Source of the DNA: Salinicoccus halitifaciens
GTDB lineage: Bacteria > Bacillota > Bacilli > Staphylococcales > Salinicoccaceae
DNA length: 64,000 nucleotides
Direction: 5' to 3'
Assembly (NCBI RefSeq): GCF_021026095.1
Contig: NZ_JAJNCU010000003.1
Span: forward strand, 124,001 to 188,000
The notes under the pieces are model-generated. The model saw only the letters and a list, made by a program, of their open reading frames with translations, was not told the DNA's origin and made no database searches. Positions 1-64,000 of the stretch are shown here, one piece after another (positions within the stretch are counted from its first letter, which is position 1; each line of letters starts with the position of its first letter). The position numbers and the translations under genes are program-made.

Positions 1-75
1 ATAATAATATAAAAATATATCGGTGGTTTCACTTTTCTCAGTTATTCTGAGGGTTTTCCCCTAACATCTTTATAT

Positions 76-987
76 TTAAATCTCATTTTCATCTTCCTGA
101 TCATACGGATCAACATGGACATGGACGTTTCTCACTATATCATGTTCGTTGATCAGCTTTTGTTTTACATTCCTCGTGATTCTGTGACTTTCTTCCACAG
201 TGGTGTTTGGTTCTACCGAGATATTCATTTCCACTACCACATAGGAGCCATGAGAACGTGCACGCAGGTCGTCAACTTGGATCACTTTGTCCACAGACGT
301 GGCTGTCTTCTTCATACCAGTCGTCTCTTCTTCATTCAAAACCACTTCCAAAGTTATACTCACTGCTTCTTTGGCCAGCTTGAAACCCATATACATTATG
401 AAGATTGCGATACCTGCACCTGCAATGGGGTCAAAAAGACTTAAATATGGTATACCGTAATGGGAACCGACTAATGCGAGACCGACACCGACCAGTGCAA
501 CAGCTGACGATATTGCATCCGAACGATGATGCCATGCATCTGCAATAAGTGCAGGACTGTTCAATTTGGTGCCTGCCCGGAACTTATATTGGAAAAGCAG
601 CTCTTTGACGATCAACCCCAGTATAATAATATAGAGCACCATCATTGAAGTGACTTCACTCGTCGTACCCGTCCAGATTGATTCAATGGAGGTATACCCA
701 ATTTCAAAGCCGATTATAATTAAAATAATAGCCACAATCAGTGTTACAACATTCTCTGATTTTCCGTGACCGTATGGATGCTCTTTGTCCGGTGGTTTCT
801 GAGCAGCTCTGAGACCGATCATTACAGCAATCGAACTTACTTGATCCGAGAGAGAATGTATAGCGTCTGCAATGAGCGCACGACTGTTGCCTGCAATTCC
901 GCCAATAAATTTAATGATGGTCATAATGATATTAACCACCATGCTGATTATTGTAATCTTCTGAGCCTTTTTGTATCTGTTAGTCAT
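76..987 (-). CDS. Cation diffusion facilitator (CDF) metal efflux protein, CzrB/FieF-like
   Basis: A 303-residue membrane protein that probably exports zinc or another divalent cation in exchange for protons. It has about six hydrophobic segments and two CDF metal-site motifs: ADAIHSLSDQ near residue 41 and ADAWHHRSDA near residue 149. The C-terminal cytoplasmic domain (about 215-300) carries the HVHVDP motif that binds regulatory metal in this family. The ATG is preceded by AGGAGG with a 9-base spacer. A TATGAA-N5-TTCATA dyad sits just upstream of that ribosome site. No ArsR/CzrA gene lies in the window, so zinc control is inferred. The family is certain; the metal is not. Confidence 0.9.
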   Translation of the reverse strand: MTNRYKKAQKITIISMVVNIIMTIIKFIGGIAGNSRALIADAIHSLSDQVSSIAVMIGLRAAQKPPDKEHPYGHGKSENVVTLIVAIILIIIGFEIGYTSIESIWTGTTSEVTSMMVLYIIILGLIVKELLFQYKFRAGTKLNSPALIADAWHHRSDAISSAVALVGVGLALVGSHYGIPYLSLFDPIAGAGIAIFIMYMGFKLAKEAVSITLEVVLNEEETTGMKKTATSVDKVIQVDDLRARSHGSYVVVEMNISVEPNTTVEESHRITRNVKQKLINEHDIVRNVHVHVDPYDQEDENEI

Positions 988-1002
988 TTATAGAGACCTC
1001 CT

Positions 1003-1019
1003 TATGAAAATAATTCATA
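1003..1019. promoter_or_regulatory. Inverted repeat, candidate ArsR/CzrA-type operator
   Basis: Perfect 6-bp arms TATGAA and TTCATA separated by 5 bases lie immediately upstream of the ribosome site of the CDF exporter. Staphylococcal CzrA operators contain a similar TATGAA...TTCATA core, so metal-responsive repression is plausible. The motif is short and the region AT-rich, so chance is possible. Confidence 0.35.
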
Positions 1020-1150
1020 GAATTTATAAACTTCCGGTACACTGCCATAATTGTGGAGATGATGTATAATTTCATTAATAATATTTTTTTAATAAACGGG
1101 ATATATCATCAACAATCAGAATCTTTTGTCATATCAACCCTCTTCTTTAA

Positions 1151-2350
1151 TTATGCATATGAATGAAGTCCTGCAACGATCAGATTGATTGCAATAAGGT
1201 TAAAGAGTATCAGTACGAAGCCGATTACTGCCAGCCATGCAGATTTCTCCCCTTCATATCCTCTGTTCAGTCTCAAATGTAAGAAAATAGTATAAAACAT
1301 AAATGTGATGAAGGCCCAGGTCTCCTTGGGGTCCCAGCCCCAGAATCTGCTCCAGGCAATCTGTGCCCAGATGGCCGCAAAAAAGATACCACCGAGTGCG
1401 AATAATGGGAAACCGATTATGACCGAACGGTAGCCGATTTCATCCATCAAGTTCAAGTCCGCTTTGTTTGCAAGCGGCTTAACCAATGCAGTCAGTCGTT
1501 TTCTTAAGATCAGAAGGAGTATGCCGTATACGATCAGACCAAGGATGACTGACCAGATTACTGTGTTCAATGATTGGGAATTGATTACAGGCGGCAAATT
1601 GATGCCGGTATGGAAATGATCCGCAGGTTCATATTGATTATCTCCGATATGTTCGACCGGTACTGCGTCTGCGTAGTTGATGAGACTTGGCAGATGGTAC
1701 TCTGCAATCATCGTTTCCCCGCGCTGACTGGTATACATGAACTCATCACTGTAACCGACTGCACCTTTCATGACCAGCGTCGTTCCGATATAAACCAGAA
1801 CGATCACTATACCCACCATGATCATCTCCAGAGTACGTGCCCGCCACGACTTCTCATTTTGTGGTATCGCTTTGAGCAGATAGATCAATCCTGCAACCGC
1901 ACTCATGGAAAGGATACCATAGGATATTGATACAGTAATCACATGAATTGCAAGCCAGTTACTCTGCAATGATGGAATCAAAGGATTGACAGCGGTAGAA
2001 AACAAACTGCCGTAAGCGATCAAAAGCAATGAAACGGGAATCGCAAACAACCCCAGGACTTTCGTTTTATAATAATGATATGTAATCAAATAACCTAAAA
2101 TAATCATGATTGAAAACGTTGCGATGAATTCATACATGTTGGATACCGGTGCTTGTTCAGTTGCAACCCATCTCAATATAAAATAGCCAATTTGCATAAG
2201 GAATGCTATGACAGTCATTAAAATGGCCAGTTTCTCAGATTTCTTCTTCTCTGTTTTCACACTGAGTGCAAGTGGCACCAATGCAATCAATAGAATGAAA
2301 AATGCGCCCGTAATCAGACCGTTACTTATCGATAAAAGTGTTGATTCCAT
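1151..2350 (-). CDS. resC: Cytochrome c biogenesis protein CcsA/ResC
   Basis: A 399-residue polytopic membrane protein of system II cytochrome c maturation. With ResB it exports haem and ligates it to apocytochrome c outside the membrane. The haem-handling tryptophan-rich motif is present near residue 340 (WGWDPKETWAF), with conserved histidines in flanking helices. It follows resB by 2 bases, so the two are translated as one unit. The start ATG has GAGGAG 9 bases upstream. A resDE two-component pair, often downstream in Bacillus, is absent here. Confidence 0.95.
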   Translation of the reverse strand: MESTLLSISNGLITGAFFILLIALVPLALSVKTEKKKSEKLAILMTVIAFLMQIGYFILRWVATEQAPVSNMYEFIATFSIMIILGYLITYHYYKTKVLGLFAIPVSLLLIAYGSLFSTAVNPLIPSLQSNWLAIHVITVSISYGILSMSAVAGLIYLLKAIPQNEKSWRARTLEMIMVGIVIVLVYIGTTLVMKGAVGYSDEFMYTSQRGETMIAEYHLPSLINYADAVPVEHIGDNQYEPADHFHTGINLPPVINSQSLNTVIWSVILGLIVYGILLLILRKRLTALVKPLANKADLNLMDEIGYRSVIIGFPLFALGGIFFAAIWAQIAWSRFWGWDPKETWAFITFMFYTIFLHLRLNRGYEGEKSAWLAVIGFVLILFNLIAINLIVAGLHSYA

Positions 2351-2352
2351 AA

Positions 2353-3996
2353 TTAATTCTCCTCATCAGTATTTACGCTGTCATTTTCATCTTTGCCGTC
2401 TCTGTCAAAAATGTGATTATAACCGTTTTCTTCCAACACTGGATTGATCTCTTTTTTCAAACCAAAATAGTTTTTATTTGTATGGGCACTGATATTGAAC
2501 CCATTTTCATCATTGATCCATATACGTCTATGGTTGATGTATGAGCCGATAAAGAGACCGATAAGAAAGATGACGAAACCTGTCGCTATAAGTGGCAGGG
2601 TCAAGTCTTTTTTCAATGTTAGAACGGTGGCCCAGTGATTTTCATTTTCAACGAACTTGACACTGTATTCATTGTCCGGGGTGATGTCGGTTGAGCTCAT
2701 GATTTGCAGCAGACTAAGTTCACTGGAAGTATCATCTGTCACCTCAAATATAAACGCTGGATTTACCGGCGTGGGTGTCTCAGAAATCAATGCGCCGTTT
2801 TCATCTATTTCCAGGAAGTCCGGTGCATAAGCGCGTACCTCCACAGCCAGCCCCTCACCTACCTCATAAGTGCTTTCGAGATTATCCAGAGCGACAGTGA
2901 ATCGATCGCCGACAGTTTCTCCGTTACTGTCTTCCAGCTGGAAAGTCATGGACTTCATCTGGGTGTTATCGTAACTCGACTGATACAGTTCAAACTGCTC
3001 AAACCGGTATGGATGGTTGACTTGGAGGCTGTAATCCTCGACCACTTCAAGGTCGGGGGACGCTCCGACGACATCTAAATTCTGATTCTCATAGAACGTG
3101 ATGTCCGTCTGGTAATTACTGACGATGGTTTCATTGGTGTTCTGGACGGTCTCATCAAATACTGTACCTTCCTCTTCATAAATATCCACTATGAAGTCAT
3201 TGTTCTCCACATAATACTGGCCTTCAGTCTCAGGAACCTGAACCGTATCACCTTCGGTGATATAGATGAGCTCATCCACATACATCCCGGGGAAAAACCG
3301 TAACATGCTGCCGGCCAGAAGGAGAATCAGTCCTGTGTGGTTTATGTATGGGCCCCATCTTGAAAGCCTGCCTTTCTCAAGAAGATGATGTTTATTGTCT
3401 GATTTGACTTTATAACCTTTTTTCTTCAGTCCTTCTATGACCCCATCAGTATTCTTCGTGTTTGCCTGCTGCAAGTTTAAGCGCTGCCTCTTGTAGAAAG
3501 TCGGATGCTTTTTGGCACGCTGGTTCTTTAAAGATTTATACAACGGCACACCTCTGTCAATACTTGCTGCAATCAACGACAGTGCCAGCATGCCGATCAG
3601 CACGATGAACCACCAGGAAGAGTAAAGATTATGGAAGCCAAGCTCATAATACAGCCTGCCCAATGTGCCGTAGTTCTCCGTATAATATTGCAGCGGATCC
3701 GCACCGACGGGTATAAAATACTCTTGCGGGAAGATCGTTCCGATGGAGGAAGCAATTGCGATGATAAGAATGATTGCCACCCCGACTTTTATGGAAGTGA
3801 AGAAAATCCAGATCTTATCAAAAATACTCTTTGATTTTGTCTTTGATCGGATGGCACTGCCGTCATAACGCATGAGGTCTTTTATTTTCTTTTTATCATA
3901 ATCACTGTTGATCATCTTTCCGCAAGACTGGCACAGCTGGGTGCCCGGCGGATTAACATGACCACAGGACCCGCATTTTATCTCTTTTAATTCCAC
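2353..3996 (-). CDS. resB: Cytochrome c biogenesis protein ResB with N-terminal zinc ribbon
   Basis: A 547-residue membrane partner of ResC in haem delivery to cytochrome c. It begins with a short zinc ribbon of two CxxC pairs (CGSCG and CQSCGK, about residues 8-26). Transmembrane helices follow near 65-90 and 125-150, then a large extracytoplasmic domain, and a last helix near residue 470. The start is GTG with AGGGTGA upstream. It lies 11 bases after resA. The zinc ribbon is an addition seen in many Bacillota ResB proteins; its role is unknown. Confidence 0.93.
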   Translation of the reverse strand: MELKEIKCGSCGHVNPPGTQLCQSCGKMINSDYDKKKIKDLMRYDGSAIRSKTKSKSIFDKIWIFFTSIKVGVAIILIIAIASSIGTIFPQEYFIPVGADPLQYYTENYGTLGRLYYELGFHNLYSSWWFIVLIGMLALSLIAASIDRGVPLYKSLKNQRAKKHPTFYKRQRLNLQQANTKNTDGVIEGLKKKGYKVKSDNKHHLLEKGRLSRWGPYINHTGLILLLAGSMLRFFPGMYVDELIYITEGDTVQVPETEGQYYVENNDFIVDIYEEEGTVFDETVQNTNETIVSNYQTDITFYENQNLDVVGASPDLEVVEDYSLQVNHPYRFEQFELYQSSYDNTQMKSMTFQLEDSNGETVGDRFTVALDNLESTYEVGEGLAVEVRAYAPDFLEIDENGALISETPTPVNPAFIFEVTDDTSSELSLLQIMSSTDITPDNEYSVKFVENENHWATVLTLKKDLTLPLIATGFVIFLIGLFIGSYINHRRIWINDENGFNISAHTNKNYFGLKKEINPVLEENGYNHIFDRDGKDENDSVNTDEEN

Positions 3997-4007
3997 AACA
4001 CTTCACC

Positions 4008-4541
4008 CTATTCCGAAGTTGCAAGTTCCACAAAACGATAAATATCATCTATGGAAAGCTGATATTCCTGTTTATCAACGACCACTCCATTTTTATCGAT
4101 GGCAATCGTCGTCGGCAACGGTCCGATCTGATACGCTTTAGTCACATCCCGGTTACGGTCGAGCGCAATTGGATATGATAGTTCATCATCAAGACTCGCT
4201 AGAAATTGATTGATCTGCTGCTCGCCTTCAGATACGTTCACAGCGATCAGCTCATAGTCGTCATGCCCTTCATTATAAACTTCATTCATATCCGGCATTT
4301 CCTCGCGGCAGGGTTCACACCATGTACCCCAGAAGTTCAGGATGACACCTTTATCTTCATTGATGTCCGACAGTTGTACAGTCCCCCCGTCGAGTGTTTC
4401 GAGCTGGAAATCGACTGCTTCATCACCGACTTGTATTGCCTGTATATCCGAAGTTAAATTGAACCATAAAGTCACACCAACCAAAATGACAATACTTGAT
4501 ATGATAGTGATCCTGAGTATATTTCTTGTTTGCTTTTTCAT
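4008..4541 (-). CDS. resA: Thiol-disulfide oxidoreductase ResA
   Basis: A membrane-anchored thioredoxin-fold protein that reduces the apocytochrome c CxxCH cysteines before haem attachment. After one N-terminal hydrophobic anchor it has an AhpC/TSA-type fold with active site WCEPC (about residues 90-94). The family's conserved cis-proline is seen in GPLPTT. The reading frame could open at a GTG 9 bases upstream, but the AGGTG ribosome site is spaced for the ATG used here. First gene of the resA-resB-resC operon. Confidence 0.93.
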   Translation of the reverse strand: MKKQTRNILRITIISSIVILVGVTLWFNLTSDIQAIQVGDEAVDFQLETLDGGTVQLSDINEDKGVILNFWGTWCEPCREEMPDMNEVYNEGHDDYELIAVNVSEGEQQINQFLASLDDELSYPIALDRNRDVTKAYQIGPLPTTIAIDKNGVVVDKQEYQLSIDDIYRFVELATSE

Positions 4542-4999
4542 ATATTTCACCTACTTCACATTTTCCTATATATCATTCATAGTTAAATAGATCTTCACTA
4601 TCCCTGATTTCCCTTAACAACTTCTATGTCTACTTTAGAAAAACCTCCTAAATTAAATATTGTGTAATTCTGATATTGATATGGCAAAAATTGTTCAGAC
4701 CATAACATTAGATGATTATATAGTATATTTCTGCAGAAATTATCCAGATGCTCGGAAGTGAAGAAATAGTAGCCTACTTTAAAAACAGTTGATCTAATCC
4801 TTCATTGAAATTTAGTTAAGTTTTAGGTCTTTCAAACAGGTATTACTTCTTTCGAAAATGGAGAAATATTCTCAAGAGTTTTCCTTAGGGATTAACTTCC
4901 TCTTTAGTCATATTAAATACTTATTTTATGCATAATTTCTCGAAAATTTTAATCTAGCATGATACATGGCAAGTTTCTTGCAAAAGTCTAAAGAAGGAG
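4542..4999. other. AT-rich intergenic region upstream of the multicopper oxidase
   Basis: No convincing gene. A 26-codon open frame starts at 4681 but has no ribosome site and matches nothing I know. A small dyad (GCAAG-TTT-CTTGC, 4969-4981) lies 27 bases before the oxidase start. This stretch marks the change from the resABC operon to the much more AT-rich copper region, so an island boundary may lie here. I could not find a repeat of the guaA 3' end in it. Confidence 0.4.
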
Positions 5000-5008
5000 T
5001 TGTGTAAT

Positions 5009-6550
5009 ATGAGGAGAAATAAATTTTTAATCAGCATGTTTTTTCTAGCAGTAGTTGCTTTATTATCAGCTTGTACAAACAATGCTGGAGAAGCATCTGC
5101 AGAAAACGAAGGAATGAATATGGAAGGACACGATGAAAGTTCCATGGATGAAAGTATGGACGATCATTCCATGGAAGAGGAAATGGAGGACGAGTCTATG
5201 GATGGGCATATGGATCATGATAATGTGGTAAGTCTGAATGATTCGACAGGAGAGAATGAACTGGGCATCCCACCTTTACTACAAAGTGAAAGTGACGCAG
5301 AAACCGAGTATACAATACGCGCTCAAAAAGGGGAAACAGAAATATTTGACGGTGTTCAAACGAAAACATATGGCTATAATAGTTCATTTCTTGGCCCAAT
5401 GCTCCAATTTGAAAAAGGAGAGACAGTGACTATAAACTTAATCAATGAACTTGATGAAAATACCACTTTTCACTGGCATGGACTGGAAGTGGCGGGAAGT
5501 GAAGATGGCGGACCACACGAAGTATTGGAACCGGGCGATGAAGATACCATTCAATTTGAGGTAACACAGGAAGCTGCAACTTTATGGTTCCACCCCCACC
5601 CGGAGGGAGACACCTCTGAACAAGTATACAATGGTCTTGCCGGCTTAATATACATCGAAGATCAAAATTCAAAAAATCTTGAATTACCAAGTGATTATGG
5701 AAAAAATGATATTCCACTTGTTTTCCAGGACAAAATATTTGATGATGAAAAACAATTGAACTATGAAGCAGCGGCAAATGAAGACGGCACAGTTGGCGAT
5801 ACATCGTTAATTAACGGCACGTTGAACCCAAAATTGACTGTAGATAAAGAAAAAGTAAGGCTTCGACTGTTAAATGGCTCGAATGCAAGAAACTATACCT
5901 TTAAATTGAATACGGAAGATGATTTTGTACAAGTTGCAACGGACGGTGGCTTCTTGAATGAACCGGTCTCAATGAATGAGTTAACGCTCACACCTTCAGA
6001 AAGGGCTGAAGTAATTATTGATTTTTCAAAAATGGACAGTGATGAAAATATAGCTTTGATAAATGAAGATGGTGCTACGCTCCTGCCTTTTGAAATTACA
6101 GATCAAACAGGTAAAAATACAGAGATACCTGATGAAATGAATGACTTTTCAGTCACAGAAGAAGAAAAGAGCTTGCCGGTGACAAAAGAAATCGAACTGT
6201 TCGGAATGATGGACATGGTGACGATAAATGGTAAAAAGTTTGACCCTGAAAGAATTGACTTCACTCAGGAACAAGGTGTTACGGAAGTATGGGAAATCTA
6301 TAATAAACCTGATATGATGGGCGGGATGATTCATCCATTCCATATCCACGGGGCTCAATTTAAAATCCTTTCAAGAAACGGAGAGACACCACCCAAGAAT
6401 GAAAGAGGTTGGAAAGACAGTTTTTCCATCGCCCCGGATGAGACTGTAAAAATCGCCATTCAATTTAAAAATAAAGGCGTATATATGTTCCACTGTCACA
6501 TCCTTGAACATGAAGACAATGGGATGATGGGACAGGTCAAGGTAGAGTAA
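5009..6550 (+). CDS. Lipoprotein multicopper oxidase with Met/His/Asp-rich N-terminus
   Basis: A CueO/Mco-type laccase-like oxidase, probably oxidising Cu(I) outside the membrane. A lipoprotein signal ends in LSAC near residue 22. A roughly 45-residue segment rich in Met, His, Asp and Glu follows and may bind copper. All four copper-ligand motifs are present: HWHG (about 154), HPHP (about 195), HPFHIHG (about 442) and HCHILEH (about 495) with an axial Met. A TTG start 9 bases upstream overlaps the ribosome site AAGGAG, so the ATG at 5009 is preferred. It is convergent with the copA/copZ pair. Confidence 0.93.
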   Translation: MRRNKFLISMFFLAVVALLSACTNNAGEASAENEGMNMEGHDESSMDESMDDHSMEEEMEDESMDGHMDHDNVVSLNDSTGENELGIPPLLQSESDAETEYTIRAQKGETEIFDGVQTKTYGYNSSFLGPMLQFEKGETVTINLINELDENTTFHWHGLEVAGSEDGGPHEVLEPGDEDTIQFEVTQEAATLWFHPHPEGDTSEQVYNGLAGLIYIEDQNSKNLELPSDYGKNDIPLVFQDKIFDDEKQLNYEAAANEDGTVGDTSLINGTLNPKLTVDKEKVRLRLLNGSNARNYTFKLNTEDDFVQVATDGGFLNEPVSMNELTLTPSERAEVIIDFSKMDSDENIALINEDGATLLPFEITDQTGKNTEIPDEMNDFSVTEEEKSLPVTKEIELFGMMDMVTINGKKFDPERIDFTQEQGVTEVWEIYNKPDMMGGMIHPFHIHGAQFKILSRNGETPPKNERGWKDSFSIAPDETVKIAIQFKNKGVYMFHCHILEHEDNGMMGQVKVE

Positions 6551-6584
6551 AATCGAATATTTCAAATAAATGAATAAAGATCAT

Positions 6585-6617
6585 AAAAAATTCAGGAAGT
6601 GACTTCCTGAATTTTTT
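6585..6617 (+). terminator. Rho-independent terminator after the multicopper oxidase
   Basis: A 14-bp stem (AAAATTCAGGAAGT with its complement) has a very small loop and ends in a T run. It starts about 35 bases after the oxidase stop codon. Confidence 0.85.
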
Positions 6618-6705
6618 ATAGCTCATATGGAGTTATAAAAATGAAATTGGATTCGACTGCATAGTGGCAATATGTTCCAAACGTTCTACGCCTATTCAAA
6701 CTAAA

Positions 6706-6753
6706 ACCTCCCAAGTTCAAAGATCATCTCTTTCCTGTGTGAACTTGGGAGGT
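6706..6753 (-). terminator. Hairpin, probable terminator of the copA-copZ transcript
   Basis: Perfect 14-bp arms (ACCTCCCAAGTTCA and its complement) with a 20-base loop. Read on the minus strand it is followed by TTTTAGTTT and lies about 70 bases after the copZ stop. The long loop and weak T run make the call less certain; it could instead be the end of a lost mobile element. Confidence 0.55.
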
Positions 6754-6824
6754 GCTACTTTATATAGTAATGTCTTTTCTATTTTTTATTTTACCTGGTG
6801 TAAGATGGCTCCAACTCTTTTGGA

Positions 6825-7073
6825 TTAGTGACAACATGAGCAACTGTTGCCCGCCTTTTCAGATTCATCCATAACCTTGTAACCTGTATCTTCAATAGTA
6901 CTTTTAATTTCTTCTAATTTAACATCATTGTCATTATATGACACATCAACTTTTCCATCTGAAAGCAGCACTTTTACTGATTCAACTCCACTAATCTTGC
7001 TGACGTTCCCTTCAACTTTATTAGCACATCCACCACATGACATTCCTTGGACATTTAATGTTTTTTGTTGCAT
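6825..7073 (-). CDS. copZ: Copper chaperone CopZ
   Basis: An 82-residue heavy-metal-associated (HMA) protein that carries Cu(I) in the cytoplasm to the CopA ATPase or to a regulator. The metal site GMSCGGC lies at residues 10-16. The frame is open further upstream, but AGGAGG is spaced 7 bases from this ATG and only 1 base from the one two codons earlier. The C-terminus ends in an extra Cys/His cluster (CSCCH) not found in standard CopZ, which may bind additional copper. It lies 221 bases downstream of copA. Confidence 0.93.
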   Translation of the reverse strand: MQQKTLNVQGMSCGGCANKVEGNVSKISGVESVKVLLSDGKVDVSYNDNDVKLEEIKSTIEDTGYKVMDESEKAGNSCSCCH

Positions 7074-7120
7074 ATACATTCCTCCTTTTAATTTTCTATT
7101 AATGTAACACACTTTGTGCC

Positions 7121-7132
7121 TTACCGCGGTAA
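7121..7132. promoter_or_regulatory. 12-bp perfect palindrome between copA and copZ
   Basis: TTACCGCGGTAA is a perfect, GC-centred palindrome in an otherwise AT-rich gap, about 50 bases upstream of copZ. It is not a CopY box (TACANNTGTA) and not an obvious CsoR site. A regulatory role is a guess from symmetry and position. Confidence 0.25.
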
Positions 7133-7294
7133 AGTATTCAAATGTTAGAATAATGATTATTTTGCTGAACTTACAGAGCCACCCCCTTACAATCATTTAA
7201 GATTCATTTCATGGCAGAGAATCTGTTGAAATATGAGTACATGGTTCTCTTATATAATTCAAGTTAAAATTTATCTATCACTCCACTTTATCCT

Positions 7295-9802
7295 TCATTG
7301 AGCAACAGACGGGCCAACAGAAGGACCAACAGACGAATCATCAGACGAATCAACAGACGGTTTAAATCGTTTTAAACGCAGTGCATTGAGTAACACGGAT
7401 ATCGAGCTGAAACTCATCGCTGCTGCTGCAAACATCGGGCTCATCAGTGGCCCGCCGAATAGGAACAGAAGACCCATTGCAACTGGTATACCCGCTGTAT
7501 TATAAGCAAATGCCCAGAACAAGTTTTGTCTGATATTTCTGATGGTGGACTTGCTTAGTTCTACTGCAGTCGGAACTTCCATTAAATCACTTCTCATGAG
7601 AACAATGTCAGCAGATTCCATAGCTACATCCGTACCGGAGCCAATGGCAATGCCCACATCTGCCTGAGCAAGAGCTGGTGCATCATTGATTCCATCTCCC
7701 ACCATGGCTACTTTTTTACCTTCATCCTGAAGTTTTTCCACTTCACTTGCTTTATCTTCCGGCAACACTTCACTCATGACCCGGTCAATCCCGACTTGCT
7801 TGGCAATTGCTTCCGCAGTCCGCTTGTTATCACCAGTTATCATTGCCACTTCTATGCCCATCTCATGCAGTTTTTGAATCGCTTTTAAGCTGCTTTCTTT
7901 TACCGTATCTGCAACTGCAATAATCCCGGCAATTTCACTATTGATTGCTATATACATGGGTGTTTTCCCTTGATTCGCTAATTCATCTGAAGTGCTTGCC
8001 AGTGCTCCTAAAGCAATGTTTTGATCATCCATCAATTTCCTATTACCCAGTAACATATTTTTATCGTCAACCATCACTTCAATGCCGTGACCTGTTATTG
8101 CATTGAAATTTTTGGTTTTTTGTAAAGCTAAACCTTTATCTTCGGCACCATTGACTATTGCTTCACCAAGAGGATGTTCCGAACCTTTTTCAGCGGATGC
8201 AGCCAACATCAATAATTCATTCTCTGAAATCCCCTTAGCAGTAATAATATCAGTGACTTTAGGTTCCCCTTCTGTAATTGTTCCTGTTTTATCAAAAACT
8301 ATCGTTTGAAGTTTATGCGTGGTTTCAAGGGCAACACCGCTTTTAATTAATATACCATTTTCAGCGCCCTTACCTGTTCCAATCATAATGGAGGTCGGAG
8401 TCGCTAAACCAAGTGCACATGGACATGCGATAACCAACGTGGTGATGAAAACAGTTAAAGCAAAGAGTACTGACTGTCCACTTATAAACCATGCCAACCC
8501 TGCAAGGATGGCAAGTCCAATGACAATTGGCACAAAGTATCCAGAAATAATATCAACCAGCTTTGAAATAGGTGCTTTTGAACCTTGTGCATCTTCTACC
8601 AGCTTTATAATTTGAGACAATGCAGTGTCTTTTCCGACCTTAGTCGCTTCATACTGAATTGATCCATTTTTATTGATACTCGCTCCAATGATATTATCTC
8701 CACTGGTTTTTTCTACTGGAATACTTTCACCTGTCAACATGGATTCATCCACTGCAGTCATACCTTCAGTAACAACACCGTCAACAGGCATTTTTTCTCC
8801 TGGTTTAACAATGATTGTGTCACCAACCACCACTTCATCAATTGATATTTCTATTTCCTGTCCATTTCTTACTACAATCGCACTCTTAGGTGCGAGTCCC
8901 ATTAGCTTCTTGATCGCATCTGAAGTCTTTCCTTTAGTTAAAGTTTCCAAATACTTACCTAATGTAATCAAAGTTAAAATTACTGCTGCCGTTTCAAAAT
9001 ATAAATCATTTGCAAAACTCACATCACCGGAAAAGATCATAATTGCTGCAAAGATACCGTACACGAATGCTGCACCAGTACCGACAGCAATTAAAGAATC
9101 CATATTTGGATGTCCGCGAAATAATGTTTTAATACCTGATGAATAAATGCTTCTAGCCATATAGACTACAGGTAAAGTTAGTATGAGTTGTATCATCACA
9201 AACCCTACTGGATTGATTGCCGGGTCAATAATTTCAGGTAATGGTGCGCCTATCAGATGGCCCATCGCAATGTATAATAGAGGTGCAGTAAATATCGCGG
9301 ATATCAAAAATCTTTGCCAAAGACCTTTTATAGCTTGCTGTTTTTTATTACGATCTTCATCAACAGATTCTGATGAAGATATATCTTCATGGGCTTCATA
9401 ACCTGCATTTGATACTGCATCCAGAATATCTGAAACTGAAGCCACGGATGGATCATACTCAATATTCATTTTTTCTGTAGCTAAGTTAACGTGGGTATCC
9501 AACACGCCATCAAGTTTTCCTGTGGCCTTTTCAATGGTTTGAACACATGATGCACATGTCATCCCCTCTATCTTAAATGATTTTTGTTCTGTATCTGTTA
9601 AAGCCTTATACCCGGCCTTTCCAACTGCATCTTGGATTTCCTGTACAGAGAGTGCATTTTCGTCGAAACTGATATTCAGTTTTTCAGTAGCCATATTCAC
9701 GTTTGATTCTTTAACACCTGGCAACTTCTTGGTCGCTTTTTCGACTGTTTGTACGCATGATGCACAGGACATACCTTCTATATTAAATGATTTTGTTACC
9801 AT
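7295..9802 (-). CDS. copA: Copper-exporting P1B-type ATPase CopA with two HMA domains
   Basis: An 835-residue Cu(I) export pump. Two N-terminal HMA domains carry GMSCASC (about residue 10) and GMTCASC (about 79). Eight membrane helices follow. TGES marks the actuator domain, CPC the transport site (about 460), DKTGT the phosphorylated aspartate (about 502), then HP and GDGINDAP of the ATP-binding region. The C-terminus has a short Ser/Gly/Pro repeat. The ATG has AGGAG 10 bases upstream. The gene directly follows a decayed copZ copy in a former copY-copZ-copA-copZ operon. Confidence 0.97.
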   Translation of the reverse strand: MVTKSFNIEGMSCASCVQTVEKATKKLPGVKESNVNMATEKLNISFDENALSVQEIQDAVGKAGYKALTDTEQKSFKIEGMTCASCVQTIEKATGKLDGVLDTHVNLATEKMNIEYDPSVASVSDILDAVSNAGYEAHEDISSSESVDEDRNKKQQAIKGLWQRFLISAIFTAPLLYIAMGHLIGAPLPEIIDPAINPVGFVMIQLILTLPVVYMARSIYSSGIKTLFRGHPNMDSLIAVGTGAAFVYGIFAAIMIFSGDVSFANDLYFETAAVILTLITLGKYLETLTKGKTSDAIKKLMGLAPKSAIVVRNGQEIEISIDEVVVGDTIIVKPGEKMPVDGVVTEGMTAVDESMLTGESIPVEKTSGDNIIGASINKNGSIQYEATKVGKDTALSQIIKLVEDAQGSKAPISKLVDIISGYFVPIVIGLAILAGLAWFISGQSVLFALTVFITTLVIACPCALGLATPTSIMIGTGKGAENGILIKSGVALETTHKLQTIVFDKTGTITEGEPKVTDIITAKGISENELLMLAASAEKGSEHPLGEAIVNGAEDKGLALQKTKNFNAITGHGIEVMVDDKNMLLGNRKLMDDQNIALGALASTSDELANQGKTPMYIAINSEIAGIIAVADTVKESSLKAIQKLHEMGIEVAMITGDNKRTAEAIAKQVGIDRVMSEVLPEDKASEVEKLQDEGKKVAMVGDGINDAPALAQADVGIAIGSGTDVAMESADIVLMRSDLMEVPTAVELSKSTIRNIRQNLFWAFAYNTAGIPVAMGLLFLFGGPLMSPMFAAAAMSFSSISVLLNALRLKRFKPSVDSSDDSSVGPSVGPSVAQ

Positions 9803-9820
9803 TTATTATCAACTCCTTTT

Positions 9821-10045
9821 CTAATTGATTGATTCAGCTTCATAACCAATCTTCTTTATAGATTCCCTTAAACTATCTACTTGCCCGGACGGTTTCATCA
9901 AATTTAACTCTGGCTATTCCTTTTTTCAAATTGACTCTTGCATTTTCCACATCTTGCAAGCTTAGCAATGTCTCTTCAATTTTATTCACGTAGTGAGCAC
10001 AGTTCATTCCCGTAATCTTTAAAGTCCCTATTCCATAATTCTCAT
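9821..10045 (-). pseudogene. Decayed copZ paralogue
   Basis: Conceptual translation gives most of an HMA domain, with GMNCAHY in place of GMxCxxC, followed by a typical beta-alpha-beta body (INKIEETLL-like helix, ARVKFDE). A stop then interrupts it, and the end (SLRESIKKIGYEAES) is in another frame. The N-terminal ATG (10045, with AAAGGA upstream) is also out of frame with the body. So it has at least two frameshifts and has lost the second metal cysteine. It sits between the copY remnant and copA, where a working chaperone gene would be expected. Confidence 0.8.
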
Positions 10046-10051
10046 TCCTTT

Positions 10052-10374
10052 CTAAATATTTAAAATTAATTTTTCTATTGTCTTACCAGCATCCCCGTTA
10101 AAAATATTAGAGAAACTTTCATCCAAACTACTTTTCATAAATTCATTTTTCTTTATATTAGAGAAATAAGTATACTTTACTCTTCTTTTTCTGTACAAAG
10201 CATTCCTTTTTTAACAAGGCTTCCGATAAACGTTTTGATTGTTGCCGGTTTCCATTTTTTCTTCTGCTGTTAAACTTCTACAATATCATTGCTTATAACA
10301 TTGCTCTGCACTCAAACAACACGCATTACTTCCCATTCGAAATCGGTAATCTTAGAATCTATTTCAGAATGCAT
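10052..10374 (-). pseudogene. Decayed copY (CopY/BlaI-family copper repressor)
   Basis: From the ATG at 10374 (AGGAAG upstream) the frame reads ITDFEWEVMRVV, a stop, a short stretch, another stop, then KKWKPATIKTFIGSLVKKG and TEKE. This is the winged-helix core of CopY-type repressors. After a frameshift it continues with KYTYFSNIKKNEFMKSSLD and GKTIEKLI, as in the C-terminal half of the family. At least two in-frame stops and one frameshift rule out a functional repressor. The Cys-rich copper-sensing tail is absent. It is followed at once by the copZ remnant and copA. Confidence 0.85.
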
Positions 10375-10395
10375 AATCTTCCTATCTACTTTGTT

Positions 10396-10437
10396 TACAT
10401 TTGTAATCTATTTATATACATTTAGTTTACAACCGTA
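10396..10437. promoter_or_regulatory. Paired CopY operator boxes upstream of the copper operon
   Basis: TACATTTGTA at 10396-10405 matches the cop box consensus TACANNTGTA exactly. TACAACCGTA at 10428-10437 differs by one base. They are spaced 32 bases, about three helical turns, which is typical of paired CopY operators. They lie just upstream of the copY remnant start, so they mark the promoter of the copY-copZ-copA-copZ transcript. Confidence 0.65.
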
Positions 10438-10510
10438 ATCATAATTTGTCAAGATTTTTTCTATAATTCCTTCTCCTATCAATTGCTTACATTATTAACG
10501 ATAATATAGC

Positions 10511-10581
10511 GGTAGTAACCGGAATCGAACACGGCGATCAAGGCTTCGCAGACCTTTGCCTTAGTTCTTGGCTACACAGCC
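10511..10581 (-). pseudogene. tRNA-Cys-like pseudo-tRNA
   Basis: On the minus strand 71 bases align by eye with Bacillota tRNA-Cys: the D-arm TAGCCAAG...AAGGC, the anticodon arm AAGGT-CTGCGAA-GCCTT with a 7-base loop, a 5-base variable loop and TTCGATT in the T loop. The anticodon would be GCG instead of GCA. The T stem and two acceptor pairs are mismatched and no CCA is encoded, so it is probably not a working tRNA. It lies between the copper promoter and the integrase scar, which fits an imported tRNA copy. Confidence 0.6.
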
Positions 10582-10618
10582 ATGAATTTAAACTAAATAT
10601 TTAAGTGGATATAAGCAA

Positions 10619-10672
10619 AATGGATTAGTTGATTCATTTCAAATGGTTTCAAATGGAATCAACTAATCCATT
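10619..10672. terminator. Strong 17-bp hairpin in the copper island
   Basis: Perfect 17-bp arms (AATGGATTAGTTGATTC and complement) with a 20-base loop, followed by CATTTTTATTT on the plus strand. It could be a terminator or the remains of a mobile-element end. No gene immediately upstream on the plus strand needs it. Confidence 0.45.
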
Positions 10673-11299
10673 CATTTTTATTTATATGAATAGGACTGTG
10701 TTAGTCATTTCTTATACTATGGATTAGATTAGAATAAGCCTTCTGTTATGACATAAATTAAGAAACAATCGAAGAGTTTATTTTTATATACAATGTTTTA
10801 AAATTTAAAATATAGGGAAATCTATTTAATAAGTAAATAATTGTAAATTAATAGAGCTTGAAGCCCAGTGGGAGAGAGTAATCAAGCTAATGTTTTTAGA
10901 GGTGATAAAATTAATTCATTTAAATAAATTCAGGTAAATAATAAAGGATGAAAATAAAATGAAAAAATTATAAGTGAGGGGGGACTAATAGCCCTCTGAT
11001 ACATAATTATTGCTACATAGCGTCAAAATTATTCTGTTAATTCTTTATAAGATTAAAGCTGATTCTATTGTTACTTTAAGTACTTTGAATATAGCAATAA
11101 TATTAAACGATATTGATTCAACCTTATATTTTTCACTCATGATATTAAGGGTCGGAAATAAATTCAGCTGTTTATTCTTCAGCTGGGTTTATTTTTTTCT
11201 GAAAAAAATCTTTAAAATCTTTGGCAATTTTGAAGTTTCTCCCGTTGAAGGATATGAAAGGAGAAATCATCGCCCACCTTTGCAGTATTGCGAAGGGAG
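10673..11299. other. AT-rich gap with a second hairpin, no gene
   Basis: No supported gene. A 97-codon frame at 11010-11303 has no ribosome site and biased, low-complexity composition. A terminator-like hairpin lies at 11157-11199 (TCAGCTG...CAGCTG arms within flanking AAATAAA/TTTATTT, then a T run). It suggests that a transcript once ended before the sigma/integrase scar. Confidence 0.4.
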
Positions 11300-12109
11300 A
11301 TGACACGCATGATAGAATCCGATCGTACCGAATGGCAAATACGCTGTGCGTTTAATGCGTTCTGTAAACGGGTGTTAAAGAGTGCCACCATTGATATCTA
11401 CAATGAGCGGCGCCATCAACAGTCTAAAGAGATGACGTTTTCTGATTTAACACCTCAAGAAGCTCATCAGCTGTACTCCGTCGATCACTATAGTGAAGAC
11501 AATACAGAAAAGTTTCAACTTGCAGACAAGAGAATTACGACACATTTGCTTGCAGAAGCGATGCATACATTGCCAGAAGAAAAGCGCAATACAGTCCTCT
11601 TATACTATTTCCTACAACTATCTGATCAGGAAATTAGTGAACAGCTTAAGGTGCCACGTAGCACTGTACAATATCGACGGGCGAGCGCTTTAGACTCAGA
11701 TACATTACGTTTATTACAAGAATGGCAGGCTGTCCAGGAGAACCAATGTAAGACGCATTTCATTTTATCGTATAACGGCATGCCCACTCAAAAACATACC
11801 ATATCCTATGCGATCACTCGCTTTGCCAAGGCTGCAAATATCCATCGCATCAAAATTCATGGACTCAGACATTCCCATGCTTCTTTGTTAATTAGTATGG
11901 GGGAAAATCCTTTGGTGATTAAAGACAGACTGGGACATGAAGATATACAAACGACTTTAGGTACTTACGGCCACCTCTATCCAAACAGTAATTTTCAAGT
12001 TGCCGATAGATTAAGCAGTCTTGTTCAACTAAAAACAAGTGAGCATACCCAAATCGAACATTACAGCAGCAACCAATTTGTAAACACGACTTTTCAAAGT
12101 GTGCCATAA
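11300..12109 (+). pseudogene. Chimera of a Tn916 Orf7-like sigma factor and the C-terminus of a tyrosine integrase
   Basis: The first roughly 125 residues resemble the sigma-like regulator Orf7 of Tn916-family elements, including LLAEAMHTLPEEKR and the region-4 helix-turn-helix DQEISEQLKVPRSTVQYRR. The remaining roughly 135 residues are the catalytic C-terminus of a phage/ICE tyrosine recombinase: HGLRHSHASLL, GHEDIQTTLGTYGH and the nucleophile Tyr. The integrase N-terminal and first-Arg regions are missing. In such elements orf7, orf8, xis and int lie in that order, so an internal deletion fused the outer genes in frame. The start is uncertain (ATG 11300 or 11309). Integrase activity is not expected. 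Confidence 0.75.
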
Positions 12110-12131
12110 CTGTGCCACAGAAAATATAAAA

Positions 12132-12167
12132 GCCCTAAAAACCCAGTGTTACCAAGGCTTTTAGGGC
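12132..12167. terminator. Terminator between guaA and the integrase scar
   Basis: Arms GCCCTAAAA and TTTTAGGGC with a loop of about 18 bases, lying 9 bases past the guaA stop codon. On the minus strand it is followed by TTTTATATTTT, so it mainly serves guaA. Confidence 0.65.
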
Positions 12168-12175
12168 ACCTAATA

Positions 12176-13720
12176 CTATTCCCACTCGATCGTCGCTGGT
12201 GGTTTGTTCGTTATATCATATACGACTCTGTTGACGTGGTTGGATTCATTCACGATCCGTTTCGAAATCCTGTTCAGCACTTCCCAGTCGATCCTCGCGA
12301 ATTCGCTGGTCATGCCGTCGACGCTGGTCACGGCCCGGATGCCGATCGTGTAGTCATACGTCCGGTAGTCGCCCATGACGCCGACGGAGCGGATGTCCGG
12401 GAGTACGGTGAAGTACTGCCAGATTTCACGCTCGAGGCCCGCTTTCCTGATTTCATCCCGCAGGATCCAGTCGGTTTCCCTTACGATTTCAAGTTTTTCC
12501 TCGGTGATTTCACCCAGTATCCTGATGCCGAGCCCAGGTCCCGGGAACGGCTGTCTCCATACGAGGTGTTCTGCGATGCCGAGTTCGATGCCGAGCAGAC
12601 GCACTTCGTCCTTGAATAAAGTGTTCAGCGGCTCGATGAGTTCGAACTCCATATCTTCAGGGAGACCGCCGACGTTATGGTGGGATTTGATCGTCGTCGC
12701 CGTTTCGGTGCCGGACTCGATGATATCCGTGTACAGCGTACCTTGTGCAAGGAAGTCGACTTCTGTCAGCTTCGCCGCTTCATCGTTGAATACGTAAATG
12801 AATTCATTGCCGATGATCTTGCGTTTCTGCTCAGGATCGGAAACGCCCTTCAGCTTTTCCATGAAACGGTCTTTGGCATCGATTTTGATGATGTTCATAT
12901 TGAAGCCTTCACCGAACTGCTCCATCACCATCTCGCCCTCGCCTTTACGCAGAAGGCCGTGGTCAACGAAGATGCACGTCAGCTGATCGCCGATCGCTTT
13001 GTGCAGGAGCACTGCAGTGACGGATGAGTCCACGCCGCCGCTCATCGCACACAGGACTTTCCGGTCACCGACCTGTTCGCGGATCTTCTCGACTTCAATG
13101 TCGATGAAGTTCTCCATCGTCCATTCGCCTGTACATCCTGAGATGTTCCTGATGAAGTTCTTCAGGAATGTATCACCGTTCAGGGAATGTTTGGATTCCG
13201 GGTGGAACTGTACACCGTACAGCGGTTTCTCATCGTGTCCAATTGCTGCATACTCGCAGTTTTCGGTATGCGCGATTTTACGGAAGCCTTCCGGTATCCG
13301 GGTCACTTTATCGCTGTGGCTCATCAGCATGATTTCATGCGTGTTCAGCCCTTTGAAGATTTCTTCTGCCGGGTCCAGGGTGAGGTCCGTTGCACCGAAC
13401 TCCCTGCCCGGGGAAGATACGACTTCCCCGCCGAGGGTGTCGACCATCAGCTGCATGCCGTAGCAGATGCCGAGGACCGGGACGCCGAGGTTGAAGACCT
13501 CCGGATCCACTTTGTAGGCATCGTCGTTGTAGACGCTCTTCGGCCCGCCGGAAAGGATGATGCCTTTCGGATTGAGTTCTTTGATTTCTTCTATTAAAAT
13601 GCTCGGATTGTGCAGTTCGCTGTATACGCCAAGGTCACGGATCCTCCGCGTGATCAGCTGGTTGAACTGGCTTCCAAAATCTATTACTAAAATAAGTTCC
13701 TGTTCTTTTGCCATATCCAT
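12176..13720 (-). CDS. guaA: GMP synthase (glutamine-hydrolysing)
   Basis: Converts XMP to GMP using glutamine and ATP. The 514-residue protein has a class I amidotransferase domain (catalytic Cys in GICYGMQLM, about 88; the His/Glu pair in HPE), then an ATP pyrophosphatase domain with SGGVDSS (about 231), and a dimerisation domain ending in PPATIEWE. It lies 17 bases downstream of guaB and shares its riboswitch-controlled transcript. The 3' end of guaA is a known hotspot for genomic islands, and an integrase remnant lies 67 bases beyond it. Confidence 0.98.
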
Positions 13721-13737
13721 TTATAAAAAACTCCTGT

Positions 13738-15285
<1,548 letters not shown>

Positions 15286-15358
15286 TTATCTCATAGTAGG
15301 TTTTTTTAAGGAAAACCCTAGAAACTCACAATCCATATTATTGTGATTATATGAAATA
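15286..15358 (-). ncRNA. Guanine (purine) riboswitch aptamer in the guaB leader
   Basis: On the minus strand the purine aptamer elements appear in order: CATATAATC closing P1, the P2 arms CACAAT/ATTGTG around AATATGG, the junction AGTTTCTA, the P3 arms GGGTTT/AAAAACC, and ACTATGAG completing P1. The specificity position in ACTATG is C, the guanine class. A hairpin (AACAATTAA...TTTAATTGTT) directly downstream may be the expression platform, though no T run follows it. It lies about 80 bases before guaB. Confidence 0.85.
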
Positions 15359-15504
15359 AATAATTACTTATGATAACAAAAATCATGATGGTATACAACT
15401 TTATTGTACATGATTATAGTACAAATATCTCCCTTGTGAAATGAGTAAAATTCGAGGGGCGGGGGTAGATACATAATAATACATTAATGACCGGAGGCAT
15501 CGAT

Positions 15505-15885
15505 ATGAATTATTATGAGTTTTTTCCAAACAGAGATGAGTTACTTGAGGAAATTGAACTGTTGAAAGCAGAGGGTTATTACGAATCGGATTTCCATGTG
15601 CTCGCCGTCGAAGAGGCGGACCCGGATGAAATGCAGTGGATCAAATATACGGATATCAATTTCCATCCTTATTTTTCCGAGGGCGAAGGGTTGAAATCGA
15701 TATTCTCTGCCAATGAACCGGCAAAGAACTTCATGCAGAGGATTGAGCTGAGTGATGCGACATCGGTGGAGTACCTGGAGAGGATCCAGGGCGGGGAATT
15801 TTTCCTCTATTATACGGATGAAGATAAGTATGCCAGGGAAAAAGATGCCGGCCGCACACCGGACGCCGGTGCCGAGTCACCATAA
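15505..15885 (+). CDS. YflT-domain general stress protein (single domain)
   Basis: A 126-residue protein covered by one YflT/heat-induced stress domain, the same fold that begins the two larger proteins at 17682 and 18896. Shared features are an N-terminal EEIELLKAEGY-like helix, a TDINFHP-like strand and a late GGEFFLYYTDE strand. The function of the domain is unknown; YflT-type proteins belong to the sigma-B stress regulon in Bacillus. The frame opens earlier at 15487, but GGAGG is spaced 7 bases from this ATG. Confidence 0.8.
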   Translation: MNYYEFFPNRDELLEEIELLKAEGYYESDFHVLAVEEADPDEMQWIKYTDINFHPYFSEGEGLKSIFSANEPAKNFMQRIELSDATSVEYLERIQGGEFFLYYTDEDKYAREKDAGRTPDAGAESP

Positions 15886-15892
15886 TGAAAAA

Positions 15893-15918
15893 CGCCCGCA
15901 TCATTTATGATGCGGGCG
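15893..15918. terminator. Convergent terminator hairpin
   Basis: An 11-bp GC-rich stem (CGCCCGCATCA and complement) with a 4-base loop. It lies between the convergent YflT and YfbU genes and overlaps the last codons of the latter. Confidence 0.7.
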
Positions 15919-16506
15919 CCTGTTGTTTTCGGGCTTCTGAACTCCCGAACTTTCATCCTGCACTGAAAAGAGTTCAATCAGCTGCTGCTTCGTTATGTAA
16001 GTCGGGATGCCAACTTTCGGCATGCCGAAGTCCTTGAATTTAAGCAGCATTTTACGGTACGTTTCAATATCTATATCCGGGTTTTCAATGACCCGCGGCA
16101 GCTTCTGCTGCTCATGCTTCTTCAGGAATCTATAGTAGCTCAAATATTTATGTTCCCCTTCGATATCGCTCCTGAATCCTGCAAAATCTATAATATACTT
16201 CTTCCGTAAACACTGCTGATCGGAATGGCTTAAAAATTCGAATGAAGTTTCGACGCAGTGATACATCCTTAAAATGATCTCGACTTCTTCACTCACCTTT
16301 TTGGAAATCCCCTCGTCCATATGATGAATATGCTCAAAAATCTCATCATATTTACCTTCGATGCCGTTGATCACGATGTCGATGTAATATTCATAATTCC
16401 TGTAATTCTCGCTGCCTTCATTATACCGGTCGCGCCGTTCCATCAATAATAGATATACGAGCAGGCGTTCTTCCTTGCGACTGAGCGGCTTATCTTCCAT
16501 CCTCAT
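15901..16506 (-). CDS. YfbU family protein
   Basis: A 201-residue protein resembling the YfbU family, named after E. coli YfbU, whose function is poorly known. Supporting features are the N-terminal LSRKEERLLVYLLLM helix, NYRNYEYYIDIVINGIEGKY, EVEIILRMYHCVETSFEFL and the GFRSDIEGEHKYLSYYRFL block. It begins at the base after the stop of a 33-codon ORF, so it is probably translated by coupling. It follows an HTH-TPR regulator on the same strand. No membrane segment or signal peptide. Confidence 0.8.
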   Translation of the reverse strand: MRMEDKPLSRKEERLLVYLLLMERRDRYNEGSENYRNYEYYIDIVINGIEGKYDEIFEHIHHMDEGISKKVSEEVEIILRMYHCVETSFEFLSHSDQQCLRKKYIIDFAGFRSDIEGEHKYLSYYRFLKKHEQQKLPRVIENPDIDIETYRKMLLKFKDFGMPKVGIPTYITKQQLIELFSVQDESSGVQKPENNRRPHHK

Positions 16507-16608
16507 CTAAAATTCACGGTCCGGCAGGTTATAGTGTGCTTTTTTAAATCCCATTTGCATCAATTTTGCGGTGAATCCATTCGAGAAAAGCTTGTCTTCT
16601 TTGTTCAT
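16507..16608 (-). CDS. 33-residue ORF between regulator and YfbU gene
   Basis: ATG at 16608 is preceded by AAGGGGG 7-9 bases upstream. The frame encodes 33 residues (MNKEDKLFSNGFTAKL then MQMGFKKAHYNLPDREF) and ends directly against the YfbU start codon. RRNPP-type regulators are often followed by a small peptide gene, and the gene upstream looks like one. However, this peptide lacks the hydrophobic secretion signal of PapR- or SHP-type pheromones. It may instead be a leader peptide that couples translation of the YfbU gene. Confidence 0.5.
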   Translation of the reverse strand: MNKEDKLFSNGFTAKLMQMGFKKAHYNLPDREF

Positions 16609-16675
16609 GATTAGTGAACCCCCTTTATTAATATAAATAATAAATGAGAGTTGCATGCATTGGAATAGTATGTCT

Positions 16676-17512
16676 CTAATTATTCACAGCTGGATAATTT
16701 TCTAATTTCTCCCACATATCCAAACAACTGTGCTGCTCAAAAATGATATGTGTCCGGCATCTCAACCTGGTGTACTCCTCTTCTTCATTCAGACCGGCCA
16801 GGGCTTTAAACCATAAATCATAGATATCACACATCATATATGATGAGAAATTCCTGCTCAATATGTTGATTGCTTTCTTACATTTCAAAATCACCTGATG
16901 GTGTTGCCCTTCATTGCTGTTGCAGACGATGAGATGATAGAGGATTTTTATTTCCAGCCTGAAATCGGTGAGGTTAAGTTCCCTGTAAATTTTATATGCC
17001 CCCGTGTAATATTTCAATGGCGGCTCTTCAAGGAAGTGCTTTATGTCTCCCATCGTCATATAGAGCTCAGGGAGATGATTTCTGAATTTGAATTTTTCAG
17101 CTATGTAGATTGCATGCCTCAGCTGCTTCTCGGATTCCCCGTAGTCTTTTTTATGTAAAGCCACCAGACCATGATGCCATTTCATATACATTATGGATTT
17201 TTCGCCGGGCGCCTTAATCCCATGATGATGCCTTAAAATGGCTTCCATGCCATCATAATCATCGTGATGCCTTGTTTTATCAAGCCCCTTCAGGAACGTC
17301 TCCCCTTTGACCGTTCCTTCGTCTGCCGCCAGATCCATGAATGACAAACCCAATCTTTCCAAAATCTGATTCACCTTCCTCATTGAAAGGCTCATATCGT
17401 TGTTTTCCAGCCTGGAGAGGCTGGATTGTGAACATATCCCCAGGCTCAACTTCTTCTGGGAAATCCCCTGCCTTATGCGTTCACGCCTGATCTTATCCCC
17501 TATTGTCTTCAA
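16676..17512 (-). CDS. HTH-TPR transcriptional regulator (Rgg/PlcR/RRNPP-like)
   Basis: A 278-residue cytoplasmic regulator. An N-terminal xre-type helix-turn-helix (about residues 5-60, with RRERIRQGISQKKLS and CSQSSLSRLEN) is followed by a helical repeat region of TPR type up to the C-terminus. This is the architecture of peptide-sensing Rgg, PlcR and NprR proteins. It heads a likely unit with the 33-residue ORF and the YfbU gene. The ligand, if any, is unknown, and HTH-TPR proteins without peptide ligands also exist. Confidence 0.75.
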   Translation of the reverse strand: MKTIGDKIRRERIRQGISQKKLSLGICSQSSLSRLENNDMSLSMRKVNQILERLGLSFMDLAADEGTVKGETFLKGLDKTRHHDDYDGMEAILRHHHGIKAPGEKSIMYMKWHHGLVALHKKDYGESEKQLRHAIYIAEKFKFRNHLPELYMTMGDIKHFLEEPPLKYYTGAYKIYRELNLTDFRLEIKILYHLIVCNSNEGQHHQVILKCKKAINILSRNFSSYMMCDIYDLWFKALAGLNEEEEYTRLRCRTHIIFEQHSCLDMWEKLENYPAVNN

Positions 17513-17585
17513 TACACTGCCCCCTTATTATAATAATTCAAATATATATTGCCGGACTGTTTTGTCAACAACTATTTTCATTCCT

Positions 17586-17610
17586 GTTTAAGATTTTCAT
17601 GAAAGGGTAT
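17586..17610 (+). promoter_or_regulatory. Sigma-B promoter of the first YflT/DUF2382 gene
   Basis: GTTTAA-N13-GGGTAT matches the sigma-B consensus of Bacillus and Staphylococcus exactly. It lies about 70 bases upstream of the ATG at 17682, pointing to general-stress control. Confidence 0.8.
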
Positions 17611-17681
17611 CTTTTCTATAGATCAATTTAAGTTTGGAATCACTTATTGAGAAAATATAATTATGCCTGGAGGGGTACTGA

Positions 17682-18734
17682 ATGAGCAAGATTGAAAAGT
17701 TCAAAAGTGAACAGGAACTCGTTGGAAGAATCGAACAACTGCGTGCCGAAGGGGTACGCGATGATGAAATCACGGTATTCTCGAAAGACTCTTTGGAAAA
17801 TACATCTTTAAACTATACTGATGTCAATTTCAAAGATGCAGAAGGTTCTGCATGGGATAAATTCGCTGCATTCTTCACGTCAGAAGAACCCGAAGAGCGT
17901 GTAATGAAAGATTTGAATTTAAGTGAATCGGAGCAGCAGGAATACATTAACGCCATGCAGGCCGGAGATATACTGCTGTATGTTGATGAGGCGACACCGC
18001 CTGCATCAGAAATGGGCACAGCTGCCGGAGCCGGTACACACGAGACGACGGAATCAAGCGTCGCTTCAACCAGCAAAGGTGACCGGGTGCCGGACCCTGC
18101 GGATGGCGATGCCGTCGCTCAGAATGAAGGGACGTTAAGTGACCGTGCCGGCCTGAAAGAGAATGAAGCTCTGAAACCTTCGCCAAACACTGCCGAGGGC
18201 AACCGGCCGGATTCACCGAACACCACTGACAACGACATGCAGGGCAAGGGCTATGAAGGCACTATGCGTGCAGAAGATGATGTTACGGGCACCGGAACTG
18301 CAGGCAGAACTGCAGGCAGAGGCGAGGAAGAAACGCTGGAACTTCATGAAGAGCGCCTGAATGTCGATAAAGAGAATGTCCAGACCGGTGAAGTGCATGT
18401 GGACAAACACGTTGAAACCGAGCGCCAGGAAGTCGATGTCCCTGTCGAGAGGGAAGAAGTGGAAATTGAACGCCGTCCGGTAGCCGGTGAAAGAAGGGAA
18501 GGCGGTTCATTCGATGACACGACCCGTGGCGATGAATCGATTGATGTCCCTGTCCATGAAGAGAAAGTGAATGTATCAAAAGACAACGTCGTCGATGAAG
18601 AAGTCGTCGTCAAGAAAAATAAAGTCACTGATACTGAGCATATCGAAGAGGATGTCCGCCGCGAAGAAGTGGATATCCGTGAAGAAGATTCCACACTCGG
18701 CCGTGACACTGATAGAGACAGAGATAAATTCTAA
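17682..18734 (+). CDS. YflT domain plus DUF2382 (YsnF/AvaK) stress protein
   Basis: A 350-residue, very acidic protein. Residues 1-105 form a YflT domain. A low-complexity Gly/Asp/Glu/Thr linker follows (about 110-220). Residues about 220-345 are a DUF2382 domain with repeated short charged strands (ELHEERLNVDKENVQTGEV, VDVPVEREEVEIERRPV, DVPVHEEKVNVSKD). DUF2382 proteins are often induced by stress but have no known activity. A sigma-B promoter precedes it. It has no signal peptide. Its acidity would suit a halotolerant cell. Confidence 0.88.
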   Translation: MSKIEKFKSEQELVGRIEQLRAEGVRDDEITVFSKDSLENTSLNYTDVNFKDAEGSAWDKFAAFFTSEEPEERVMKDLNLSESEQQEYINAMQAGDILLYVDEATPPASEMGTAAGAGTHETTESSVASTSKGDRVPDPADGDAVAQNEGTLSDRAGLKENEALKPSPNTAEGNRPDSPNTTDNDMQGKGYEGTMRAEDDVTGTGTAGRTAGRGEEETLELHEERLNVDKENVQTGEVHVDKHVETERQEVDVPVEREEVEIERRPVAGERREGGSFDDTTRGDESIDVPVHEEKVNVSKDNVVDEEVVVKKNKVTDTEHIEEDVRREEVDIREEDSTLGRDTDRDRDKF

Positions 18735-18752
18735 TCGTTCAAAAATGATTCC

Positions 18753-18782
18753 CATCTCCCTGAATTCTTTCAGGGAGATTTT
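18753..18782 (+). terminator. Terminator after the first YflT/DUF2382 gene
   Basis: An 11-bp stem (ATCTCCCTGAA and complement) with a 4-base loop region and a TTTTTT tail. It separates the two paralogous stress genes into independent transcripts. Confidence 0.85.
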
Positions 18783-18808
18783 TTGTATCCGCCGGCGGGA
18801 GCTTCATC

Positions 18809-18834
18809 GTTTTATCCGCACGGTGAAAGGGTAT
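18809..18834 (+). promoter_or_regulatory. Sigma-B promoter of the second YflT gene
   Basis: GTTTTA-N14-GGGTAT, one mismatch from the sigma-B consensus, about 60 bases upstream of the ATG at 18896. Confidence 0.7.
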
Positions 18835-18895
18835 CGTGGAAGTACACGATGTTTCCGATTATCTAATAATTTTAATCATAAGTGGAGGGATTTTG

Positions 18896-20296
18896 ATGAG
18901 CAAGATTGAACAATTTAAAAGCGAACAGGAACTCATTGGAAGAATCGAGCAGCTGCGTGCGGACGGTGTCAATGACGATGACATCACTGTCTTTTCAAAA
19001 GAAAAACTGGAGGGTACATCCTTAAACTATACCAACGTCAACTTCAAAAGTGCAGATGGAACCGCATGGGATAAATTCGTTTCATTTTTCACTTCAGAAG
19101 CGCCTGAAGAACGGGCGATGGCGGATCTTGGCCTGAACGATGAAAATAAGCAGGAATATCTTACAGCCCTGCAGGCCGGCGATATTTTACTGTTCGTCAG
19201 TGAAGAGACACAGGGTGCTTCCACAGAGAACATGGAGGATGAAACAACTGAGAGAAACAACCAAAGCGATGATAACGCGGTCGGCGGCAAGGCCCACGAT
19301 GCTGAATACACTTCGGAAGAAGATGATCCGGGTCTGCCGGGCACGAACAGGCGGGAGGCCGTTTCAAGTACAGATGCCGTTGGCGGATCCACTTTAAGTG
19401 CAGATGCGAAAGGACATGGCCATCTTGGACTCACGGGGGAAAATCAGTCTGTTGAAGAAGGGCTCGCGAGGGATATTGAACAGGATACAGATCAGCGCGA
19501 TATCGATCCTTCGAATGTGAACGAGCGCGGTGATGTGCGTGATGAAGAAGTGAATGTGGATGAGCGCGGCATCAGTAATCAGCCTGGTACGAATTCGGAC
19601 GGCAGTACACGTCAGGATAAAGATGTAAGCGGCTACGGGCATGATTCCGATGACTCCGGCAGGACAAAAAGACTGAAGCCGAACGAGACATATGTCGTCG
19701 GTGCCGGGGGTGATGGAGGCGATGCTGCACGCGCCTCCGGGTCAGACGCACGGATTACTGAAGTGGAAGCGGATCAGACGTACGGTGAGGGCTCAGAAGA
19801 TAAACAGGATGAAGATTATGAAGGCACGATGCGCGCCGGAGGCGACGGAGACGATGCTGCACGCGCCACCGGGTCAGATGCACGGATCACTGAAGTGGAA
19901 GCAGATCAGACGTATGGTGAGGATTCAGAAGATAAACAGGATAAAGATTTTGAAGGCACGATGCGTGCTGGTGGCTATGAGGGTGAAGACCAGGACGACG
20001 AGGTTATCATCCGTGATGAAGATATTGAAAGGGATGCCCGTGTCGTCGATGAGGAGCCGTTCGAGGAGTATGTGACCAACGAGACGGCAGAGAGGGTCGA
20101 TGTTTCCACATACGGTTATGATGACACGGTCAACCGCGACGATATCGAAACGTCCAGCGACGGCGGCAACGCTTTGACAGATGAAGACCTGACAAGGGAT
20201 GACCGCGCAATAAGGAACAAATATAAGTCCCAGGAAGTCAGGGACAGTGAATTTACTGAACATGACCCGGACCGCCGCAATTTCAACACTGATTGA
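18896..20296 (+). CDS. YflT-domain acidic stress protein with tandem repeats
   Basis: A 466-residue paralogue of the gene at 17682; the first roughly 105 residues (YflT domain) are nearly the same. The long remainder is Asp/Glu/Gly-rich and likely disordered. It contains two 44-residue tandem repeats (DNA 19706-19969) and several short EGTMRA motifs that also occur in the upstream paralogue. Remnants of DUF2382-like charged strands can be seen (EEVNVDERG, ERVDVSTYGYDD), but a clear domain is not. The frame opens earlier, but GGAGGG is spaced for the ATG at 18896. Sigma-B controlled by its promoter. Confidence 0.85.
   Translation: MSKIEQFKSEQELIGRIEQLRADGVNDDDITVFSKEKLEGTSLNYTNVNFKSADGTAWDKFVSFFTSEAPEERAMADLGLNDENKQEYLTALQAGDILLFVSEETQGASTENMEDETTERNNQSDDNAVGGKAHDAEYTSEEDDPGLPGTNRREAVSSTDAVGGSTLSADAKGHGHLGLTGENQSVEEGLARDIEQDTDQRDIDPSNVNERGDVRDEEVNVDERGISNQPGTNSDGSTRQDKDVSGYGHDSDDSGRTKRLKPNETYVVGAGGDGGDAARASGSDARITEVEADQTYGEGSEDKQDEDYEGTMRAGGDGDDAARATGSDARITEVEADQTYGEDSEDKQDKDFEGTMRAGGYEGEDQDDEVIIRDEDIERDARVVDEEPFEEYVTNETAERVDVSTYGYDDTVNRDDIETSSDGGNALTDEDLTRDDRAIRNKYKSQEVRDSEFTEHDPDRRNFNTD
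19706..19969 (+). repeat. Two tandem 132-bp repeats inside the stress gene
   Basis: Units 19706-19837 and 19838-19969 encode 44 residues each, starting GGDG and ending EGTMRA, and differ at only a few residues. The unit length keeps the reading frame, so copy number could vary without breaking the gene. Confidence 0.85.
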
Positions 20297-20302
20297 AACA
20301 AA

Positions 20303-20340
20303 AAAAGAATGTAAAATCGGAGTCGATTTTACATTCTTTT
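20303..20340. terminator. Bidirectional terminator between stress gene and aldolase
   Basis: AAGAATGTAAAATCG with its complement around a GAGT loop. A runs on one side and T runs on the other serve both convergent genes. Confidence 0.85.
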
Positions 20341-20346
20341 TCATTT

Positions 20347-21357
20347 TTATTTACCTGCAGCAAGTTCCTGTGCCACACCGACGATCCAGTCTTCCTGGCC
20401 GCCGACAGCACCCATTTCTGCGATGCGCGTCAATATGTCACGCGGGTCCACACCGTACTCCTTGCCTGCACGCTCGGCGAACAGGAGGAAACTCGAGTAG
20501 ACGCCGGTATAACCGAGGGTCAGGGACAGACGGTCGATCTGCACCGGGCGCTCCATCATCGGTTTCATGAGGTTCTCAGCTGCATCCATCGTCTTATACA
20601 GATCCAGGTTATGGTCGATTCCCATCCGGTCGAGCACTGCCACAAGCTGCTCCGTCGCTGTATTGCCGGCGCCTGCACCCATTCCTGCCAGGCTTGAATC
20701 GATGCGGTTTGCACCTTCTTCGATCGCCACCACCGAGTTTGCCACAGCAAGGGAGAGGTTATTGTGTCCGTGGAATCCGACTTCCGTCTTCTGATCAAGG
20801 TTGTTCCTCAATAATGAAACCCGTTCTTTGACACCATCCATCGTCAATGCACCTGCAGAATCCACTGCATATACTGTGCCTGCTCCGTAAGATTCCATCT
20901 TCTTCGCTTCTTCAAGCAGGTTTTCAGGCGATGTACGGTGGGACATCATCAAAAATCCGACCGTATCCATGCCGAGCTCTGCCGCTTTTCCGATATGCTG
21001 CTCGGAGACGTCCGCTTCCGTACAATGCGTCGCAACACGTGCAACGCTCGCACCCCAATCATGCGCCTGTTCCAGGTGGTCGATCACACCGATGCCCGGC
21101 AGCAGAAGAACAGCCACTTTGGCGTTTTTCGCATTCTCGACCGTCGTCCTGATGATGGTTTCCTCACTCTCTTTTGAAAAACCATACTGGATGGAACTGC
21201 CGCCGAGTCCATCACCATGTGTCGCCTCGATGATATCTGCACCGGAATCGTCGATCACACGGGTCAGTTCAGCAATCTGTTCTTTTGAATACTGATGGCG
21301 GATGGCATGCATGCCGTCCCTTAAAGTCACGTCATTGATCAATATTTTACGGCTCAT
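20347..21357 (-). CDS. 4-hydroxy-2-oxovalerate aldolase
   Basis: Splits 4-hydroxy-2-oxovalerate into pyruvate and acetaldehyde, the last carbon-carbon cleavage of aromatic meta-cleavage (MhpE/DmpG/BphI type). The 336-residue HMGL-like TIM barrel opens with the metal-binding DVTLRDGMHA. It contains GFHGHNNLSLAVANS (about 190-205, metal-ligand His) and the C-terminal DmpG-type extension. The start overlaps the acetaldehyde dehydrogenase stop as TAATG. Aldolase and dehydrogenase form a channelling complex in this family. Confidence 0.95.
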   Translation of the reverse strand: MSRKILINDVTLRDGMHAIRHQYSKEQIAELTRVIDDSGADIIEATHGDGLGGSSIQYGFSKESEETIIRTTVENAKNAKVAVLLLPGIGVIDHLEQAHDWGASVARVATHCTEADVSEQHIGKAAELGMDTVGFLMMSHRTSPENLLEEAKKMESYGAGTVYAVDSAGALTMDGVKERVSLLRNNLDQKTEVGFHGHNNLSLAVANSVVAIEEGANRIDSSLAGMGAGAGNTATEQLVAVLDRMGIDHNLDLYKTMDAAENLMKPMMERPVQIDRLSLTLGYTGVYSSFLLFAERAGKEYGVDPRDILTRIAEMGAVGGQEDWIVGVAQELAAGK

Positions 21358-22250
21358 TATACTCTCTCCTTCTGAAGCATACTTTTCGCGATGACTTCGC
21401 CCGTTTTAACTGCAGCGGCAGTAATGATGTCGAGGTTGCCTGCATAGTTCGGCAGGAAGTCCCCGTTGCCTTCAACTTCAACGGAAACGGTCACGATATC
21501 ATCCTTGACCACCGGCTGTGCCTTATAACGGTAGCCCGGTACGTAAGACTGTACGGTTTCAACCATATTGTCCAGTGATTTGAGGATGGCATCCTTCTGC
21601 TCTTCTGCGTTGCCCGCTGTCTTCAGATGAATCGTATTCCTCATCAGGATCGGCGGGTCGGCAGGGTTTAAAGTGATGATCGCCTTCGATTCCTTGGCGC
21701 CTCCGACTTCCCTTAGGGCATTCGCAGTCGTCACCGTGAACTCATCGATGTTCTGTCTTGTTCCCGGTCCTGCACTTCTGCTGGAAATGGATGCGACGAT
21801 TTCTGCATAATCCACTTCAAGCACGTCCGATACCGCTTTCACAATTGGGATCGTCGCCTGGCCGCCGCATGTCACCATATTGACGTTATCAAGCTGAGGA
21901 ATCTCCTCTTCCTTCAAGTTTACGGAAGGCACCAGGAACGGGCCGACTGCCGCCGGTGTCAGGTCGATCGCCTTCTTGCCGAGCTCCTTCAAAATTTTCG
22001 AGTTGTGCAGGTGCGCTTTTGCCGACGTCGCTTCATATACGATATCTGCAAGATCCGGATTCTCGACCAGTCCGTCGATGCCGTTCGATACTGCTTTGAC
22101 ACCGTGCTTCTCCGCCCTTTTCAACCCTTCAGATTCAGGATCGATGCCGATCAGCGCCGTCACTTCCAAATACTCGTTGTCCAGCAATTTCATCATCAAG
22201 TCACTGCCGATGTTGCCGGAACCTATGATTGCACATTTCACTTTTTCCAT
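21357..22250 (-). CDS. Acetaldehyde dehydrogenase (acylating)
   Basis: Oxidises acetaldehyde from the aldolase to acetyl-CoA (MhpF/DmpF/BphJ type). The protein of about 297 residues has a Rossmann start AIIGSGNIGSD and the catalytic Cys in MVTCGGQATIPIV (about 125). The frame also has an ATG at 22265, but GGGGG is spaced 7 bases from the ATG at 22250, which I prefer. It is transcribed away from the rest of the aromatic cluster from a shared intergenic region. Confidence 0.94.
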   Translation of the reverse strand: MEKVKCAIIGSGNIGSDLMMKLLDNEYLEVTALIGIDPESEGLKRAEKHGVKAVSNGIDGLVENPDLADIVYEATSAKAHLHNSKILKELGKKAIDLTPAAVGPFLVPSVNLKEEEIPQLDNVNMVTCGGQATIPIVKAVSDVLEVDYAEIVASISSRSAGPGTRQNIDEFTVTTANALREVGGAKESKAIITLNPADPPILMRNTIHLKTAGNAEEQKDAILKSLDNMVETVQSYVPGYRYKAQPVVKDDIVTVSVEVEGNGDFLPNYAGNLDIITAAAVKTGEVIAKSMLQKERV

Positions 22251-22475
22251 TTTCTCATCCCCCATAATTTATGGTTATTTTTTACGCATGAAGTGTCCGT
22301 TTCTTCCAATTCCGCTCTTTACCTTAATTTTCTGAAATGTTAACATTTATATTGTGAAGTGTAAGGCAACACAGCGCATTTGTCAATTCTCAAAATAAAA
22401 TTCTTGCTTTTCGAGAATAAAAAACTGGCTGATGGAGGCACTTTCCTCATATATAGCACTTTTTCACTGCCGTTG
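22251..22475. other. Left part of the divergent aromatic promoter region
   Basis: No gene. This AT-rich stretch must hold the promoter for the acetaldehyde dehydrogenase-aldolase pair, but I see no clear -35/-10 pair on the minus strand. The right part of the same region carries the operator, cre site and promoter listed next. Confidence 0.4.
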
Positions 22476-22496
22476 AATAGTATGAATAATACTAAT
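22476..22496. promoter_or_regulatory. Inverted repeat AATAGTA-N7-TACTAAT, candidate operator of the aromatic cluster
   Basis: The right arm TACTAAT and the spacing are identical to a dyad at 28843-28863 in the other promoter region of the cluster, and the left arm differs at one base. It is centred about 75 bases upstream of the predicted transcription start of the FAH-family gene, a usual activator position. The V4R-PucR regulator in the cluster is the obvious candidate to bind it (inference). Confidence 0.5.
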
Positions 22497-22498
22497 TT

Positions 22499-22512
22499 TT
22501 AAAGCGCTTTCG
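22499..22512. promoter_or_regulatory. CcpA cre-like site
   Basis: TTAAAGCGCTTTCG matches the ideal cre TGAAAGCGCTTTCA at 12 of 14 positions. It lies next to the inverted repeat and upstream of the -35 box, so carbon catabolite control is likely. Confidence 0.5.
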
Positions 22513-22525
22513 CAATACCCTCCGT

Positions 22526-22554
22526 TTGACACCCCCAAGTTTCAATAGTTTAAT
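22526..22554 (+). promoter_or_regulatory. Sigma-A promoter of the FAH-family gene
   Basis: TTGACA-N17-TTTAAT, with the -10 box ending 32 bases before the ATG at 22587. Confidence 0.7.
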
Positions 22555-22586
22555 ATGAACTAATTTACATAAAGGAGTGTCTAGAA

Positions 22587-23552
22587 ATGGGAATGCAGAT
22601 AGTGAGATACAAAAGTAACGGTGATATAAGATGGGGCGTGCTCTCCGGAGACCGTGTCCATCATATCGAAAACGATGCTTCGACGCTTGCCGGGTTTTTG
22701 AGTACCGGCCCCGATCAGGCCAAAGCTGCGCTTGAAGATGACCAGGGGGAAACATCCGCTCTGAATGAGGTCGAACTGTTGAGCCCTGTAACAAAGCCGT
22801 CCACGATAACATGCCAGGGTGCGAATTATTCGAGCCACCGCGAGGAATCCGGAATGACCGCCGAACGTCCCGAGTTCAATCTGATTTTCGGGAAGGCGGA
22901 CAGTGCGCTGTGCAGCCATGACTCGGACGTCATCCGTCCGGAAGGCGTGAACTTCCTGGATTACGAAATCGAACTCGGCCTCGTCATCGGAAGCGAAATC
23001 GACAGCCCGGTCGATGTGACGAATGAAAATCTCCATCAGTATGTCGCAGGCCTTGTCATCATGAATGATATTTCCGCACGTGATGTCCAGCTGCCGGAAG
23101 GCCAGTGGCTCCGCGGGAAAAGCTACCGCACTTTCGCACCCACAGGCCCTTACCTCTATATCCTTGATGAAGATGAATACCCGAAAATCCATGACCTGGA
23201 ACTGAACTTATGGGTCAACGATGAGCTTCGCCAGTCTGCCAATACAACTCAGCTGCTGTTCAAACCAGAAGAGACGTTGACCGAACTCTCCCGGGTGATG
23301 AATTTTGCGCCGGGTGATGTCCTGCTCACAGGGACACCCGGCGGCGTCGCTATGAATCTGACGAAGGAAGATATGGAAGCTGCAACGAAAATCACAGCGC
23401 CGTTGAGTGAGAAAGTGAAAGTCTTCAACGCGTCCCAGGCGGATAATGAGAATTACTTAAAAGATGGCGATGTCATCCGCGCCGCCATTAAAAGCCCGGA
23501 TGGCTCCATCGATCTTGGTGAACAGATGAATACGGTCACTTCAGAAAAATAA
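22587..23552 (+). CDS. Fumarylacetoacetate hydrolase (FAH) family protein
   Basis: A 321-residue protein with the FAH catalytic domain from about residue 70 to 290. Visible are CQGANYSSH (substrate loop), LDYEIELGLVIG (acidic metal ligands), NDISARDVQ and LTGTPGGVAMNL. The family includes acylpyruvate hydrolases, 2-hydroxyhepta-2,4-diene-1,7-dioate isomerases and oxaloacetate decarboxylases. In this position it may hydrolyse or isomerise a ring-cleavage product as a side branch to the alpha/beta hydrolase. The exact substrate is not visible. It has its own promoter and terminator. Confidence 0.85.
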   Translation: MGMQIVRYKSNGDIRWGVLSGDRVHHIENDASTLAGFLSTGPDQAKAALEDDQGETSALNEVELLSPVTKPSTITCQGANYSSHREESGMTAERPEFNLIFGKADSALCSHDSDVIRPEGVNFLDYEIELGLVIGSEIDSPVDVTNENLHQYVAGLVIMNDISARDVQLPEGQWLRGKSYRTFAPTGPYLYILDEDEYPKIHDLELNLWVNDELRQSANTTQLLFKPEETLTELSRVMNFAPGDVLLTGTPGGVAMNLTKEDMEAATKITAPLSEKVKVFNASQADNENYLKDGDVIRAAIKSPDGSIDLGEQMNTVTSEK

Positions 23553-23557
23553 TGTAC

Positions 23558-23599
23558 TCCGTCCAGCACCCGTATGGGTTCAGTGCTGGACGGATTTTT
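23558..23599 (+). terminator. Terminator after the FAH-family gene
   Basis: A 12-bp stem (TCCGTCCAGCAC and complement), 13-base loop and TTTTT tail, 6 bases after the stop codon. Confidence 0.85.
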
Positions 23600-23709
23600 A
23601 ATTTTCTGAACTTTTAGTACAAAATATGTCAAAATATTTGAAGTATTCGTAGGAAACGTATGTATATTTTATCCAAAGGCTGTTCTATACTTCGATATAA
23701 GCCATTAGG

Positions 23710-23723
23710 TGATAGCGCTTACA
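23710..23723. promoter_or_regulatory. CcpA cre-like site upstream of the monooxygenase operon
   Basis: TGATAGCGCTTACA is a near-palindromic match to cre, placed 19 bases before the ATG at 23742, where bound CcpA would block elongation or initiation. A possible TTAGTA half-site of the cluster's inverted repeat lies about 95 bases upstream. Confidence 0.55.
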
Positions 23724-23741
23724 AATAGAAAGGGGATTTTT

Positions 23742-24953
23742 ATGAGTAGCACAACTAGCACAACTAAACAAAAAACAGTCAGTCGTGAAGAACTGCTGAG
23801 AAGAGCTAAAGAAATCGGCGAACTCGCTGAAAAATATGCAATGCAGACAGATGAAGACCGGAGGCTCCCTGAAGAAGTCATCCAAAAACTGAAGGAATCC
23901 AACTTCCACCTGCTCCACCGTCCGAAGGCATACGGCGGACAGGACCTGGACTTCGAAACATTCGGAGACATCATCCGCACCGTCGCATACCACAGTGTTT
24001 CGGCGGCATGGGCGACATATTTCGTCATCATCCACGAAACATGGCCTTCATTCATACCTAAAGATGCGCGGGATGCAATGTTCAACAGCAACGAACTGAT
24101 GGCGGACGTTTTCGCACCGGTCGGTAAAGTGGAAGATGCCGATGACGGCAAAGGCTACCTGGTCAGCGGCCAGTGGAACTTCTGCAGCGGTGTGTTATGG
24201 TCCGACTGGATTGCCCTCGGTGCTTTCCATAAGATGCGGGACGGCGACAAACCTGAACTCAGCCTCTTCATAGTCCGTAAAGAGGATATTGAAGTCGTGG
24301 ACAACTGGGATACGATGGGCCTCCGCGGCACGGGAAGCAATGCAGTGAAGCTGGATCGCAACTATGTGGCGCCGGAATATGTATTTCCGCTCGGCAGAGT
24401 CGTCGAAGGTGCAACTGCACCGGACGGAAACTATGAAGAAGATTACCTGCTGTTCAACGTACCTTACATCGCCTACTTCCTTTCCGGGTTCTCACAGATC
24501 CTGGTCGGCGGACTTAAGAGACTTGTCGATGAGTTCGTTGAAAGGACACAGAACCGTGTCAGAGTATACAACAACAATTCACAGGAGAAGGACAACAGCA
24601 GTGCACAGAGAACACTCGGCGAAATCAAGATGGAGTACAACACTCTTGAGAAGATTGCCGATGACTACCTTGTAAGGATGCAGGGCTATGCTGAAAAAGG
24701 CGTCCGTGTCCTTGAAGAGGAAGAGCGTCAGGAACTGTTCGCAATGCGCGGCTACGTCGCAAAACATGCACCGCTCATCGCCACAAGATTGCTGACGGTA
24801 CTCGGTGGAAACGCACTTTACAGAGAGTCCGGTGCAGAAAGATTCGTCCGTGACCTCATCGCCGTTTCATGCCACCCGACCCACCTGTACGAAGATGCAA
24901 TGGTCGGTTACGGCAAGACGATCGTCGGCCAGGACGGCCACCCGATGTGGTAA
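23742..24953 (+). CDS. Flavin-dependent monooxygenase, acyl-CoA dehydrogenase fold (HsaA/HpaH-C2 type)
   Basis: A 403-residue protein of the acyl-CoA dehydrogenase superfamily (N-terminal helical, middle beta, C-terminal helical domains). It lacks acyl-CoA dehydrogenase context and sits with a catechol dioxygenase and a flavin reductase, as expected for the oxygenase of a two-component phenol hydroxylase. Visible are SGQWNFCSGVLWSDW and MGLRGTGSNAVKL in the flavin-binding middle domain, and GGNALYRESGAERFVRDL near the end. It would hydroxylate a phenol to a catechol with reduced flavin. Substrate unknown. The ATG at 23742 has AAAGGGG upstream. Confidence 0.85.
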   Translation: MSSTTSTTKQKTVSREELLRRAKEIGELAEKYAMQTDEDRRLPEEVIQKLKESNFHLLHRPKAYGGQDLDFETFGDIIRTVAYHSVSAAWATYFVIIHETWPSFIPKDARDAMFNSNELMADVFAPVGKVEDADDGKGYLVSGQWNFCSGVLWSDWIALGAFHKMRDGDKPELSLFIVRKEDIEVVDNWDTMGLRGTGSNAVKLDRNYVAPEYVFPLGRVVEGATAPDGNYEEDYLLFNVPYIAYFLSGFSQILVGGLKRLVDEFVERTQNRVRVYNNNSQEKDNSSAQRTLGEIKMEYNTLEKIADDYLVRMQGYAEKGVRVLEEEERQELFAMRGYVAKHAPLIATRLLTVLGGNALYRESGAERFVRDLIAVSCHPTHLYEDAMVGYGKTIVGQDGHPMW

Positions 24954-25004
24954 AAGCTTTAAAACTTAAAATAAAACTATATTGATATTAAGGGAGAAAT
25001 GAAC

Positions 25005-26003
25005 ATGACTAATGAAGAAATTTTAGATATTGCACATTTGGCACATATGGAAATCTACAGCCCTAAACTTGAAGAATCAGTATCATTCTTCAAAGAAATG
25101 CTCGGTATGATTGAAGTAGAGCGGAAAGACAAATCCGTCTACATGCGTGCTTACGAAGATCACTACCATAACTCACTGATCATCACGGAGCACCACGAGG
25201 CAGGTCTCGGCCACCTTGGACTCCGTACGAAATCACCGGAGGCACTCGAGAAACGTGCAGCTGCAATCGAAGAAATGGGCTACGGCATCGGATGGGTCGA
25301 CGGCGATATCGGCCACGGCCGTGCATACCAGTTCCAATCACCGGACGGCCACAAGATGGAAATCTTCTGGGAAGTTGACTACTTCGACTGCCCTGAAGAG
25401 GAAAGAACAGAATTGCTGAACCGTGCGCAGAAGCGTCCTAACCGTGGTGTACCGGTACGCCGTATCGACCACATCAACCTTCTTGCCGGCGATCCTGACA
25501 AAAACGTTGAGTTCATGCAGGAAGCACTCGGCTTCAAAACACGCGAACGTATCGTGAACGAAGATAATACGCATGTTGCAGCATGGCTGAGCGTCACAAA
25601 CCTTGTACATGATGTTGCGATCATGGGAGATGCACTCGGTGAAAAAGGCCGTCTCCATCACATCTGCTACTGGTACGGCCAGCCTCAGAACTTGATCGAG
25701 GTTTCCGAGCTGCTTGTTGAAGCGGGCCACCACATTGAAGTTGCACCGATCAAACATGGTATTTCCCAGGCATACTGCATGTATGTGTACGAGCCGGGCG
25801 GCAACCGTGTTGAACTCTTCGGTGACTCAGGTTACCTCATCTTCGATCCGGACTGGAAGACAGTCGAATGGAAAGGCGAAGATGCAGCGAGAGCAATCCT
25901 TTGGCACGGCGGCAGCAACCTGCCTGAGAACTTCTTTGCATACGGCACGCCTGACAGACAGCCAGCCGAAGCAGAAGTTGAAGAAGAAGTCACTAGCAAG
26001 TAA
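25005..26003 (+). CDS. Extradiol ring-cleavage dioxygenase (catechol 2,3-dioxygenase type)
   Basis: A 332-residue type I extradiol dioxygenase with two VOC modules (about 8-125 and 148-275). The C-terminal module holds the iron ligands: His in RIDHINLL (about 148), His in LHHICYW (about 213) and Glu in GNRVELFG (about 264). The conserved Tyr in AYCMYVYEPGG is also present. It opens a catechol next to the diol to a 2-hydroxymuconate semialdehyde or ketone. GGGAG is spaced 8 bases from the ATG at 25005, so the ATG at 24999 is less likely. Second gene of the monooxygenase operon. Confidence 0.93.
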   Translation: MTNEEILDIAHLAHMEIYSPKLEESVSFFKEMLGMIEVERKDKSVYMRAYEDHYHNSLIITEHHEAGLGHLGLRTKSPEALEKRAAAIEEMGYGIGWVDGDIGHGRAYQFQSPDGHKMEIFWEVDYFDCPEEERTELLNRAQKRPNRGVPVRRIDHINLLAGDPDKNVEFMQEALGFKTRERIVNEDNTHVAAWLSVTNLVHDVAIMGDALGEKGRLHHICYWYGQPQNLIEVSELLVEAGHHIEVAPIKHGISQAYCMYVYEPGGNRVELFGDSGYLIFDPDWKTVEWKGEDAARAILWHGGSNLPENFFAYGTPDRQPAEAEVEEEVTSK

Positions 26004-26045
26004 TATAGAAGTTATCAATAACTAATACATTCGGAGGTAATGAAT

Positions 26046-26894
26046 TTGGCAGTCAAAGAAGCAAACTTGCAGGAAATAGAAAAACAGATGACAGTTGACG
26101 GCATTGAAACAAACTACCTTGAAGCAGGCGCCGGCAATAAGGAGACCATGGTCCTGATCCATGGCTCCGGCCCCGGGGTCTCGGCATTCGCCAACTGGAG
26201 ACTGGTGATACCACGCCTGAGCGAGACATTCCACGTCTTTGCACCGGACGTGATCGGTTTCGGCAAGACCGCGAAACTCGAAGAGAACGAGTATGGACTC
26301 GACGTATGGGTGAACCACCTGATCAACTTCATCGAAGAAGTGGCGGACGGCCCTGTCCATATCGTCGGAAACTCATTCGGCGGCGCGATGGCACTGCAGA
26401 TTGCCCATAGAAGACCTGATCTGATCAATAAACTGATCCTTATGGGAACAGTCGGCGTGAAGCATGAACTGTCCCCGGGACTTCAAAAAGTATGGGGTTA
26501 TGACCCGAGCATTGAAAACATGCGCGAGCTGATCAAGTTGTTCTCGTATAACCAGGAAGCTGCAAACAATGAGGAACTGGTCAGATTGAGATATGAGGCG
26601 AGCATGGAGCCGGAATCCAAAGAAGCTTTCCATAACATGTTCTACAACAACCAGCAGGAAAGGCTGGACGAGCTGTCCCTTGAAGACGAGGAGATCAAGC
26701 AGATCGAAAAAGACACCATCCTTTTCCATGGTCTTGAAGACCAGGTCATCCCATTTGAAGCGACAAGCTACAAGCTGATGAAATTACTGCCGAATGCAGA
26801 ATTGCACCTGTTCAACCAGTGCGGTCACTGGACACAGATTGAAAAGACCGAACCATTCATCGACCATATCCTTGCCTTCACAAAAGGTGAGTAG
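26046..26894 (+). CDS. Meta-cleavage product hydrolase (alpha/beta fold, DmpD/XylF/BphD type)
   Basis: Hydrolyses the carbon-carbon bond of the ring-cleavage product to 2-hydroxypenta-2,4-dienoate and an acid. The protein has the oxyanion motif HGSGPGVSAFANW near residue 40, the nucleophile GNSFGG (about 110), the acid in GLEDQVIPFE and the base in QCGHWTQIE. GGAGG is spaced 8 bases from TTG 26046 but only 2 from ATG 26040, so TTG is preferred. It is the last gene of the monooxygenase-dioxygenase-hydrolase operon. Confidence 0.92.
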   Translation: MAVKEANLQEIEKQMTVDGIETNYLEAGAGNKETMVLIHGSGPGVSAFANWRLVIPRLSETFHVFAPDVIGFGKTAKLEENEYGLDVWVNHLINFIEEVADGPVHIVGNSFGGAMALQIAHRRPDLINKLILMGTVGVKHELSPGLQKVWGYDPSIENMRELIKLFSYNQEAANNEELVRLRYEASMEPESKEAFHNMFYNNQQERLDELSLEDEEIKQIEKDTILFHGLEDQVIPFEATSYKLMKLLPNAELHLFNQCGHWTQIEKTEPFIDHILAFTKGE

Positions 26895-26899
26895 AAATT

Positions 26900-26939
26900 A
26901 AAAAAGCACGCGTCCCATAGCCGGGATGCGTGCTTTTTT
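26900..26939. terminator. Bidirectional terminator between hydrolase and regulator
   Basis: A near-perfect 17-bp stem (AAAAAAGCACGCGTCCC and complement) with a 6-base loop, flanked by A and T runs. It serves both the hydrolase operon and the convergent regulator gene. Confidence 0.9.
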
Positions 26940-26942
26940 GCA

Positions 26943-28790
26943 TTATGATTTCTTCTTGACCTGAGCTACATTCAACGCCATATAGATGGAGAACAACGCT
27001 TTGGTATCATCCATTTCAACACCCAGGAGGTCACTGATCTTTTCCAGCCTGTACCGGAGGCCGCTGATCGACATCGCCATCGCCTTTGAAGTTGCATTGA
27101 TGCTCATGCCGTTCTCGATGTAATATTTCAGAGTATCGGTCAATTCATCATGCTTGTCGGCCTCCAACAGATCCCCGATCTGGCTCTCGACGAACCTGTT
27201 CAGCATCGACTGATCGGAAATCTGGAACAGCAGCTTTTCCACACCGAGATCGTCGTAATAGAGGATATTGCCCCCGCTGTCATCCGTCCTGGTGTTCAGT
27301 GCAATTTCCGTCTCTTTATAAAGATCCGGGATGGAACGGATATTGTTCTCAACGGAACTGACGCCTACATCGAATTTGTAATTTTTATATTTTTCTTTGC
27401 AGTGCTTGAGCAGTGCGTTGATCATGCCCGCCTTATCCTTCATCATTATATTATCCGGCCGCTCTTCAAGTGCAACGATCAATTGGCTGAACTTATAGGA
27501 GGCAAAAGTTTCAATGCCCCGTTGCTTGAAGAACAGGTTGACGTGTTTCAGCACCTTCTCATTCGCTTCTATCTCAAGATTCAGCTCGTCTTCGTTACCT
27601 ATCTTCTCCATCGTGAAGACCCAGTAATCCCCTTCCGGATCGAAATCGAGGTACTTTGCGACCTTGTACAGTTCATCCTCATCCATTTTTTCATCGAGAA
27701 TATCAGCAAGGAAACTCCTTCTGATATTCTGGGCTGTCTGGATCCGGATATTCTCATGGAGCAGCACTATGGAGGCGGTGAGCGAAGTCTGGTCTATGAT
27801 CATATATTCAAGCGGTGTCGGCCTGCTTCCCCCGGTATAGATGAATGAACAGTAGCCCCGGATTTTATTTTCAAAGTAGATCGGGGTCCTGAGCAGCCCT
27901 TCACCGCCGGATAATTCGAAGAAATGCGTGACCCTTGTATCCAGTTCACTCAGATCGAAATCGATTGTTGTGCCATTGCACTTTGCTGTAATATTGTGAT
28001 TCTCATCTTCGATGAAAATCGGCAGACCTGTCGTGTTATGCAGCAGTTCGGCGATGTTCTCAAGCTCCTTTTTCGACAGGATGATTTCCATCATCTGCTT
28101 ATGGACATCATGTGCCGTCGTCAAATAATCCCTTTCCCTTTTCAGTTTTGCAGTGACTTCATCAAGCTCCTCTATGACACTCGAGGACTGGTAATATGTG
28201 TTTTCATGCTCATCTGCGCCCCAGTCTTCAATGGGTTTGCAGACCATTTCACAGTTATCATCCCCCACCGCCATGCATTTCGTCTCCTTGACGAGCATCG
28301 GCCGGCCGAGTGCACTGGATAAGTAACCGCTTGCAAAACCGCAAAGCGTATGGCAGACCGGCTGATCGGCGGGCCCCGCAAATTCCAGCTGCTTTTCAAC
28401 TTCATACGAGTTGTACCAGGCGGCACGGATGTAGTTCATTTCCTCTTCATCATCATATTTCATCTCTTCGACGATGACATCATCCAGATGACCGTGCATT
28501 TTATGAAGCATCGGGCCGGCCCTCACAAGTTCCTCTTCACTTTTCCAGTTCAGTTCCCTCATCTTCTGCCCTTCAGTGACGCCTGTATGCCAGCCATATC
28601 TTATAAATACGCCCTTCGTCCGGTCCTCCCCGATGCTGAAGACCAGCTCCTGCCTTAAAGCATGCAGCGCGGAGACCGGTATGCTCACTGTGCGGTTATG
28701 GAAGATACGGGACAGCTGATCGTCCGGCAGCTTCAAAACTTCCTCCAGATCCCTCACTTCATTTCTTTGGTCATTCACATTGTAAGTCAT
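26943..28790 (-). CDS. Aromatic-sensing regulator: XylR_N + V4R + PucR-type C-terminus
   Basis: A 615-residue regulator. Residues 1-115 resemble the XylR/DmpR aromatic-sensor N-domain (VSIPVSALHALRQELV, IRYGWHTGVTEG). Residues about 120-188 are a V4R domain with the cysteine set C146, C150, C172, C180, C184 that binds zinc in DmpR-type proteins. A coiled coil (about 205-245), a GAF-like region and a PucR/CdaR-type effector part follow, ending in a helix-turn-helix (about 560-608, NATSKAMAMSISGLRYRL). XylR and DmpR have a sigma-54 AAA+ domain in its place. It is the likely activator of the flanking catabolic genes. Confidence 0.85.
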   Translation of the reverse strand: MTYNVNDQRNEVRDLEEVLKLPDDQLSRIFHNRTVSIPVSALHALRQELVFSIGEDRTKGVFIRYGWHTGVTEGQKMRELNWKSEEELVRAGPMLHKMHGHLDDVIVEEMKYDDEEEMNYIRAAWYNSYEVEKQLEFAGPADQPVCHTLCGFASGYLSSALGRPMLVKETKCMAVGDDNCEMVCKPIEDWGADEHENTYYQSSSVIEELDEVTAKLKRERDYLTTAHDVHKQMMEIILSKKELENIAELLHNTTGLPIFIEDENHNITAKCNGTTIDFDLSELDTRVTHFFELSGGEGLLRTPIYFENKIRGYCSFIYTGGSRPTPLEYMIIDQTSLTASIVLLHENIRIQTAQNIRRSFLADILDEKMDEDELYKVAKYLDFDPEGDYWVFTMEKIGNEDELNLEIEANEKVLKHVNLFFKQRGIETFASYKFSQLIVALEERPDNIMMKDKAGMINALLKHCKEKYKNYKFDVGVSSVENNIRSIPDLYKETEIALNTRTDDSGGNILYYDDLGVEKLLFQISDQSMLNRFVESQIGDLLEADKHDELTDTLKYYIENGMSINATSKAMAMSISGLRYRLEKISDLLGVEMDDTKALFSIYMALNVAQVKKKS

Positions 28791-28825
28791 AAACCAAGCA
28801 CCCCTTTGTAAAATATGTCGACTAG

Positions 28826-28863
28826 ACAGAATAGATTTAATTATTAGTATATTCTGTACTAAT
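28826..28863. promoter_or_regulatory. Two overlapping dyads in the regulator/reductase intergenic region
   Basis: ACAGAATA...TATTCTGT (28826-28857, perfect 8-bp arms) overlaps ATTAGTA-N7-TACTAAT (28843-28863, perfect 7-bp arms). The second has the same right arm and spacing as the dyad at 22476-22496. The region lies between the divergent regulator and flavin reductase genes and could mediate autoregulation and activation. Confidence 0.5.
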
Positions 28864-28966
28864 CATACTACCTTTTTAGCATAGTTGATAGCTTATATTT
28901 ACATTCAGCCGGTGGTAGCATGTAAGTATCCTATCCAGAGGGCACATATCAGAAATCACACTGAGT

Positions 28967-28980
28967 TGGTAGCGATTTCA
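28967..28980. promoter_or_regulatory. CcpA cre-like site upstream of the flavin reductase operon
   Basis: TGGTAGCGATTTCA fits the relaxed cre consensus and is the third such site in the aromatic cluster, about 80 bases upstream of the reductase ATG. Confidence 0.4.
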
Positions 28981-29058
28981 TTATAGGCAGTAGAAGCATA
29001 TTATGCAATCAATAGCACACTCGGATAATTATTAAAAAAATTCAAGGAGGCAATTATA

Positions 29059-29541
29059 ATGGAAGATCGTCAATTCAGAAACGCAATGGGTAAATTTGCT
29101 ACAGGTGTCAACGTAATCGCAACGGAGGTGGATGGTGAAGCATACGGCATGACGGCCAATGCATTCATGTCCGTCTCACTCGATCCAAAGCTCATCGTCA
29201 TTTCAATCGGAGATAAAGCAAAAATGCTCGAGCGCATCAGGGAGAGCGGCAAGTTCTCAGTCAACGTATTGTCATGCGAGCAGCAGGAAGAATCCATGCG
29301 CTTTGCAGGCCAGAAGCAGTTCGAGGACAAGTTCGAATTCGGTGAACTCGCAGGTGTGCCGGTCGTTGAAGACGCGGTATGTCAGCTGTCATGCGAAGTG
29401 TACAACGAGCACACGGAAGGGGATCACGTCCTCTTCATCGGCAAGGTCAACGACCTGACATTGACCGACGGCGAACCGCTCATCTTCAACTGCGGCAAGT
29501 ACAGGGAGCTCAAAGAACTGGAACTGGAAGAAGTCAGATAG
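29059..29541 (+). CDS. Flavin reductase, small component of two-component monooxygenase (HpaC/PheA2 type)
   Basis: A 160-residue FMN-binding split-barrel protein that reduces FAD or FMN with NAD(P)H and passes it to the monooxygenase at 23742. Typical features are FRNAMGKFATGVNVIAT near the start, GMTANAFMSVSLDPKL (about 33-48) and the SGKFSVNVL strand. AAGGAGG precedes the ATG. It starts a second catabolic operon with the FAD synthetase and hydratase genes. Confidence 0.92.
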   Translation: MEDRQFRNAMGKFATGVNVIATEVDGEAYGMTANAFMSVSLDPKLIVISIGDKAKMLERIRESGKFSVNVLSCEQQEESMRFAGQKQFEDKFEFGELAGVPVVEDAVCQLSCEVYNEHTEGDHVLFIGKVNDLTLTDGEPLIFNCGKYRELKELELEEVR

Positions 29542-29572
29542 ACGCACTTCACTTTTAAGGGGGATGTTGGAA

Positions 29573-30400
29573 ATGGAAATCATACACCTGAAAGATACCA
29601 ATCTGCAGTATTGGCAAACACGTTCAAGGGAAAATGTTGTCGCACTCGGCTTTTTCGACGGGGTGCATAAAGGTCATCAACATGTCATTGATACAGCCAA
29701 AGCAGCCGCGGATGAGAAGAGCGTATCGCTCGATGTCATGAGTTTCTTTCCTCATCCCAAGACAGTGCTCTCAAACGGCAAAATCGTCGTCCAGTATCTG
29801 ATGACGCTGGATGAAAAGGCGAAAGCATTGGAAGCGATGGGCGTGGACCGGTTCTATATCGTCAATTTCACCAAAGCCTTCGCCGCGCTGCCGCCGGAGG
29901 AATATATCGAAGAATATCTCTACAAGTTCGGTACGGTGCATGCCGTGGCAGGATTCGATTTCACATACGGTTCCAAAGGGGCAGGCACGATCGGCACGTT
30001 GTACGAGACATCCGGCCGCAGGATCACAGCGACGGAAATCGGCAAAGTGGAATGTCACGGCGAGAAAGTGAGCTCGACACTGATCCGGGAGATGATCCTC
30101 ACCGGGCGCATGCAGAAAGTGGAGGAGTTGATGGGCAGGCCCTTCACCACCCACACCCGCATTTCAAACGGCTACTTTCAGCATCAGCCGGCATTCATAC
30201 TGCCGGAGAGCGGCTACTATGACGTGATGCTCGAATCACGGTTCCACAAGCTGAAGTGTACATTATATGTAGATAATGAGAACAACCATATCGGCTTTAC
30301 CGACAAGACGCTGTTGAAGCATTTCAACAACAGGAATATCAAGATCACATGGTTCAATAAAACAGCTGCATTTGCGTACAAGCAATATGCCACCGTGTAG
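29573..30400 (+). CDS. Stand-alone FAD synthetase (RibF N-terminal domain)
   Basis: A 275-residue homologue of the FMN adenylyltransferase half of bifunctional RibF. Nucleotidyltransferase motifs are GFFDGVHKGHQ (about 25), FFPHPKT, GFDFTYGSKG (about 125) and SSTLIREMI (about 165). The C-terminus (about 185-275) does not look like a complete riboflavin kinase: the flavokinase GxxPT-type motif is not evident. It would make FAD from FMN for the monooxygenase encoded in the same cluster. The frame opens at 29564, but GGGGG is spaced 9 bases from the ATG at 29573. Confidence 0.82.
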   Translation: MEIIHLKDTNLQYWQTRSRENVVALGFFDGVHKGHQHVIDTAKAAADEKSVSLDVMSFFPHPKTVLSNGKIVVQYLMTLDEKAKALEAMGVDRFYIVNFTKAFAALPPEEYIEEYLYKFGTVHAVAGFDFTYGSKGAGTIGTLYETSGRRITATEIGKVECHGEKVSSTLIREMILTGRMQKVEELMGRPFTTHTRISNGYFQHQPAFILPESGYYDVMLESRFHKLKCTLYVDNENNHIGFTDKTLLKHFNNRNIKITWFNKTAAFAYKQYATV

Positions 30401-30415
30401 AAGGAGATCAGCATA

Positions 30416-31189
30416 ATGCCAGATATCAAGAAATTAGCAGATGAAATATATGAAGCAGAAAAGACGGGCGCACCCATCCAGCCGCTCACCAAAAGGCATC
30501 CGGAGCTCACAGCTGCGGATGCTTATGCGGTCCAGCTGAAATATGCCGGACGCCGGATGGATGACGGCGCGGTCGTCAAAGGCAAGAAGATCGGCCTGAC
30601 GTCCAAGGCTATGCAGGAGATGCTCGGCGTCGATCAGCCGGATTACGGTCATATCTTCGATGATATGATCTACAAGGAAGGCGAGAAAATCGATGTCGGC
30701 CGGTTCATCCAGCCGAGGATTGAATTCGAGATCGCCTTCGTGCTGAAGGCAGACATCGATGCAGAGAATATCACAGCGGATAATGCAGCGGACTACATCG
30801 ATTACGCGGTGCCGGCTGCGGAACTCATCGACAGCCGGATCGCCGACTGGAAGATCAAGTTCGAGGATACGGTATCCGACAACGGCTCCTCCGCCGGTGC
30901 ACTGCTCGGCGAAAAGCAGCTGAAGCTTGACGATATCGACCTGCCGGCAGAACGGATGGAAATCTTCAAAAACGGCACGAAGATCGATGAAGGCTACGGC
31001 AGCGCGGTGCTCGGCAACCCGCTGGAAGCTGTCGTCTGGCTTGCGAAGTCCCTCGACGAGTACGATATCGGCTTAAAAAAAGGCGAGGTCGTCTTGGCCG
31101 GGTCACTGACCAAAGCGATGGACGTGGAAGCAGGCGATGTATTCGAAGCACATTTTGAGAATCTTGGCCCGGTCAAGGTTGAATTTTAA
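30416..31189 (+). CDS. 2-keto-4-pentenoate hydratase (MhpD/DmpE family)
   Basis: Adds water to 2-hydroxypenta-2,4-dienoate to give 4-hydroxy-2-oxovalerate, the aldolase substrate. The 257-residue FAH-fold protein shows GKKIGLTSKAMQEMLGV (about 58-75), PRIEFEIAFVL (metal-ligand Glu pair, about 102) and GLVLAGSLTKA-like text near the end. The related 4-oxalocrotonate decarboxylase has the same fold. The hydratase is favoured because no tautomerase or semialdehyde dehydrogenase is present. It lies 15 bases after the FAD synthetase gene. Confidence 0.88.
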   Translation: MPDIKKLADEIYEAEKTGAPIQPLTKRHPELTAADAYAVQLKYAGRRMDDGAVVKGKKIGLTSKAMQEMLGVDQPDYGHIFDDMIYKEGEKIDVGRFIQPRIEFEIAFVLKADIDAENITADNAADYIDYAVPAAELIDSRIADWKIKFEDTVSDNGSSAGALLGEKQLKLDDIDLPAERMEIFKNGTKIDEGYGSAVLGNPLEAVVWLAKSLDEYDIGLKKGEVVLAGSLTKAMDVEAGDVFEAHFENLGPVKVEF

Positions 31190-31203
31190 ATTGAATTTAA
31201 ATG

Positions 31204-31236
31204 AACGGACCTCAGTTTGACTGAGGTCCGTTTTTT
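31204..31236. terminator. Terminator between hydratase and alcohol dehydrogenase
   Basis: A 12-bp stem (AACGGACCTCAG and complement), 5-base loop and TTTTTT. It overlaps the end of the convergent alcohol dehydrogenase gene. Confidence 0.85.
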
Positions 31237-32438
31237 ACTTTCATATACATTTCCCTGAATTTTTCCCTCGTGAAGATCACCGGCACCGGGTAGAGCGGAT
31301 TGGCTTCGGCATACGAATGTTCAATCATCTCATCTATATCATCCTCTTCGATTTCGGGGATCGCCTCCCTGATGCCGAGGGCTTTATTCAAATCCCGGAT
31401 ATGTTCTATGAACTTCTGCGCTTTTTCTGCGTCTCCCTGCCCGTCCCGGGAGATTCCCGCTGCATCCGCAAGCCCTGCAAGATCCTTATGGGCCGCTCTT
31501 CCGTACTCTTCAAGGATATAAGGCATGATGATTGCATTCGCCTCACCGTGCGTCACCGGATACCGCGCGCCGATCCGGTGCGCCATCGCGTGGACGTTGC
31601 CGACGTAACCCCTCGTGAACGTCCGCCCTGCAAGGTATGCCCCGTACAGCATATTATCGCGCGCCTTTTTATTATTCCCATCGCAGTAAGCAATAGGCAG
31701 ATTCTCGAACAGAAGCCGGATCGCCTCTTCCGCCATGCTGCGCGTCGCTTTCGTATTGCTGCGGTTGATGTAGGCTTCGACGACATGGCTCACTGCATCC
31801 ATCCCGGTGTGCGCAGTGATCTCGGGCGGGAGGCCCGTCGTGAGTGAGGCATCCAATACGGCGATTTCAGGCACGAGTGCCGGGTCCATGATGGCGTACT
31901 TCGCCCTGCTCTCACTGTCTGTGATGACCGCAGCAAGTGTCCCCTCACTCCCCGTGCCGGCAGTCGTCGGCACCGCGATCACCGGCGGCAGTTTCTTGCG
32001 GACTTTGAGCAGACCGTGATACTGTTTAAGATTCTTGTGTTCCGCATCCACCATCACCGCAGTCCCCTTTGCGCAGTCCAACGGAGAACCGCCGCCGAAA
32101 CCGATGATGGCGTCACAGTTGTTTCCATTATATATATCAGCCGCTTCGATGGCGTTTTGATCGGTCGGATTCGGCACCGTACCGTCGTAGATGAAATACT
32201 CGATATTCTGTGACTTGAGGTCTTCAAGTAAGTCGTCCATCAGTCCGAGGTTTCTGATGCCTTCATCCGTCACGATAAGCACTTTATTGTAATTCCTTGC
32301 TTTTAGAGTTTTGGGAAGAAGCTCGAGCATCCCCTCCCCGCGCAGCAGTACCGGCGGCTTCCAATCAAGGAACTTCACCGCCTGTCTGAGGATCGCCTGA
32401 TAGGTCCGGGCGTAGGTTTTGTAGATTTTGTTCTCCAT
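31212..32438 (-). CDS. Iron-containing alcohol dehydrogenase
   Basis: A 408-residue group III alcohol dehydrogenase. The NAD-binding segment GFGGGSPLDCAKG lies near residue 113. The metal-binding His cluster is seen in MDAVSHVVEAYINR (about 214) and in HAMAHRIGARYPVTHGEANA (about 284-303). It probably interconverts an aldehyde and an alcohol. Being convergent with the aromatic operon, it may handle an aldehyde from it, but no direct evidence links them. AGGTGA precedes the ATG. Confidence 0.9.
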   Translation of the reverse strand: MENKIYKTYARTYQAILRQAVKFLDWKPPVLLRGEGMLELLPKTLKARNYNKVLIVTDEGIRNLGLMDDLLEDLKSQNIEYFIYDGTVPNPTDQNAIEAADIYNGNNCDAIIGFGGGSPLDCAKGTAVMVDAEHKNLKQYHGLLKVRKKLPPVIAVPTTAGTGSEGTLAAVITDSESRAKYAIMDPALVPEIAVLDASLTTGLPPEITAHTGMDAVSHVVEAYINRSNTKATRSMAEEAIRLLFENLPIAYCDGNNKKARDNMLYGAYLAGRTFTRGYVGNVHAMAHRIGARYPVTHGEANAIIMPYILEEYGRAAHKDLAGLADAAGISRDGQGDAEKAQKFIEHIRDLNKALGIREAIPEIEEDDIDEMIEHSYAEANPLYPVPVIFTREKFREMYMKVKNGPQSN

Positions 32439-32503
32439 CTGATCACCTGTCGTTTTTTATAATGCTCTTTCCCTTCGGATGAATGCTTCTAACATGCTGT
32501 GGT

Positions 32504-32529
32504 GTGTAATTTATTGGTATAAAGGGTAA
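32504..32529 (+). promoter_or_regulatory. Sigma-B-like promoter of the small lipoprotein
   Basis: GTGTAA-N14-GGGTAA, one mismatch in each box from the sigma-B consensus, 33 bases before the ATG at 32563. Confidence 0.5.
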
Positions 32530-32562
32530 ATTGTATGTAACATTTCTTTAGGAGTGATATTG

Positions 32563-32736
32563 ATGCTGATGCGGAAGTTTCTGATGACCGGCGGACTGTC
32601 GGCTGTTGTGGTGCTTGGTGCCTGCGGCGGTGAAGAAAATATCGAGACGGACACTGAGACCGAGCCGATCGAGCAGGAGGACAGAGGCGAAGATATTGAG
32701 GAAGAAGAAGGCGAAGACGATACTTCGACGGAGTAA
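32563..32736 (+). CDS. Small acidic lipoprotein
   Basis: A 57-residue protein with a lipoprotein signal (hydrophobic stretch then LGAC at about residue 21) and a mature part of about 36 residues made almost only of Glu, Asp, Thr and Gly. AGGAG is spaced 8 bases from this ATG; the earlier GTG overlaps it. Small acidic lipoproteins of this kind are common in staphylococci and relatives but have no known function. A sigma-B-like promoter and a terminator frame it. Confidence 0.7.
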   Translation: MLMRKFLMTGGLSAVVVLGACGGEENIETDTETEPIEQEDRGEDIEEEEGEDDTSTE

Positions 32737-32746
32737 GGTGATCCGG

Positions 32747-32771
32747 CCGGCACAGGAAGTGCCGGTTTTTT
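32747..32771 (+). terminator. Terminator after the small lipoprotein gene
   Basis: A 7-bp GC-rich stem (CCGGCAC and complement) followed by TTTTTT. Confidence 0.75.
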
Positions 32772-33064
32772 GCTGGTGCGGCGGCATAACTTGGTTGATT
32801 GAAAGTGACTTATTTCATTACTTCCACTAATATACAATATGTCAGCAAAAGAAACCCGACAAGACAACAAACTTATTGGGTCACACTATTTATAAATATA
32901 AAACGCACGGAGATATCTCTCGTCTCTGCGCCTCGAGCAGCCGAGATTAAGATGGGAGTAGAGGCAAGAGAATCTATGACAGGGATTGCAATATTACTAA
33001 ATGGTGTAACCTTTCATTTTTCTTCAATTTTTGCTGTTATGTATTTGAGAGTAACTACATTAAA

Positions 33065-33815
33065 TTATTTATAACATCGATATGATATTTTACCTACTAG
33101 GACAAAACTGTTTGCTCTTTCAAGAAGTTTATTATTAGATGAATCTCTTATATAATCTTGAATCCTTCTTACGAAATCAATATTATGGTCAGAAATCTCT
33201 ACATCTAAATATGTTCATAAATCGACTAAAATACCTTTTAGTAATGATGGTAAATCATTAATTAATGTAATACTAGAAATAGTATGGATTCCTCCCTCCT
33301 CTTTGAACCTATTTATTGATATAATATTGGAAACGAAGGAAGTTTAATATTTCTATAATATTTTGAATATCCTGATAAATGAGTAGATTGAAATATCATA
33401 AGATAAAACTAATTCATTAAATTTTAAAGAAACTACTTACTTTAAGACTTCTTAAATTGCTCCAGCAGATGTATGAATAACATCGCTCAAACTTATGTTA
33501 TATTAATGGTCAACAGTTCAGTCATAATTTGGACGACTGCCTAGAGGTGTATTAATTACGAAGCCTTCTATAAAAGCTAAAACCCATTAACTTAAGAAAT
33601 TTTAAAATTACTTATGAAGGTCATATCCTTTTAAATTCACTCAGTAAGTTATCAAAGGATATATTAAATAAACCCTTATCTGAAAGGAAACAGATGTAAG
33701 TTCCCTGTGATTCAAGCTGTGAAATCATAATTCGAATTCTAATATCAGCTTTAAATCTTCTTCGTTCACTAACTGGATTTGCAGTACTTCTATATCCAAC
33801 ACTTATATGACAAAT
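33065..33815 (-). pseudogene. Decayed unidentified gene
   Basis: Conceptual translation on the minus strand gives protein-like stretches in order: SVGYRSTANPVSERRRF and SQLESQGTYICFLSDKG (about 33803-33635), INTPLGSRPNYD, SLSDVIHTSAGAI, KEEGGIHTISSITLIN and DHNIDFVRRIQDYIRD (to 33065). They are broken by about eight stop codons and at least one frameshift. I do not recognise the family. The density of plausible coding text separated by stops marks an old pseudogene in this AT-rich region. Confidence 0.5.
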
Positions 33816-33923
33816 TTTCTATTAACAATTGATATCAAAAATAACTACCTTGCCCTTCAAAACTAAGATGTTATTGAAAACTATTGAGGCTTCACAATAT
33901 TTTATCATGAAAGGAAGAAAAAG

Positions 33924-34043
33924 ATGTCAGCTAAAAAGGTGAATAACAAACTAAAAAAGTCAGCAAGCACTAAACGGAATTTTGGTACAAAAAGACCACC
34001 AGCTAAACCTCCTAAAAAAGCAGGTAAAGGCAAAAAAAGTTAA
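33924..34043 (+). CDS. 39-residue lysine-rich small protein
   Basis: ATG at 33924 preceded by AAGGAAG. The frame encodes 39 residues, about 40 percent Lys or Arg (MSAKKVNNKLKKSAS... ending KKAGKGKKS). Its stop codon overlaps that of the convergent membrane protein gene. It could be a small nucleic-acid-binding protein, but no family is evident. It is short enough to be chance in AT-rich DNA; the good ribosome site is the main support. Confidence 0.45.
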   Translation: MSAKKVNNKLKKSASTKRNFGTKRPPAKPPKKAGKGKKS

Positions 34044-34690
34044 TCCTCTATATCAACATGAAGTACATAGTATTTTAGTTTATTTACACTATCAAGAACA
34101 ATCTGGGCTTTTTCAAAATTTTCGTCACACTGCTCATTAAAGAGCTCTACGACTTCTTCAAATTCGCTTCTTTCATTTTCCTGTGGGCCATAAAATTGCA
34201 GTATGTCATCTTGTCCTATATATCTAACCGGCCCCTCAATAATGTTATTATTTTCAAAATCAAACACATAAACATAAGGTGTATAAGTTTCAAAGTTATA
34301 TGTGGTTATTGCCTCACTTAAGGCTGATTTTGAATCTTGAAAAAGGGACTTGTTAAAATTAATTTTATTTAATGGTTTAATAATTAATGGCAATATCCAA
34401 AAACCTAGGATTACTGCTACAAGTAATGAGGTCCCAAAAAATGCCAACAACTTTAAACCTAACCTCAGATATTGACTATCCGGTATTATCTCTCTTATAG
34501 AATCAATAGAAATTATAAAACTTAAAGCAATCAGGGTGAGAGCAAAAACTAAGACAGTATAAAGAGAAATCAAATATACTTTATTATGAACATTATATCT
34601 ATGTTCCGAAATTAGAACTTTTTTATATAGAATACTATAGACTATAAATCCGGGTACGCCAGATGTAATTAGCATCAAGATTATGTCCAA
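34040..34690 (-). CDS. Membrane protein of unknown function
   Basis: A 216-residue protein with three predicted membrane helices (about 3-22, 38-62 and 80-105), then a soluble C-terminal part of about 110 residues rich in Glu/Asp and aromatic residues (YTPYVYVFDFENNN, GPQENERSEFEEVVELF). Codon use is AT-rich like the whole 33-38 kb segment, suggesting acquisition. No family recognised; distant resemblance to uncharacterised defence-island or phage membrane proteins cannot be excluded. Confidence 0.65.
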   Translation of the reverse strand: MDIILMLITSGVPGFIVYSILYKKVLISEHRYNVHNKVYLISLYTVLVFALTLIALSFIISIDSIREIIPDSQYLRLGLKLLAFFGTSLLVAVILGFWILPLIIKPLNKINFNKSLFQDSKSALSEAITTYNFETYTPYVYVFDFENNNIIEGPVRYIGQDDILQFYGPQENERSEFEEVVELFNEQCDENFEKAQIVLDSVNKLKYYVLHVDIED

Positions 34691-35373
34691 GTGATAATCA
34701 CCGTCCTTGTATATTTATTTTATCAATAATTAAGACCTATTACTTACACTAGGGTTAAAAATTTTTTAGTAGTTTCATGTGCTTAAGTAGGCTATTTTTG
34801 TGGAATCATAATAAATACATAAATAATGAATTGAAAATAGCGAAAGAGAATTAATGAGATAGCAATTAAAAGATTACCTAAAACAGTAGATCTATTCTTT
34901 CAATCTTATTTAAAATATATAAGGAAAAGCAGTTTCAAGGTATAAGAAAAGAGAAACAAGAAGCTTTGTTTTTGCAAGAGAAACCGGTCATCTTTAATTT
35001 CCAGAGCTCAATATAAATAATTTAATTGATTTATTTGAGAGAATACCTCAGACATGACTTAATCTATAATCATTCAAATAGTTATATCTTTGTTATTGAT
35101 ACATTAGCTCGTATGTACAAATATGTGTATTATTGTCGTCCTCAAAATTGTGTCTACCGATACTCTGCCTTGAAGACTAAAAAAGACATAAAAAAAGCTC
35201 CTTAAGACGTCGTTACATCAAGAGGGTTGCACTTAGATTACACTATTATTATTCTTCTTATATGTAAAGTGGATTAAAAAGCGTTTAGATTTAACCACGA
35301 TGTTGTGATACCAATTCTTTCCGGACTATCTGTGAAATATTCATCCTTAGATTGTTTATCCTTAATTAGAAAG

Positions 35374-35517
35374 TTAATATCTTAACCTTTGTATAATCTT
35401 AGTCATTCTATCTACATCCCGTCGTGTTATGACTCCCATGTAAGAGCTTGTTTTAAAGTTTAATTTATATTCTATCTTTGGTGGTGTCCTTAAAACAATA
35501 TAAGAAAGAGTTGGCAT
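35374..35517 (-). CDS. 47-codon open frame, unidentified
   Basis: An uninterrupted frame from ATG 35517 to TAA, reading MPTLSYIVLRTPPKIEYKLN and ending VDRMTKIIQRLRY. No clear ribosome site. It looks like a piece of a real protein rather than random AT-rich translation, so it may be a surviving fragment. Not recognised. Confidence 0.25.
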   Translation of the reverse strand: MPTLSYIVLRTPPKIEYKLNFKTSSYMGVITRRDVDRMTKIIQRLRY

Positions 35518-35786
35518 CAATTTTTAAGATTTCTCACTCACTATATGCGTTTTAAGCGTCTTAATCCTTGTAAGATAAAGATTCCCGGTTATTAAACCAT
35601 CCAACGCGCGGCATCCTCAGCAGTCGGACTTTACATAAATCAAAAAAGGAAAGTTTTGCATGCTTACTCGGGTTGAGTTATTTCTTTGTAATAATGTTTC
35701 TGCATCTTTTTAAGGTGCCTGCTTTATCCGATTCTTCTTTATTTCAATGTTTTATAAGACATCTTAACTATATTGGCATAATAGTG

Positions 35787-35973
35787 ATTATTATGTATCA
35801 CGGAATTCCCTTTCATAAGAGAAGTTATCATCATCCGTAAGTTGCCTACCCAGCTGCTTCACTTCGATATGCCCTTGTTGAGATTGTATCAATCTCTTAT
35901 TGGTCTTGTCTGTTTCTCAAACGACTTTATGCCTCTTCTCTTGAAAAGTTAATTTATCAAGAGCCTCAGTGTT
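35787..35973 (-). pseudogene. Remnant of a coiled-coil protein, possibly plasmid or phage derived
   Basis: Minus-strand translation gives NTEALDKLTFQEKRHKVV, a stop, then ETDKTNKRLIQSQQGHIEV, KQLGRQLTDDDNFSYERE and two stops. The Glu/Lys/Gln-rich helical character resembles C-terminal regions of mobilisation or phage proteins, but no family motif is present. It lies downstream of the replication-like fragment at 36050. Confidence 0.3.
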
Positions 35974-36049
35974 CTCTTTCATACGGTCGTTCTGACTGTG
36001 TGGGATTTCTCGAAAGAATACATAAATATTATATATAAATGAATTATTT

Positions 36050-36283
36050 TTATTCCGATTTTTCATTTATATATCCATAATCCAGTGACTCTTTCCGGTA
36101 TTTGTAAAATCTTTTCTCTGATATACCCATTCCATCTAAAATCATATTTAAATGAAAATATGCCCTGCTACTGTTGCGAGTAAAAGAAGACAGGTATGAT
36201 TTTATAACTTTTGCTTCAGGACTGAACCGATCACCCCTCATTAATATTTTAGGAATTAAACCATAACTGCCGCCGTCATACAT
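36050..36283 (-). CDS. N-terminal fragment of a plasmid/phage-type replication protein (winged helix)
   Basis: A 77-residue protein with the layout YGLIPK...LSPEAKVIKSYLSSF-like helix, then ISEKRFYKYRKESLDYGYI. This matches the N-terminal helix-turn-helix of replication initiators found on staphylococcal plasmids, phages and pathogenicity islands. Full-length proteins are much longer, so this is probably truncated. It may still bind DNA. It supports the view that the 33-38 kb region is a decayed mobile element. Confidence 0.55.
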   Translation of the reverse strand: MYDGGSYGLIPKILMRGDRFSPEAKVIKSYLSSFTRNSSRAYFHLNMILDGMGISEKRFYKYRKESLDYGYINEKSE

Positions 36284-36455
36284 ACCTCCTTATATAGTTT
36301 CTTTGTTCATAGCATAACTCCGAATCCCTCGATGATCTAAATAATAATATCGCTGAAAATCAATTTTAGAGGTCGTATAATGTTAGTTATGGTATCTATA
36401 CAACCTCATAAATTGAAGTAAGATAACACTCATGAACCGCCTGCACTCGGCTTTT

Positions 36456-36773
36456 TTATTGTTCCTTCTGCTCTTCCAGGTGCTTCATATTATGTTCCTG
36501 AGCAATCTCTATCAAGCTTCTTAACTGTGCAAAGTTACTATTCATGTAGTCGTTAGTGTTTGATTTGCCGGAATATTTATTCAACATCTGATAAATGCTC
36601 TCCACCTCCTCCATCTGTAGCTCGACATGTATGAGTAAATGGTGCAGTTGCTCCTTGTTTATTAAAAGATCATTAACTTCATTTTCTCTTTCGATATACT
36701 TCTCTCTGAAATACTTTACGTCAGATAGTTTGGTTTCATTGAATTTGTTCATCTCAATTTCTTTATAATTCAT
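36456..36773 (-). CDS. Coiled-coil protein of unknown function
   Basis: A 105-residue, charged, largely helical protein (KYFREKYIERENEVNDLLIN and HVELQMEEVESIYQML with heptad spacing). AGGGGAG is spaced 8 bases from the ATG. No signal or membrane segment. Small coiled-coil proteins like this are common cargo of staphylococcal islands. Not recognised. Confidence 0.6.
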   Translation of the reverse strand: MNYKEIEMNKFNETKLSDVKYFREKYIERENEVNDLLINKEQLHHLLIHVELQMEEVESIYQMLNKYSGKSNTNDYMNSNFAQLRSLIEIAQEHNMKHLEEQKEQ

Positions 36774-36980
36774 TATTACTACTCCCCTCGTCGATAATTT
36801 TTAATAATTTGAATGGTATAAAAGCTTCCTTCACTTCATTTCATTTTCTTCAATATTGTATTTTTAAATCCTAATTAAACCAATGCATTTCTAAGTCTTA
36901 TAAGCTTTAAGAAAAATTCTATACATTTTAATCGTCTCCTTTTGATATAATTTAATTAATTTATTTATGAGGTGATACTA

Positions 36981-37517
36981 GTGGAACAAGACATAATGAC
37001 ATGGATTACTCTTATAGCTGCAGTAGCTAGTGCAGGGTTTTCAGGTTGGGCTATATTCAGAGATATCTTAAAAGATAGAATCAAAATTGAAATTTCAAAT
37101 GTGGATGTCATAATGGACAAGGTAGACAAACAAGTCAAATATAGCTTTTATGTAAATAATTTATCTGAGCATCCAATTGTAATAACCGACGTTAAACTTT
37201 TTAAAAATGATAAAGAATTATTGGATAATGGTCATGATCCGAGTCCTAATAAGGTCCCTCTAGGGCCTCCAGATATATTTACTGGTCAGCAACGTTATTC
37301 TGAATTTCCAAGGATTGGAATGGACAGTTCAAATTTCGATAGTGATTTGGTTCTCTTCCCTCATGACTCTGTTCATCTCTCGTATTATTTAGATGAATCT
37401 CCTAATCGATTAGAGATTTATACATCAAAACCAAAACAATCTAAACATTCTATTAATGTAGACTTCGAAAAGGAATTGGATAAAGAGATTAGAAAATTGG
37501 TTAAATCTAAACAATAG
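36981..37517 (+). CDS. Membrane-anchored protein of unknown function
   Basis: A 178-residue protein with one N-terminal helix (WITLIAAVASAGFSGWAIF) and a soluble, probably beta-rich domain (about 38-165, YSFYVNNLSEHPIVITDVKLF). This resembles the layout of small accessory proteins in phages and islands. GAGGTG is spaced 6 bases from GTG 36981; the GTG at 36972 overlaps it. AT-rich codon use. No family assigned. Confidence 0.6.
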   Translation: MEQDIMTWITLIAAVASAGFSGWAIFRDILKDRIKIEISNVDVIMDKVDKQVKYSFYVNNLSEHPIVITDVKLFKNDKELLDNGHDPSPNKVPLGPPDIFTGQQRYSEFPRIGMDSSNFDSDLVLFPHDSVHLSYYLDESPNRLEIYTSKPKQSKHSINVDFEKELDKEIRKLVKSKQ

Positions 37518-37935
37518 CTAGCTTCAATTTTATCTGCTTTATTTACATTCAACTCAATCTGTTGTGCCAGTCCTTCTTTCAAACATGTCATCAATTCTCT
37601 TTTGTCCTACGGGTCGGTGCCTTCATACCGTTTACATACTTTCATTTTTATCGCCTCATCTCTGTATATACTTTTAATACTCTAAGATGGTTAGTCATAC
37701 ATTTTGGACTACTCATGACAGTGCTTCCTCAATGTTGGCATTAAAGCGCCCATGGACCATTTCGGCTACTCTAATTACAGGACATCTTACATATATATAC
37801 CCATGTTACGAAGAAGATGAATGAGACAATGATAGAGAAATTTGAAAAAGAGAATTACTGGCCCTTGGGATTGATGTTTTGCCAGGTATTTCTTTGATAC
37901 AATTAAAGCATTGAACATGGAGAGGATGCTATATA
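37518..37935. other. Gap with minus-strand coding remnants
   Basis: No intact gene. Minus-strand translation yields VHGRFNANIEEALS followed by stops near 37700, and RELMTCLKEGLAQQIELNV nearer 37560 preceded by an in-frame stop. These look like the debris of a decayed gene that I cannot identify. A plus-strand frame at 37562-37744 is not credible. Confidence 0.35.
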
Positions 37936-38601
37936 TTGGAATGGTTTGAATGGGCTTTTGTTATACCAATAATCGGGTGGTTAATTAGAGAAATTTGGGC
38001 GAAGATTTCTCAAGATAAATTTATAAGAAAACAAGCTAATGTGGAGCATGAATATTATCAAAAGCGACTATTATTTGATAGTAAATATGATTTGTATAAA
38101 AGCGTATATGCTAAAATGAAGTACTATCACGGGAGTCTGGCAGCATTTAATCCCGATCATCTCGAAAGAATATTATTTTCAGTACAGAAGGATGCAATAG
38201 AACATTACAAAGAATTTTTGATTGACAATGGTGCCCAAGAAAATGAATTAAACACCTTTGAACTGGATTACAATAGAGAAGAGAATAAAAGAATCGCAGC
38301 TAATTTTGATATGACTATGCAAAAAATAGAAGACGGCAGGAGAGATTTTAACAATTATTTGACTATAAATGAGTTCATGTTTAGTGAGGATGAAATTAAA
38401 ATTATTAGAGCCTTTACTAATTTAGGAATGAGAACGGAACAAATACTATATGATGCTGAAAATATTCTCGAAAAGCCTTTGGAGGAGCAATATAAACTTT
38501 TGCTTGATCACTTAAATACAGGTTATAAAAAAAATACTACTGGAATGTTGAGTTTAATTTCATCTTTTGAAAAGACTATAAGGGAAAAACTGAGTCTCTA
38601 G
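37936..38601 (+). CDS. Membrane-anchored helical protein of unknown function
   Basis: A 221-residue protein: an N-terminal hydrophobic helix (WFEWAFVIPIIGWLIREIW) followed by about 190 residues of charged helices. The start is TTG with GGAGAGG 10 bases upstream. A membrane anchor followed by a helical cytoplasmic domain resembles small uncharacterised proteins of genomic islands. No motif recognised. It is followed by a terminator and lies next to the 3' end of rpsR. Confidence 0.6.
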   Translation: MEWFEWAFVIPIIGWLIREIWAKISQDKFIRKQANVEHEYYQKRLLFDSKYDLYKSVYAKMKYYHGSLAAFNPDHLERILFSVQKDAIEHYKEFLIDNGAQENELNTFELDYNREENKRIAANFDMTMQKIEDGRRDFNNYLTINEFMFSEDEIKIIRAFTNLGMRTEQILYDAENILEKPLEEQYKLLLDHLNTGYKKNTTGMLSLISSFEKTIREKLSL

Positions 38602-38626
38602 ACACCTTCTTATAAGGTGTCTTTTC
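38600..38626 (+). terminator. Terminator at the right end of the variable region
   Basis: A 9-bp stem (AGACACCTT and complement), 5-base loop and TTTTCT tail directly at the stop codon of the preceding gene. Confidence 0.8.
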
Positions 38627-38686
38627 TATGGAACCTCTCACACTTTGGCCCGAAATTGCCCTGAAACCGATATTTAGACAAAAGAA

Positions 38687-38718
38687 AAAGCCCTCAAACC
38701 ATTGGTTTGATAGGCTTT
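38687..38718 (-). terminator. Terminator of rpsR
   Basis: Arms around CAAACCATTGGTTTG extended by AGCC/GGCT. On the minus strand it is followed by TTTTTCTTTT and lies about 17 bases past the rpsR stop. Confidence 0.8.
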
Positions 38719-38734
38719 ATGAACATATATACTA

Positions 38735-38974
38735 TTATGCTTCTTCTTTAACGTATGGTAACAATGCCATGTGACGTGCGCGTTTGATCGCTACAGTCAA
38801 TGGACGCTGATACTTCGCGGAAGTACCTGTTACACGTCTAGGAAGAATTTTGCCACGTTCTGAAATGAACTTTTTAAGCATTTCTACTTCTTTATAGTCG
38901 ATGTGCGTAATGCCGTTTGCTGTGAAATAACAAACCTTTTTACGACGACGACCGCCTCTTCTTGGACCTGCCAT
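38735..38974 (-). CDS. rpsR: 30S ribosomal protein S18
   Basis: A 79-residue protein near-identical to staphylococcal S18 ([61 protein letters not shown]). It binds S6 in the small-subunit platform. In most Bacillota it is the third gene of rpsF-ssb-rpsR; here neither rpsF nor ssb is beside it, and it has its own promoter. The region beyond its 3' end (32.7-38.6 kb) is a gene-poor variable segment; the 3' end of rpsR is a known island insertion site in staphylococci. Confidence 0.97.
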
Positions 38975-39099
38975 GAGAAAAGCCTCCTTTAATTACAGAT
39001 TGTCTGGTGAGCCTCGTGTGTGTGGTCGGCTCATGACCTTACGAATCCATAATTTCGTTCATCACGTGTGAATATGTCCTGTGTGTATGTGCACGATTA

Positions 39100-39128
39100 A
39101 TAATACAATATTGAAGGGTCATTGTCAA
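39100..39128 (-). promoter_or_regulatory. Sigma-A promoter and leader of rpsR
   Basis: TTGACA-N17-TATTAT is a near-ideal promoter about 125 bases upstream of the rpsR ATG. The long leader contains a hairpin with arms TGAGCC/GGCTCA (about 39010-39034). A GCCGAC segment at its base recalls the CCG element of the S6:S18-binding leader of rpsF operons; that match is by eye and tentative. Confidence 0.65.
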
Positions 39129-39137
39129 TATACACAA

Positions 39138-39830
39138 TTATGATTCATTCGCTTTCACGCGGATGAACATCAGCATGAAGAAGGACAGGATGACGATGAC
39201 GATCACCCATGCCCAGGCGAGTGACATGTTGCCGGATTGGAGTGCGACGTATATCGCGGTGGGCAGTGTCTGCGTGCGCCCGGGGATATTGCCCGCGATG
39301 ATGATGGTCGCACCGAATTCCCCGAGCGCCCGGGCGAAGCTTAAGAGCGCTCCTGTGATCAGGGCCGTCCTGGCAAGCGGCAGGGTGATCCTCGTGAATA
39401 CCTGCCAACGGTTCGCCCCGTCTACCCGCGCGGCGTTCTCTATATCTTCATTGACATTGAGGAATCCGCCCTTCGCTGCCTGGTACATCAGCGGGAATGC
39501 CACCACCGTGCTCGCAGCCACCGCCGCATACCATGTGAATATGATGGTGTCGCCGTAGATCCACGCGATCGCCTCCCCGACGACGCTGTTGTTTCCGAAC
39601 AGCACGAGCAGCAGGAACCCGACGACCGTCGGCGGCAGCACAAGCGGCATCATCAGCACCGTCTCGACGACGATCTTCCCTTTGAAATCATTCCTCGCCA
39701 TAAAGCGCGCAATGATGATGCCGAGTATCAGGACGATGACGAGCGCGATAAAGGCGACCCGTAGGGAAAGCAGCACCGGCGTCAGGAACTCCTGGGCCGT
39801 GATGTTACTGGACAATAAAACCATATTCAT
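39138..39830 (-). CDS. modB: Molybdate ABC transporter permease ModB
   Basis: A roughly 230-residue inner-membrane permease with five to six helices. It has the cytoplasmic EAA loop in ENAARVDGANRWQVFTRITLPLA and the ModB-typical MMPLVLPPTVVGFLLL and GEFGATIIIAGNIPGRTQTLP. The frame opens at 39893 inside modA, but the first residues there look like modA antiframe text; GTGAGG is spaced 6 bases from ATG 39830. It overlaps the end of modA by 26 bases. No modC ATPase gene is present nearby. Confidence 0.92.
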   Translation of the reverse strand: MNMVLLSSNITAQEFLTPVLLSLRVAFIALVIVLILGIIIARFMARNDFKGKIVVETVLMMPLVLPPTVVGFLLLVLFGNNSVVGEAIAWIYGDTIIFTWYAAVAASTVVAFPLMYQAAKGGFLNVNEDIENAARVDGANRWQVFTRITLPLARTALITGALLSFARALGEFGATIIIAGNIPGRTQTLPTAIYVALQSGNMSLAWAWVIVIVILSFFMLMFIRVKANES

Positions 39831-40656
39831 TGAAAACCTCACCGGCTTCTTCACTCTGCATGAACTCGAAGAAGGCAAGCTGGGCCGCTTCATTATCCGT
39901 ATCGTTCATCATGCCGAGGGGATATACGATCGGCGAATGGGCATCTTCCGGTGCCGCATCCACCACATCGATCCCGTCACTCATCATCGCATCGGTATGA
40001 TACACCATCCCCGCATCGGCATTGCCGGTCTCGACATAGTTCAGCACCTGCCTCACATCTTCGGCATAGACGAATTTCGATTCGATTCCTTCCATTATAT
40101 CCATGTTTTCGAAGGCCTCGACGCTGTACTCGCCTGCAGGCACGGATTCAGGGTTACCGATTGCGATCTGATCTGCGTTTTCCAGATCATCAAAAGACGT
40201 CAACGAATCACTGTCCGACGGTACGATCAGAACGAGCTCGTTTGTGAGCAGATCCACCGAATTTTCCTCATCGATGTACCCTTCATCCATGACCTCCTGG
40301 AAGTGATCCACATTGGCCGAGAAGAATAAATCCACCGGCGCCCCCTGAATGATCTGCTGCATCAGTGCACCCGAGCCGCCGAAATTATAGTCCACCGTGA
40401 CATCCGGGTATTCTTCATTGAAAAGTGTGGTGATCTCCCCAAGCACATCCACAAGGCTCGCTGCAGCAGAGACCGTGATTGTACCTTCAACATCAGTTGC
40501 CGTGTCTTCAGGCGCTTCTTCGGGCGATTCAAGCGTCGTATCCGTCGAATCCTCATCATCTATGATATTTTCGTCCACTTCACCGTTCCCGCATGCCGCA
40601 ACAATGAATACGGCGAGGAACAGCATCAAAAACTTCAATCCATCTGCAAATTTCAT
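39805..40656 (-). CDS. modA: Molybdate-binding lipoprotein ModA
   Basis: A 283-residue extracellular binding protein. The lipoprotein signal ends in VAAC at about residue 22, followed by an acidic linker of about 35 residues. The ModA fold begins with ITVSAAASLVDVLGEI (oxyanion-binding Ser). GGSGALMQQIIQGAPVDLFFSA and the later YVETGNADAGMVYHTDA complete the ligand site. It overlaps modB by 26 bases in a two-gene unit. The acidic linker is typical of salt-tolerant Bacillota lipoproteins. Confidence 0.94.
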   Translation of the reverse strand: MKFADGLKFLMLFLAVFIVAACGNGEVDENIIDDEDSTDTTLESPEEAPEDTATDVEGTITVSAAASLVDVLGEITTLFNEEYPDVTVDYNFGGSGALMQQIIQGAPVDLFFSANVDHFQEVMDEGYIDEENSVDLLTNELVLIVPSDSDSLTSFDDLENADQIAIGNPESVPAGEYSVEAFENMDIMEGIESKFVYAEDVRQVLNYVETGNADAGMVYHTDAMMSDGIDVVDAAPEDAHSPIVYPLGMMNDTDNEAAQLAFFEFMQSEEAGEVFNEYGFIVQ

Positions 40657-40826
40657 TTACCGGAGCCTCCTTTCACTGAGTTTATTTTATTCAAGTATAT
40701 TGGTTTGGTTTATCAAAGTAAATCATGGAGGGGAGCTCCATTTGACAATACCCGCAATTTATATCGCTTTACCCGCACCAGTCCCTCCCCTACAATTGAA
40801 TGAAGAATAAATTTAGGGGGATTATG

Positions 40827-41408
40827 ATGACGAATGAAAATGCAGTGGAAAGAGAAGCGGGCGCACAGTTCAACCTGAGCGTGATGAGCGACGACTTTGC
40901 CGAAGTGATTTTAAGTGCCCTGGATGCAGTGGATGCGAAGAAAGTGTGGATGAAGACGGATGATGTGGCAACCGCTGCGACCGGCAGCATCGCGGATGTA
41001 TTCGACGTGGTCAAGGCCATCTACCTGAATGCGTCAAAGACCGGCCTGCATGTGGAGATGAGCGGGAACATCGTCCTTGGCGGCTGCAACACGGGAGAGG
41101 ATGAGAATGATAAAAACGAAGTCCGCCTGAATGATGAGACATCTAGACGGATTTCCCAAAAGGCGGGCTGCAGATTTTCAATCTATCCCCTCGGCGAGAC
41201 AGGTTATATTGAAAAGATCACAAAATCAGTGGAGAAGCTGCCGGATTACGGTGTCGAGGTCAGCATGGTGCCTTTTGCGACCCGTATCGACGGTGAAGTG
41301 AATGATATTTTTGAAGCTCTGGAAGCGACATTCACCGAGATTCAGGAGACGAGCGAGCACGTGGTCATGCCTTTCACGATTTCGTGCAACAGTCCGTCAA
41401 ACCGATGA
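40827..41408 (+). CDS. YkoF-like thiamine/HMP-binding family protein
   Basis: A 193-residue protein made of two similar ACT-like halves (about 10-90 and 105-190), as in Bacillus subtilis YkoF, which binds thiamine or its pyrimidine. The first half has AQFNLSVMSDDFAEVILSAL; the second has CRFSIYPLGETGYIEKITKSV and GVEVSMVPFATRIDGEVNDIFEAL. In Bacillus it sits with the ykoEDC transporter, which is absent here, and I see no TPP riboswitch upstream. GGGGG is spaced 6 bases from ATG 40827. Confidence 0.75.
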   Translation: MTNENAVEREAGAQFNLSVMSDDFAEVILSALDAVDAKKVWMKTDDVATAATGSIADVFDVVKAIYLNASKTGLHVEMSGNIVLGGCNTGEDENDKNEVRLNDETSRRISQKAGCRFSIYPLGETGYIEKITKSVEKLPDYGVEVSMVPFATRIDGEVNDIFEALEATFTEIQETSEHVVMPFTISCNSPSNR

Positions 41409-41419
41409 ACATGAAAAAA

Positions 41420-41443
41420 GCGCAGGTCCCAAGTGACCTGCGC
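41420..41443. terminator. Convergent terminator between ykoF-like gene and nadA
   Basis: A 9-bp GC-rich stem (GCGCAGGTC and complement) with a 6-base loop, A run before and TTATTTTAT after. Confidence 0.8.
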
Positions 41444-41449
41444 CTTATT

Positions 41450-42544
41450 TTATACGATCGACAACATTCTCTCGAGGCTCTCCTTGGCGTACCGTGACGT
41501 TTCCCCATCAACTTTTATCAGATTCTGCGTATCACCAGCCACAATCTTATCCAGACACCATGCGAGGTGGGGCAGGTCGATGCGGTTCATCGTCAGACAC
41601 GGGCACATGATCGGATTGAGCGATTCGATATGCAGATGCGGGTTTTCCTCCTTCAGCCGGTTCACCAGGTTCATTTCCGTGCCGATTGCCCAGCTTGTAC
41701 CCGGGGCGGCATTATTGATCATGTCGATGATGTACTTGGTTGAGCCGTCATAATCCGCCATCTGTACGACTTCATGCGTACATTCAGGGTGTACGAGGAC
41801 ATTCACATCCGGCATCCTCTTCCTGATATTCTTGATATGTATGGGCCAGAATTTCTCATGGACGGAACAGAACCCTTTCCATAAGATGATTTGGATATCC
41901 CTCCTGTCCCCCTCGAACTCCAGCCTGCGGTTGACGGGATTCCACACAGCCATCCTGTCCAGAGGCACCCCGAGTTCAAAGGCCGTGTTGCGCCCGAGGT
42001 GCTGGTCCGGCAGGAATAAAATCCTCCGACCCTGGGCGAGCGCCCACTCGATGACTTTTTTCGCATTGCCGCTCGTCACGCATGAACCGCCGCGTTCACC
42101 AACGAAAGACTTGATCGCGGCACTCGAATTGACATAAGTGAGCGGCAATACACTTTCCCCGAAAATTCCGGTCAGTTCCCTGTCGCAGATAAGGGCCTGA
42201 TCGATGTTTGCCATATCAGCCATCGAACAGCCAGCATTCAAATCCGGCAGATAGACTTTTTGATGATCCGCAGTCAGTATATCAGCCGTTTCCGCCATGA
42301 AGTGCACCCCGTTGAAAATGATGTATTCCGCCTCATGCTCTTTACATATACGTGCAAGCTGCAGCGAGTCTCCCATCACATCCGCAAATTGCGCCACTTC
42401 ATCTTTTTGGTAATGGTGAGTGGGCATGAAGAGTCTCGCACCCATTTCCTCTTTGATGCCGGAGACTTTTTTCTCCAGTTCCTCCGTCGTTGCCTCCAAA
42501 TAGTATTCAGGTATGCGTTCAGGCACCTGAGTCATTATATTCAT
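41450..42544 (-). CDS. nadA: Quinolinate synthase NadA
   Basis: Condenses iminoaspartate and dihydroxyacetone phosphate to quinolinate using a [4Fe-4S] cluster. The 364-residue protein has HHYQKDEVAQFADVMGDSL near the start. The three cluster cysteines lie in GGSCVTSGNA (about 142), VHPECTHEV (about 245) and MCPCLTMNRIDLPHLAWCL (about 325-340). Last gene of nadB-nadC-nadA; the nadC stop lies one base before its ATG. Confidence 0.96.
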   Translation of the reverse strand: MNIMTQVPERIPEYYLEATTEELEKKVSGIKEEMGARLFMPTHHYQKDEVAQFADVMGDSLQLARICKEHEAEYIIFNGVHFMAETADILTADHQKVYLPDLNAGCSMADMANIDQALICDRELTGIFGESVLPLTYVNSSAAIKSFVGERGGSCVTSGNAKKVIEWALAQGRRILFLPDQHLGRNTAFELGVPLDRMAVWNPVNRRLEFEGDRRDIQIILWKGFCSVHEKFWPIHIKNIRKRMPDVNVLVHPECTHEVVQMADYDGSTKYIIDMINNAAPGTSWAIGTEMNLVNRLKEENPHLHIESLNPIMCPCLTMNRIDLPHLAWCLDKIVAGDTQNLIKVDGETSRYAKESLERMLSIV

Positions 42545-42545
42545 G

Positions 42546-43379
42546 TCATTTAACCACCTTTAATGTAATATCCAGCGCTTCCTGATGATGGAAAAGCGCG
42601 CCGACCGATATGTAGTCCACACCGGTTTCCGCATATTCTTCGACCGTGGCCAGGTTGATGCCGCCGGAGGCTTCCGTTTGAATATGTGCCGGCACCAGAT
42701 GGATGTGTTCCCTGATCCATCCGGGCGCGCAATTATCGAACATGACGATGTCGACCTCATTGTCCACGGCTTCCTTCAGCATTTCCACGTTCTCGATTTC
42801 CACTTCGACCTTGTCCATCGGCCCGGTCAGCCTCCTCGCCCGGTCGACTGCTGCGGTCACCGAACCCATGAAATCGATATGATTGTCTTTCAACATCAGT
42901 CCATCGTTCAATGTCCGGCGATGATTCCGGCCGCCCCCGGCGATGACCGCATACTTTTCGAACATGCCAAGGCCCGGTGTCGTTTTTCTCGTATCAACGA
43001 TTTCAGCCCCTGTGCCGGCAGCCTTCTCCACATACTCACGCGTCTGCGTCGTTATTCCCGACATTCTCTGGACGAGGTTTAGCACCGTCCTTTCCATCGT
43101 CAGGATTGCCCGGACGCTGCCGCTGATCCTGGCGATGGTATCCCCTTCACTGACTGCCCCGCCATCTTCCAGCAGCACTTCGACTTCCATATCCGGATCG
43201 ATCATCCTGAACCCTTCTTCTATGATTACGCTCCCCGAAAAGTAGCCACTTTCCTTGGCTTTCATTTCCGCACGACCGGTCAGATCCGTGTCAAAAATCT
43301 GTGTGGAAATATCACCATGATGATTATCTTCAATGTAGAATTGTTTGAGCTTTTCCCTGACGTTCAATATATTGAGCAT
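42546..43379 (-). CDS. nadC: Nicotinate-nucleotide pyrophosphorylase (carboxylating)
   Basis: Converts quinolinate and PRPP to nicotinate mononucleotide. The 277-residue enzyme shows ARISGSVRAILTMERTVLNLVQRMSGIAT-type text split around residues 82-110, VDTRKTTPGLGMFEKYAV (PRPP/substrate site), and EVEIENVEMLKEAVDNEVDIVMFDN. Its start lies 50 bases inside nadB, so translation is coupled. Confidence 0.96.
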   Translation of the reverse strand: MLNILNVREKLKQFYIEDNHHGDISTQIFDTDLTGRAEMKAKESGYFSGSVIIEEGFRMIDPDMEVEVLLEDGGAVSEGDTIARISGSVRAILTMERTVLNLVQRMSGITTQTREYVEKAAGTGAEIVDTRKTTPGLGMFEKYAVIAGGGRNHRRTLNDGLMLKDNHIDFMGSVTAAVDRARRLTGPMDKVEVEIENVEMLKEAVDNEVDIVMFDNCAPGWIREHIHLVPAHIQTEASGGINLATVEEYAETGVDYISVGALFHHQEALDITLKVVK

Positions 43380-44895
43380 CCATTTTTCCCTCCTTCATAC
43401 TCACGACCGTGTCCATTGGCGGACCGGGGGCGGCGTCCGGGAAGTCTGTTCTGCGGTGGCCGCCCCTCGTCTCTTCACGAAGCAGAGCAGATTTCACCAC
43501 GGCTTCGATCGTCTTCATTTCAGCATGGACTTGAAAATTTTGATTCGTTGCGGTGCCTGTTCCCGCCGTATGATGTGCCTCTTCAATTAAATGGAGAAGT
43601 GTCTCAAGCTGACCGCCATTTCTGATGATTCCTGCTGCACTCATCGCCCGCTCCTTGATTTCATTGAACATGGATACATCATATACCGGCACTTTGACCT
43701 CGCCTGTAAAGATCTTGTTTTTTGGTCTGTGCATTGTCTTGTTGATCTTTTCGGCCGCCTTCCTGCCCATCACGAGCGCCTCCAGCAATGCATTGCTGGC
43801 CAGGCGGTTCGCACCATGAAAATGTGTGTTCGCCGTTTCCCCGATGACGTATAAGTTCGGAACCGCTGTGCTGCCGTCGATGCCGGCCACCGCTCCGCCC
43901 ATCGTGAAATGTGCACCCGTAGCCACGGGGATCCGTCCCTTTTTCAAGTCCGCTTTGAAATGCTTTTTGACATTTTCATGGATTACCGGGAAATTTCCCG
44001 GGAAATCCTTCACACCGCCGATATCCAGATATATCTGTTCACCTTTTAATGCCCGCTTATGAATTTCATAACTCGTTACATGTCTCGGGGCCAGGTCTTC
44101 AAGTGGATGCACATCCTTCATGATCCGTCTGCCGTATCCATCTCTCAGCACGCCACCCGCACCCCTCACCGCTTCAGAGACCAATCCATACGTCTGTCCG
44201 GCCGTGCCGAGCAATGTCGGATGAAACTGGACCATTTCCATCTGCCGGAGTGAGATTCCAGCGTCAAAAGCGAGTATATGACCACTGCCCATCCGGGGTG
44301 ACGCACCGGAGTTTACAGTGTAAAGTCCGCTGAACCCACCGGTCGCAAGGATGACCACATCACAAAAATGCTGGTGCTGCACATCTTCACTGTCCACAGT
44401 CACCACCCCGGCAGCCCCATCCTCACCGGTGATTACTTTGATCACCGTCTCACTTGTATGTATTTCCATCCTGACCCGGTCTATTCCTTTCGCGAGAAAG
44501 CGGCACAGATGTTCACCCGAACGGTCCCCGCCTGCATGGAGGATCCTCGGCGAGTGATGTCCGCCTTCCAAAGCAAAATCCAACCCGCCGGAGTCATCCT
44601 CATCAAACGCCATTCCCCCGGCAATCATTTCTTCTATCAGCGGATGGCCTGCCCGGATCATTTCACCGATCACTTCTTCTGAACCCAGTCCATCACCCGC
44701 TGTATATGTGTCTTCAACATGCCCCGCCCCGCCGTCGCCCTCCCTGCCCGAGTGGCAGATGCCGCCCTGGGCCAGGTGGCTGTTATTCTCTTCCATCCGG
44801 TCTTTTGTGAATAAAACCACTTCTGCTTCCCCATCCAGATGACGGATGCAGCTGAGCGCGGCAAGACCGGCACCGACAATGATTATCTTTTTCAT
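43330..44895 (-). CDS. nadB: L-aspartate oxidase NadB
   Basis: Oxidises L-aspartate to iminoaspartate with FAD, the first step of NAD synthesis. The 521-residue protein starts with the FAD motif IIIVGAGLAALS. It continues with NNSHLAQGGICHSG, HTFHGANRLASN-like text (THFHGANRLASNALLEALVMG, about 360) and a helical C-terminal domain. It heads nadB-nadC-nadA and is divergent from nifS-niaR across a candidate NiaR operator. Confidence 0.96.
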   Translation of the reverse strand: MKKIIIVGAGLAALSCIRHLDGEAEVVLFTKDRMEENNSHLAQGGICHSGREGDGGAGHVEDTYTAGDGLGSEEVIGEMIRAGHPLIEEMIAGGMAFDEDDSGGLDFALEGGHHSPRILHAGGDRSGEHLCRFLAKGIDRVRMEIHTSETVIKVITGEDGAAGVVTVDSEDVQHQHFCDVVILATGGFSGLYTVNSGASPRMGSGHILAFDAGISLRQMEMVQFHPTLLGTAGQTYGLVSEAVRGAGGVLRDGYGRRIMKDVHPLEDLAPRHVTSYEIHKRALKGEQIYLDIGGVKDFPGNFPVIHENVKKHFKADLKKGRIPVATGAHFTMGGAVAGIDGSTAVPNLYVIGETANTHFHGANRLASNALLEALVMGRKAAEKINKTMHRPKNKIFTGEVKVPVYDVSMFNEIKERAMSAAGIIRNGGQLETLLHLIEEAHHTAGTGTATNQNFQVHAEMKTIEAVVKSALLREETRGGHRRTDFPDAAPGPPMDTVVSMKEGKMDAQYIERQGKAQTILH

Positions 44896-44920
44896 AGTTT
44901 ACACCTTTATTTACAGTATA

Positions 44921-44938
44921 GTTTACATTAATATAGAC
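44921..44938. promoter_or_regulatory. Candidate NiaR operator between nadB and nifS
   Basis: An 18-bp imperfect palindrome (GTTTACATT then AATATAGAC; 14 of 18 positions symmetric) lies between the divergent nad operon and nifS-niaR. NiaR represses exactly these genes in Bacillus in response to niacin. Related TGTAAA elements repeat nearby. Confidence 0.5.
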
Positions 44939-44975
44939 ATTAAAGGAAAAACAAAAATAAATCAAGGAGATTCAT

Positions 44976-46058
44976 ATGATATATTTCGATAATGCTTCAA
45001 CCACCCGGGCGTCAAAAGCAGTTTTAAAAAATTATTTGGAAATATCCGAAAAGATGTATTTCAACAGTGAAAGCATCCACGGTGGCGGCCTCGATACAGC
45101 GTTCATACTGGACAATGTCCGCAATTATATCCGTGAATATTTCAATACTGATAAGCATGTCATCTTCACACGGAGTGGTTCACATTCAAACGATATCGCG
45201 CTTCAATTGCTGCTTAAAGACAAAAAAGCAAATAAAATATTGGTGTCGCCCTATGAGCATATGTCCATTTCAGCGAGCCTCCATCACTACAGCCCCCTTT
45301 ACGATATTGTTCATATGCCGACGACACATGACGGTGAAATTGATATTGAAACACTCAAAGACATGATGGCAGATACACAATGCATCATTTCCGCCCATGT
45401 CCACTCTGAGACCGGCTACAGGCTGCCGGTTGAAAGGATTGCCGAACTCGCCGCTTCGCACCGGGTTCCTTATCACATTGACGGCGTGCAGGGCATGTAC
45501 GATAAACTGGAGCTCGATGTCCTGTGCACCTCACACAGCTTTTCGGCACATAAAATTCATGGTGTCAAAGGGGTGGGCGTGCTGATGGTGGATTATGAAC
45601 ACCTCACACCGCTCAACCCCCATTTCCACCATGAATACGGCACACAGAACGGCACCTTGGACGTAGCGGGTATTGCGACGATCATCCAGGCCCTTGAAGA
45701 AATCGGCGACCCCCGCCCCATTAAAGAAATGAGGGACCAGTTGAACACGTCTCTCTCTGCCTTGGGTCTCAGAGCGCTGGATCTGAATCATCATGCGGAT
45801 CACATCTCGAGTTTCATCGTGCCGGGTATGGAGGGCCAGTACCTGATGCAGAGCCTCTCCAGCAGGAACATTTATATCTCGACAGGCAGCGCATGCGGCC
45901 ACGGTGTACTTGTCAGCCGCGGCCTCGGGAAACTGATCGCTGAAAGATATGGTGCATCGGCGGATCAGTATATACGTATTTCATTATCACGGTATAATAA
46001 TATGGAGGAAGTTCGGCAACTGACCGGATATGTAGAAAAAATCGTCAGGGAGGAATGA
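44976..46058 (+). CDS. NifS-like cysteine desulfurase
   Basis: A 360-residue PLP-dependent class V aminotransferase-fold enzyme that supplies sulfur, in this context probably for the NadA iron-sulfur cluster. Visible are YFDNASTTRASKAV at the start, the PLP lysine in SFSAHKIHGVKGVGV (about 190), and the catalytic-loop Cys in STGSACGHG (about 308). In Bacillus the equivalent NifS is divergent from nadBCA, as here. It overlaps the next gene's ribosome site. Confidence 0.92.
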   Translation: MIYFDNASTTRASKAVLKNYLEISEKMYFNSESIHGGGLDTAFILDNVRNYIREYFNTDKHVIFTRSGSHSNDIALQLLLKDKKANKILVSPYEHMSISASLHHYSPLYDIVHMPTTHDGEIDIETLKDMMADTQCIISAHVHSETGYRLPVERIAELAASHRVPYHIDGVQGMYDKLELDVLCTSHSFSAHKIHGVKGVGVLMVDYEHLTPLNPHFHHEYGTQNGTLDVAGIATIIQALEEIGDPRPIKEMRDQLNTSLSALGLRALDLNHHADHISSFIVPGMEGQYLMQSLSSRNIYISTGSACGHGVLVSRGLGKLIAERYGASADQYIRISLSRYNNMEEVRQLTGYVEKIVREE

Positions 46059-46060
46059 GC

Positions 46061-46582
46061 ATGAGTAAGGCAGAACGGCGCCGCCGGAGTATACTCGAAG
46101 ATCTGATGCGGACGGATGCTGCCGTCAGCGGTGCATCACTCGCAAAAAAGTATGATGTATCACGGCAGATCATCGTCAGGGACATCTCCATTTTGAAGTC
46201 GCAGAAGCATGAAGTGGTCTCCACCAGCAAGGGATACGTATACCAGCCGGCGGGTGAAAAAGGAAGGCCGGTCAAGAGGGTCATCGCCTGCCGGCACAAG
46301 TTCAGTGAGATGGAAGACGAACTGTCACTGATCCTGGATAACGGCGCGATGATCGATGACGTGAGCATCGACCATCCCGTCTACGGTGAACTCGTCGGGG
46401 AGCTGATGATTGAAGATGCCGGAGAGCTGCAATCTTTTCTGAAATTGATGGACAGCAATAAGAGCAGGATGCTCGCAGATTTGACGGATAATGTGCATCT
46501 GCACACGATTTCCGCCCATACCGAAAAGATTTTGGATAACGCAGTGGATGATTTGAGACGACATGGATTTTTGTTGGAATGA
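46061..46582 (+). CDS. niaR: Niacin-responsive repressor NiaR
   Basis: A 173-residue repressor of NAD synthesis genes. The N-terminal DeoR-like helix-turn-helix (about 8-62, VSGASLAKKYDVSRQIIVRDI) is followed by a 3H domain with its metal-binding histidines in DHPVYGEL (about 107) and HLHTISAHTEKIL (about 146-158). GGGAGG is spaced 7 bases from the ATG at 46061, so the ATG at 46055 is less likely. Co-transcribed with nifS, and its target site probably lies at 44921. Confidence 0.93.
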   Translation: MSKAERRRRSILEDLMRTDAAVSGASLAKKYDVSRQIIVRDISILKSQKHEVVSTSKGYVYQPAGEKGRPVKRVIACRHKFSEMEDELSLILDNGAMIDDVSIDHPVYGELVGELMIEDAGELQSFLKLMDSNKSRMLADLTDNVHLHTISAHTEKILDNAVDDLRRHGFLLE

Positions 46583-46732
46583 TGTGGACAATAGGGTGAA
46601 AAACCAGGCCCGGCAGATGCCAGTGATGAATAAAATAGCAATAATTTTCATAAAAATAAGTGTTAATATTTCAATCCTTTGAATATTACATTTATAATGA
46701 ATGTAAGTCTGATTTCAGAAAGGGGTATTCAT

Positions 46733-47671
46733 TTGGCACAACTTGCAGGACTTGGGAAGTCAGGTATTTACGTTCACCCTATCGCACTCGGGACAAACTT
46801 TGTAGGTGGACACAACTTGTATAAGAACGTGGATGAAGAAGCGGGCAAGCAGACGGTGCGCGATGCACTTGATAACGGCGTGACAATGCTTGATACGGCG
46901 CAGTCGTACGGGCCCCACCGCTCGGAGGAGCTGGTCGGTGAAGTATTGAAGGAGTATCAGAGGGACAAGGTCGTCGTGGCGACGAAAGCCGAACGCCGTG
47001 ATGATGGGAACGGCGGGAAGGTCATCGACAACAGTCCGGAGTTCCTGAAGCAGAAAGTGGATGAGTCGCTCCAGCGCATGCAGCTCGATTATATCGACCT
47101 GTTCTACATCCACCATCCTGATCCGGAGGAGAAGACGCCTTTTGATGAAGCGGTCGGTGCATTGAAGGAAGCGAAGGATGCGGGTAAGATCCGTGCCATC
47201 GGGGTGTCCAATTTCACACTTGAACAGCTGAAGCAGGCGAATAAGGATGGCCATGTCGACGTCATCCAGAATGAGTACAATTTACTTAACCGCGAAGCCG
47301 AGAACGGCATGTTCGAATACTGCAAGGAAAATCACATCACCTTCATCCCGTTCTATCCGCTGGCGGCCGGGCTGCTTGCAGGTAAGTATGATGCAGACTC
47401 CAAGTTTGATGATCTGCGTTCAAAGCTGCCCTTCTACCAGGAAGATCAGTTCAGGGAGAACCTCGAGAAGGTGGAACAGCTGAAAGAAGTTGCGGCAAAG
47501 TATGAGGAAGACGTGGCCCAGATTGTACTTGCGTTCTATCTGACACGCCCGTCCGTCGGCGTCATCATCCCGGGGGCCAAAAGAGGCGCCCAGATCAAGG
47601 AGAACATGCGGGCTGCTGACATTGAACTGAAGGATGAGGATATTCAGAGGATCGATGAAATTTTCAGCTGA
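46733..47671 (+). CDS. Aldo/keto reductase
   Basis: A 312-residue TIM-barrel NADPH-dependent oxidoreductase. The catalytic tetrad can be placed: Asp and Tyr in MLDTAQSYG (about 55), Lys in VATKAE (about 83) and His in YIHHPD (about 123). [11 protein letters not shown] and the late [16 protein letters not shown] cofactor loop fit the family. The long frame opens upstream, but AAAGGGG is spaced about 7 bases from the TTG at 46733. Substrate unknown; single-gene transcript with terminator. Confidence 0.9.
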
Positions 47672-47685
47672 TATATAAAACAAAT

Positions 47686-47720
47686 GGGAATGGACCGGAC
47701 ACCGGCGCCATTCCCGTTTT
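47686..47720 (+). terminator. Terminator after the aldo/keto reductase gene
   Basis: An 8-bp stem (GGGAATGG and complement) with a GC-rich inner loop, then GTTTT, 15 bases after the stop. Confidence 0.7.
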
Positions 47721-47777
47721 GCGTTCATCTCCAATATTTCTGCCATTATCCTTGAAATTATCTAAACTCTCCCAATC

Positions 47778-47823
47778 TTTACAATGTTCGACCGTTATAT
47801 TATCATTCTCGTATACAGTATAC
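47778..47823 (+). promoter_or_regulatory. Promoter with overlapping GTATAC operator of the aminotransferase-TRAP operon
   Basis: TTTACA-N17-TATCAT (47778-47806) is followed at 47811-47823 by GTATAC-A-GTATAC, a perfect palindrome about a single central base, at the expected transcription start. GntR/FCD regulators commonly bind GTATAC-type sites. The FCD regulator encoded in the operon could thus autoregulate as a repressor. Confidence 0.6.
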
Positions 47824-47841
47824 AAAAGGTGGTCGAACATT

Positions 47842-48993
47842 TTGGATAATATAAATCAAAGAGTGACGGCGCTCGAAATCCCCGGCACACGTCAATTCTC
47901 GAACAGGGTTTCCGCATTCAGGGACGGCATCAACTTCACCATCGGGGAGCCGGATCTCCCGACGCCCTATACCGTAAAGCAGGCAGCCATCAAGGCGATT
48001 GAAAACAACCGGACCGGTTATTCACATAATGCGGGTCTGTTTGAATTAAGGGAGAGCATATCAAACTTCTTCAAGGATGTCTATGGCGTCAAATATGACC
48101 CCGAGGATGAAGTCGTCGTGACGACGGGTGCAAGTGAAGGGATCAGATCCGTTTTCGAAACCATCCTGAACGAAGGCGATGAAGTCATCATCCCTGCACC
48201 GTGCTACTCGGCCTACGAACCGCTCGTCGACCTGCTCGGGGCAAGCGTGAAATATATGGATACGTCGGATACTGACTTCGTGCCGGACCCGGCACAGCTG
48301 AGAAGCATGATGACCGATAAGACGAAGGCCGTCCTCCTCAACTTCCCGTCCAACCCGACGGGCAAAGTGTTATCCGAAGAAGAGATGGCACCGCTCGTCG
48401 AGGAGCTTGCAGGCCATGACATCTTCGTCATCGCGGACGAGATCTACAGTGAGATCACTTACGATGCGAAGCATACTTCATTTTCGGAGTATCCGGAGCT
48501 CCGTGACAAGCTGTTCCTCATCCATGGACTCTCTAAATCACATTCGATGACGGGATGGCGGCTCGGCTACGTCCTCGGGCCCGCCGCTTTGATGCCGTAT
48601 GTTTTGAAAGTGCATCTGTACGATACGATCTGCGCTTCGCTGCCGAGCCAATATGCAGCTATCGAGGCGCTGGACAACAGCCGCCACAGCCCGCATGAAA
48701 TGGCCGCCGTCTACCGGGAAAGGCGTGATATGATCATCGAAAGGCTGACGGCCCTCGGCTTTGAAACGAAAGTGCCGCAGGGTGCGTTCTACGTCTTCCC
48801 TTCGATAGAGAAGTTCAACATGACTTCGTTTGATTTTGCGGATCAACTGCTTGAGAAGGAACACGTTGCGGTCGTTCCCGGCAGCGGCTTCACGGAGTTC
48901 GGGGAAGGTTTCATCCGGATCTCCTATGCCACTTCAATCGAGAACATCAACGAAGGGCTGAAGCGCATCGAGAGGTTTATCAACGCACTTTAA
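47842..48993 (+). CDS. Class I/II PLP-dependent aminotransferase
   Basis: A 383-residue fold-type I aminotransferase (PatA/aspartate aminotransferase-like). NFTIGEPDLPTPYTVK near residue 32, the PLP-binding Asn in LNFPSNPTGK, Asp/Tyr in IADEIYSEITY, and the Schiff-base Lys in GLSKSHSMTGWRLG (about 232) are visible. The start is TTG with GGTGG 9 bases upstream; the longer frame crosses the promoter. First gene of the operon with GntR regulator, RocB-like peptidase and TRAP transporter, so it probably works on the imported or released amino compound. Confidence 0.9.
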   Translation: MDNINQRVTALEIPGTRQFSNRVSAFRDGINFTIGEPDLPTPYTVKQAAIKAIENNRTGYSHNAGLFELRESISNFFKDVYGVKYDPEDEVVVTTGASEGIRSVFETILNEGDEVIIPAPCYSAYEPLVDLLGASVKYMDTSDTDFVPDPAQLRSMMTDKTKAVLLNFPSNPTGKVLSEEEMAPLVEELAGHDIFVIADEIYSEITYDAKHTSFSEYPELRDKLFLIHGLSKSHSMTGWRLGYVLGPAALMPYVLKVHLYDTICASLPSQYAAIEALDNSRHSPHEMAAVYRERRDMIIERLTALGFETKVPQGAFYVFPSIEKFNMTSFDFADQLLEKEHVAVVPGSGFTEFGEGFIRISYATSIENINEGLKRIERFINAL

Positions 48994-49012
48994 TGAATCT
49001 GGAGGCGAAGTC

Positions 49013-49696
49013 ATGAAAACTGTAAAGACGAAAGTCTCTCTGGCCGAACAGGCATTCAATATATTGAAAGAAGAGATTGCGACAGGCCGGCTGCAGGTCG
49101 GCGATCCGCTTCCGGAGGAGAAGATATCGGCCCAGCTCGGCATCAGCCGGACACCGCTCCGGGATGCACTGAAAAAACTGGAGAATGAAGGCCTGGTCAC
49201 TGTGAGTGCGGGCAAGCCGGCGACGGTCGCCGGCTTTTCAAAGGCGGACTCCCTCGACCATATCGATATGCGCCGTATTCTTGAAGTCAAAAATCTCGAG
49301 CGGATCATCGAAAAACTCGATGATGAAACCATGGAGAAGCTCAGAGACAACTTAAGACATCAGCAGGAGGCGATGGATCACGGGGATCATCAGCTTTATC
49401 TGGAGCTCGACAGCACGTTTCATATACTGCTCACCGAAGCGAACCCCAATCATTTATTTTATGAAATGGTGCGCAGGCTCGGCACGGGCGTATCGAGGGC
49501 GTTTTTGACGCTCTCCAATACGATTGAACCGAGCCTGGAAAGCGCCTTTGCCGAACATCGGGCGATTTTAAGCGCTTTGGAGGCCCGGGACCTGCCTTCG
49601 GCCAAAGAAGCGATGACCCGGCACCTGGACAACGTCGAAGCACGTTTCCTTAAATTTTATGACGACAAGAGGGATGACGATGACAGCTTCAAATGA
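49013..49696 (+). CDS. GntR-family regulator with FCD domain
   Basis: A 227-residue repressor-type regulator. The winged helix-turn-helix (about 8-72, ARQAFNILKEEIATGRLQVG-like, LGISRTPLRDALKKLENEGLV) precedes an all-helical FCD ligand domain whose metal-site residues appear in DSTFHILL and FAEHRAILSALEARD. FCD regulators sense organic acids or amino acids. It follows the aminotransferase by 19 bases and overlaps the rocB-like start by 17 bases. Confidence 0.92.
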   Translation: MKTVKTKVSLAEQAFNILKEEIATGRLQVGDPLPEEKISAQLGISRTPLRDALKKLENEGLVTVSAGKPATVAGFSKADSLDHIDMRRILEVKNLERIIEKLDDETMEKLRDNLRHQQEAMDHGDHQLYLELDSTFHILLTEANPNHLFYEMVRRLGTGVSRAFLTLSNTIEPSLESAFAEHRAILSALEARDLPSAKEAMTRHLDNVEARFLKFYDDKRDDDDSFK

Positions 49697-51290
49697 ACAA
49701 TGGCAGACGCCTGAACAATTATATACACTGCTCGGCCGATTGGTCAGTTTCGACAGCAGGTCCGGCACCGAGGGGGAGATCGGCTTCCCCCATTTCGTGA
49801 AGGAGAAACTGTCCTCCCTACCCTATTTCAAACAGAATGGGCACCGCCTGCGACTGGTTGATGCCGGGGCCGGGCGGAACGCCCTTGTCGCCCATTACAG
49901 TCCGGGTGATGTGAAAGACACCATCATCCTGATCAGCCATTTTGATGTCGTACATACCAAGGAATTCGGCGATCTTGAAGATACCGCCTTTGACATCGAG
50001 GCATTGACGGAAGCGTTCAAGGAGAGGAAGGACAGTTTCAATGCGGCAGTCCAAAAAGACATCGAGTCGGGTGAATACATATTCGGCCGCGGTACGATGG
50101 ATATGAAGATGGGTCTTGTTCTGCATATGAGCTTACTGGAACTCGCAAGCGAAGAGGAATGGCCGCTGAACCTGATACTTGTCACCACCCCCGATGAGGA
50201 AGTGAACTCGGACGGGATGCGTGCGGCTGTGAAATACTTATCCGAATTGAAAGATTATGAAGAACTGGATTTAAAACTGGTGCTGAACGCAGAAGCATCA
50301 TTCAGCAGGCATACCGGGGACACCAATTACTACATCTACTCGGGCAGCATCGGCAAGATCATGCCGTCTGCCTTATTTTACGGGGTCGGCACACATGCGG
50401 GCGAACCGCTGCACGGCATCACGAGCCATTTCATGAGCGCTTATTTGACGAAGGAGATGGAGTTCAACCCCGCTTTCCATGAAGAGAAGTACGGCGAGGC
50501 CACGCCCCCGCCCGTCTGCCTGCAGCAGAACGACTTGAAGGAAGATTATTCCACCCAGACCTCCCACCATTCCTATGCGTTATACAACGTCTTCACCCTG
50601 GAGCACAGTCCGAGCGAAGTGATGGAAATTTACCAGGGTGTTGCAGAACAGGCGATGGCGCAGTGCTATGCGGATTACACCGCCCGCTGCAGACAGCTTG
50701 ATGCAGAGCCGCTTCCCCGCATCAATACGTTGACCTTCCATGAACTCAGAGAGCATGTCATCTCAAAATCCGGGCAGGAACAGTATGACCTGATCACCCG
50801 CAGTATATTCAATGATGAGACACTCAACATCCGTGAAAAAGCGGTCGAAGTCGTCGACCGGCTGATGGGTTATGCGAAAGAGCTGGTGCCGGCAACTGTG
50901 CTGTTCCTCGCCCCTTCCTACTACCCTGCCGTCAATGCTTCGGACGACCCGGCATTGCAAGGGAAAATAAAGGACATACAGGAGATTTTCGCGTCCAGGC
51001 ACGGTGTGGATGCGAAGCAGATACACTATTTCAACGGCATCTCGGATTTGAGTTATGTCAATTACACCGGAAGTGACGCAGGATGGATGTCGTTCAAAGA
51101 GAACTTGCCCGTCTGGGGTGAACCTTATACGATTCCATTCAAGGCGATGCAGAATCTGCAGGCACCCGTCCTGAATGTCGGGCCCTACGGCAAGGATGCC
51201 CACAAGATGACGGAGCGGCTGCATAAGGACAGTGCATTCATCCACACCCCGGATGTTTTGAGGGAACTGGTCAAAAGTTATATACATTGA
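49680..51290 (+). CDS. M20-family peptidase, RocB-like
   Basis: A 536-residue zinc-dependent M20 hydrolase of the RocB subgroup, named from the Bacillus arginine utilisation operon. Metal and catalytic residues are in ISHFDVVHTKEFGD (about 88), GRGTMDMKMGLVLHM (about 136), and TTPDEEVNSDGM (about 171). Its substrate is not established even in Bacillus; an amidohydrolase role on an N-acylated amino acid or dipeptide is likely. GAGGG is spaced 6 bases from ATG 49680. It is sandwiched between the regulator and TRAP genes. Confidence 0.88.
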   Translation: MTASNEQWQTPEQLYTLLGRLVSFDSRSGTEGEIGFPHFVKEKLSSLPYFKQNGHRLRLVDAGAGRNALVAHYSPGDVKDTIILISHFDVVHTKEFGDLEDTAFDIEALTEAFKERKDSFNAAVQKDIESGEYIFGRGTMDMKMGLVLHMSLLELASEEEWPLNLILVTTPDEEVNSDGMRAAVKYLSELKDYEELDLKLVLNAEASFSRHTGDTNYYIYSGSIGKIMPSALFYGVGTHAGEPLHGITSHFMSAYLTKEMEFNPAFHEEKYGEATPPPVCLQQNDLKEDYSTQTSHHSYALYNVFTLEHSPSEVMEIYQGVAEQAMAQCYADYTARCRQLDAEPLPRINTLTFHELREHVISKSGQEQYDLITRSIFNDETLNIREKAVEVVDRLMGYAKELVPATVLFLAPSYYPAVNASDDPALQGKIKDIQEIFASRHGVDAKQIHYFNGISDLSYVNYTGSDAGWMSFKENLPVWGEPYTIPFKAMQNLQAPVLNVGPYGKDAHKMTERLHKDSAFIHTPDVLRELVKSYIH

Positions 51291-51319
51291 GCACCGACAG
51301 AAAAAGGGAGGTTTTTTAT

Positions 51320-52330
51320 ATGAGGAATTTGAGCTTCATCATGCTGATCGCTGTATTGGTGTTATCCGCCTGCGGCAGGCCCAATATAGACGAACAGACC
51401 GGTCAGACGACGATCCGCATCGCACACCTGGTCAATCCGACCCAGTCTTCCCATATCCTGCTGGAAGCATTTCAGGAACAGGTCGAGGAGGAATCCGGCG
51501 GGGAGCTGCGGGTCGAGATTTATCCGGCGGGGTCTTTATTTCCTTCCGACAGGGAAGCGATAGAAGCGGTACAGCTCGGCAACGTCGAGATGACCGTCCC
51601 GGCACTCGCCAGCCTTTCAGGCTTCCATCAGGACTTCATGATCCTGGACCTGCCGTACCTGTTCGAAGATGAGGAACAGGCCTATTCCGTCCTGGATGGT
51701 CCGTTCGGACAGGATCTGCTCGACAGCCTGGAGGCGGTCAACATCAAAGGCCTGGTCTACGGCGAGAATGGATTCCGCCACATCACCAACAACGTCCGTC
51801 CGGTCTACACGCCGGAGGATATCGAGGGCCAGAAGCTGAGGACACTTGAGAGTCCGGTACATACAGACTTCTTCAACGCCTTCGGTGCGAACGCCTCACC
51901 GTTCGCTTTCGGCGAGATGTACTCCTCCCTCCAGCAGGGCTCCTACGATGCCATGGAGGCGCCGATCGCTCTGATGTACACGAGCAGGCTTTTCGAAGTT
52001 CAGGAATATATGTCATTCACTTCACATGTCTACATGCCGATCGCCTTGCTGATGAACGACGATTTCTTCCAATCACTTGAAGAAGAACATCAGGGAATCC
52101 TTATGGACGCCGCTGAAATGTTCAGGGAGGAACAGCGGATCCTCGAACAGGAACAGAGCGTCGAGTACCTTGAGGAAATGAAGGAAGCCGGCCTCCAGGT
52201 CAACGATTTGACAGATGAAGAAAAACAGGCATTCAGGGACAGGGCGGAACCTGTCTATGAGAAATACCGGGACATCCTCGGCCCTGAACTGTTTGAAGAT
52301 TTGGAAGCAGCAATTGAGGAAGCAGAGTGA
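51320..52330 (+). CDS. dctP: TRAP transporter solute-binding protein DctP
   Basis: A 336-residue extracellular binding lipoprotein (signal ending LSAC near residue 18). The TRAP fold shows TTIRIAHLVNPTQSSH, LGNVEMTVPALASLSG and GQKLRTLESPVHTDFFNAFGANASPFAFGEMYSSLQQGSYDA-type text in pieces near 165-205. The Arg in KLRTLE is the usual carboxylate-binding residue, so the ligand is an organic acid. The upstream frame start at 51287 overlaps rocB; GGGAGG is spaced for ATG 51320. Confidence 0.92.
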   Translation: MRNLSFIMLIAVLVLSACGRPNIDEQTGQTTIRIAHLVNPTQSSHILLEAFQEQVEEESGGELRVEIYPAGSLFPSDREAIEAVQLGNVEMTVPALASLSGFHQDFMILDLPYLFEDEEQAYSVLDGPFGQDLLDSLEAVNIKGLVYGENGFRHITNNVRPVYTPEDIEGQKLRTLESPVHTDFFNAFGANASPFAFGEMYSSLQQGSYDAMEAPIALMYTSRLFEVQEYMSFTSHVYMPIALLMNDDFFQSLEEEHQGILMDAAEMFREEQRILEQEQSVEYLEEMKEAGLQVNDLTDEEKQAFRDRAEPVYEKYRDILGPELFEDLEAAIEEAE

Positions 52331-52358
52331 ATCTGTCATTAAATGAGGGGGTCTGAAT

Positions 52359-52859
52359 ATGAAAAGAATATTTCACAGGTTTGAAGAAGGTTTCCTGATC
52401 GCCACGCTGGTGCTCATGGTCGCCCTGATTTTCGGCCAGGTCGTCGGCCGCTACGTCTTCCAGAGTGCACCGAGCTGGACGGAGGAATTCGCAAGATACA
52501 TCCATATATTCCAGGTTTGGATCGGTGCAGGATATGCAGTCAAAATACGCGAGCATATCCGTGTCACCGCCTTCGTCGGGATGTTCAACGGCACACCGCG
52601 GAAAGTGATGGACATCGCAGCGACGGTCATCTGGTTTTTATTCGTCGTCCTCGTCGCAATCTTCGGCACCCAGCTCGTGATGGCCTCATTCCAGTATGAA
52701 CAGGTCTCGCCTGCGTCGCAGATACCCATCTGGATCGTCTATCTCGCAGTGCCGCTCGGGGCCGTCAGCATGACTGTCCGCCTCATCCAGCAGTTCGTTG
52801 ATATTTTACGCCGGGATTACTCCAACATCAAAGAAGAGGAAAAGGAGGCACCTCTATGA
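52359..52859 (+). CDS. dctQ: TRAP transporter small membrane subunit DctQ
   Basis: A 166-residue protein with four membrane helices that pairs with DctM. Typical DctQ text includes LIFGQVVGRYVFQSAPSWTEE (about 27-47) and the buried GxxVKIREHIRV region (about 60-70). Its stop overlaps the dctM start by 4 bases, so the two are translationally coupled. Confidence 0.92.
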   Translation: MKRIFHRFEEGFLIATLVLMVALIFGQVVGRYVFQSAPSWTEEFARYIHIFQVWIGAGYAVKIREHIRVTAFVGMFNGTPRKVMDIAATVIWFLFVVLVAIFGTQLVMASFQYEQVSPASQIPIWIVYLAVPLGAVSMTVRLIQQFVDILRRDYSNIKEEEKEAPL

Positions 52860-54145
52860 ATATAATGCTCATACTGTTCGGCGTTCTGATCGTCTGCTTT
52901 TTGATCGGGGTCCCGATTGCGATTTCACTGGGTGTCTCGGCACTCGTTGCGATATGGTTCGGCACGGATCTGCCGATCAACCTGATTGCGCAGAAAGCAT
53001 TCACGTCCCTCGACTCCTTCTCGCTGCTCGCAATCCCATTCTTCATCCTTGCAGGGGTGCTGATGGGAAGGGGCGGGATATCGAGACGCTTGCTTGACCT
53101 TGCGACCGCACTCGTTGGCTGGGTCACAGGCGGGCTGTCGCTTGTGACGATCGTTGCATGCATGTTCTTTGCCGCGATCGCAGGGTCCGGTCCGGCCACC
53201 GTCGCCGCCATCGGAAGCTTCATGATCCCGGCGATGATCGCCAATAAATATCATGTGGGCTTCTCTGCCGCGGTGCCTGCTGCAGCCGGATCCATCGGTG
53301 TCATACTGCCGCCTTCGATCCCCTTCGTCGTCTACGGCGCGGTCGGGAGCGTCTCGGTCGGTGCGATGTTTCTGGCCGGCATACTGCCGGGGCTGCTGAT
53401 CGGCACTGCACTCTTGATCACAGCCTACCTGATCTCGAAGAAGCGTGACTACAAGCCGCAGGAAGGTGCGGAAAAGTTCGTCTTTAAAGATGTGCTGAAG
53501 GCGACGTGGGAAGCCAAATGGGCGCTGCTCGTCCCCGTCATCATCCTCGGCGGTATATACGGCGGCATCTTCTCGCCTACCGAGGCTGCGGTGACCGCGG
53601 TGGTCTATGCGGTCATCGTCGGTGTATTCATCTATAAGGAACTCGACTGGAAAGCGTTGTATGATGCTTTCATGGAGACGATCATCATCAACGTGACGAC
53701 GATGATCATCATCAGCTTCTCGGTGTCGTTCGCCTTCTTCATGACGCTTGAACAGATACCGAATATGATCGCAGAGAACTTGATGGCGCTCACATCAAAT
53801 CCGATTTTCATACTGACTTTGATCGTCATACTTCTGCTGATCGTCGGCATGTTCATCGATACGATTTCTGCACTGATCATCCTGACGCCGATACTGCTGC
53901 CCGTCGTCACATCCGTCGGCATCGACCCGGTCCACTTCGGTGTGGTCCTTGTCGTGGCACTTGCGATCGGCTTCGTCACACCGCCGCTCGGGGTGAACCT
54001 GTTCGTTGCTTCAAGCGTCGGCAAGGTCAAGTTCGAACAGGTCGCCGTCGGCGTGCTGCCTTTCGTTGCAGTGATGATTTTATGCCTGCTCATACTCGCA
54101 TTCGTGCCGGCAATCTCGATGTTCCTGCCGAACCTGGCGGAATAA
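52856..54145 (+). CDS. dctM: TRAP transporter large membrane subunit DctM
   Basis: A 429-residue membrane protein with about 12 helices, the sodium-coupled translocation subunit of the TRAP system. Conserved elements are AIPFFILAGVLMGRGGISRRLLD (as shorter pieces, near 60-85), GSGPATVAAIGSFMIP and GFVTPPLGVNLF (about 370). Sodium coupling would suit a salt-loving host (inference). It is followed by a terminator and ends the operon. Confidence 0.94.
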   Translation: MNIMLILFGVLIVCFLIGVPIAISLGVSALVAIWFGTDLPINLIAQKAFTSLDSFSLLAIPFFILAGVLMGRGGISRRLLDLATALVGWVTGGLSLVTIVACMFFAAIAGSGPATVAAIGSFMIPAMIANKYHVGFSAAVPAAAGSIGVILPPSIPFVVYGAVGSVSVGAMFLAGILPGLLIGTALLITAYLISKKRDYKPQEGAEKFVFKDVLKATWEAKWALLVPVIILGGIYGGIFSPTEAAVTAVVYAVIVGVFIYKELDWKALYDAFMETIIINVTTMIIISFSVSFAFFMTLEQIPNMIAENLMALTSNPIFILTLIVILLLIVGMFIDTISALIILTPILLPVVTSVGIDPVHFGVVLVVALAIGFVTPPLGVNLFVASSVGKVKFEQVAVGVLPFVAVMILCLLILAFVPAISMFLPNLAE

Positions 54146-54159
54146 GCGTCGGCAAACTG

Positions 54160-54200
54160 AATCAGCAGGTAGTGGATATCCACTCCCTGCTGATTTTTTA
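54160..54200. terminator. Terminator after dctM
   Basis: Arms AATCAGCAGG and CCTGCTGATT around an inner TGGATATCCA palindrome, with TTTTTT after; 15 bases past the stop. Confidence 0.85.
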
Positions 54201-54220
54201 TATATTCAATTCCCTGCTTC

Positions 54221-54601
54221 TTATCCGGCTTCCTTCACCGCAAAGTAGTTATCCTCATCATCCGAAAAATTGAAGACGCGCCCGTCCGGGGTTTTGACGA
54301 TCTCCCCGCACCGGATGCCTTTATTGTTCAAATCGGCATACAGCGCATCCAGATCTTTCACTCGGAACATCAATGAAGGGGTATCGAGATTCACTTCATG
54401 GCCGGTTTCCCTTATGAATTCCTTGTCGAAGATCACGATACTCGTCTCTGAATTCAGGCTCGGTGCCACTTCGACCGATTTATAATCATCGTAGATGAGA
54501 TCCTCCGATCTGATGACGAACCCGAGGTCCTTCGTCCAAAACGCCACGGACTGGTCCTGATTATCCACATACAGCATGACACTTTCCAAACCGTCTATCA
54601 T
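54221..54601 (-). CDS. VOC/glyoxalase-fold protein
   Basis: A 126-residue single-module vicinal oxygen chelate protein (VMLYVDNQDQSVAFWTKDLGFVI at the start in family fashion, DPDGRVFNFSD-like KTPDGRVFNFSDDEDNYFA at the end). Members include glyoxalases, antibiotic-binding proteins and dioxygenases; the usual metal ligands are only partly present, so the activity is unknown. It stands alone, transcribed toward the dctM terminator. Confidence 0.8.
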   Translation of the reverse strand: MIDGLESVMLYVDNQDQSVAFWTKDLGFVIRSEDLIYDDYKSVEVAPSLNSETSIVIFDKEFIRETGHEVNLDTPSLMFRVKDLDALYADLNNKGIRCGEIVKTPDGRVFNFSDDEDNYFAVKEAG

Positions 54602-54677
54602 ACAAACTCCCCCTCCTAAGTACTGCCTTACAATTCAATTATAAGTATCAGTTTACTATTACACAAATTTAAATAAT

Positions 54678-54712
54678 AAAAAACAGCTCCCCGCCGGCAT
54701 GGCAGGGAGCTG
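54678..54712 (-). terminator. Terminator of the 51-residue protein gene
   Basis: Arms CAGCTCCC and GGGAGCTG with an inner GC-rich loop, followed on the minus strand by TTTTTTATTATT. Confidence 0.75.
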
Positions 54713-54722
54713 CTCCGTATAT

Positions 54723-54878
54723 TCATTTTTTCTGGACAGAATGGATGATTACATCTTCACCGTGACGCCGGCGGCTGATTTTCCTGGCATCGGCAGAACT
54801 GCGTGCTGGGATTTCATAAGTCTCTTTCCCGCCGTCTTTTTCCATCGTCACGATAAAGCATTTGGTGCCGCATCTCAT
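54723..54878 (-). CDS. 51-residue basic protein of unknown function
   Basis: Encodes MRCGTKCFIVTMEKDGGKET, then a middle part with ARSSADARKISRRRHGEDV and a VIIHSVQKK end. AAAGGG is spaced 9 bases from ATG 54878 (another ATG lies two codons upstream). The compact beta-alpha-beta-like pattern, clear ribosome site and dedicated terminator argue for a real small gene. The CxxxC at the start could bind metal. No family recognised. It lies just downstream of the YfcC gene on the same strand. Confidence 0.6.
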   Translation of the reverse strand: MRCGTKCFIVTMEKDGGKETYEIPARSSADARKISRRRHGEDVIIHSVQKK

Positions 54879-54903
54879 GTTCATGCACCCTTTCATTCAT
54901 GAT

Positions 54904-56304
54904 TTAGAACGGGCCGTAGTCAATGAAGAACGCAATGACCAGGAACACCGCCGCTGCCCCGTACCACAGCAGAAGCAACGGCCAGATGAACTTCAGCCAG
55001 TCCGTATACTTGATCTGTGCGATCGCAAGTGCCGCCATGAAGTATCCGGATGTCGGATAGAAGATGTTTGAGAAGCCGTCACCGAACTGGAAGGCAAGCA
55101 CCGCGGTCTGTCTCGTCATTTCCGCAAGATCCACGAGCCCGACCATGATCGGCATGGTCGCAGCCGCCTGTCCGCTTCCTGAAGGGATCAGGAAGTTCAG
55201 GAGGCCCTGTACGATCATCATGGCGACCGGCACAAGCCAGTCCGGCAGGAACGTAATGACGAGGCTCAGTCCGTGGACGACGGTGTCCATGATGGAACCG
55301 TCCTCGAGCACCACGGAAACCGCACGGGCGACCCCGACGATCAGGGCGCCGAGAAGGATGTTCCTGATGCCTTCATTCATCGCTTCGGCAATTTTTGAAG
55401 GTCCGAGCCCTCCGATGAGGCCGACGATCAGCCCCGTCATGATGTAGAAGCCGGCAAGTTCGATGAAGTACCACTGGTACTGGAAGATGCCGAACAGCAT
55501 GAAGCCGAGCGCCGCGATGAACACCCATGTCGCAACGACCGTGCGCGTGCTGACTTCCCTGATGTCGTCGTCCTTTTCGGTGAACTGCGAATCGTCCACA
55601 TCATCCGTGATCAGAGATTTGCTGGGATCTTTCTGTACACGTTTGATGTAGTAGGTGACGAACAGTATACCGATGATCGTCATCACAAGCAATACAATTG
55701 CACGGTAACCCATACCCGAGAACAGCGGAAGCTCCGCAATCGTCTGGGCTGTTCCAAGGTTCGCCGGCGCCGTCAGCGCCACCGAGAAACCGACGACGGT
55801 CGCGATCAGCACCGTCGCGGTCGCCGCCATCCTGTCAAAACCGAGCCGCAGGAATAAAGGCAGCAGGGCAGGCAGGAAAATCAGCGATGATTCTATGTTG
55901 CCCGTCAATGCCACGAAAAGGGCAAGGGGCACAATGATCGTCGGGATGATCAGGAGACCTTTATCCCCGAACTGCTTGATCAGGAAGTTGATGATCAGAT
56001 CGATGACCCCCGCTTTTTCAATGACCCGGAACATTGCACCGATGGCCATGATACCGAAGATGATGATGACCGTCTGCTCCACACCGCGCGGGATGGCCGT
56101 CATGAATTCGAATATCCCGACCGGGCTCTGTTGTATGTATTCAAAGGTGTTCGGGATGATGACGGAGCGCCCGTCCACTTCCTCACGGTCGAACTCCCCC
56201 GCCGGGACTATGTATGATGCGATGGCGCCCAGGGTGATGAGGATGAAGAGGATGACGTAGATATGCGGCATCTCAAATTTGCGTTTAGTCGTACTTTTTG
56301 CCAA
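54904..56304 (-). CDS. YfcC-family anaerobic C4-dicarboxylate/amino-acid carrier
   Basis: A 466-residue polytopic protein with about 12 helices of the YfcC/ArgW-like ion-transporter family, whose members carry basic amino acids or short organic acids. Diagnostic text includes PAGEFDREEVDGR near residue 35, ALTGNIESSLIFLPALLPLF, PSGSGQAAATMPIMVGLVDL (about 375) and DGFSNIFYPTSGYFMAAL. The start is TTG with GGAGG 8 bases upstream; the TTG five codons earlier overlaps that site. Substrate unknown. Confidence 0.85.
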   Translation of the reverse strand: MAKSTTKRKFEMPHIYVILFILITLGAIASYIVPAGEFDREEVDGRSVIIPNTFEYIQQSPVGIFEFMTAIPRGVEQTVIIIFGIMAIGAMFRVIEKAGVIDLIINFLIKQFGDKGLLIIPTIIVPLALFVALTGNIESSLIFLPALLPLFLRLGFDRMAATATVLIATVVGFSVALTAPANLGTAQTIAELPLFSGMGYRAIVLLVMTIIGILFVTYYIKRVQKDPSKSLITDDVDDSQFTEKDDDIREVSTRTVVATWVFIAALGFMLFGIFQYQWYFIELAGFYIMTGLIVGLIGGLGPSKIAEAMNEGIRNILLGALIVGVARAVSVVLEDGSIMDTVVHGLSLVITFLPDWLVPVAMMIVQGLLNFLIPSGSGQAAATMPIMVGLVDLAEMTRQTAVLAFQFGDGFSNIFYPTSGYFMAALAIAQIKYTDWLKFIWPLLLLWYGAAAVFLVIAFFIDYGPF

Positions 56305-56527
56305 TTTTAAAACCTCCAATCAATATTTTAAAAATTAAAACAACTCACATAAAAGCTATTATTACACAAGTTTCCGGTAAATGGGAGGTCATTTCAACTT
56401 TTGATTTAAAAATTCGTGTAAATTTATAAAAATGGGAAATTTAATTTTTATATGATGAAGGGATATATTTATTGACGTAAAGGGTAACATTAGATAGAGG
56501 GGTGGGCGAAGAGAGGGAGGATTCTTA

Positions 56528-57880
56528 ATGGAGCGAATCATCAGTTATCATCATGAGATTGAAATGGCACTGGAGAAAAAGGACGGCCCGGCTTTCAGGG
56601 ATGTATTCCTGAACCTGCATCCGATGGACCAGGCCGCCATATATCTGGATCTGGATGCCCGTGACCACCGCCAGATCCAGGAGTTCCTGTCCCCGAAGGA
56701 GTTTTCCGCCGTCTTCCAGGCACTCGACTTGGAACATCAGGAAGTCGCCGTCGAAGATATGGATGACGAGTACATCGCGCACATGTTCGATGCCATGTAT
56801 GCCGATAATGTCGCCGATTTCCTCGAGGAACAGACACCTGGTTACCGGGAGAGGGTCATATCCCTCATGTCCCGGGAGGGCAGCGAAGAAGTGAGGGAGC
56901 TCCTCAACTATACGGAGGACAGCGCCGGGACGATCATGACCAAAGAGTATATCACCGCAGGGGAACATGAAACCGTCGGCGCGGTCATCGAGCAACTCAG
57001 GGCGGAAGCCTCACACGCCGAGACCATCTATTATGTGTACATCATTGATGAGGCCCACCGTTTAAAAGGCGTCGCTTCATTGAGGGACATGCTCATGGCC
57101 GGTGAAGACGATGAAATTGGGTCACTCATGCGGACCAACGTCATTTCGGTGAAAGTGGACGACGACCAGGAGGATGTCGCCAAAGTGATACAGAAGTACA
57201 ACTTGAGCGCCCTGCCCGTTGTCACGGAATACGGACTGCTTGCGGGCATCGTCACGGTGGATGATATCCTCGATGTCGTACATATTGAAATCGAGGAGGA
57301 TTTCGGGGAACTTGGTACGACAAGGGGCGCGATGGACCATAAACTCACCATCTTCCAGTCCGCAAAAAAGCGCGGTCCGTGGATTCTTGTCCTGATGCTT
57401 CTCGGCATGATCACGGCAAATATCATCGGGGCATTCGAAGAGACGCTGGAAGCCGTCGTGCTGTTGTCGGCGTTTATTCCCCTGATCATGGATTCCGCCG
57501 GAAACACCGGCACCCAGGCCCTCACCGTCGCCGTCCGCAACCTGGCGCTCGGCAACATCGGCCCGGGTACGATACTCCGGACACTATGGCGGGAACTCGG
57601 GACGGGATTCCTGATCGGGCTGGCATGCTCGGTTGCACTGATGATCCTCATCCCGATATTCTATCCCGACGGCGGCATGATCTTCGCCGTCATCGTGGGG
57701 CTGACACTGGTCGCGACGCTGAGCGTTTCCGCCGTCGTCGGCGCCGTCATCCCGCTCATCATCAAAAAACTGAACATCGACCCGGCGGTCGCATCCGGCC
57801 CCTTCATCACCACGATCAACGACATCATGGGGCTGCTCATTTATTTCACGATCGCCACGACGATGCTCAGTTATATTTGA
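56528..57880 (+). CDS. mgtE: Magnesium transporter MgtE
   Basis: A 450-residue Mg2+ channel/transporter. The N-domain (about 1-125, superhelical) and two CBS domains (about 130-250: TIMTKEYITAGEHETV, LMRTNVISVKVDDDQEDVAKVI) regulate five C-terminal helices with the pore motif PLIMDSAGNTGTQAL (about 318). GGGAGG precedes the ATG by 7 bases. I see no M-box riboswitch in the 200-base leader. Confidence 0.96.
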   Translation: MERIISYHHEIEMALEKKDGPAFRDVFLNLHPMDQAAIYLDLDARDHRQIQEFLSPKEFSAVFQALDLEHQEVAVEDMDDEYIAHMFDAMYADNVADFLEEQTPGYRERVISLMSREGSEEVRELLNYTEDSAGTIMTKEYITAGEHETVGAVIEQLRAEASHAETIYYVYIIDEAHRLKGVASLRDMLMAGEDDEIGSLMRTNVISVKVDDDQEDVAKVIQKYNLSALPVVTEYGLLAGIVTVDDILDVVHIEIEEDFGELGTTRGAMDHKLTIFQSAKKRGPWILVLMLLGMITANIIGAFEETLEAVVLLSAFIPLIMDSAGNTGTQALTVAVRNLALGNIGPGTILRTLWRELGTGFLIGLACSVALMILIPIFYPDGGMIFAVIVGLTLVATLSVSAVVGAVIPLIIKKLNIDPAVASGPFITTINDIMGLLIYFTIATTMLSYI

Positions 57881-57907
57881 AACTCCGCCCGGCAGGCGGG
57901 GTTTTAT
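57881..57907 (+). terminator. Terminator after mgtE
   Basis: A 7-bp GC-rich stem (CTCCGCC with GGCGGGG) and 5-base loop, then TTTTATT, directly after the stop codon. Confidence 0.75.
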
Positions 57908-57930
57908 TGGGCCTGGCGGGAGTTTGCGGT

Positions 57931-58185
57931 ATAACTTGGGTGGCGGGTTGTGAGTTATGCCGCAAATGCCCTCGAAACGACATAACTTGGCTGTCAGAGC
58001 ACTACTTGTGTCACAAACGCCCTCTAAACGACATAACTTGCCTGACAAGGTACCACTTATGCCGCAAATGCCTTCCAAACGACATAACTTGCCTGTCAGT
58101 ACCTTACTTATGTCACAAATGCCCTCGAAACGACATAACTCGGGCTGCAGGAGGTAACTTATGCCGCAAGCGTCCACCAACAAAA
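57931..58185. repeat. Array 1: five tandem units of 51 bp with dyad arms
   Basis: Units start at 57931, 57982, 58033, 58084 and 58135, exactly 51 bp apart; the fifth is partial. Each begins ATAACTTG (ATAACTCG in the last), has a variable middle of about 15 bases, and ends with a conserved ACTTATGYCRCAAATGCCCTC...AAACGAC block. The end of one unit and the start of the next form a hairpin (TTATGTC...GACATAA). No ORF is conserved across the units. The array runs into the first 50-bp direct repeat at 58162. Confidence 0.85.
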
Positions 58186-58211
58186 AAAGAGGCCGCGCAT
58201 TCGCGCAGCCT
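58162..58211. repeat. Direct repeat copy A containing a terminator
   Basis: 50 bases nearly identical (48 of 50) to 60025-60074. It contains AAGCGTCCACCAAC, an A run and the hairpin GGCCGCGC-ATTC-GCGCAGCC. On the minus strand the hairpin precedes a T run, so it terminates the binding-protein gene at 58232. The two copies bracket that gene. Confidence 0.85.
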
Positions 58212-58231
58212 CCAGTAGATGGGGGGGTTAA

Positions 58232-59902
58232 TCATTTTACATTTTTAAAATCGAATTCGCCGTATGGACTGATGCGAATATCTTTTATATGATCTAAATG
58301 TGCATTATAATCTGTCGGATGCAATATAAAGATTGCGGGTGCTTCTTCAATAAGGATTTCCTGCACTTGTTCGTATATTCCTTGACGCTTCTCGAGATCT
58401 GCTTCCTGTCTGCCCTCATCCATCAATCTATCTGCTTCATCATTGCTGAAGTACATGAAGTTTGCACCAGGATTACTACTGTCTGAGTGGAAAACCGGTC
58501 GGATGCCATTGTCCGGGTCTCCCGTGGAATTCCCCCAACTCATGATATAAAGATCATGTTCCTGGTTGCCGAGAGCGTCCAAAAATGAACCCCACTCCAG
58601 CTGGACAATTTCAAGATCAATACCGATTTCCTGAAGAGATTCCTGAAGCCATACTGCTGTATCAACACGCTGCGGGTTGTCATCATTTACATACATTTTC
58701 AAACCGAAACCATCCCCATAGCCTGCTTCCTCAAGCAATCTTTGAGCTTCATCCAAATCATACTCTAAAGACTTCAATTCTTCATGATGTCCAAATATTT
58801 CCGGGGCGAGCGGCGATACGGCTTCAATTCCCGCATCATCGTATACCCCTTCAATAACCGCTTCCTTATTGAATGCATGAGTGATTGCCTGACGAACTCT
58901 TTTATCCTGGAGAATTTCACTTTCCGTATTCATCCCGATATATTCGAGTGCCACCGTCTGAGTTTCTACAAGTGCCGTATCTTCGTTCGACTCCAGACGT
59001 TCCTTGTCACTTGGCGGTACATCACCAATAACCTCTGCTGCATTGGTTTCAATCTCTGCGATACGGGAACCCGTTTCCGGTACTACCCTGAGTATCAACT
59101 GATCGATATTCACTTGTCCGTTCCAGTATTCGTCATTTCTCACAAGCACAGTGCTTTCGCCCGGCGTACGTGCATCAAACTCCAAATATCCTGTGCCGAC
59201 TGGATGTTCTTCCACGACACTACCTGCAAACTGAGAGATTTCTTCTGCAATTTCCTGGTATTCTTCTCCACCCTCAGCTCGGATTTCATAATACTCCTCC
59301 ACTGAAATATCGATTTCTGCTTCTTCCAAAGCAAACTCGTAATCTTCATTAATCTGTTCCCTGGATATAATATCCCCTGCACCGTGACTTAAATGACTTA
59401 GAAGCGGCTGAAACGGATATTCAGTTTTTATTTCTACTATGTAATCATCAATCACTGTTACCTCTTCAATCATTTCAAGAACATGAGCGCGTGAAGCAGC
59501 ACGTCCCGGGTCGAGCAGGCGATCAAAATTTGCTTTAACGACTTCTGCATTGAACTCAGACCCATCATGGAAAGTCACACCTTCCTGCAAAGTGAATTGC
59601 CAGGTCAGCTCATCAAGTTGCTCCCATTCAGTTGCAAGTGAAGGAATAATTTCAAACTCATTATTCTGTTTAACAAGTCCTTCAAAGATATGTTCTCTGA
59701 TTCTTTCAGATGGCGTATCGTTACTTCCATGAGGGTCAACGGAAACAGCGTCTGATGGTAATGACAATTCAATGGACCTATCCCCGGTTTCTTCTTGTGC
59801 TCCCTCTGCCTGTGCTTCTTCCTCCATGTTTCCATCATCAGAGCAGGCCCCAAGAATTAAAAACAGCGCGAGTAACAAAGTTACTGTTGAAAATCTCTTC
59901 AT
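58232..59902 (-). CDS. ABC transporter family 5 solute-binding lipoprotein (peptide/nickel type)
   Basis: A 556-residue extracellular binding protein (signal ending LGAC near residue 20, then an acidic linker). The family 5 signature appears as YIVEIKTEYPF and LTWQFTLQEGVTFHDGSEFNAEVVKANFDRLLDP-type text near 95-125 and as WGNSTGDPDNGIRPVFHSDS (about 465). Such proteins deliver peptides, nickel or glutathione to a permease, but no permease or ATPase genes are adjacent. It is bounded by 50-bp direct repeats and is an orphan gene. Confidence 0.9.
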   Translation of the reverse strand: MKRFSTVTLLLALFLILGACSDDGNMEEEAQAEGAQEETGDRSIELSLPSDAVSVDPHGSNDTPSERIREHIFEGLVKQNNEFEIIPSLATEWEQLDELTWQFTLQEGVTFHDGSEFNAEVVKANFDRLLDPGRAASRAHVLEMIEEVTVIDDYIVEIKTEYPFQPLLSHLSHGAGDIISREQINEDYEFALEEAEIDISVEEYYEIRAEGGEEYQEIAEEISQFAGSVVEEHPVGTGYLEFDARTPGESTVLVRNDEYWNGQVNIDQLILRVVPETGSRIAEIETNAAEVIGDVPPSDKERLESNEDTALVETQTVALEYIGMNTESEILQDKRVRQAITHAFNKEAVIEGVYDDAGIEAVSPLAPEIFGHHEELKSLEYDLDEAQRLLEEAGYGDGFGLKMYVNDDNPQRVDTAVWLQESLQEIGIDLEIVQLEWGSFLDALGNQEHDLYIMSWGNSTGDPDNGIRPVFHSDSSNPGANFMYFSNDEADRLMDEGRQEADLEKRQGIYEQVQEILIEEAPAIFILHPTDYNAHLDHIKDIRISPYGEFDFKNVK

Positions 59903-60024
59903 TTCTCAATCCCTACCTTTTTAATACGCTTTATATCCTATATTATCACTATGAATTAGAAAGAAGTCAATCATCTTCAGAGAATTTCCGGTAATTCAGG
60001 GAAATAAAGTTTTTCAAGAAGTTT

Positions 60025-60074
60025 TGCCACAAGCGTCCACCAACAAAAAAAGAGGCCGCGCATTCGCGCGGCCT
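60025..60074. repeat. Direct repeat copy B containing the MetE-like gene's terminator
   Basis: Second copy of the 50-bp repeat. Its hairpin GGCCGCGC-ATTC-GCGCGGCC is perfect here and, read on the minus strand, is followed by a T run 15 bases past the MetE-like stop codon. It is probably the original terminator of that gene. Confidence 0.85.
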
Positions 60075-60089
60075 TCGTTCTTTATTCCA

Positions 60090-61223
60090 TTATTTACCCC
60101 AGACTTCGTCTGCAATCTCCTTGACGAGTTCAAGCTTCGCCCACTGTTCCTGCTCAGTCAGGTTGTTGCCTTCCTCAGTGGAGGCGAATCCGCACTGCGG
60201 GCTGATGCACAGTCTGTCCTTATCGATATACTTCGCCGCTTCCTCGATGCGGCCTTTGATTTCTTCCTTATCTTCAAGCTCCGGCACTTTCGAAGAGATC
60301 AGGCCGAGCACGACCACTTTATCGCCGCTCACTTTTGACAGTGATTCGAATCCGCCGGCACGCTCCGTATCGAATTCAAGGTAATAGCCTTCCACGTTTT
60401 CTTCGCCGAAAAGAATATCCGCAACTTTGTCATACGCCCCGGAGGATGCCCAAGTTGAACGGTAGTTTCCGCGGCATACGTGCGTGGTGATCACGAGGTC
60501 TTCAGGTGCGCCTTCGATTGCCTTGTTGTTCACGCCCACATATTTCCGGCTCAGGCTTTCAACCGTGAAGTCGCCCGCCATGTTCTTCCAGTAGTCCTCA
60601 TCGACGATCATGCCCCACGTGCAGTCGTCGAGCTGCAGGTTGCGGCAGCCTGCGTCATACAATTCTTTAATAAACGTCTGATAGGCTTTCGCAATGTCCT
60701 CGAGCAGTTCTTCTTCATTCGGATAGATTTTCTCGGTCGCTTCCCTGTTGTCCGGACGGAGCAGCTCCGCCAGGAACTGGGCCGGTGCAGGAATCGTCTG
60801 TCTTGCGATGACTTCATCATCCGCAAACTGATTGACGAATTTGAAATGCTCGATGAACGGATGCCCCGACCCGCCGAGCTTGCCCGTCAGACGTGCGGAC
60901 TCTGCGCGCGTTTCGACTTCAGCGAACTGGTAGCCTTCATCGACTTCCACTTTCTCCATGCCTTCAAGGCCCCACATGAAATCAAGATGCCACCATGATC
61001 TGCGGAATTCCCCGTCCGTGATTGCCTTCAGGCCGATCTCCTTCTGCTTCTCGATCAGCTCTTCGATCGCTTCATCTTCAACCGATTTCAGTTCCTCTGC
61101 AGAAATCGTGTTTTTGGCGAATGCATCACGTGCTTCCTTCAATCGCAGCGGGCGCAAAAAGCTGCCCACGTTATCAAATCTGTAAGGTGCAGTTTTTCGT
61201 TCATTTATATTTTTCACAGTCAT
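60090..61223 (-). CDS. MetE-like cobalamin-independent methionine synthase family protein (YxjG/YxjH type)
   Basis: A 377-residue protein equal to the C-terminal, zinc-binding half of MetE, like Bacillus YxjG/YxjH. FDNVGSFLRPLRLKEARD opens the barrel; zinc ligands are His and Cys in THVCRGNY (about 243) and Cys in ISPQCGFAST (about 345). It probably transfers a methyl group to homocysteine or a related thiol. In Bacillus these genes are under S-box control; I see no SAM riboswitch here, and a divergent LysR regulator with a dyad between suggests a different control. Confidence 0.9.
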   Translation of the reverse strand: MTVKNINERKTAPYRFDNVGSFLRPLRLKEARDAFAKNTISAEELKSVEDEAIEELIEKQKEIGLKAITDGEFRRSWWHLDFMWGLEGMEKVEVDEGYQFAEVETRAESARLTGKLGGSGHPFIEHFKFVNQFADDEVIARQTIPAPAQFLAELLRPDNREATEKIYPNEEELLEDIAKAYQTFIKELYDAGCRNLQLDDCTWGMIVDEDYWKNMAGDFTVESLSRKYVGVNNKAIEGAPEDLVITTHVCRGNYRSTWASSGAYDKVADILFGEENVEGYYLEFDTERAGGFESLSKVSGDKVVVLGLISSKVPELEDKEEIKGRIEEAAKYIDKDRLCISPQCGFASTEEGNNLTEQEQWAKLELVKEIADEVWGK

Positions 61224-61309
61224 ATCTGGCCACTCCTCTATTGTTTATTGGTATCTCAAGGTTAACACACCCCTGAGAGATAGCATAAGAGTTTAAATTC
61301 ATGTCTCGC

Positions 61310-61326
61310 TATAGCTTTAAGCTATA
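61310..61326. promoter_or_regulatory. LysR-type operator between the MetE-like and LysR genes
   Basis: TATAGCTTTAAGCTATA is a perfect 17-bp palindrome around one central base and fits the T-N11-A pattern of LysR sites. A second, imperfect dyad (TATCTTAAGGTATA) follows directly. It lies between the divergent genes. Confidence 0.65.
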
Positions 61327-61372
61327 TCTTAAGGTATAATTTTATTCATCAAATTTGAAAGCGAGGGGTTCC

Positions 61373-62287
61373 ATGACGATACAACAGTTGAAATACTTAA
61401 TAGAAGTGGTGAACACAGGGTCGATCAATGAAGCGGCCAAAAACCTCTTCATCTCACAGCCGACATTATCCAAGGCGATCAAGACGCTCGAGGCGGAGAT
61501 GGGGATCGTCATATTTACGAGGACTTCCACAGGCATGGTCCTCTCATCCGACGGCGCCGAATTCATGAGCTATGCCAGACAGGTCGTCGAGCAGGTGAAT
61601 CTGATGGAGCACCGGTACCTCGATTCGCCCTATCAGGAACGGCTGTTGTCGGTGTCCACCCAGCACTACTCCTTCTCCGTCGATGCGATGGTCCGGATGA
61701 TCGACCGGTACGGCGGTGATAAATACCAGTTCACGCTGCGCGAGACGAAGACGTTTGAAATCATCGACGATGTGAAGAACCTGACGAGCGAAGTCGGCGT
61801 GCTGTACATGAACAGCTTCAATGAGCAGGTCCTCTCCCAGCTCATCCGGGAGAACCAGCTCGGCTTCGAGCCGCTGTTTTCTGCAAATCCCCACGTCTTC
61901 ATCAGCAGGGACAATCCCCTTGCGGAGAAGGACCTCGTCACCATTGAGGACCTCGAGCCCTACCCGAGGCTGTCATTCGAGCAGGGGAAGAACAACTCCT
62001 TCTATTTCTCGGAAGAGATTCTGGGGACGCTCGACGTCCCGAAGAACATCCTCGTCAGTGACCGTGCGACTTTATTCAACTGCCTGATCGGCCTGAACGG
62101 CTATACGATCTCGACCGGAATTTTAAGCGAAGAACTGAACGGTACGGATATCATCCCGGTGAGGCTCGATATCGACGATCAGATCACGGTCGGGACTTTG
62201 ACCAATAAAAAAGCACAGCTCAGCCGGATGGCGAAGCTGTACCTGGAGGAGCTTGAAAACTGCATCGAGTCCTATGAGATTTTATAG
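61373..62287 (+). CDS. LysR-family transcriptional regulator
   Basis: A 304-residue LTTR. The winged helix-turn-helix (about 1-60, NTGSINEAAKNLFISQPTLSKAI) is followed by a two-lobed effector domain to about residue 295. Divergent placement next to the MetE-like gene suggests control of sulfur-amino-acid metabolism. GAGGGG precedes the ATG at 61373; the frame is open 18 bases earlier without a ribosome site. Its end overlaps the convergent GNAT gene by 6 bases. Confidence 0.9.
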   Translation: MTIQQLKYLIEVVNTGSINEAAKNLFISQPTLSKAIKTLEAEMGIVIFTRTSTGMVLSSDGAEFMSYARQVVEQVNLMEHRYLDSPYQERLLSVSTQHYSFSVDAMVRMIDRYGGDKYQFTLRETKTFEIIDDVKNLTSEVGVLYMNSFNEQVLSQLIRENQLGFEPLFSANPHVFISRDNPLAEKDLVTIEDLEPYPRLSFEQGKNNSFYFSEEILGTLDVPKNILVSDRATLFNCLIGLNGYTISTGILSEELNGTDIIPVRLDIDDQITVGTLTNKKAQLSRMAKLYLEELENCIESYEIL

Positions 62288-62731
62288 GAAGAGTTTCATG
62301 CCTTCATGCGTCACCTTAAAGCCGAGCTTTTCGTAGAACGCATGTGCACCGCTGCGCCGCTTGTCCGTCGTGAGCTGGACGATGCCGCAGCCGTTCTCTT
62401 CAGCGAGCCGGATCGCCTCTTCAAATAAAGCCCGCCCCACACCTTTGCCCCGATGGGACTTATGCACCCGGACCCCTTCGATTTGGGCGCGCTTCTGTCC
62501 CCCGCGCGCAAGCGTCGGGATGAACGTGAGTTGCAGACAGCCGGTGATCGCGTTGTCTTCGGTGGCAAGCAGGATCTGATTGCCCGCCTGCGCCCTGATA
62601 TCCCTGAACGACTGTATGTACTTCTCCTCTACTTCATCAGCGACTGCTTCACGCGCTCTGCCCAGCTCATCATCCGCAAGCATCGCCACGATTTCCTGCA
62701 GATCCCCTTCTTCCGCCATTCTGAAATCCAT
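62282..62731 (-). CDS. GNAT-family N-acetyltransferase
   Basis: A 149-residue acetyl-CoA-dependent acyltransferase. MDFRMAEEGDLQEIVAM opens it; the acetyl-CoA loop is VRVHKSHRGKGVGRALFEEA (about 82-101), and HAFYEKLGFKVTHEGMKLFL closes it. The frame opens at 62815 but an AAAGGGG site is spaced for ATG 62731. Substrate unknown. It overlaps the end of the LysR gene. Confidence 0.9.
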   Translation of the reverse strand: MDFRMAEEGDLQEIVAMLADDELGRAREAVADEVEEKYIQSFRDIRAQAGNQILLATEDNAITGCLQLTFIPTLARGGQKRAQIEGVRVHKSHRGKGVGRALFEEAIRLAEENGCGIVQLTTDKRRSGAHAFYEKLGFKVTHEGMKLFL

Positions 62732-62808
62732 TGCCTCACCCCTTTTTATTGGAGTATAGCAGGATTTCAGGGGGATTTCATTTTGGGGGTGATATGGAAT
62801 GCCTTCCC

Positions 62809-63050
62809 GTGACACGAAACATCAATTTTCACTGCCCTCGTGTCACAAAACGCTTCCCCGTGACACGAAATATCAATTTTCACAGCACTCATGTCACAAA
62901 ACGCTCTCTCGTGACACGAAACATCGATTTTCATAGCTCTCGTGTCACAAAACGTCTCTCCGTGACACGAAATTCCGATCTTCACTGTTCTCGTGTCACA
63001 AAATGCCCCCTCGTGACACGAAACTCTAATTCTCACCCCACTCGTGTCAG
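62809..63050. repeat. Array 2: five tandem units of 51 bp with long dyad arms
   Basis: Units start at 62809, 62860, 62911, 62962 and 63013, exactly 51 bp apart; the last is partial. Each starts GTGACACGAAA, has an 18-base middle resembling catcaattttcactgccc, then TCGTGTCACAAAACGC. TCGTGTCAC of one unit and GTGACACGA of the next are perfect complements across a 13-base loop, so transcripts would form a row of hairpins. Same period and copy number as array 1, and the TGTCACAAA-xGC core is shared. Confidence 0.88.
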
Positions 63051-63084
63051 ACTCCAATCCTTTATCTCTCAAGTCATAAATAAA

Positions 63085-63111
63085 AAGAGACAAAACCGAA
63101 GTTTCGTCTCT
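63085..63111 (-). terminator. Terminator of the DapA-like gene
   Basis: Arms AGAGACGAAAC and GTTTTGTCTCT around TTCG, followed on the minus strand by a T run; 6 bases past the stop codon. Confidence 0.85.
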
Positions 63112-63116
63112 GAATA

Positions 63117-63953
63117 TCATCGAATAATTCCTCGATTACCTATAGGGCTCCTGCAAAGCCATGCTTCATCATAATCATCGGCCAGTGTCTTCTTTATATT
63201 AAATATGGCGTTGCCTTTAAAGATTTCATTTCTGATCTCCTCTAAAACTCTGACATCGTCTTCAGGTATGAAATCATTTAATATCAACTTCTCGAACCAG
63301 CTTTTCACTTCCTCAGGGTAGATATTGCCTGCAATTGATGAAAGGCGGTTATATCCCCATGATATTTTATCTTCCAGCTCCATCTCCCCACCGGCATAAA
63401 AAAGAAAGTCACCTTTGATTCCTTTTTTCAGTATCTCCATTTTATCTCTGTCACCGGGGTCTTTTATTCCTATGACCAATTCGTTTTCACTCAATGTGAT
63501 GATACTGTCCGCTGATAAATCAAAACCTGTCCTTTTAGGGTTGTTATATAAAATAGCAGGCTTGCCAGCCAATTTTATGATTCGCTCCGAGTAGGACAAA
63601 GCTTCTTCTTGTGACGGGATTATATAAGGCGGATATCCCAACATTATTGCTGAAATACTTGATTCATTTATCCTGGTTGCCAATTTCTCTGCATCTTTTT
63701 GTCTGATTGATGAGACGCCCATAATAATTTCCATGTCTGTCGTCAATTCAGGTTCTTTCTCAATTACCTCAAGTATTTCTACCTTCTCTTCCAAACTCAG
63801 GCTATGCTGTTCACCGGTGGTGCCACCTATCAAAACAGACTTCACACCTTTATCATGTAGTAATTTAATATGGTCTATAGTTTTGTCAGTCTCCAGAACT
63901 TCATGAAGACCAAATGCCGTAGGTACAGCTACATGCATCTTTTCTTTCAGCAT
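63117..63953 (-). CDS. DapA-family (dihydrodipicolinate synthase/N-acetylneuraminate lyase) aldolase
   Basis: A 278-residue class I TIM-barrel aldolase. GGTTGEQHSLSLEEK (about 43-57) is the family signature, ILYNNPKRTG (about 133) holds the conserved Tyr, and the Schiff-base Lys is in VIGIKDPGDRD (about 160). Members make dihydrodipicolinate or split various 2-keto acids. Without lysine pathway neighbours the specific reaction is open. GAGGAGG precedes the ATG; upstream sequence ends with the window 47 bases later. Confidence 0.88.
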   Translation of the reverse strand: MLKEKMHVAVPTAFGLHEVLETDKTIDHIKLLHDKGVKSVLIGGTTGEQHSLSLEEKVEILEVIEKEPELTTDMEIIMGVSSIRQKDAEKLATRINESSISAIMLGYPPYIIPSQEEALSYSERIIKLAGKPAILYNNPKRTGFDLSADSIITLSENELVIGIKDPGDRDKMEILKKGIKGDFLFYAGGEMELEDKISWGYNRLSSIAGNIYPEEVKSWFEKLILNDFIPEDDVRVLEEIRNEIFKGNAIFNIKKTLADDYDEAWLCRSPIGNRGIIR

Positions 63954-64000
63954 TAAAGAAACCTCCTCTTTCGATTCTATTTTAATTAGTGAATAAACAC

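Follow-up and report, generated by a model that had tools for sequence, protein, structure and literature searches.

A copY Pseudogene in an Acquired Copper Operon of Salinicoccus halitifaciens and the Probable Control of the Operon by a Paralogous CopY

An acquired copper operon of Salinicoccus halitifaciens retains open copA and copZ genes behind a promoter with paired cop boxes, and its own copY and an additional, first copZ are pseudogenes. It is proposed that these two genes decayed neutrally because both were redundant in the cell, that the boxes still work, and that a paralogous CopY encoded elsewhere in the genome probably represses the orphan operon in trans. Positions without a contig label refer to the window, which is the whole stretch of 64,000 nucleotides that was analyzed (Table 1).

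Table 1. Features of the orphan copper operon, its host element, and the intact copY loci.
Feature	Position	Strand	Remarks
copY pseudogene	10052..10374	-	2 stops, -1 frameshift, C-terminal ~45 codons with Cys copper site deleted
copZ pseudogene (first copZ)	9821..10036	-	two frameshifts; Cys to Tyr in MxCxxC
copA, P1B-1 copper ATPase, 835 aa	7295..9802	-	open; two HMA domains
second copZ, 82 aa, HMA domain	6825..7073	-	open; extra C-terminal CSCCH
sigma-A-type promoter TTGACA-17-TAAACT	10424..10452	-	layout as in intact copY promoters
cop box 1, TACGGTTGTA	10428..10437	-	overlaps -10
cop box 2, TACAAATGTA	10396..10405	-	16-mer GATTACAAATGTAAAC at 10393-10408
attachment core ACTATTCCCACTC	12174..12188	.	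guaA 3′ end; other copy C5:108870-108884
sigma-70 region 4 ORF fused to C-terminal half of tyrosine integrase	11288..12109	+	ICE deletion scar
multicopper oxidase	5000..6550	+	island cargo
intact CopY, 149 aa	C5:115937-116278 (Pfam match coordinates)		next to copB
intact CopY, 149 aa	C11:27050-27391 (Pfam match coordinates)		next to copB

The Orphan Operon and Its Relatives

From 10452 down to 6825 on the minus strand, the operon consists of the promoter, box 1, box 2, the dead copY, the dead copZ, copA, and the second copZ. CopA holds every P1B-1 motif sought, namely HMA domains with CxxC, CPC, DKTGT, TGES, SEHPL, and GDGIND. A preliminary description of this DNA had recognized a former copY-copZ-copA-copZ operon whose copA and second copZ were intact, and both points are borne out by the open frames and by homologous operons in other Firmicutes, such as that of Paraliobacillus (L040), which is intact, has the identical gene order, and encodes a CopA 80% identical to the one described here.

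Among the CopY/TcrY operons compared (L040, L143/L144, the copB-copY-copA-copZ operon of Lacicoccus L042, and, by literature, the cop operon of E. hirae), the promoter layout and the paired boxes are shared, and CopA is 77-80% identical in these relatives. The orphan operon differs from them in carrying both copY and the first copZ as pseudogenes, whereas L143 is without the first copZ, of which apparently only the tail is left as a matching stretch between copY and copA. These gene orders are taken to confirm copY-copZ-copA-copZ as the ancestral arrangement. Since L143 and L144/L145 both have the order copY-copA-copZ, with the tail remnant persisting in L143, the first copZ was probably lost at least twice. 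A csoR gene precedes copZ-copA-copZ in Bacillus sp. L039, and the regulator of such an operon is therefore exchangeable.

Two further occurrences of the operon were noted. Contig C11 of genome G100 (L144, L145) carries the same copY-copA-copZ operon twice, about 17 kb apart on a contig of 33.8 kb. A Firmicute-like copY-copA-copZ is also found on a 12.8-kb scaffold of a Bacteroidota assembly (Segetibacter koreensis DSM 18137, L043), where the copY divergence figures are the same as those of L143; contamination or recent transfer is the likely origin. Within the orphan operon itself, a perfect 12-bp palindrome, TTACCGCGGTAA, lies about 50 bp upstream of the second copZ (7121-7132) and is possibly an operator of its own.

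Decay of copY and the First copZ

When aligned to intact CopY proteins with frameshifts allowed, the dead copY has its first stop (TGA, 10314-10312) where Trp is invariant and its second, TAA, at positions 10272-10270; its frame shifts by -1 near 10178. The remnant matches PF03965 (Penicillinase_R, the BlaI/MecI-type winged helix) over positions 1-59 (E=1e-12) with the stops inside, and its reading ends in LILNI followed by a stop; the C-terminal ~45 codons, including the CxC...CxC copper/zinc site, are missing. With neither the open frame nor the C-terminal CxC...CxC site of CopY/TcrY proteins, the dead copY is a pseudogene and not a working member of that family. Across 12 intact CopY proteins, 34 columns are invariant; 10 of these are absent from the remnant, and 4 of those still present are altered, namely the Trp replaced by a stop and the changes R to S, G to E, and C to F. 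Translation of the first copZ from its ATG ends after two codons, a +1 shift occurs near 9880, and the metal motif reads MNCAHY in place of MxCxxC. At least two stops and a frameshift in copY, and two frameshifts and a lost cysteine in copZ, had been described from the sequence, and alignment upholds each of them; the C-terminal loss with the copper-sensing cysteines had been missed, and the earlier account of the damage was slightly too mild.

The nearest matches, at 74-75% DNA identity, are L143 and L144/L145, in which copY is intact, and the same pseudogene occurs in no other genome among 157 of the order. Compared with L143 and L144, the dead copY has diverged by 0.14-0.17, 0.20-0.21, and 0.37 at the first, second, and third codon positions, which gives a ratio of positions 1+2 to position 3 of 0.46-0.51. 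For intact CopY pairs whose third positions have diverged to a similar or larger extent, the ratio is 0.28-0.36; this contrast rests on the nearer relatives, since in comparisons with the more distant L040 even intact genes reach ~0.5. If copA had been damaged as densely as its two dead neighbors, 22-27 lesions would be expected in it; it has 0, and its dN/dS relative to the homologs is 0.06-0.08, a rough value with synonymous sites near saturation; this pattern points to strong purifying selection on copA. Thus, the codon-position ratios, lesion counts, and dN/dS argue that copY is under little or no constraint and that copA is constrained.

The Promoter and Its Operators

The cop operator consensus is RNYKACANNYGTMRNY, with two sites 24-39 bp apart (PMC7253601). 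Box 2 fits this 16-base consensus on both strands and box 1 on one, where the opposite-strand 16-mer (10425-10440), GTTTACAACCGTAATC, matches RNYKACANNYGTMRNY; box 1 is one base off the classic TACANNTGTA. The two boxes are 32 bp apart from start to start, and the claim of one perfect and one near-perfect box at this distance holds. The 10-base cop box alone is uninformative, with 25 genome sites against 67 for a reversed control; the analysis relied on the 16-mer and on the paired pattern. In the 2.68-Mb genome, paired boxes are confined to three places, each of them a copY locus, and are therefore not a product of chance.

The significance implied earlier for the survival of the operators is not supported. 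Over ~28 key promoter and operator bases, about 3 neutral changes are expected since the death of copY and about 1 is seen, a nonsignificant difference (P about 0.2) with an expectation that is rough, having been calculated by hand from a pseudogene divergence of ~10% inferred from the codon-position excess. Operator persistence was accordingly rejected as proof of selection. The spacing of 32 bp was likewise rejected as a sign of decay, as intact relatives have 27-32 bp, and imperfect boxes adjoin intact copY genes in L043, L143, and L144.

Just upstream of the promoter, a tRNA-like sequence (10510-10581, minus strand; Rfam 33.5 bits) is the weakest of 57 Rfam tRNA matches in the genome and is not called by ARAGORN. 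No close match to it was found among 30 retrieved genomic tRNA loci, in an alignment that is gap-heavy and makes poor evidence, and it is probably a decayed tRNA gene. A 17-bp perfect inverted repeat with a 20-nt loop, AATGGATTAGTTGATTC, follows at 10619-10672 and is perhaps the terminator of a lost gene.

A Degraded Element at guaA

The operon lies inside an element of ~27.3 kb bounded by the attachment cores ACTATTCCCACTC, and a second end sequence, GTGTGCCAxxACTGTGCCACAGA, is common to both ends. Tn916-family genes are present as orf23/22 (DUF961), FtsK, and TcpC homologs, with integrase sequence at the 3′ end of guaA. Neither a complete conjugation module nor an intact integrase was found in the element; the sigma::integrase fusion of Table 1 and an FtsK::lysozyme/CHAP fusion (L005:795-2498) are present instead. 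Tn5801 is located at guaA (PMC4844618), and Tn5801-like ICEs likewise combine Tn916-family genes, an integrase next to the guaA 3′ end, and a short direct-repeat core at the ends (PMC4844618). The element described here differs in that copper cargo replaces tet(M) and the conjugation genes are mostly deleted, leaving the two fusion ORFs. Judged by its genes and ends, it is a degraded Tn5801-like ICE. The cargo is largely devoted to copper and redox functions, with copY-copB, a DUF326 Cys-rich protein, a two-component system, DUF1541, CueP, a DsbD/CcdA-like protein, a ResA-like thioredoxin, the multicopper oxidase, cation efflux, and copA-copZ. The loss of function in copY and copZ is in keeping with an immobile element being pruned to what the cell still uses, and a causal link between the two may be surmised. 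Outside the operon, a purine riboswitch (70.8 bits; 15274-15374, minus strand) lies just upstream of guaB-guaA on the same strand.

Probable Control by a Paralogous CopY

A search of the genome for another CopY or CsoR, as had been recommended, found two intact CopY proteins (C5 and C11) and one CsoR (C6). Both CopY proteins have an open frame, the winged helix, and the full CxCxxxxCxC motif, and their loci have paired cop boxes upstream and a His-rich copB downstream. The C5 copY is 18 kb from the orphan operon, inside the same 27-kb element. The 16-mer of orphan box 2 equals the C5 copY promoter box (C5:116344-116359) letter for letter, and these two form the identical pair among the 12 sites of this 16-mer form listed in the genome. 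The C5 copY promoter is likewise TTGACA-17-TAAACT with a box on the -10. The recognition-helix region, ATIKTFIG(R)LVKKGML, hardly differs between the dead and C5 proteins. Arguing against control by these paralogs, the C5 and C11 proteins share only ~60% identity with the dead CopY over the aligned part, and certain pairs of CopY and operator fail in vitro, as does CopY of S. pneumoniae on the distal site of E. hirae (PMC7253601).

In the proposed mechanism, neutral decay would have deprived the copper-resistance cargo operon of the Tn5801-like ICE of its own repressor and its first chaperone, leaving the promoter and cop boxes functional. CopY made 18 kb away in the same element would bind the orphan boxes in trans, and the C11 CopY would probably bind them too. 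Without copper, Zn-CopY on the -10 box and the downstream box would block transcription; Cu(I) would free Zn-CopY from the DNA, and copA and the second copZ would then be made from a message preceded by the abortively translated leader of the dead copY-copZ. CopY proteins often bind operators across species, each box independently and without cooperativity (PMC7253601), and it is from the sequences of repressors and operators that we infer CopY binding and copper-responsive repression in trans. A precedent is the L. lactis CopR regulon, in which one CopY-family repressor controls distant genes and several promoters (PMC7253601). The orphan operon differs from the targets described there in being a formerly autonomous copY operon, and action in trans is here a prediction.

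Loss of the repressor had been taken to predict either constitutive copper export or control by a CopY or CsoR encoded elsewhere, and only the CopY part of this prediction is favored by the present results. It is unlikely, though worth weighing, that the operon is constitutive or strongly leaky, with boxes so poorly recognized that copA is always on from an intact strong promoter. The local copY is dead, the promoter is near consensus, and box 1, which sits on the -10, carries a substitution that may make repression leaky. However, imperfect boxes also occur in operons with an intact copY, and a paralogous CopY acting in trans is the likelier of the two because of the intact CopY pair and the identical operator 16-mer.

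Transfer of the operon to CsoR, as in the Bacillus sp. homolog L039, is very improbable. The core csoR-copA-copZ operon on C6 encodes a CsoR carrying the C-H-C signature, L039 demonstrates regulator exchange at this type of operon, and in S. aureus a chromosomal CsoR governs acquired copB genes (PMC6191537). Yet no CsoR-type TACCC...GGGTA site is present in window positions 1-14000, whereas such sites occur upstream of the C6 csoR (ATACCCTATGGGGGTAT) and the C5 copB, and CsoR control of the orphan operon was rejected on this ground. A CstR-like gene on C5 is without the His ligand. The resemblance to S. aureus, where acquired copB-mco genes also answer to a repressor encoded elsewhere (PMC6191537), extends to the arrangement, whereas the family concerned here is CopY with its cop boxes.

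That an assembly or sequencing error mimics a broken copY, for which the comparison of a single genome of the species leaves some room, is hardly credible in view of the two substitution stops, the indels in two genes, the ~130-base C-terminal loss, the changed invariant residues, the relaxed codon pattern, and the open downstream ORFs; a single sequencing error is ruled out by the number, independence, and variety of the lesions.

Implications for Copper Regulation

Control of the orphan operon by a paralogous CopY would be nothing categorically new, as ordinary decay of a redundant local repressor with a backup is a well-supported account of the locus. It offers a clear natural case in which a local repressor becomes dispensable once paralogs with the same operator are present in the genome, and it shows a route by which acquired metal-resistance operons lose their autonomy and join the regulon of a sibling. 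It also advises caution, in that a broken adjacent repressor gene does not amount to constitutive expression until the rest of the genome has been checked.

Between copY and copB, CsoR-type sites (ATACCCCGTGAGGGTAT; ATACCCTTACCAGGTAT) are found at L005:5803-5818 (C5:~115.8 kb) and near L006 ~4900 (C11). With the cop boxes upstream of copY, dual CopY/CsoR wiring of the acquired copB genes is possible. A more tentative suggestion, given less than even odds, is that the copper regulons of this element are merging, the C5 CopY having taken over a formerly autonomous operon and the exporters having become wired to two repressor families. If true, acquired exporters would answer to the CopY and CsoR families at once.

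Follow-up and report, generated by a model that had tools for sequence, protein, structure and literature searches.

The window, by which we mean the whole stretch of 64,000 nucleotides of Salinicoccus halitifaciens DNA analyzed here, carries on its minus strand a decayed tRNA-Cys gene (the relic) followed in order by a promoter, a CopY operator, a copY pseudogene, a copZ relic, copA, and a copZ-like gene (Table 1). By their sequences these genes are recognizable as a CopY-type copper operon in which copA is intact, copY and the first copZ persist as relics, and one operator is present. The 16-base CopY operator consensus was taken from an excerpt of PMC7253601, and a scan of the window with the full consensus found no operator upstream of the relic; because the only operator sits between the relic and copY, the tRNA lies outside the copY transcript here. 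The place where intact loci carry CopY operators is occupied by an inverted repeat, and neither this repeat nor the 241-base region of the relic has a match in five other genomes of the genus. A further copY in the same island (contig C5, 115844–116287) may have taken over control after the head of the operon decayed.

Table 1. Features of the copper operon and of the adjoining end of the island, listed from right to left in window coordinates.
Feature	Position	Strand	Basis
15-bp guaA 3′-end repeat at the right boundary of the island	12173–12187		second copy at C5 108867–108881
Inverted repeat upstream of the relic	10612–10679		54-base stretch against its own reverse complement, 87%
Decayed tRNA-Cys gene (relic)	10510–10581	−	Rfam and tRNA-Cys covariance models, alignment
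Copper-operon promoter of sigma-A type (TTGACA-17-TAAACT), located downstream of the relic	10424–10452	−	promoter scan; aligned with the promoter of locus L065
CopY operator RNYKACANNTGTMRNY	10393–10408	−	sole full consensus match; chance expectation for the 64-kb window 0.15
copY pseudogene, in-frame stops and broken frame	10064–10374	−	alignment
copZ relic, 59% identity with Exiguobacterium CopZ across 46 aa	9885–10025	−	alignment
copA, intact copper P-type ATPase, 835 aa	7295–9802	−	open frame and homology
copZ-like copper chaperone gene, open frame	6825–7196	−	open frame and homology

The operon lies in a low-GC island of 27.3 kb in the 3′ end of guaA (C5 108867 to 136187), of which window positions 1–12187 form the right part. 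The 15-mer ATACTATTCCCACTC, which is the guaA end on the other strand, occurs in two copies separated by that distance. In 2-kb steps the GC content is 0.34–0.48 over C5 108–136 kb, 0.44–0.56 in the 24 kb leftward, and 0.51 just to the right, and the left GC boundary is not sharp. Of the window's 15-mers, only 13 are found again on the same strand within 40 kb leftward; nine of these come from the copper region (~10198–10408). An open frame that adjoins guaA (11288–12109) joins a sigma-70 region-4 domain to a C-terminal tyrosine recombinase part and is probably a deletion fusion of Tn916/Tn5801-type genes. Tn5801-like islands insert at the guaA 3′ end with 11-bp repeats (excerpt of PMC4844618); as described there, they share with the present island the guaA 3′ insertion, the presence at guaA of an integrase gene or what is left of one, and short direct repeats, whereas the present island differs in its copper cargo, in the 27.3-kb spacing of its repeats, and in having its recombinase remnant joined in frame to the domain of a sigma factor. 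To the right of the island, a purine riboswitch (15274–15374, minus strand) stands upstream of an IMP-dehydrogenase-like gene (13738–15222, named by eye).

Identity and decay of the relic

The initial annotation had reported a tRNA-like sequence in the copper region at 10511–10581, without a strand; such a sequence is indeed present, and spans 10510–10581 on the minus strand. The covariance search that had been proposed as a check yields a match of 33.5 bits to the Rfam tRNA model, above the gathering threshold of 29 (E = 0.0035 for the 64-kb window), and this is one of two gathering-level Rfam matches in the window; ARAGORN reports no tRNA in the same 64 kb. A tRNA-Cys covariance model (R1), built from an alignment (A4) of 22 intact tRNA-Cys genes, scores the relic at 58.7 bits (E = 1.2e-12, 351 kb searched), and intact copper-operon copies score 94–98 bits, three of these copies being part of the model. 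The significant R1 match places the relic, as a pseudogene, in the tRNA-Cys lineage; since R1 is not Cys-specific (the tRNA-Gln of locus L077 scores 64.7), the Cys assignment is taken from alignment with tRNA-Cys genes and from synteny. Among the 57 tRNA matches in the 2.68-Mb genome (11 contigs), the relic is the weakest (33.5 bits vs. 50.1 for the next).

The genome's own tRNA-Cys, with anticodon GCA, lies in a large tRNA cluster on contig C11 of that assembly and is identical to the relic at 49/73 positions. The nearest tRNA-Cys genes are those of two copper loci, L078 and L079 (59/73 and 58/73); outside copper loci, a Halobacillus gene reaches 57/73 and four genes reach 56/73, two of the four standing beside other tRNA genes, and the Exiguobacterium copper-type tRNA-Cys reaches 54/73. 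The tRNA-Cys type named in the initial annotation holds; the relic is unlike the resident gene and closer to copies on mobile elements (59/73 with the tRNA-Cys of a plasmid copper operon), and its ancestry, as read from these comparisons, is decided by synteny and not by the weak tRNA identity alone.

The relic retains an intact anticodon stem, and its anticodon position reads GCG, as had been reported, where the intact genes have GCA. Its discriminator is G in place of T/U73 (T in 22/22 aligned intact genes), two acceptor-stem pairs are broken in the R1 alignment, and the T stem carries one extra base; the paired acceptor and T stems, the D-loop GG, the anticodon, and the discriminator of a functional tRNA-Cys are thus all lacking. 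The D arm had been described as kept, which is true of the D stem and not of the D-loop GG, which is gone; the T stem had been called mismatched, and it is faulty, the fault being best read as a one-base insertion. CCA is absent as noted initially, and this is uninformative as to decay because 19/24 intact tRNA-Cys genes checked are also without it; it is encoded neither in the genome's own tRNA-Cys nor in five copper-operon copies. At the 34 columns that are invariant in the 22 intact genes, the relic is changed at three (a D-loop G, the third anticodon base, and the discriminator), and a leave-one-out control on the intact genes gives 0 changes in 18, 1 in 3, and 2 in 1.

The GCA anticodon and U73 are what we take to be the identity elements of cysteinyl-tRNA synthetase (CysRS), and their loss should abolish recognition by that enzyme. 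Folding of the relic as a free RNA is no better than that of shuffled sequences (z = −0.62). No promoter-like site scoring at least 9/12 occurs within 200 bases upstream of the relic, and two 9/12 sites occur at 228 bases and more. The relic itself is an ordinary pseudogene and probably has no function.

Intact tRNA-Cys genes in the copper operons of relatives

A blastn search of plasmids with the relic region returned 24 records, of which the best 20 were used, and the matches are tRNA-Cys genes; a second plasmid search with one of these tRNA-Cys genes returned 106 records, of which the best 60 were used. Homologues on mobile elements, which the initial annotation had proposed looking for, accordingly exist as plasmid tRNA-Cys genes. 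Among the matches listed, plasmid p1 of Exiguobacterium acetylicum (L065) carries a tRNA-Cys 52 nt upstream of copY-copZ-copA. Genome contigs scanned with the L065 CopY gave five loci, with the same tRNA-Cys in two and without it in three; the two, from an uncultured Planococcus and from Tetzosporium hominis (L073 and L074), have CopY proteins that are 99% identical. The order in L065, L073, and L074 is a TTGACA-17-TAAACT promoter with CopY boxes, tRNA-Cys, ribosome-binding site, and copY. In L065 this promoter, directly ahead of the tRNA, is the better of two promoter-like sites in positions 2700–3300.

The closest relatives are two further loci, L078 (genome G430) and L079 (genome G497), from genomes of the same taxonomic order; they have paired operators, then tRNA-Cys, a second TTGACA promoter, and copY. 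The window is collinear with both at 70%, tRNA included (10596–8408 with L078 456–2659 over 2234 aligned columns; 10596–8394 with L079 1256–3453 over 2239 columns). The second promoter of L079 bears a full-consensus operator, whereas the corresponding boxes of L078 do not match the consensus; in L079 the −10 element of the first promoter is weak (TAATCT), and the promoter scanner did not list this site. Ahead of the intact tRNA-Cys there are one full-consensus CopY operator in L065 and two each in L074, L078, and L079, the second box of L065 being one position off the 16-base consensus and hence uncounted. In total each of these four loci has 2–3 operator matches against 0.01–0.03 expected. 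The tRNA and the last operator ahead of it are 11 nt apart in L074, and in both L078 and L079 they are 41 nt apart.

Upstream of the intact tRNA-Cys, both loci hold a second, more decayed one (L079 1039–1102, 29.3 bits, E = 8.5e-5 with R1; L078 241–306, 19.8 bits, E = 0.03, a weak match). The segment with this second decayed tRNA and the first promoter matches window 10574–10396 in both loci, and the tRNA-plus-promoter unit seems for that reason to have been duplicated. The G497 contig (C11; loci L170 and L171) repeats itself exactly at a distance of 16,952 bases (16,885/16,885 identical) and holds replication and mobilisation-like genes, named by eye from translations, from which it is read as one 16.95-kb plasmid assembled as a head-to-tail dimer, its two copper loci counting as one.

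All five copper copies of tRNA-Cys keep U73, and the GCA anticodon is kept as well. Among the 22 aligned intact genes of all contexts, 99.3% of 440 stem cells are paired and 11 of 20 pairs show changes on both sides; this alignment includes types from chromosomal clusters, and the pairing speaks for tRNA-Cys generally.

The arrangement is rare. A CopY search of 157 genomes of the order gave 44 matches in 39 genomes at 1e-15, and one of 398 genomes of the class gave 50 matches in 46 genomes at 1e-25; with three matches common to both, 91 CopY loci were available. Their surroundings or upstream flanks were scanned for tRNA over ~1.5 kb, as far as the contig reached (90 with ARAGORN, all with R1). 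A tRNA-Cys was found at 4/91, namely G430, G497 twice (one plasmid), and the window's relic. A general rule that copper operons carry tRNA-Cys was rejected, 87/91 CopY loci being without it; L116 has an unrelated tRNA-Thr, and L125 a partial tRNA-like match at the edge of the locus. A plasmid search with the L079 CopY returned 112 records, which stand outside the 91 loci.

A probable copper-switched tRNA-Cys and its alternatives

The relic is very probably a decayed tRNA-Cys gene that formerly headed a mobile CopY-type copper operon, which now sits in the guaA island, and its intact relatives look copper-switched. Its homology, its synteny, the operator sites, and its decay are established at the level of sequence, and on gene order (tRNA, CopY promoter, copY, copZ, copA) the tRNA-Cys was part of the copper operon, a point that the initial annotation had missed. 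That the intact tRNA-Cys genes are under copper control is likely, and copper induction would be expected because the tRNA is placed after CopY operators: copper would release CopY from the operators ahead of the tRNA, and tRNA-Cys would rise together with copY-copZ-copA. After the operon had entered this chromosome, its leading genes (tRNA, copY, and copZ) would have decayed, with copA and the second copZ staying open; the switch would have lapsed in the window, where the tRNA would no longer be charged as tRNA-Cys, no operator lies upstream of it, and copY and copZ are broken.

That the extra Cys-tRNA would serve the bulk synthesis of Cys-rich copper proteins, and that this supply is the purpose of the arrangement, is a proposal with about even chances. 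Cys makes up 14.5% of the four-helix copper protein, 3.8–4.5% of CopY, 2.8% of CopZ, and 4.8–5.7% of the copZ-like proteins, with a background of 0.62% over 33 window ORFs. Counting against it, CopA is the largest product and is not Cys-rich (0.7–0.8% Cys), and most CopY loci do without a tRNA-Cys.

The tRNA of the copper operons could instead be a leader device, its excision by RNase P and RNase Z determining the operon mRNA's 5′ end, its stability, or its timing, and Cys decoding being secondary; in L065, L073, and L074 the tRNA follows the operator promoter and precedes copY, and a copY message from that promoter must indeed carry or shed it. This is unlikely, however, as the second TTGACA promoter after the tRNA in L078 and L079 leaves copY with no need of the tRNA, and as U73, the GCA anticodon, and the stem pairing are conserved. 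Considerably less probable is the suggestion, made in the initial annotation, that the relic is a still functional non-coding or decoy RNA. Its model is tRNA-Other of Bacillus cereus ATCC 14579, which an excerpt of PMC3399842 describes as a pseudo-tRNA that lies at a genomic island and whose regulation is linked to a metal, its expression being tied to iron with putative Fur sites; the intact D and anticodon stems of the relic fit such a role. By that same description tRNA-Other is expressed and thought regulatory, whereas no promoter stands close to the relic, and the intact relatives of the relic have the look of genuine tRNA-Cys genes. Evidence for a decoy was not found in the promoter scan of the 200 bases upstream or in the folding comparison, and the absence of the region from the five other genomes of the genus and the decay of the adjoining copY and copZ also speak against it.

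Least probable of all, to the point of being nearly negligible, is that the relic is the scar of an attachment site, as the initial annotation had also raised. The frame with the tyrosine recombinase remnant starts 0.7 kb from the relic, yet it adjoins guaA, whose 3′ end is the sequence that recurs 27.3 kb away and, as a 15-bp repeat, bounds the island. With up to three mismatches allowed, the 3′ 20-mer of the relic occurs only once in the genome, and collinearity with intact copper loci begins just ahead of the tRNA and runs on through copY. The repeats and the single-copy relic end indicate that the attachment site is most likely guaA and not the tRNA.

A copper-controlled tRNA-Cys operon of the kind preferred here shares with the CopY/TcrY-controlled cop operon of Gram-positive bacteria the copY-copZ-copA order, the TACAnnTGTA operators, and the copper ATPase, and differs from it in the tRNA-Cys gene at the head, which in intact relatives stands behind the operators. 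In titles and abstract openings, a literature search (in which "CopY" also matches the ordinary word "copy") found no CopY- or copper-controlled tRNA-Cys. Genes for tRNAs are generally regarded as housekeeping genes; one that is controlled by a metal repressor and travels with metal-resistance genes would offer a direct and testable example of mobile DNA tuning translation supply to its cargo. The value of the relic is that it pointed to this arrangement, which suggests that mobile DNA can carry its own copper-switched tRNA.

Orphan tRNA-Cys genes beside other cargo

Mobile elements of Bacillota may, on a tentative reading that we hold to be somewhat short of even odds, carry dedicated, stress-switched tRNA-Cys genes matched to Cys-rich cargo, both under CopY at the head of copper operons and directly upstream of Cys-rich phospholipase-A2-like genes with a sigma factor and glutaredoxin nearby; if true, the scarcest decoding capacity would arrive on the same element as the proteins that depend on it. 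On plasmids, a tRNA-Cys match lies directly upstream of a Cys-rich phospholipase-A2-like gene in at least 9 of 12 records with such a protein, all nine from Bacillus, and the Geobacillus plasmid L006 is a further case. The name phospholipase-A2-like is given by motif, since Pfam phospholipase A2 scores do not reach the curated cut-offs and one protein of the six has no score at all; these proteins have 4.4–5.9% Cys. Plasmid tRNA clusters of Niallia, Peribacillus, and Latilactobacillus also carry tRNA-Cys, but in clusters of 21–27 tRNAs, unlike the genes discussed here, which stand alone beside cargo genes.

At six loci (L006, L007, L025, L026, L027, and L032), on plasmids and in genomes of the window's family, an intact orphan tRNA-Cys stands directly upstream of a phospholipase-A2-like gene, and ARAGORN confirms the tRNA-Cys on L007 and L032. 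A profile search of the order gave 30 phospholipase-like matches in 20/157 genomes, with tRNA-Cys at five loci; the four best matches have it directly upstream, their rank not being independent evidence because the profile (A3) was built from proteins beside tRNA-Cys that include these four loci, and L037 has it downstream. In 398 genomes of the phylum there were two matches, both without a tRNA in the stretch read. Genes for a sigma factor, glutaredoxin, and YvrJ recur near the orphan tRNA-Cys genes, one such locus being without the sigma factor; in L026 the sigma factor takes the form of two short ORFs that resemble SigO/RsoA.

A general rule that an orphan tRNA-Cys precedes a Cys-rich gene does not hold everywhere. 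In Priestia the neighbor is an S8 peptidase with 0.4% Cys, the tRNA-Cys on the Priestia megaterium plasmids L005 and L008 (~5982–6093) ending 26–27 nt before the peptidase gene, and in Halobacillus amylolyticus it is a YvrJ gene with 0% Cys. On pBS72 the tRNA-Cys lies within the sigma-factor/glutaredoxin run, and on five further plasmids it stands beside other genes or among other tRNA genes.

A relic of the sigma factor, glutaredoxin, and phospholipase-like module was also considered for the window, gave weak matches only, and was dropped once the Exiguobacterium copper locus had been found. Among the matches listed, the best phospholipase-like one in the window (E = 0.005) lies inside guaA and is taken as chance, and that of the sigma factor to the sigma domain of ORF 11288–12109 (E = 0.012) reflects general family likeness. 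A phage origin of the relic was likewise set aside: phage records gave no match to a 201-base region around the relic or to a phospholipase-like protein, and viral contigs encoded no relative of the L079 CopY or of the phospholipase-like protein. With the intact tRNA-Cys of the Geobacillus plasmid as query, six phage records match.
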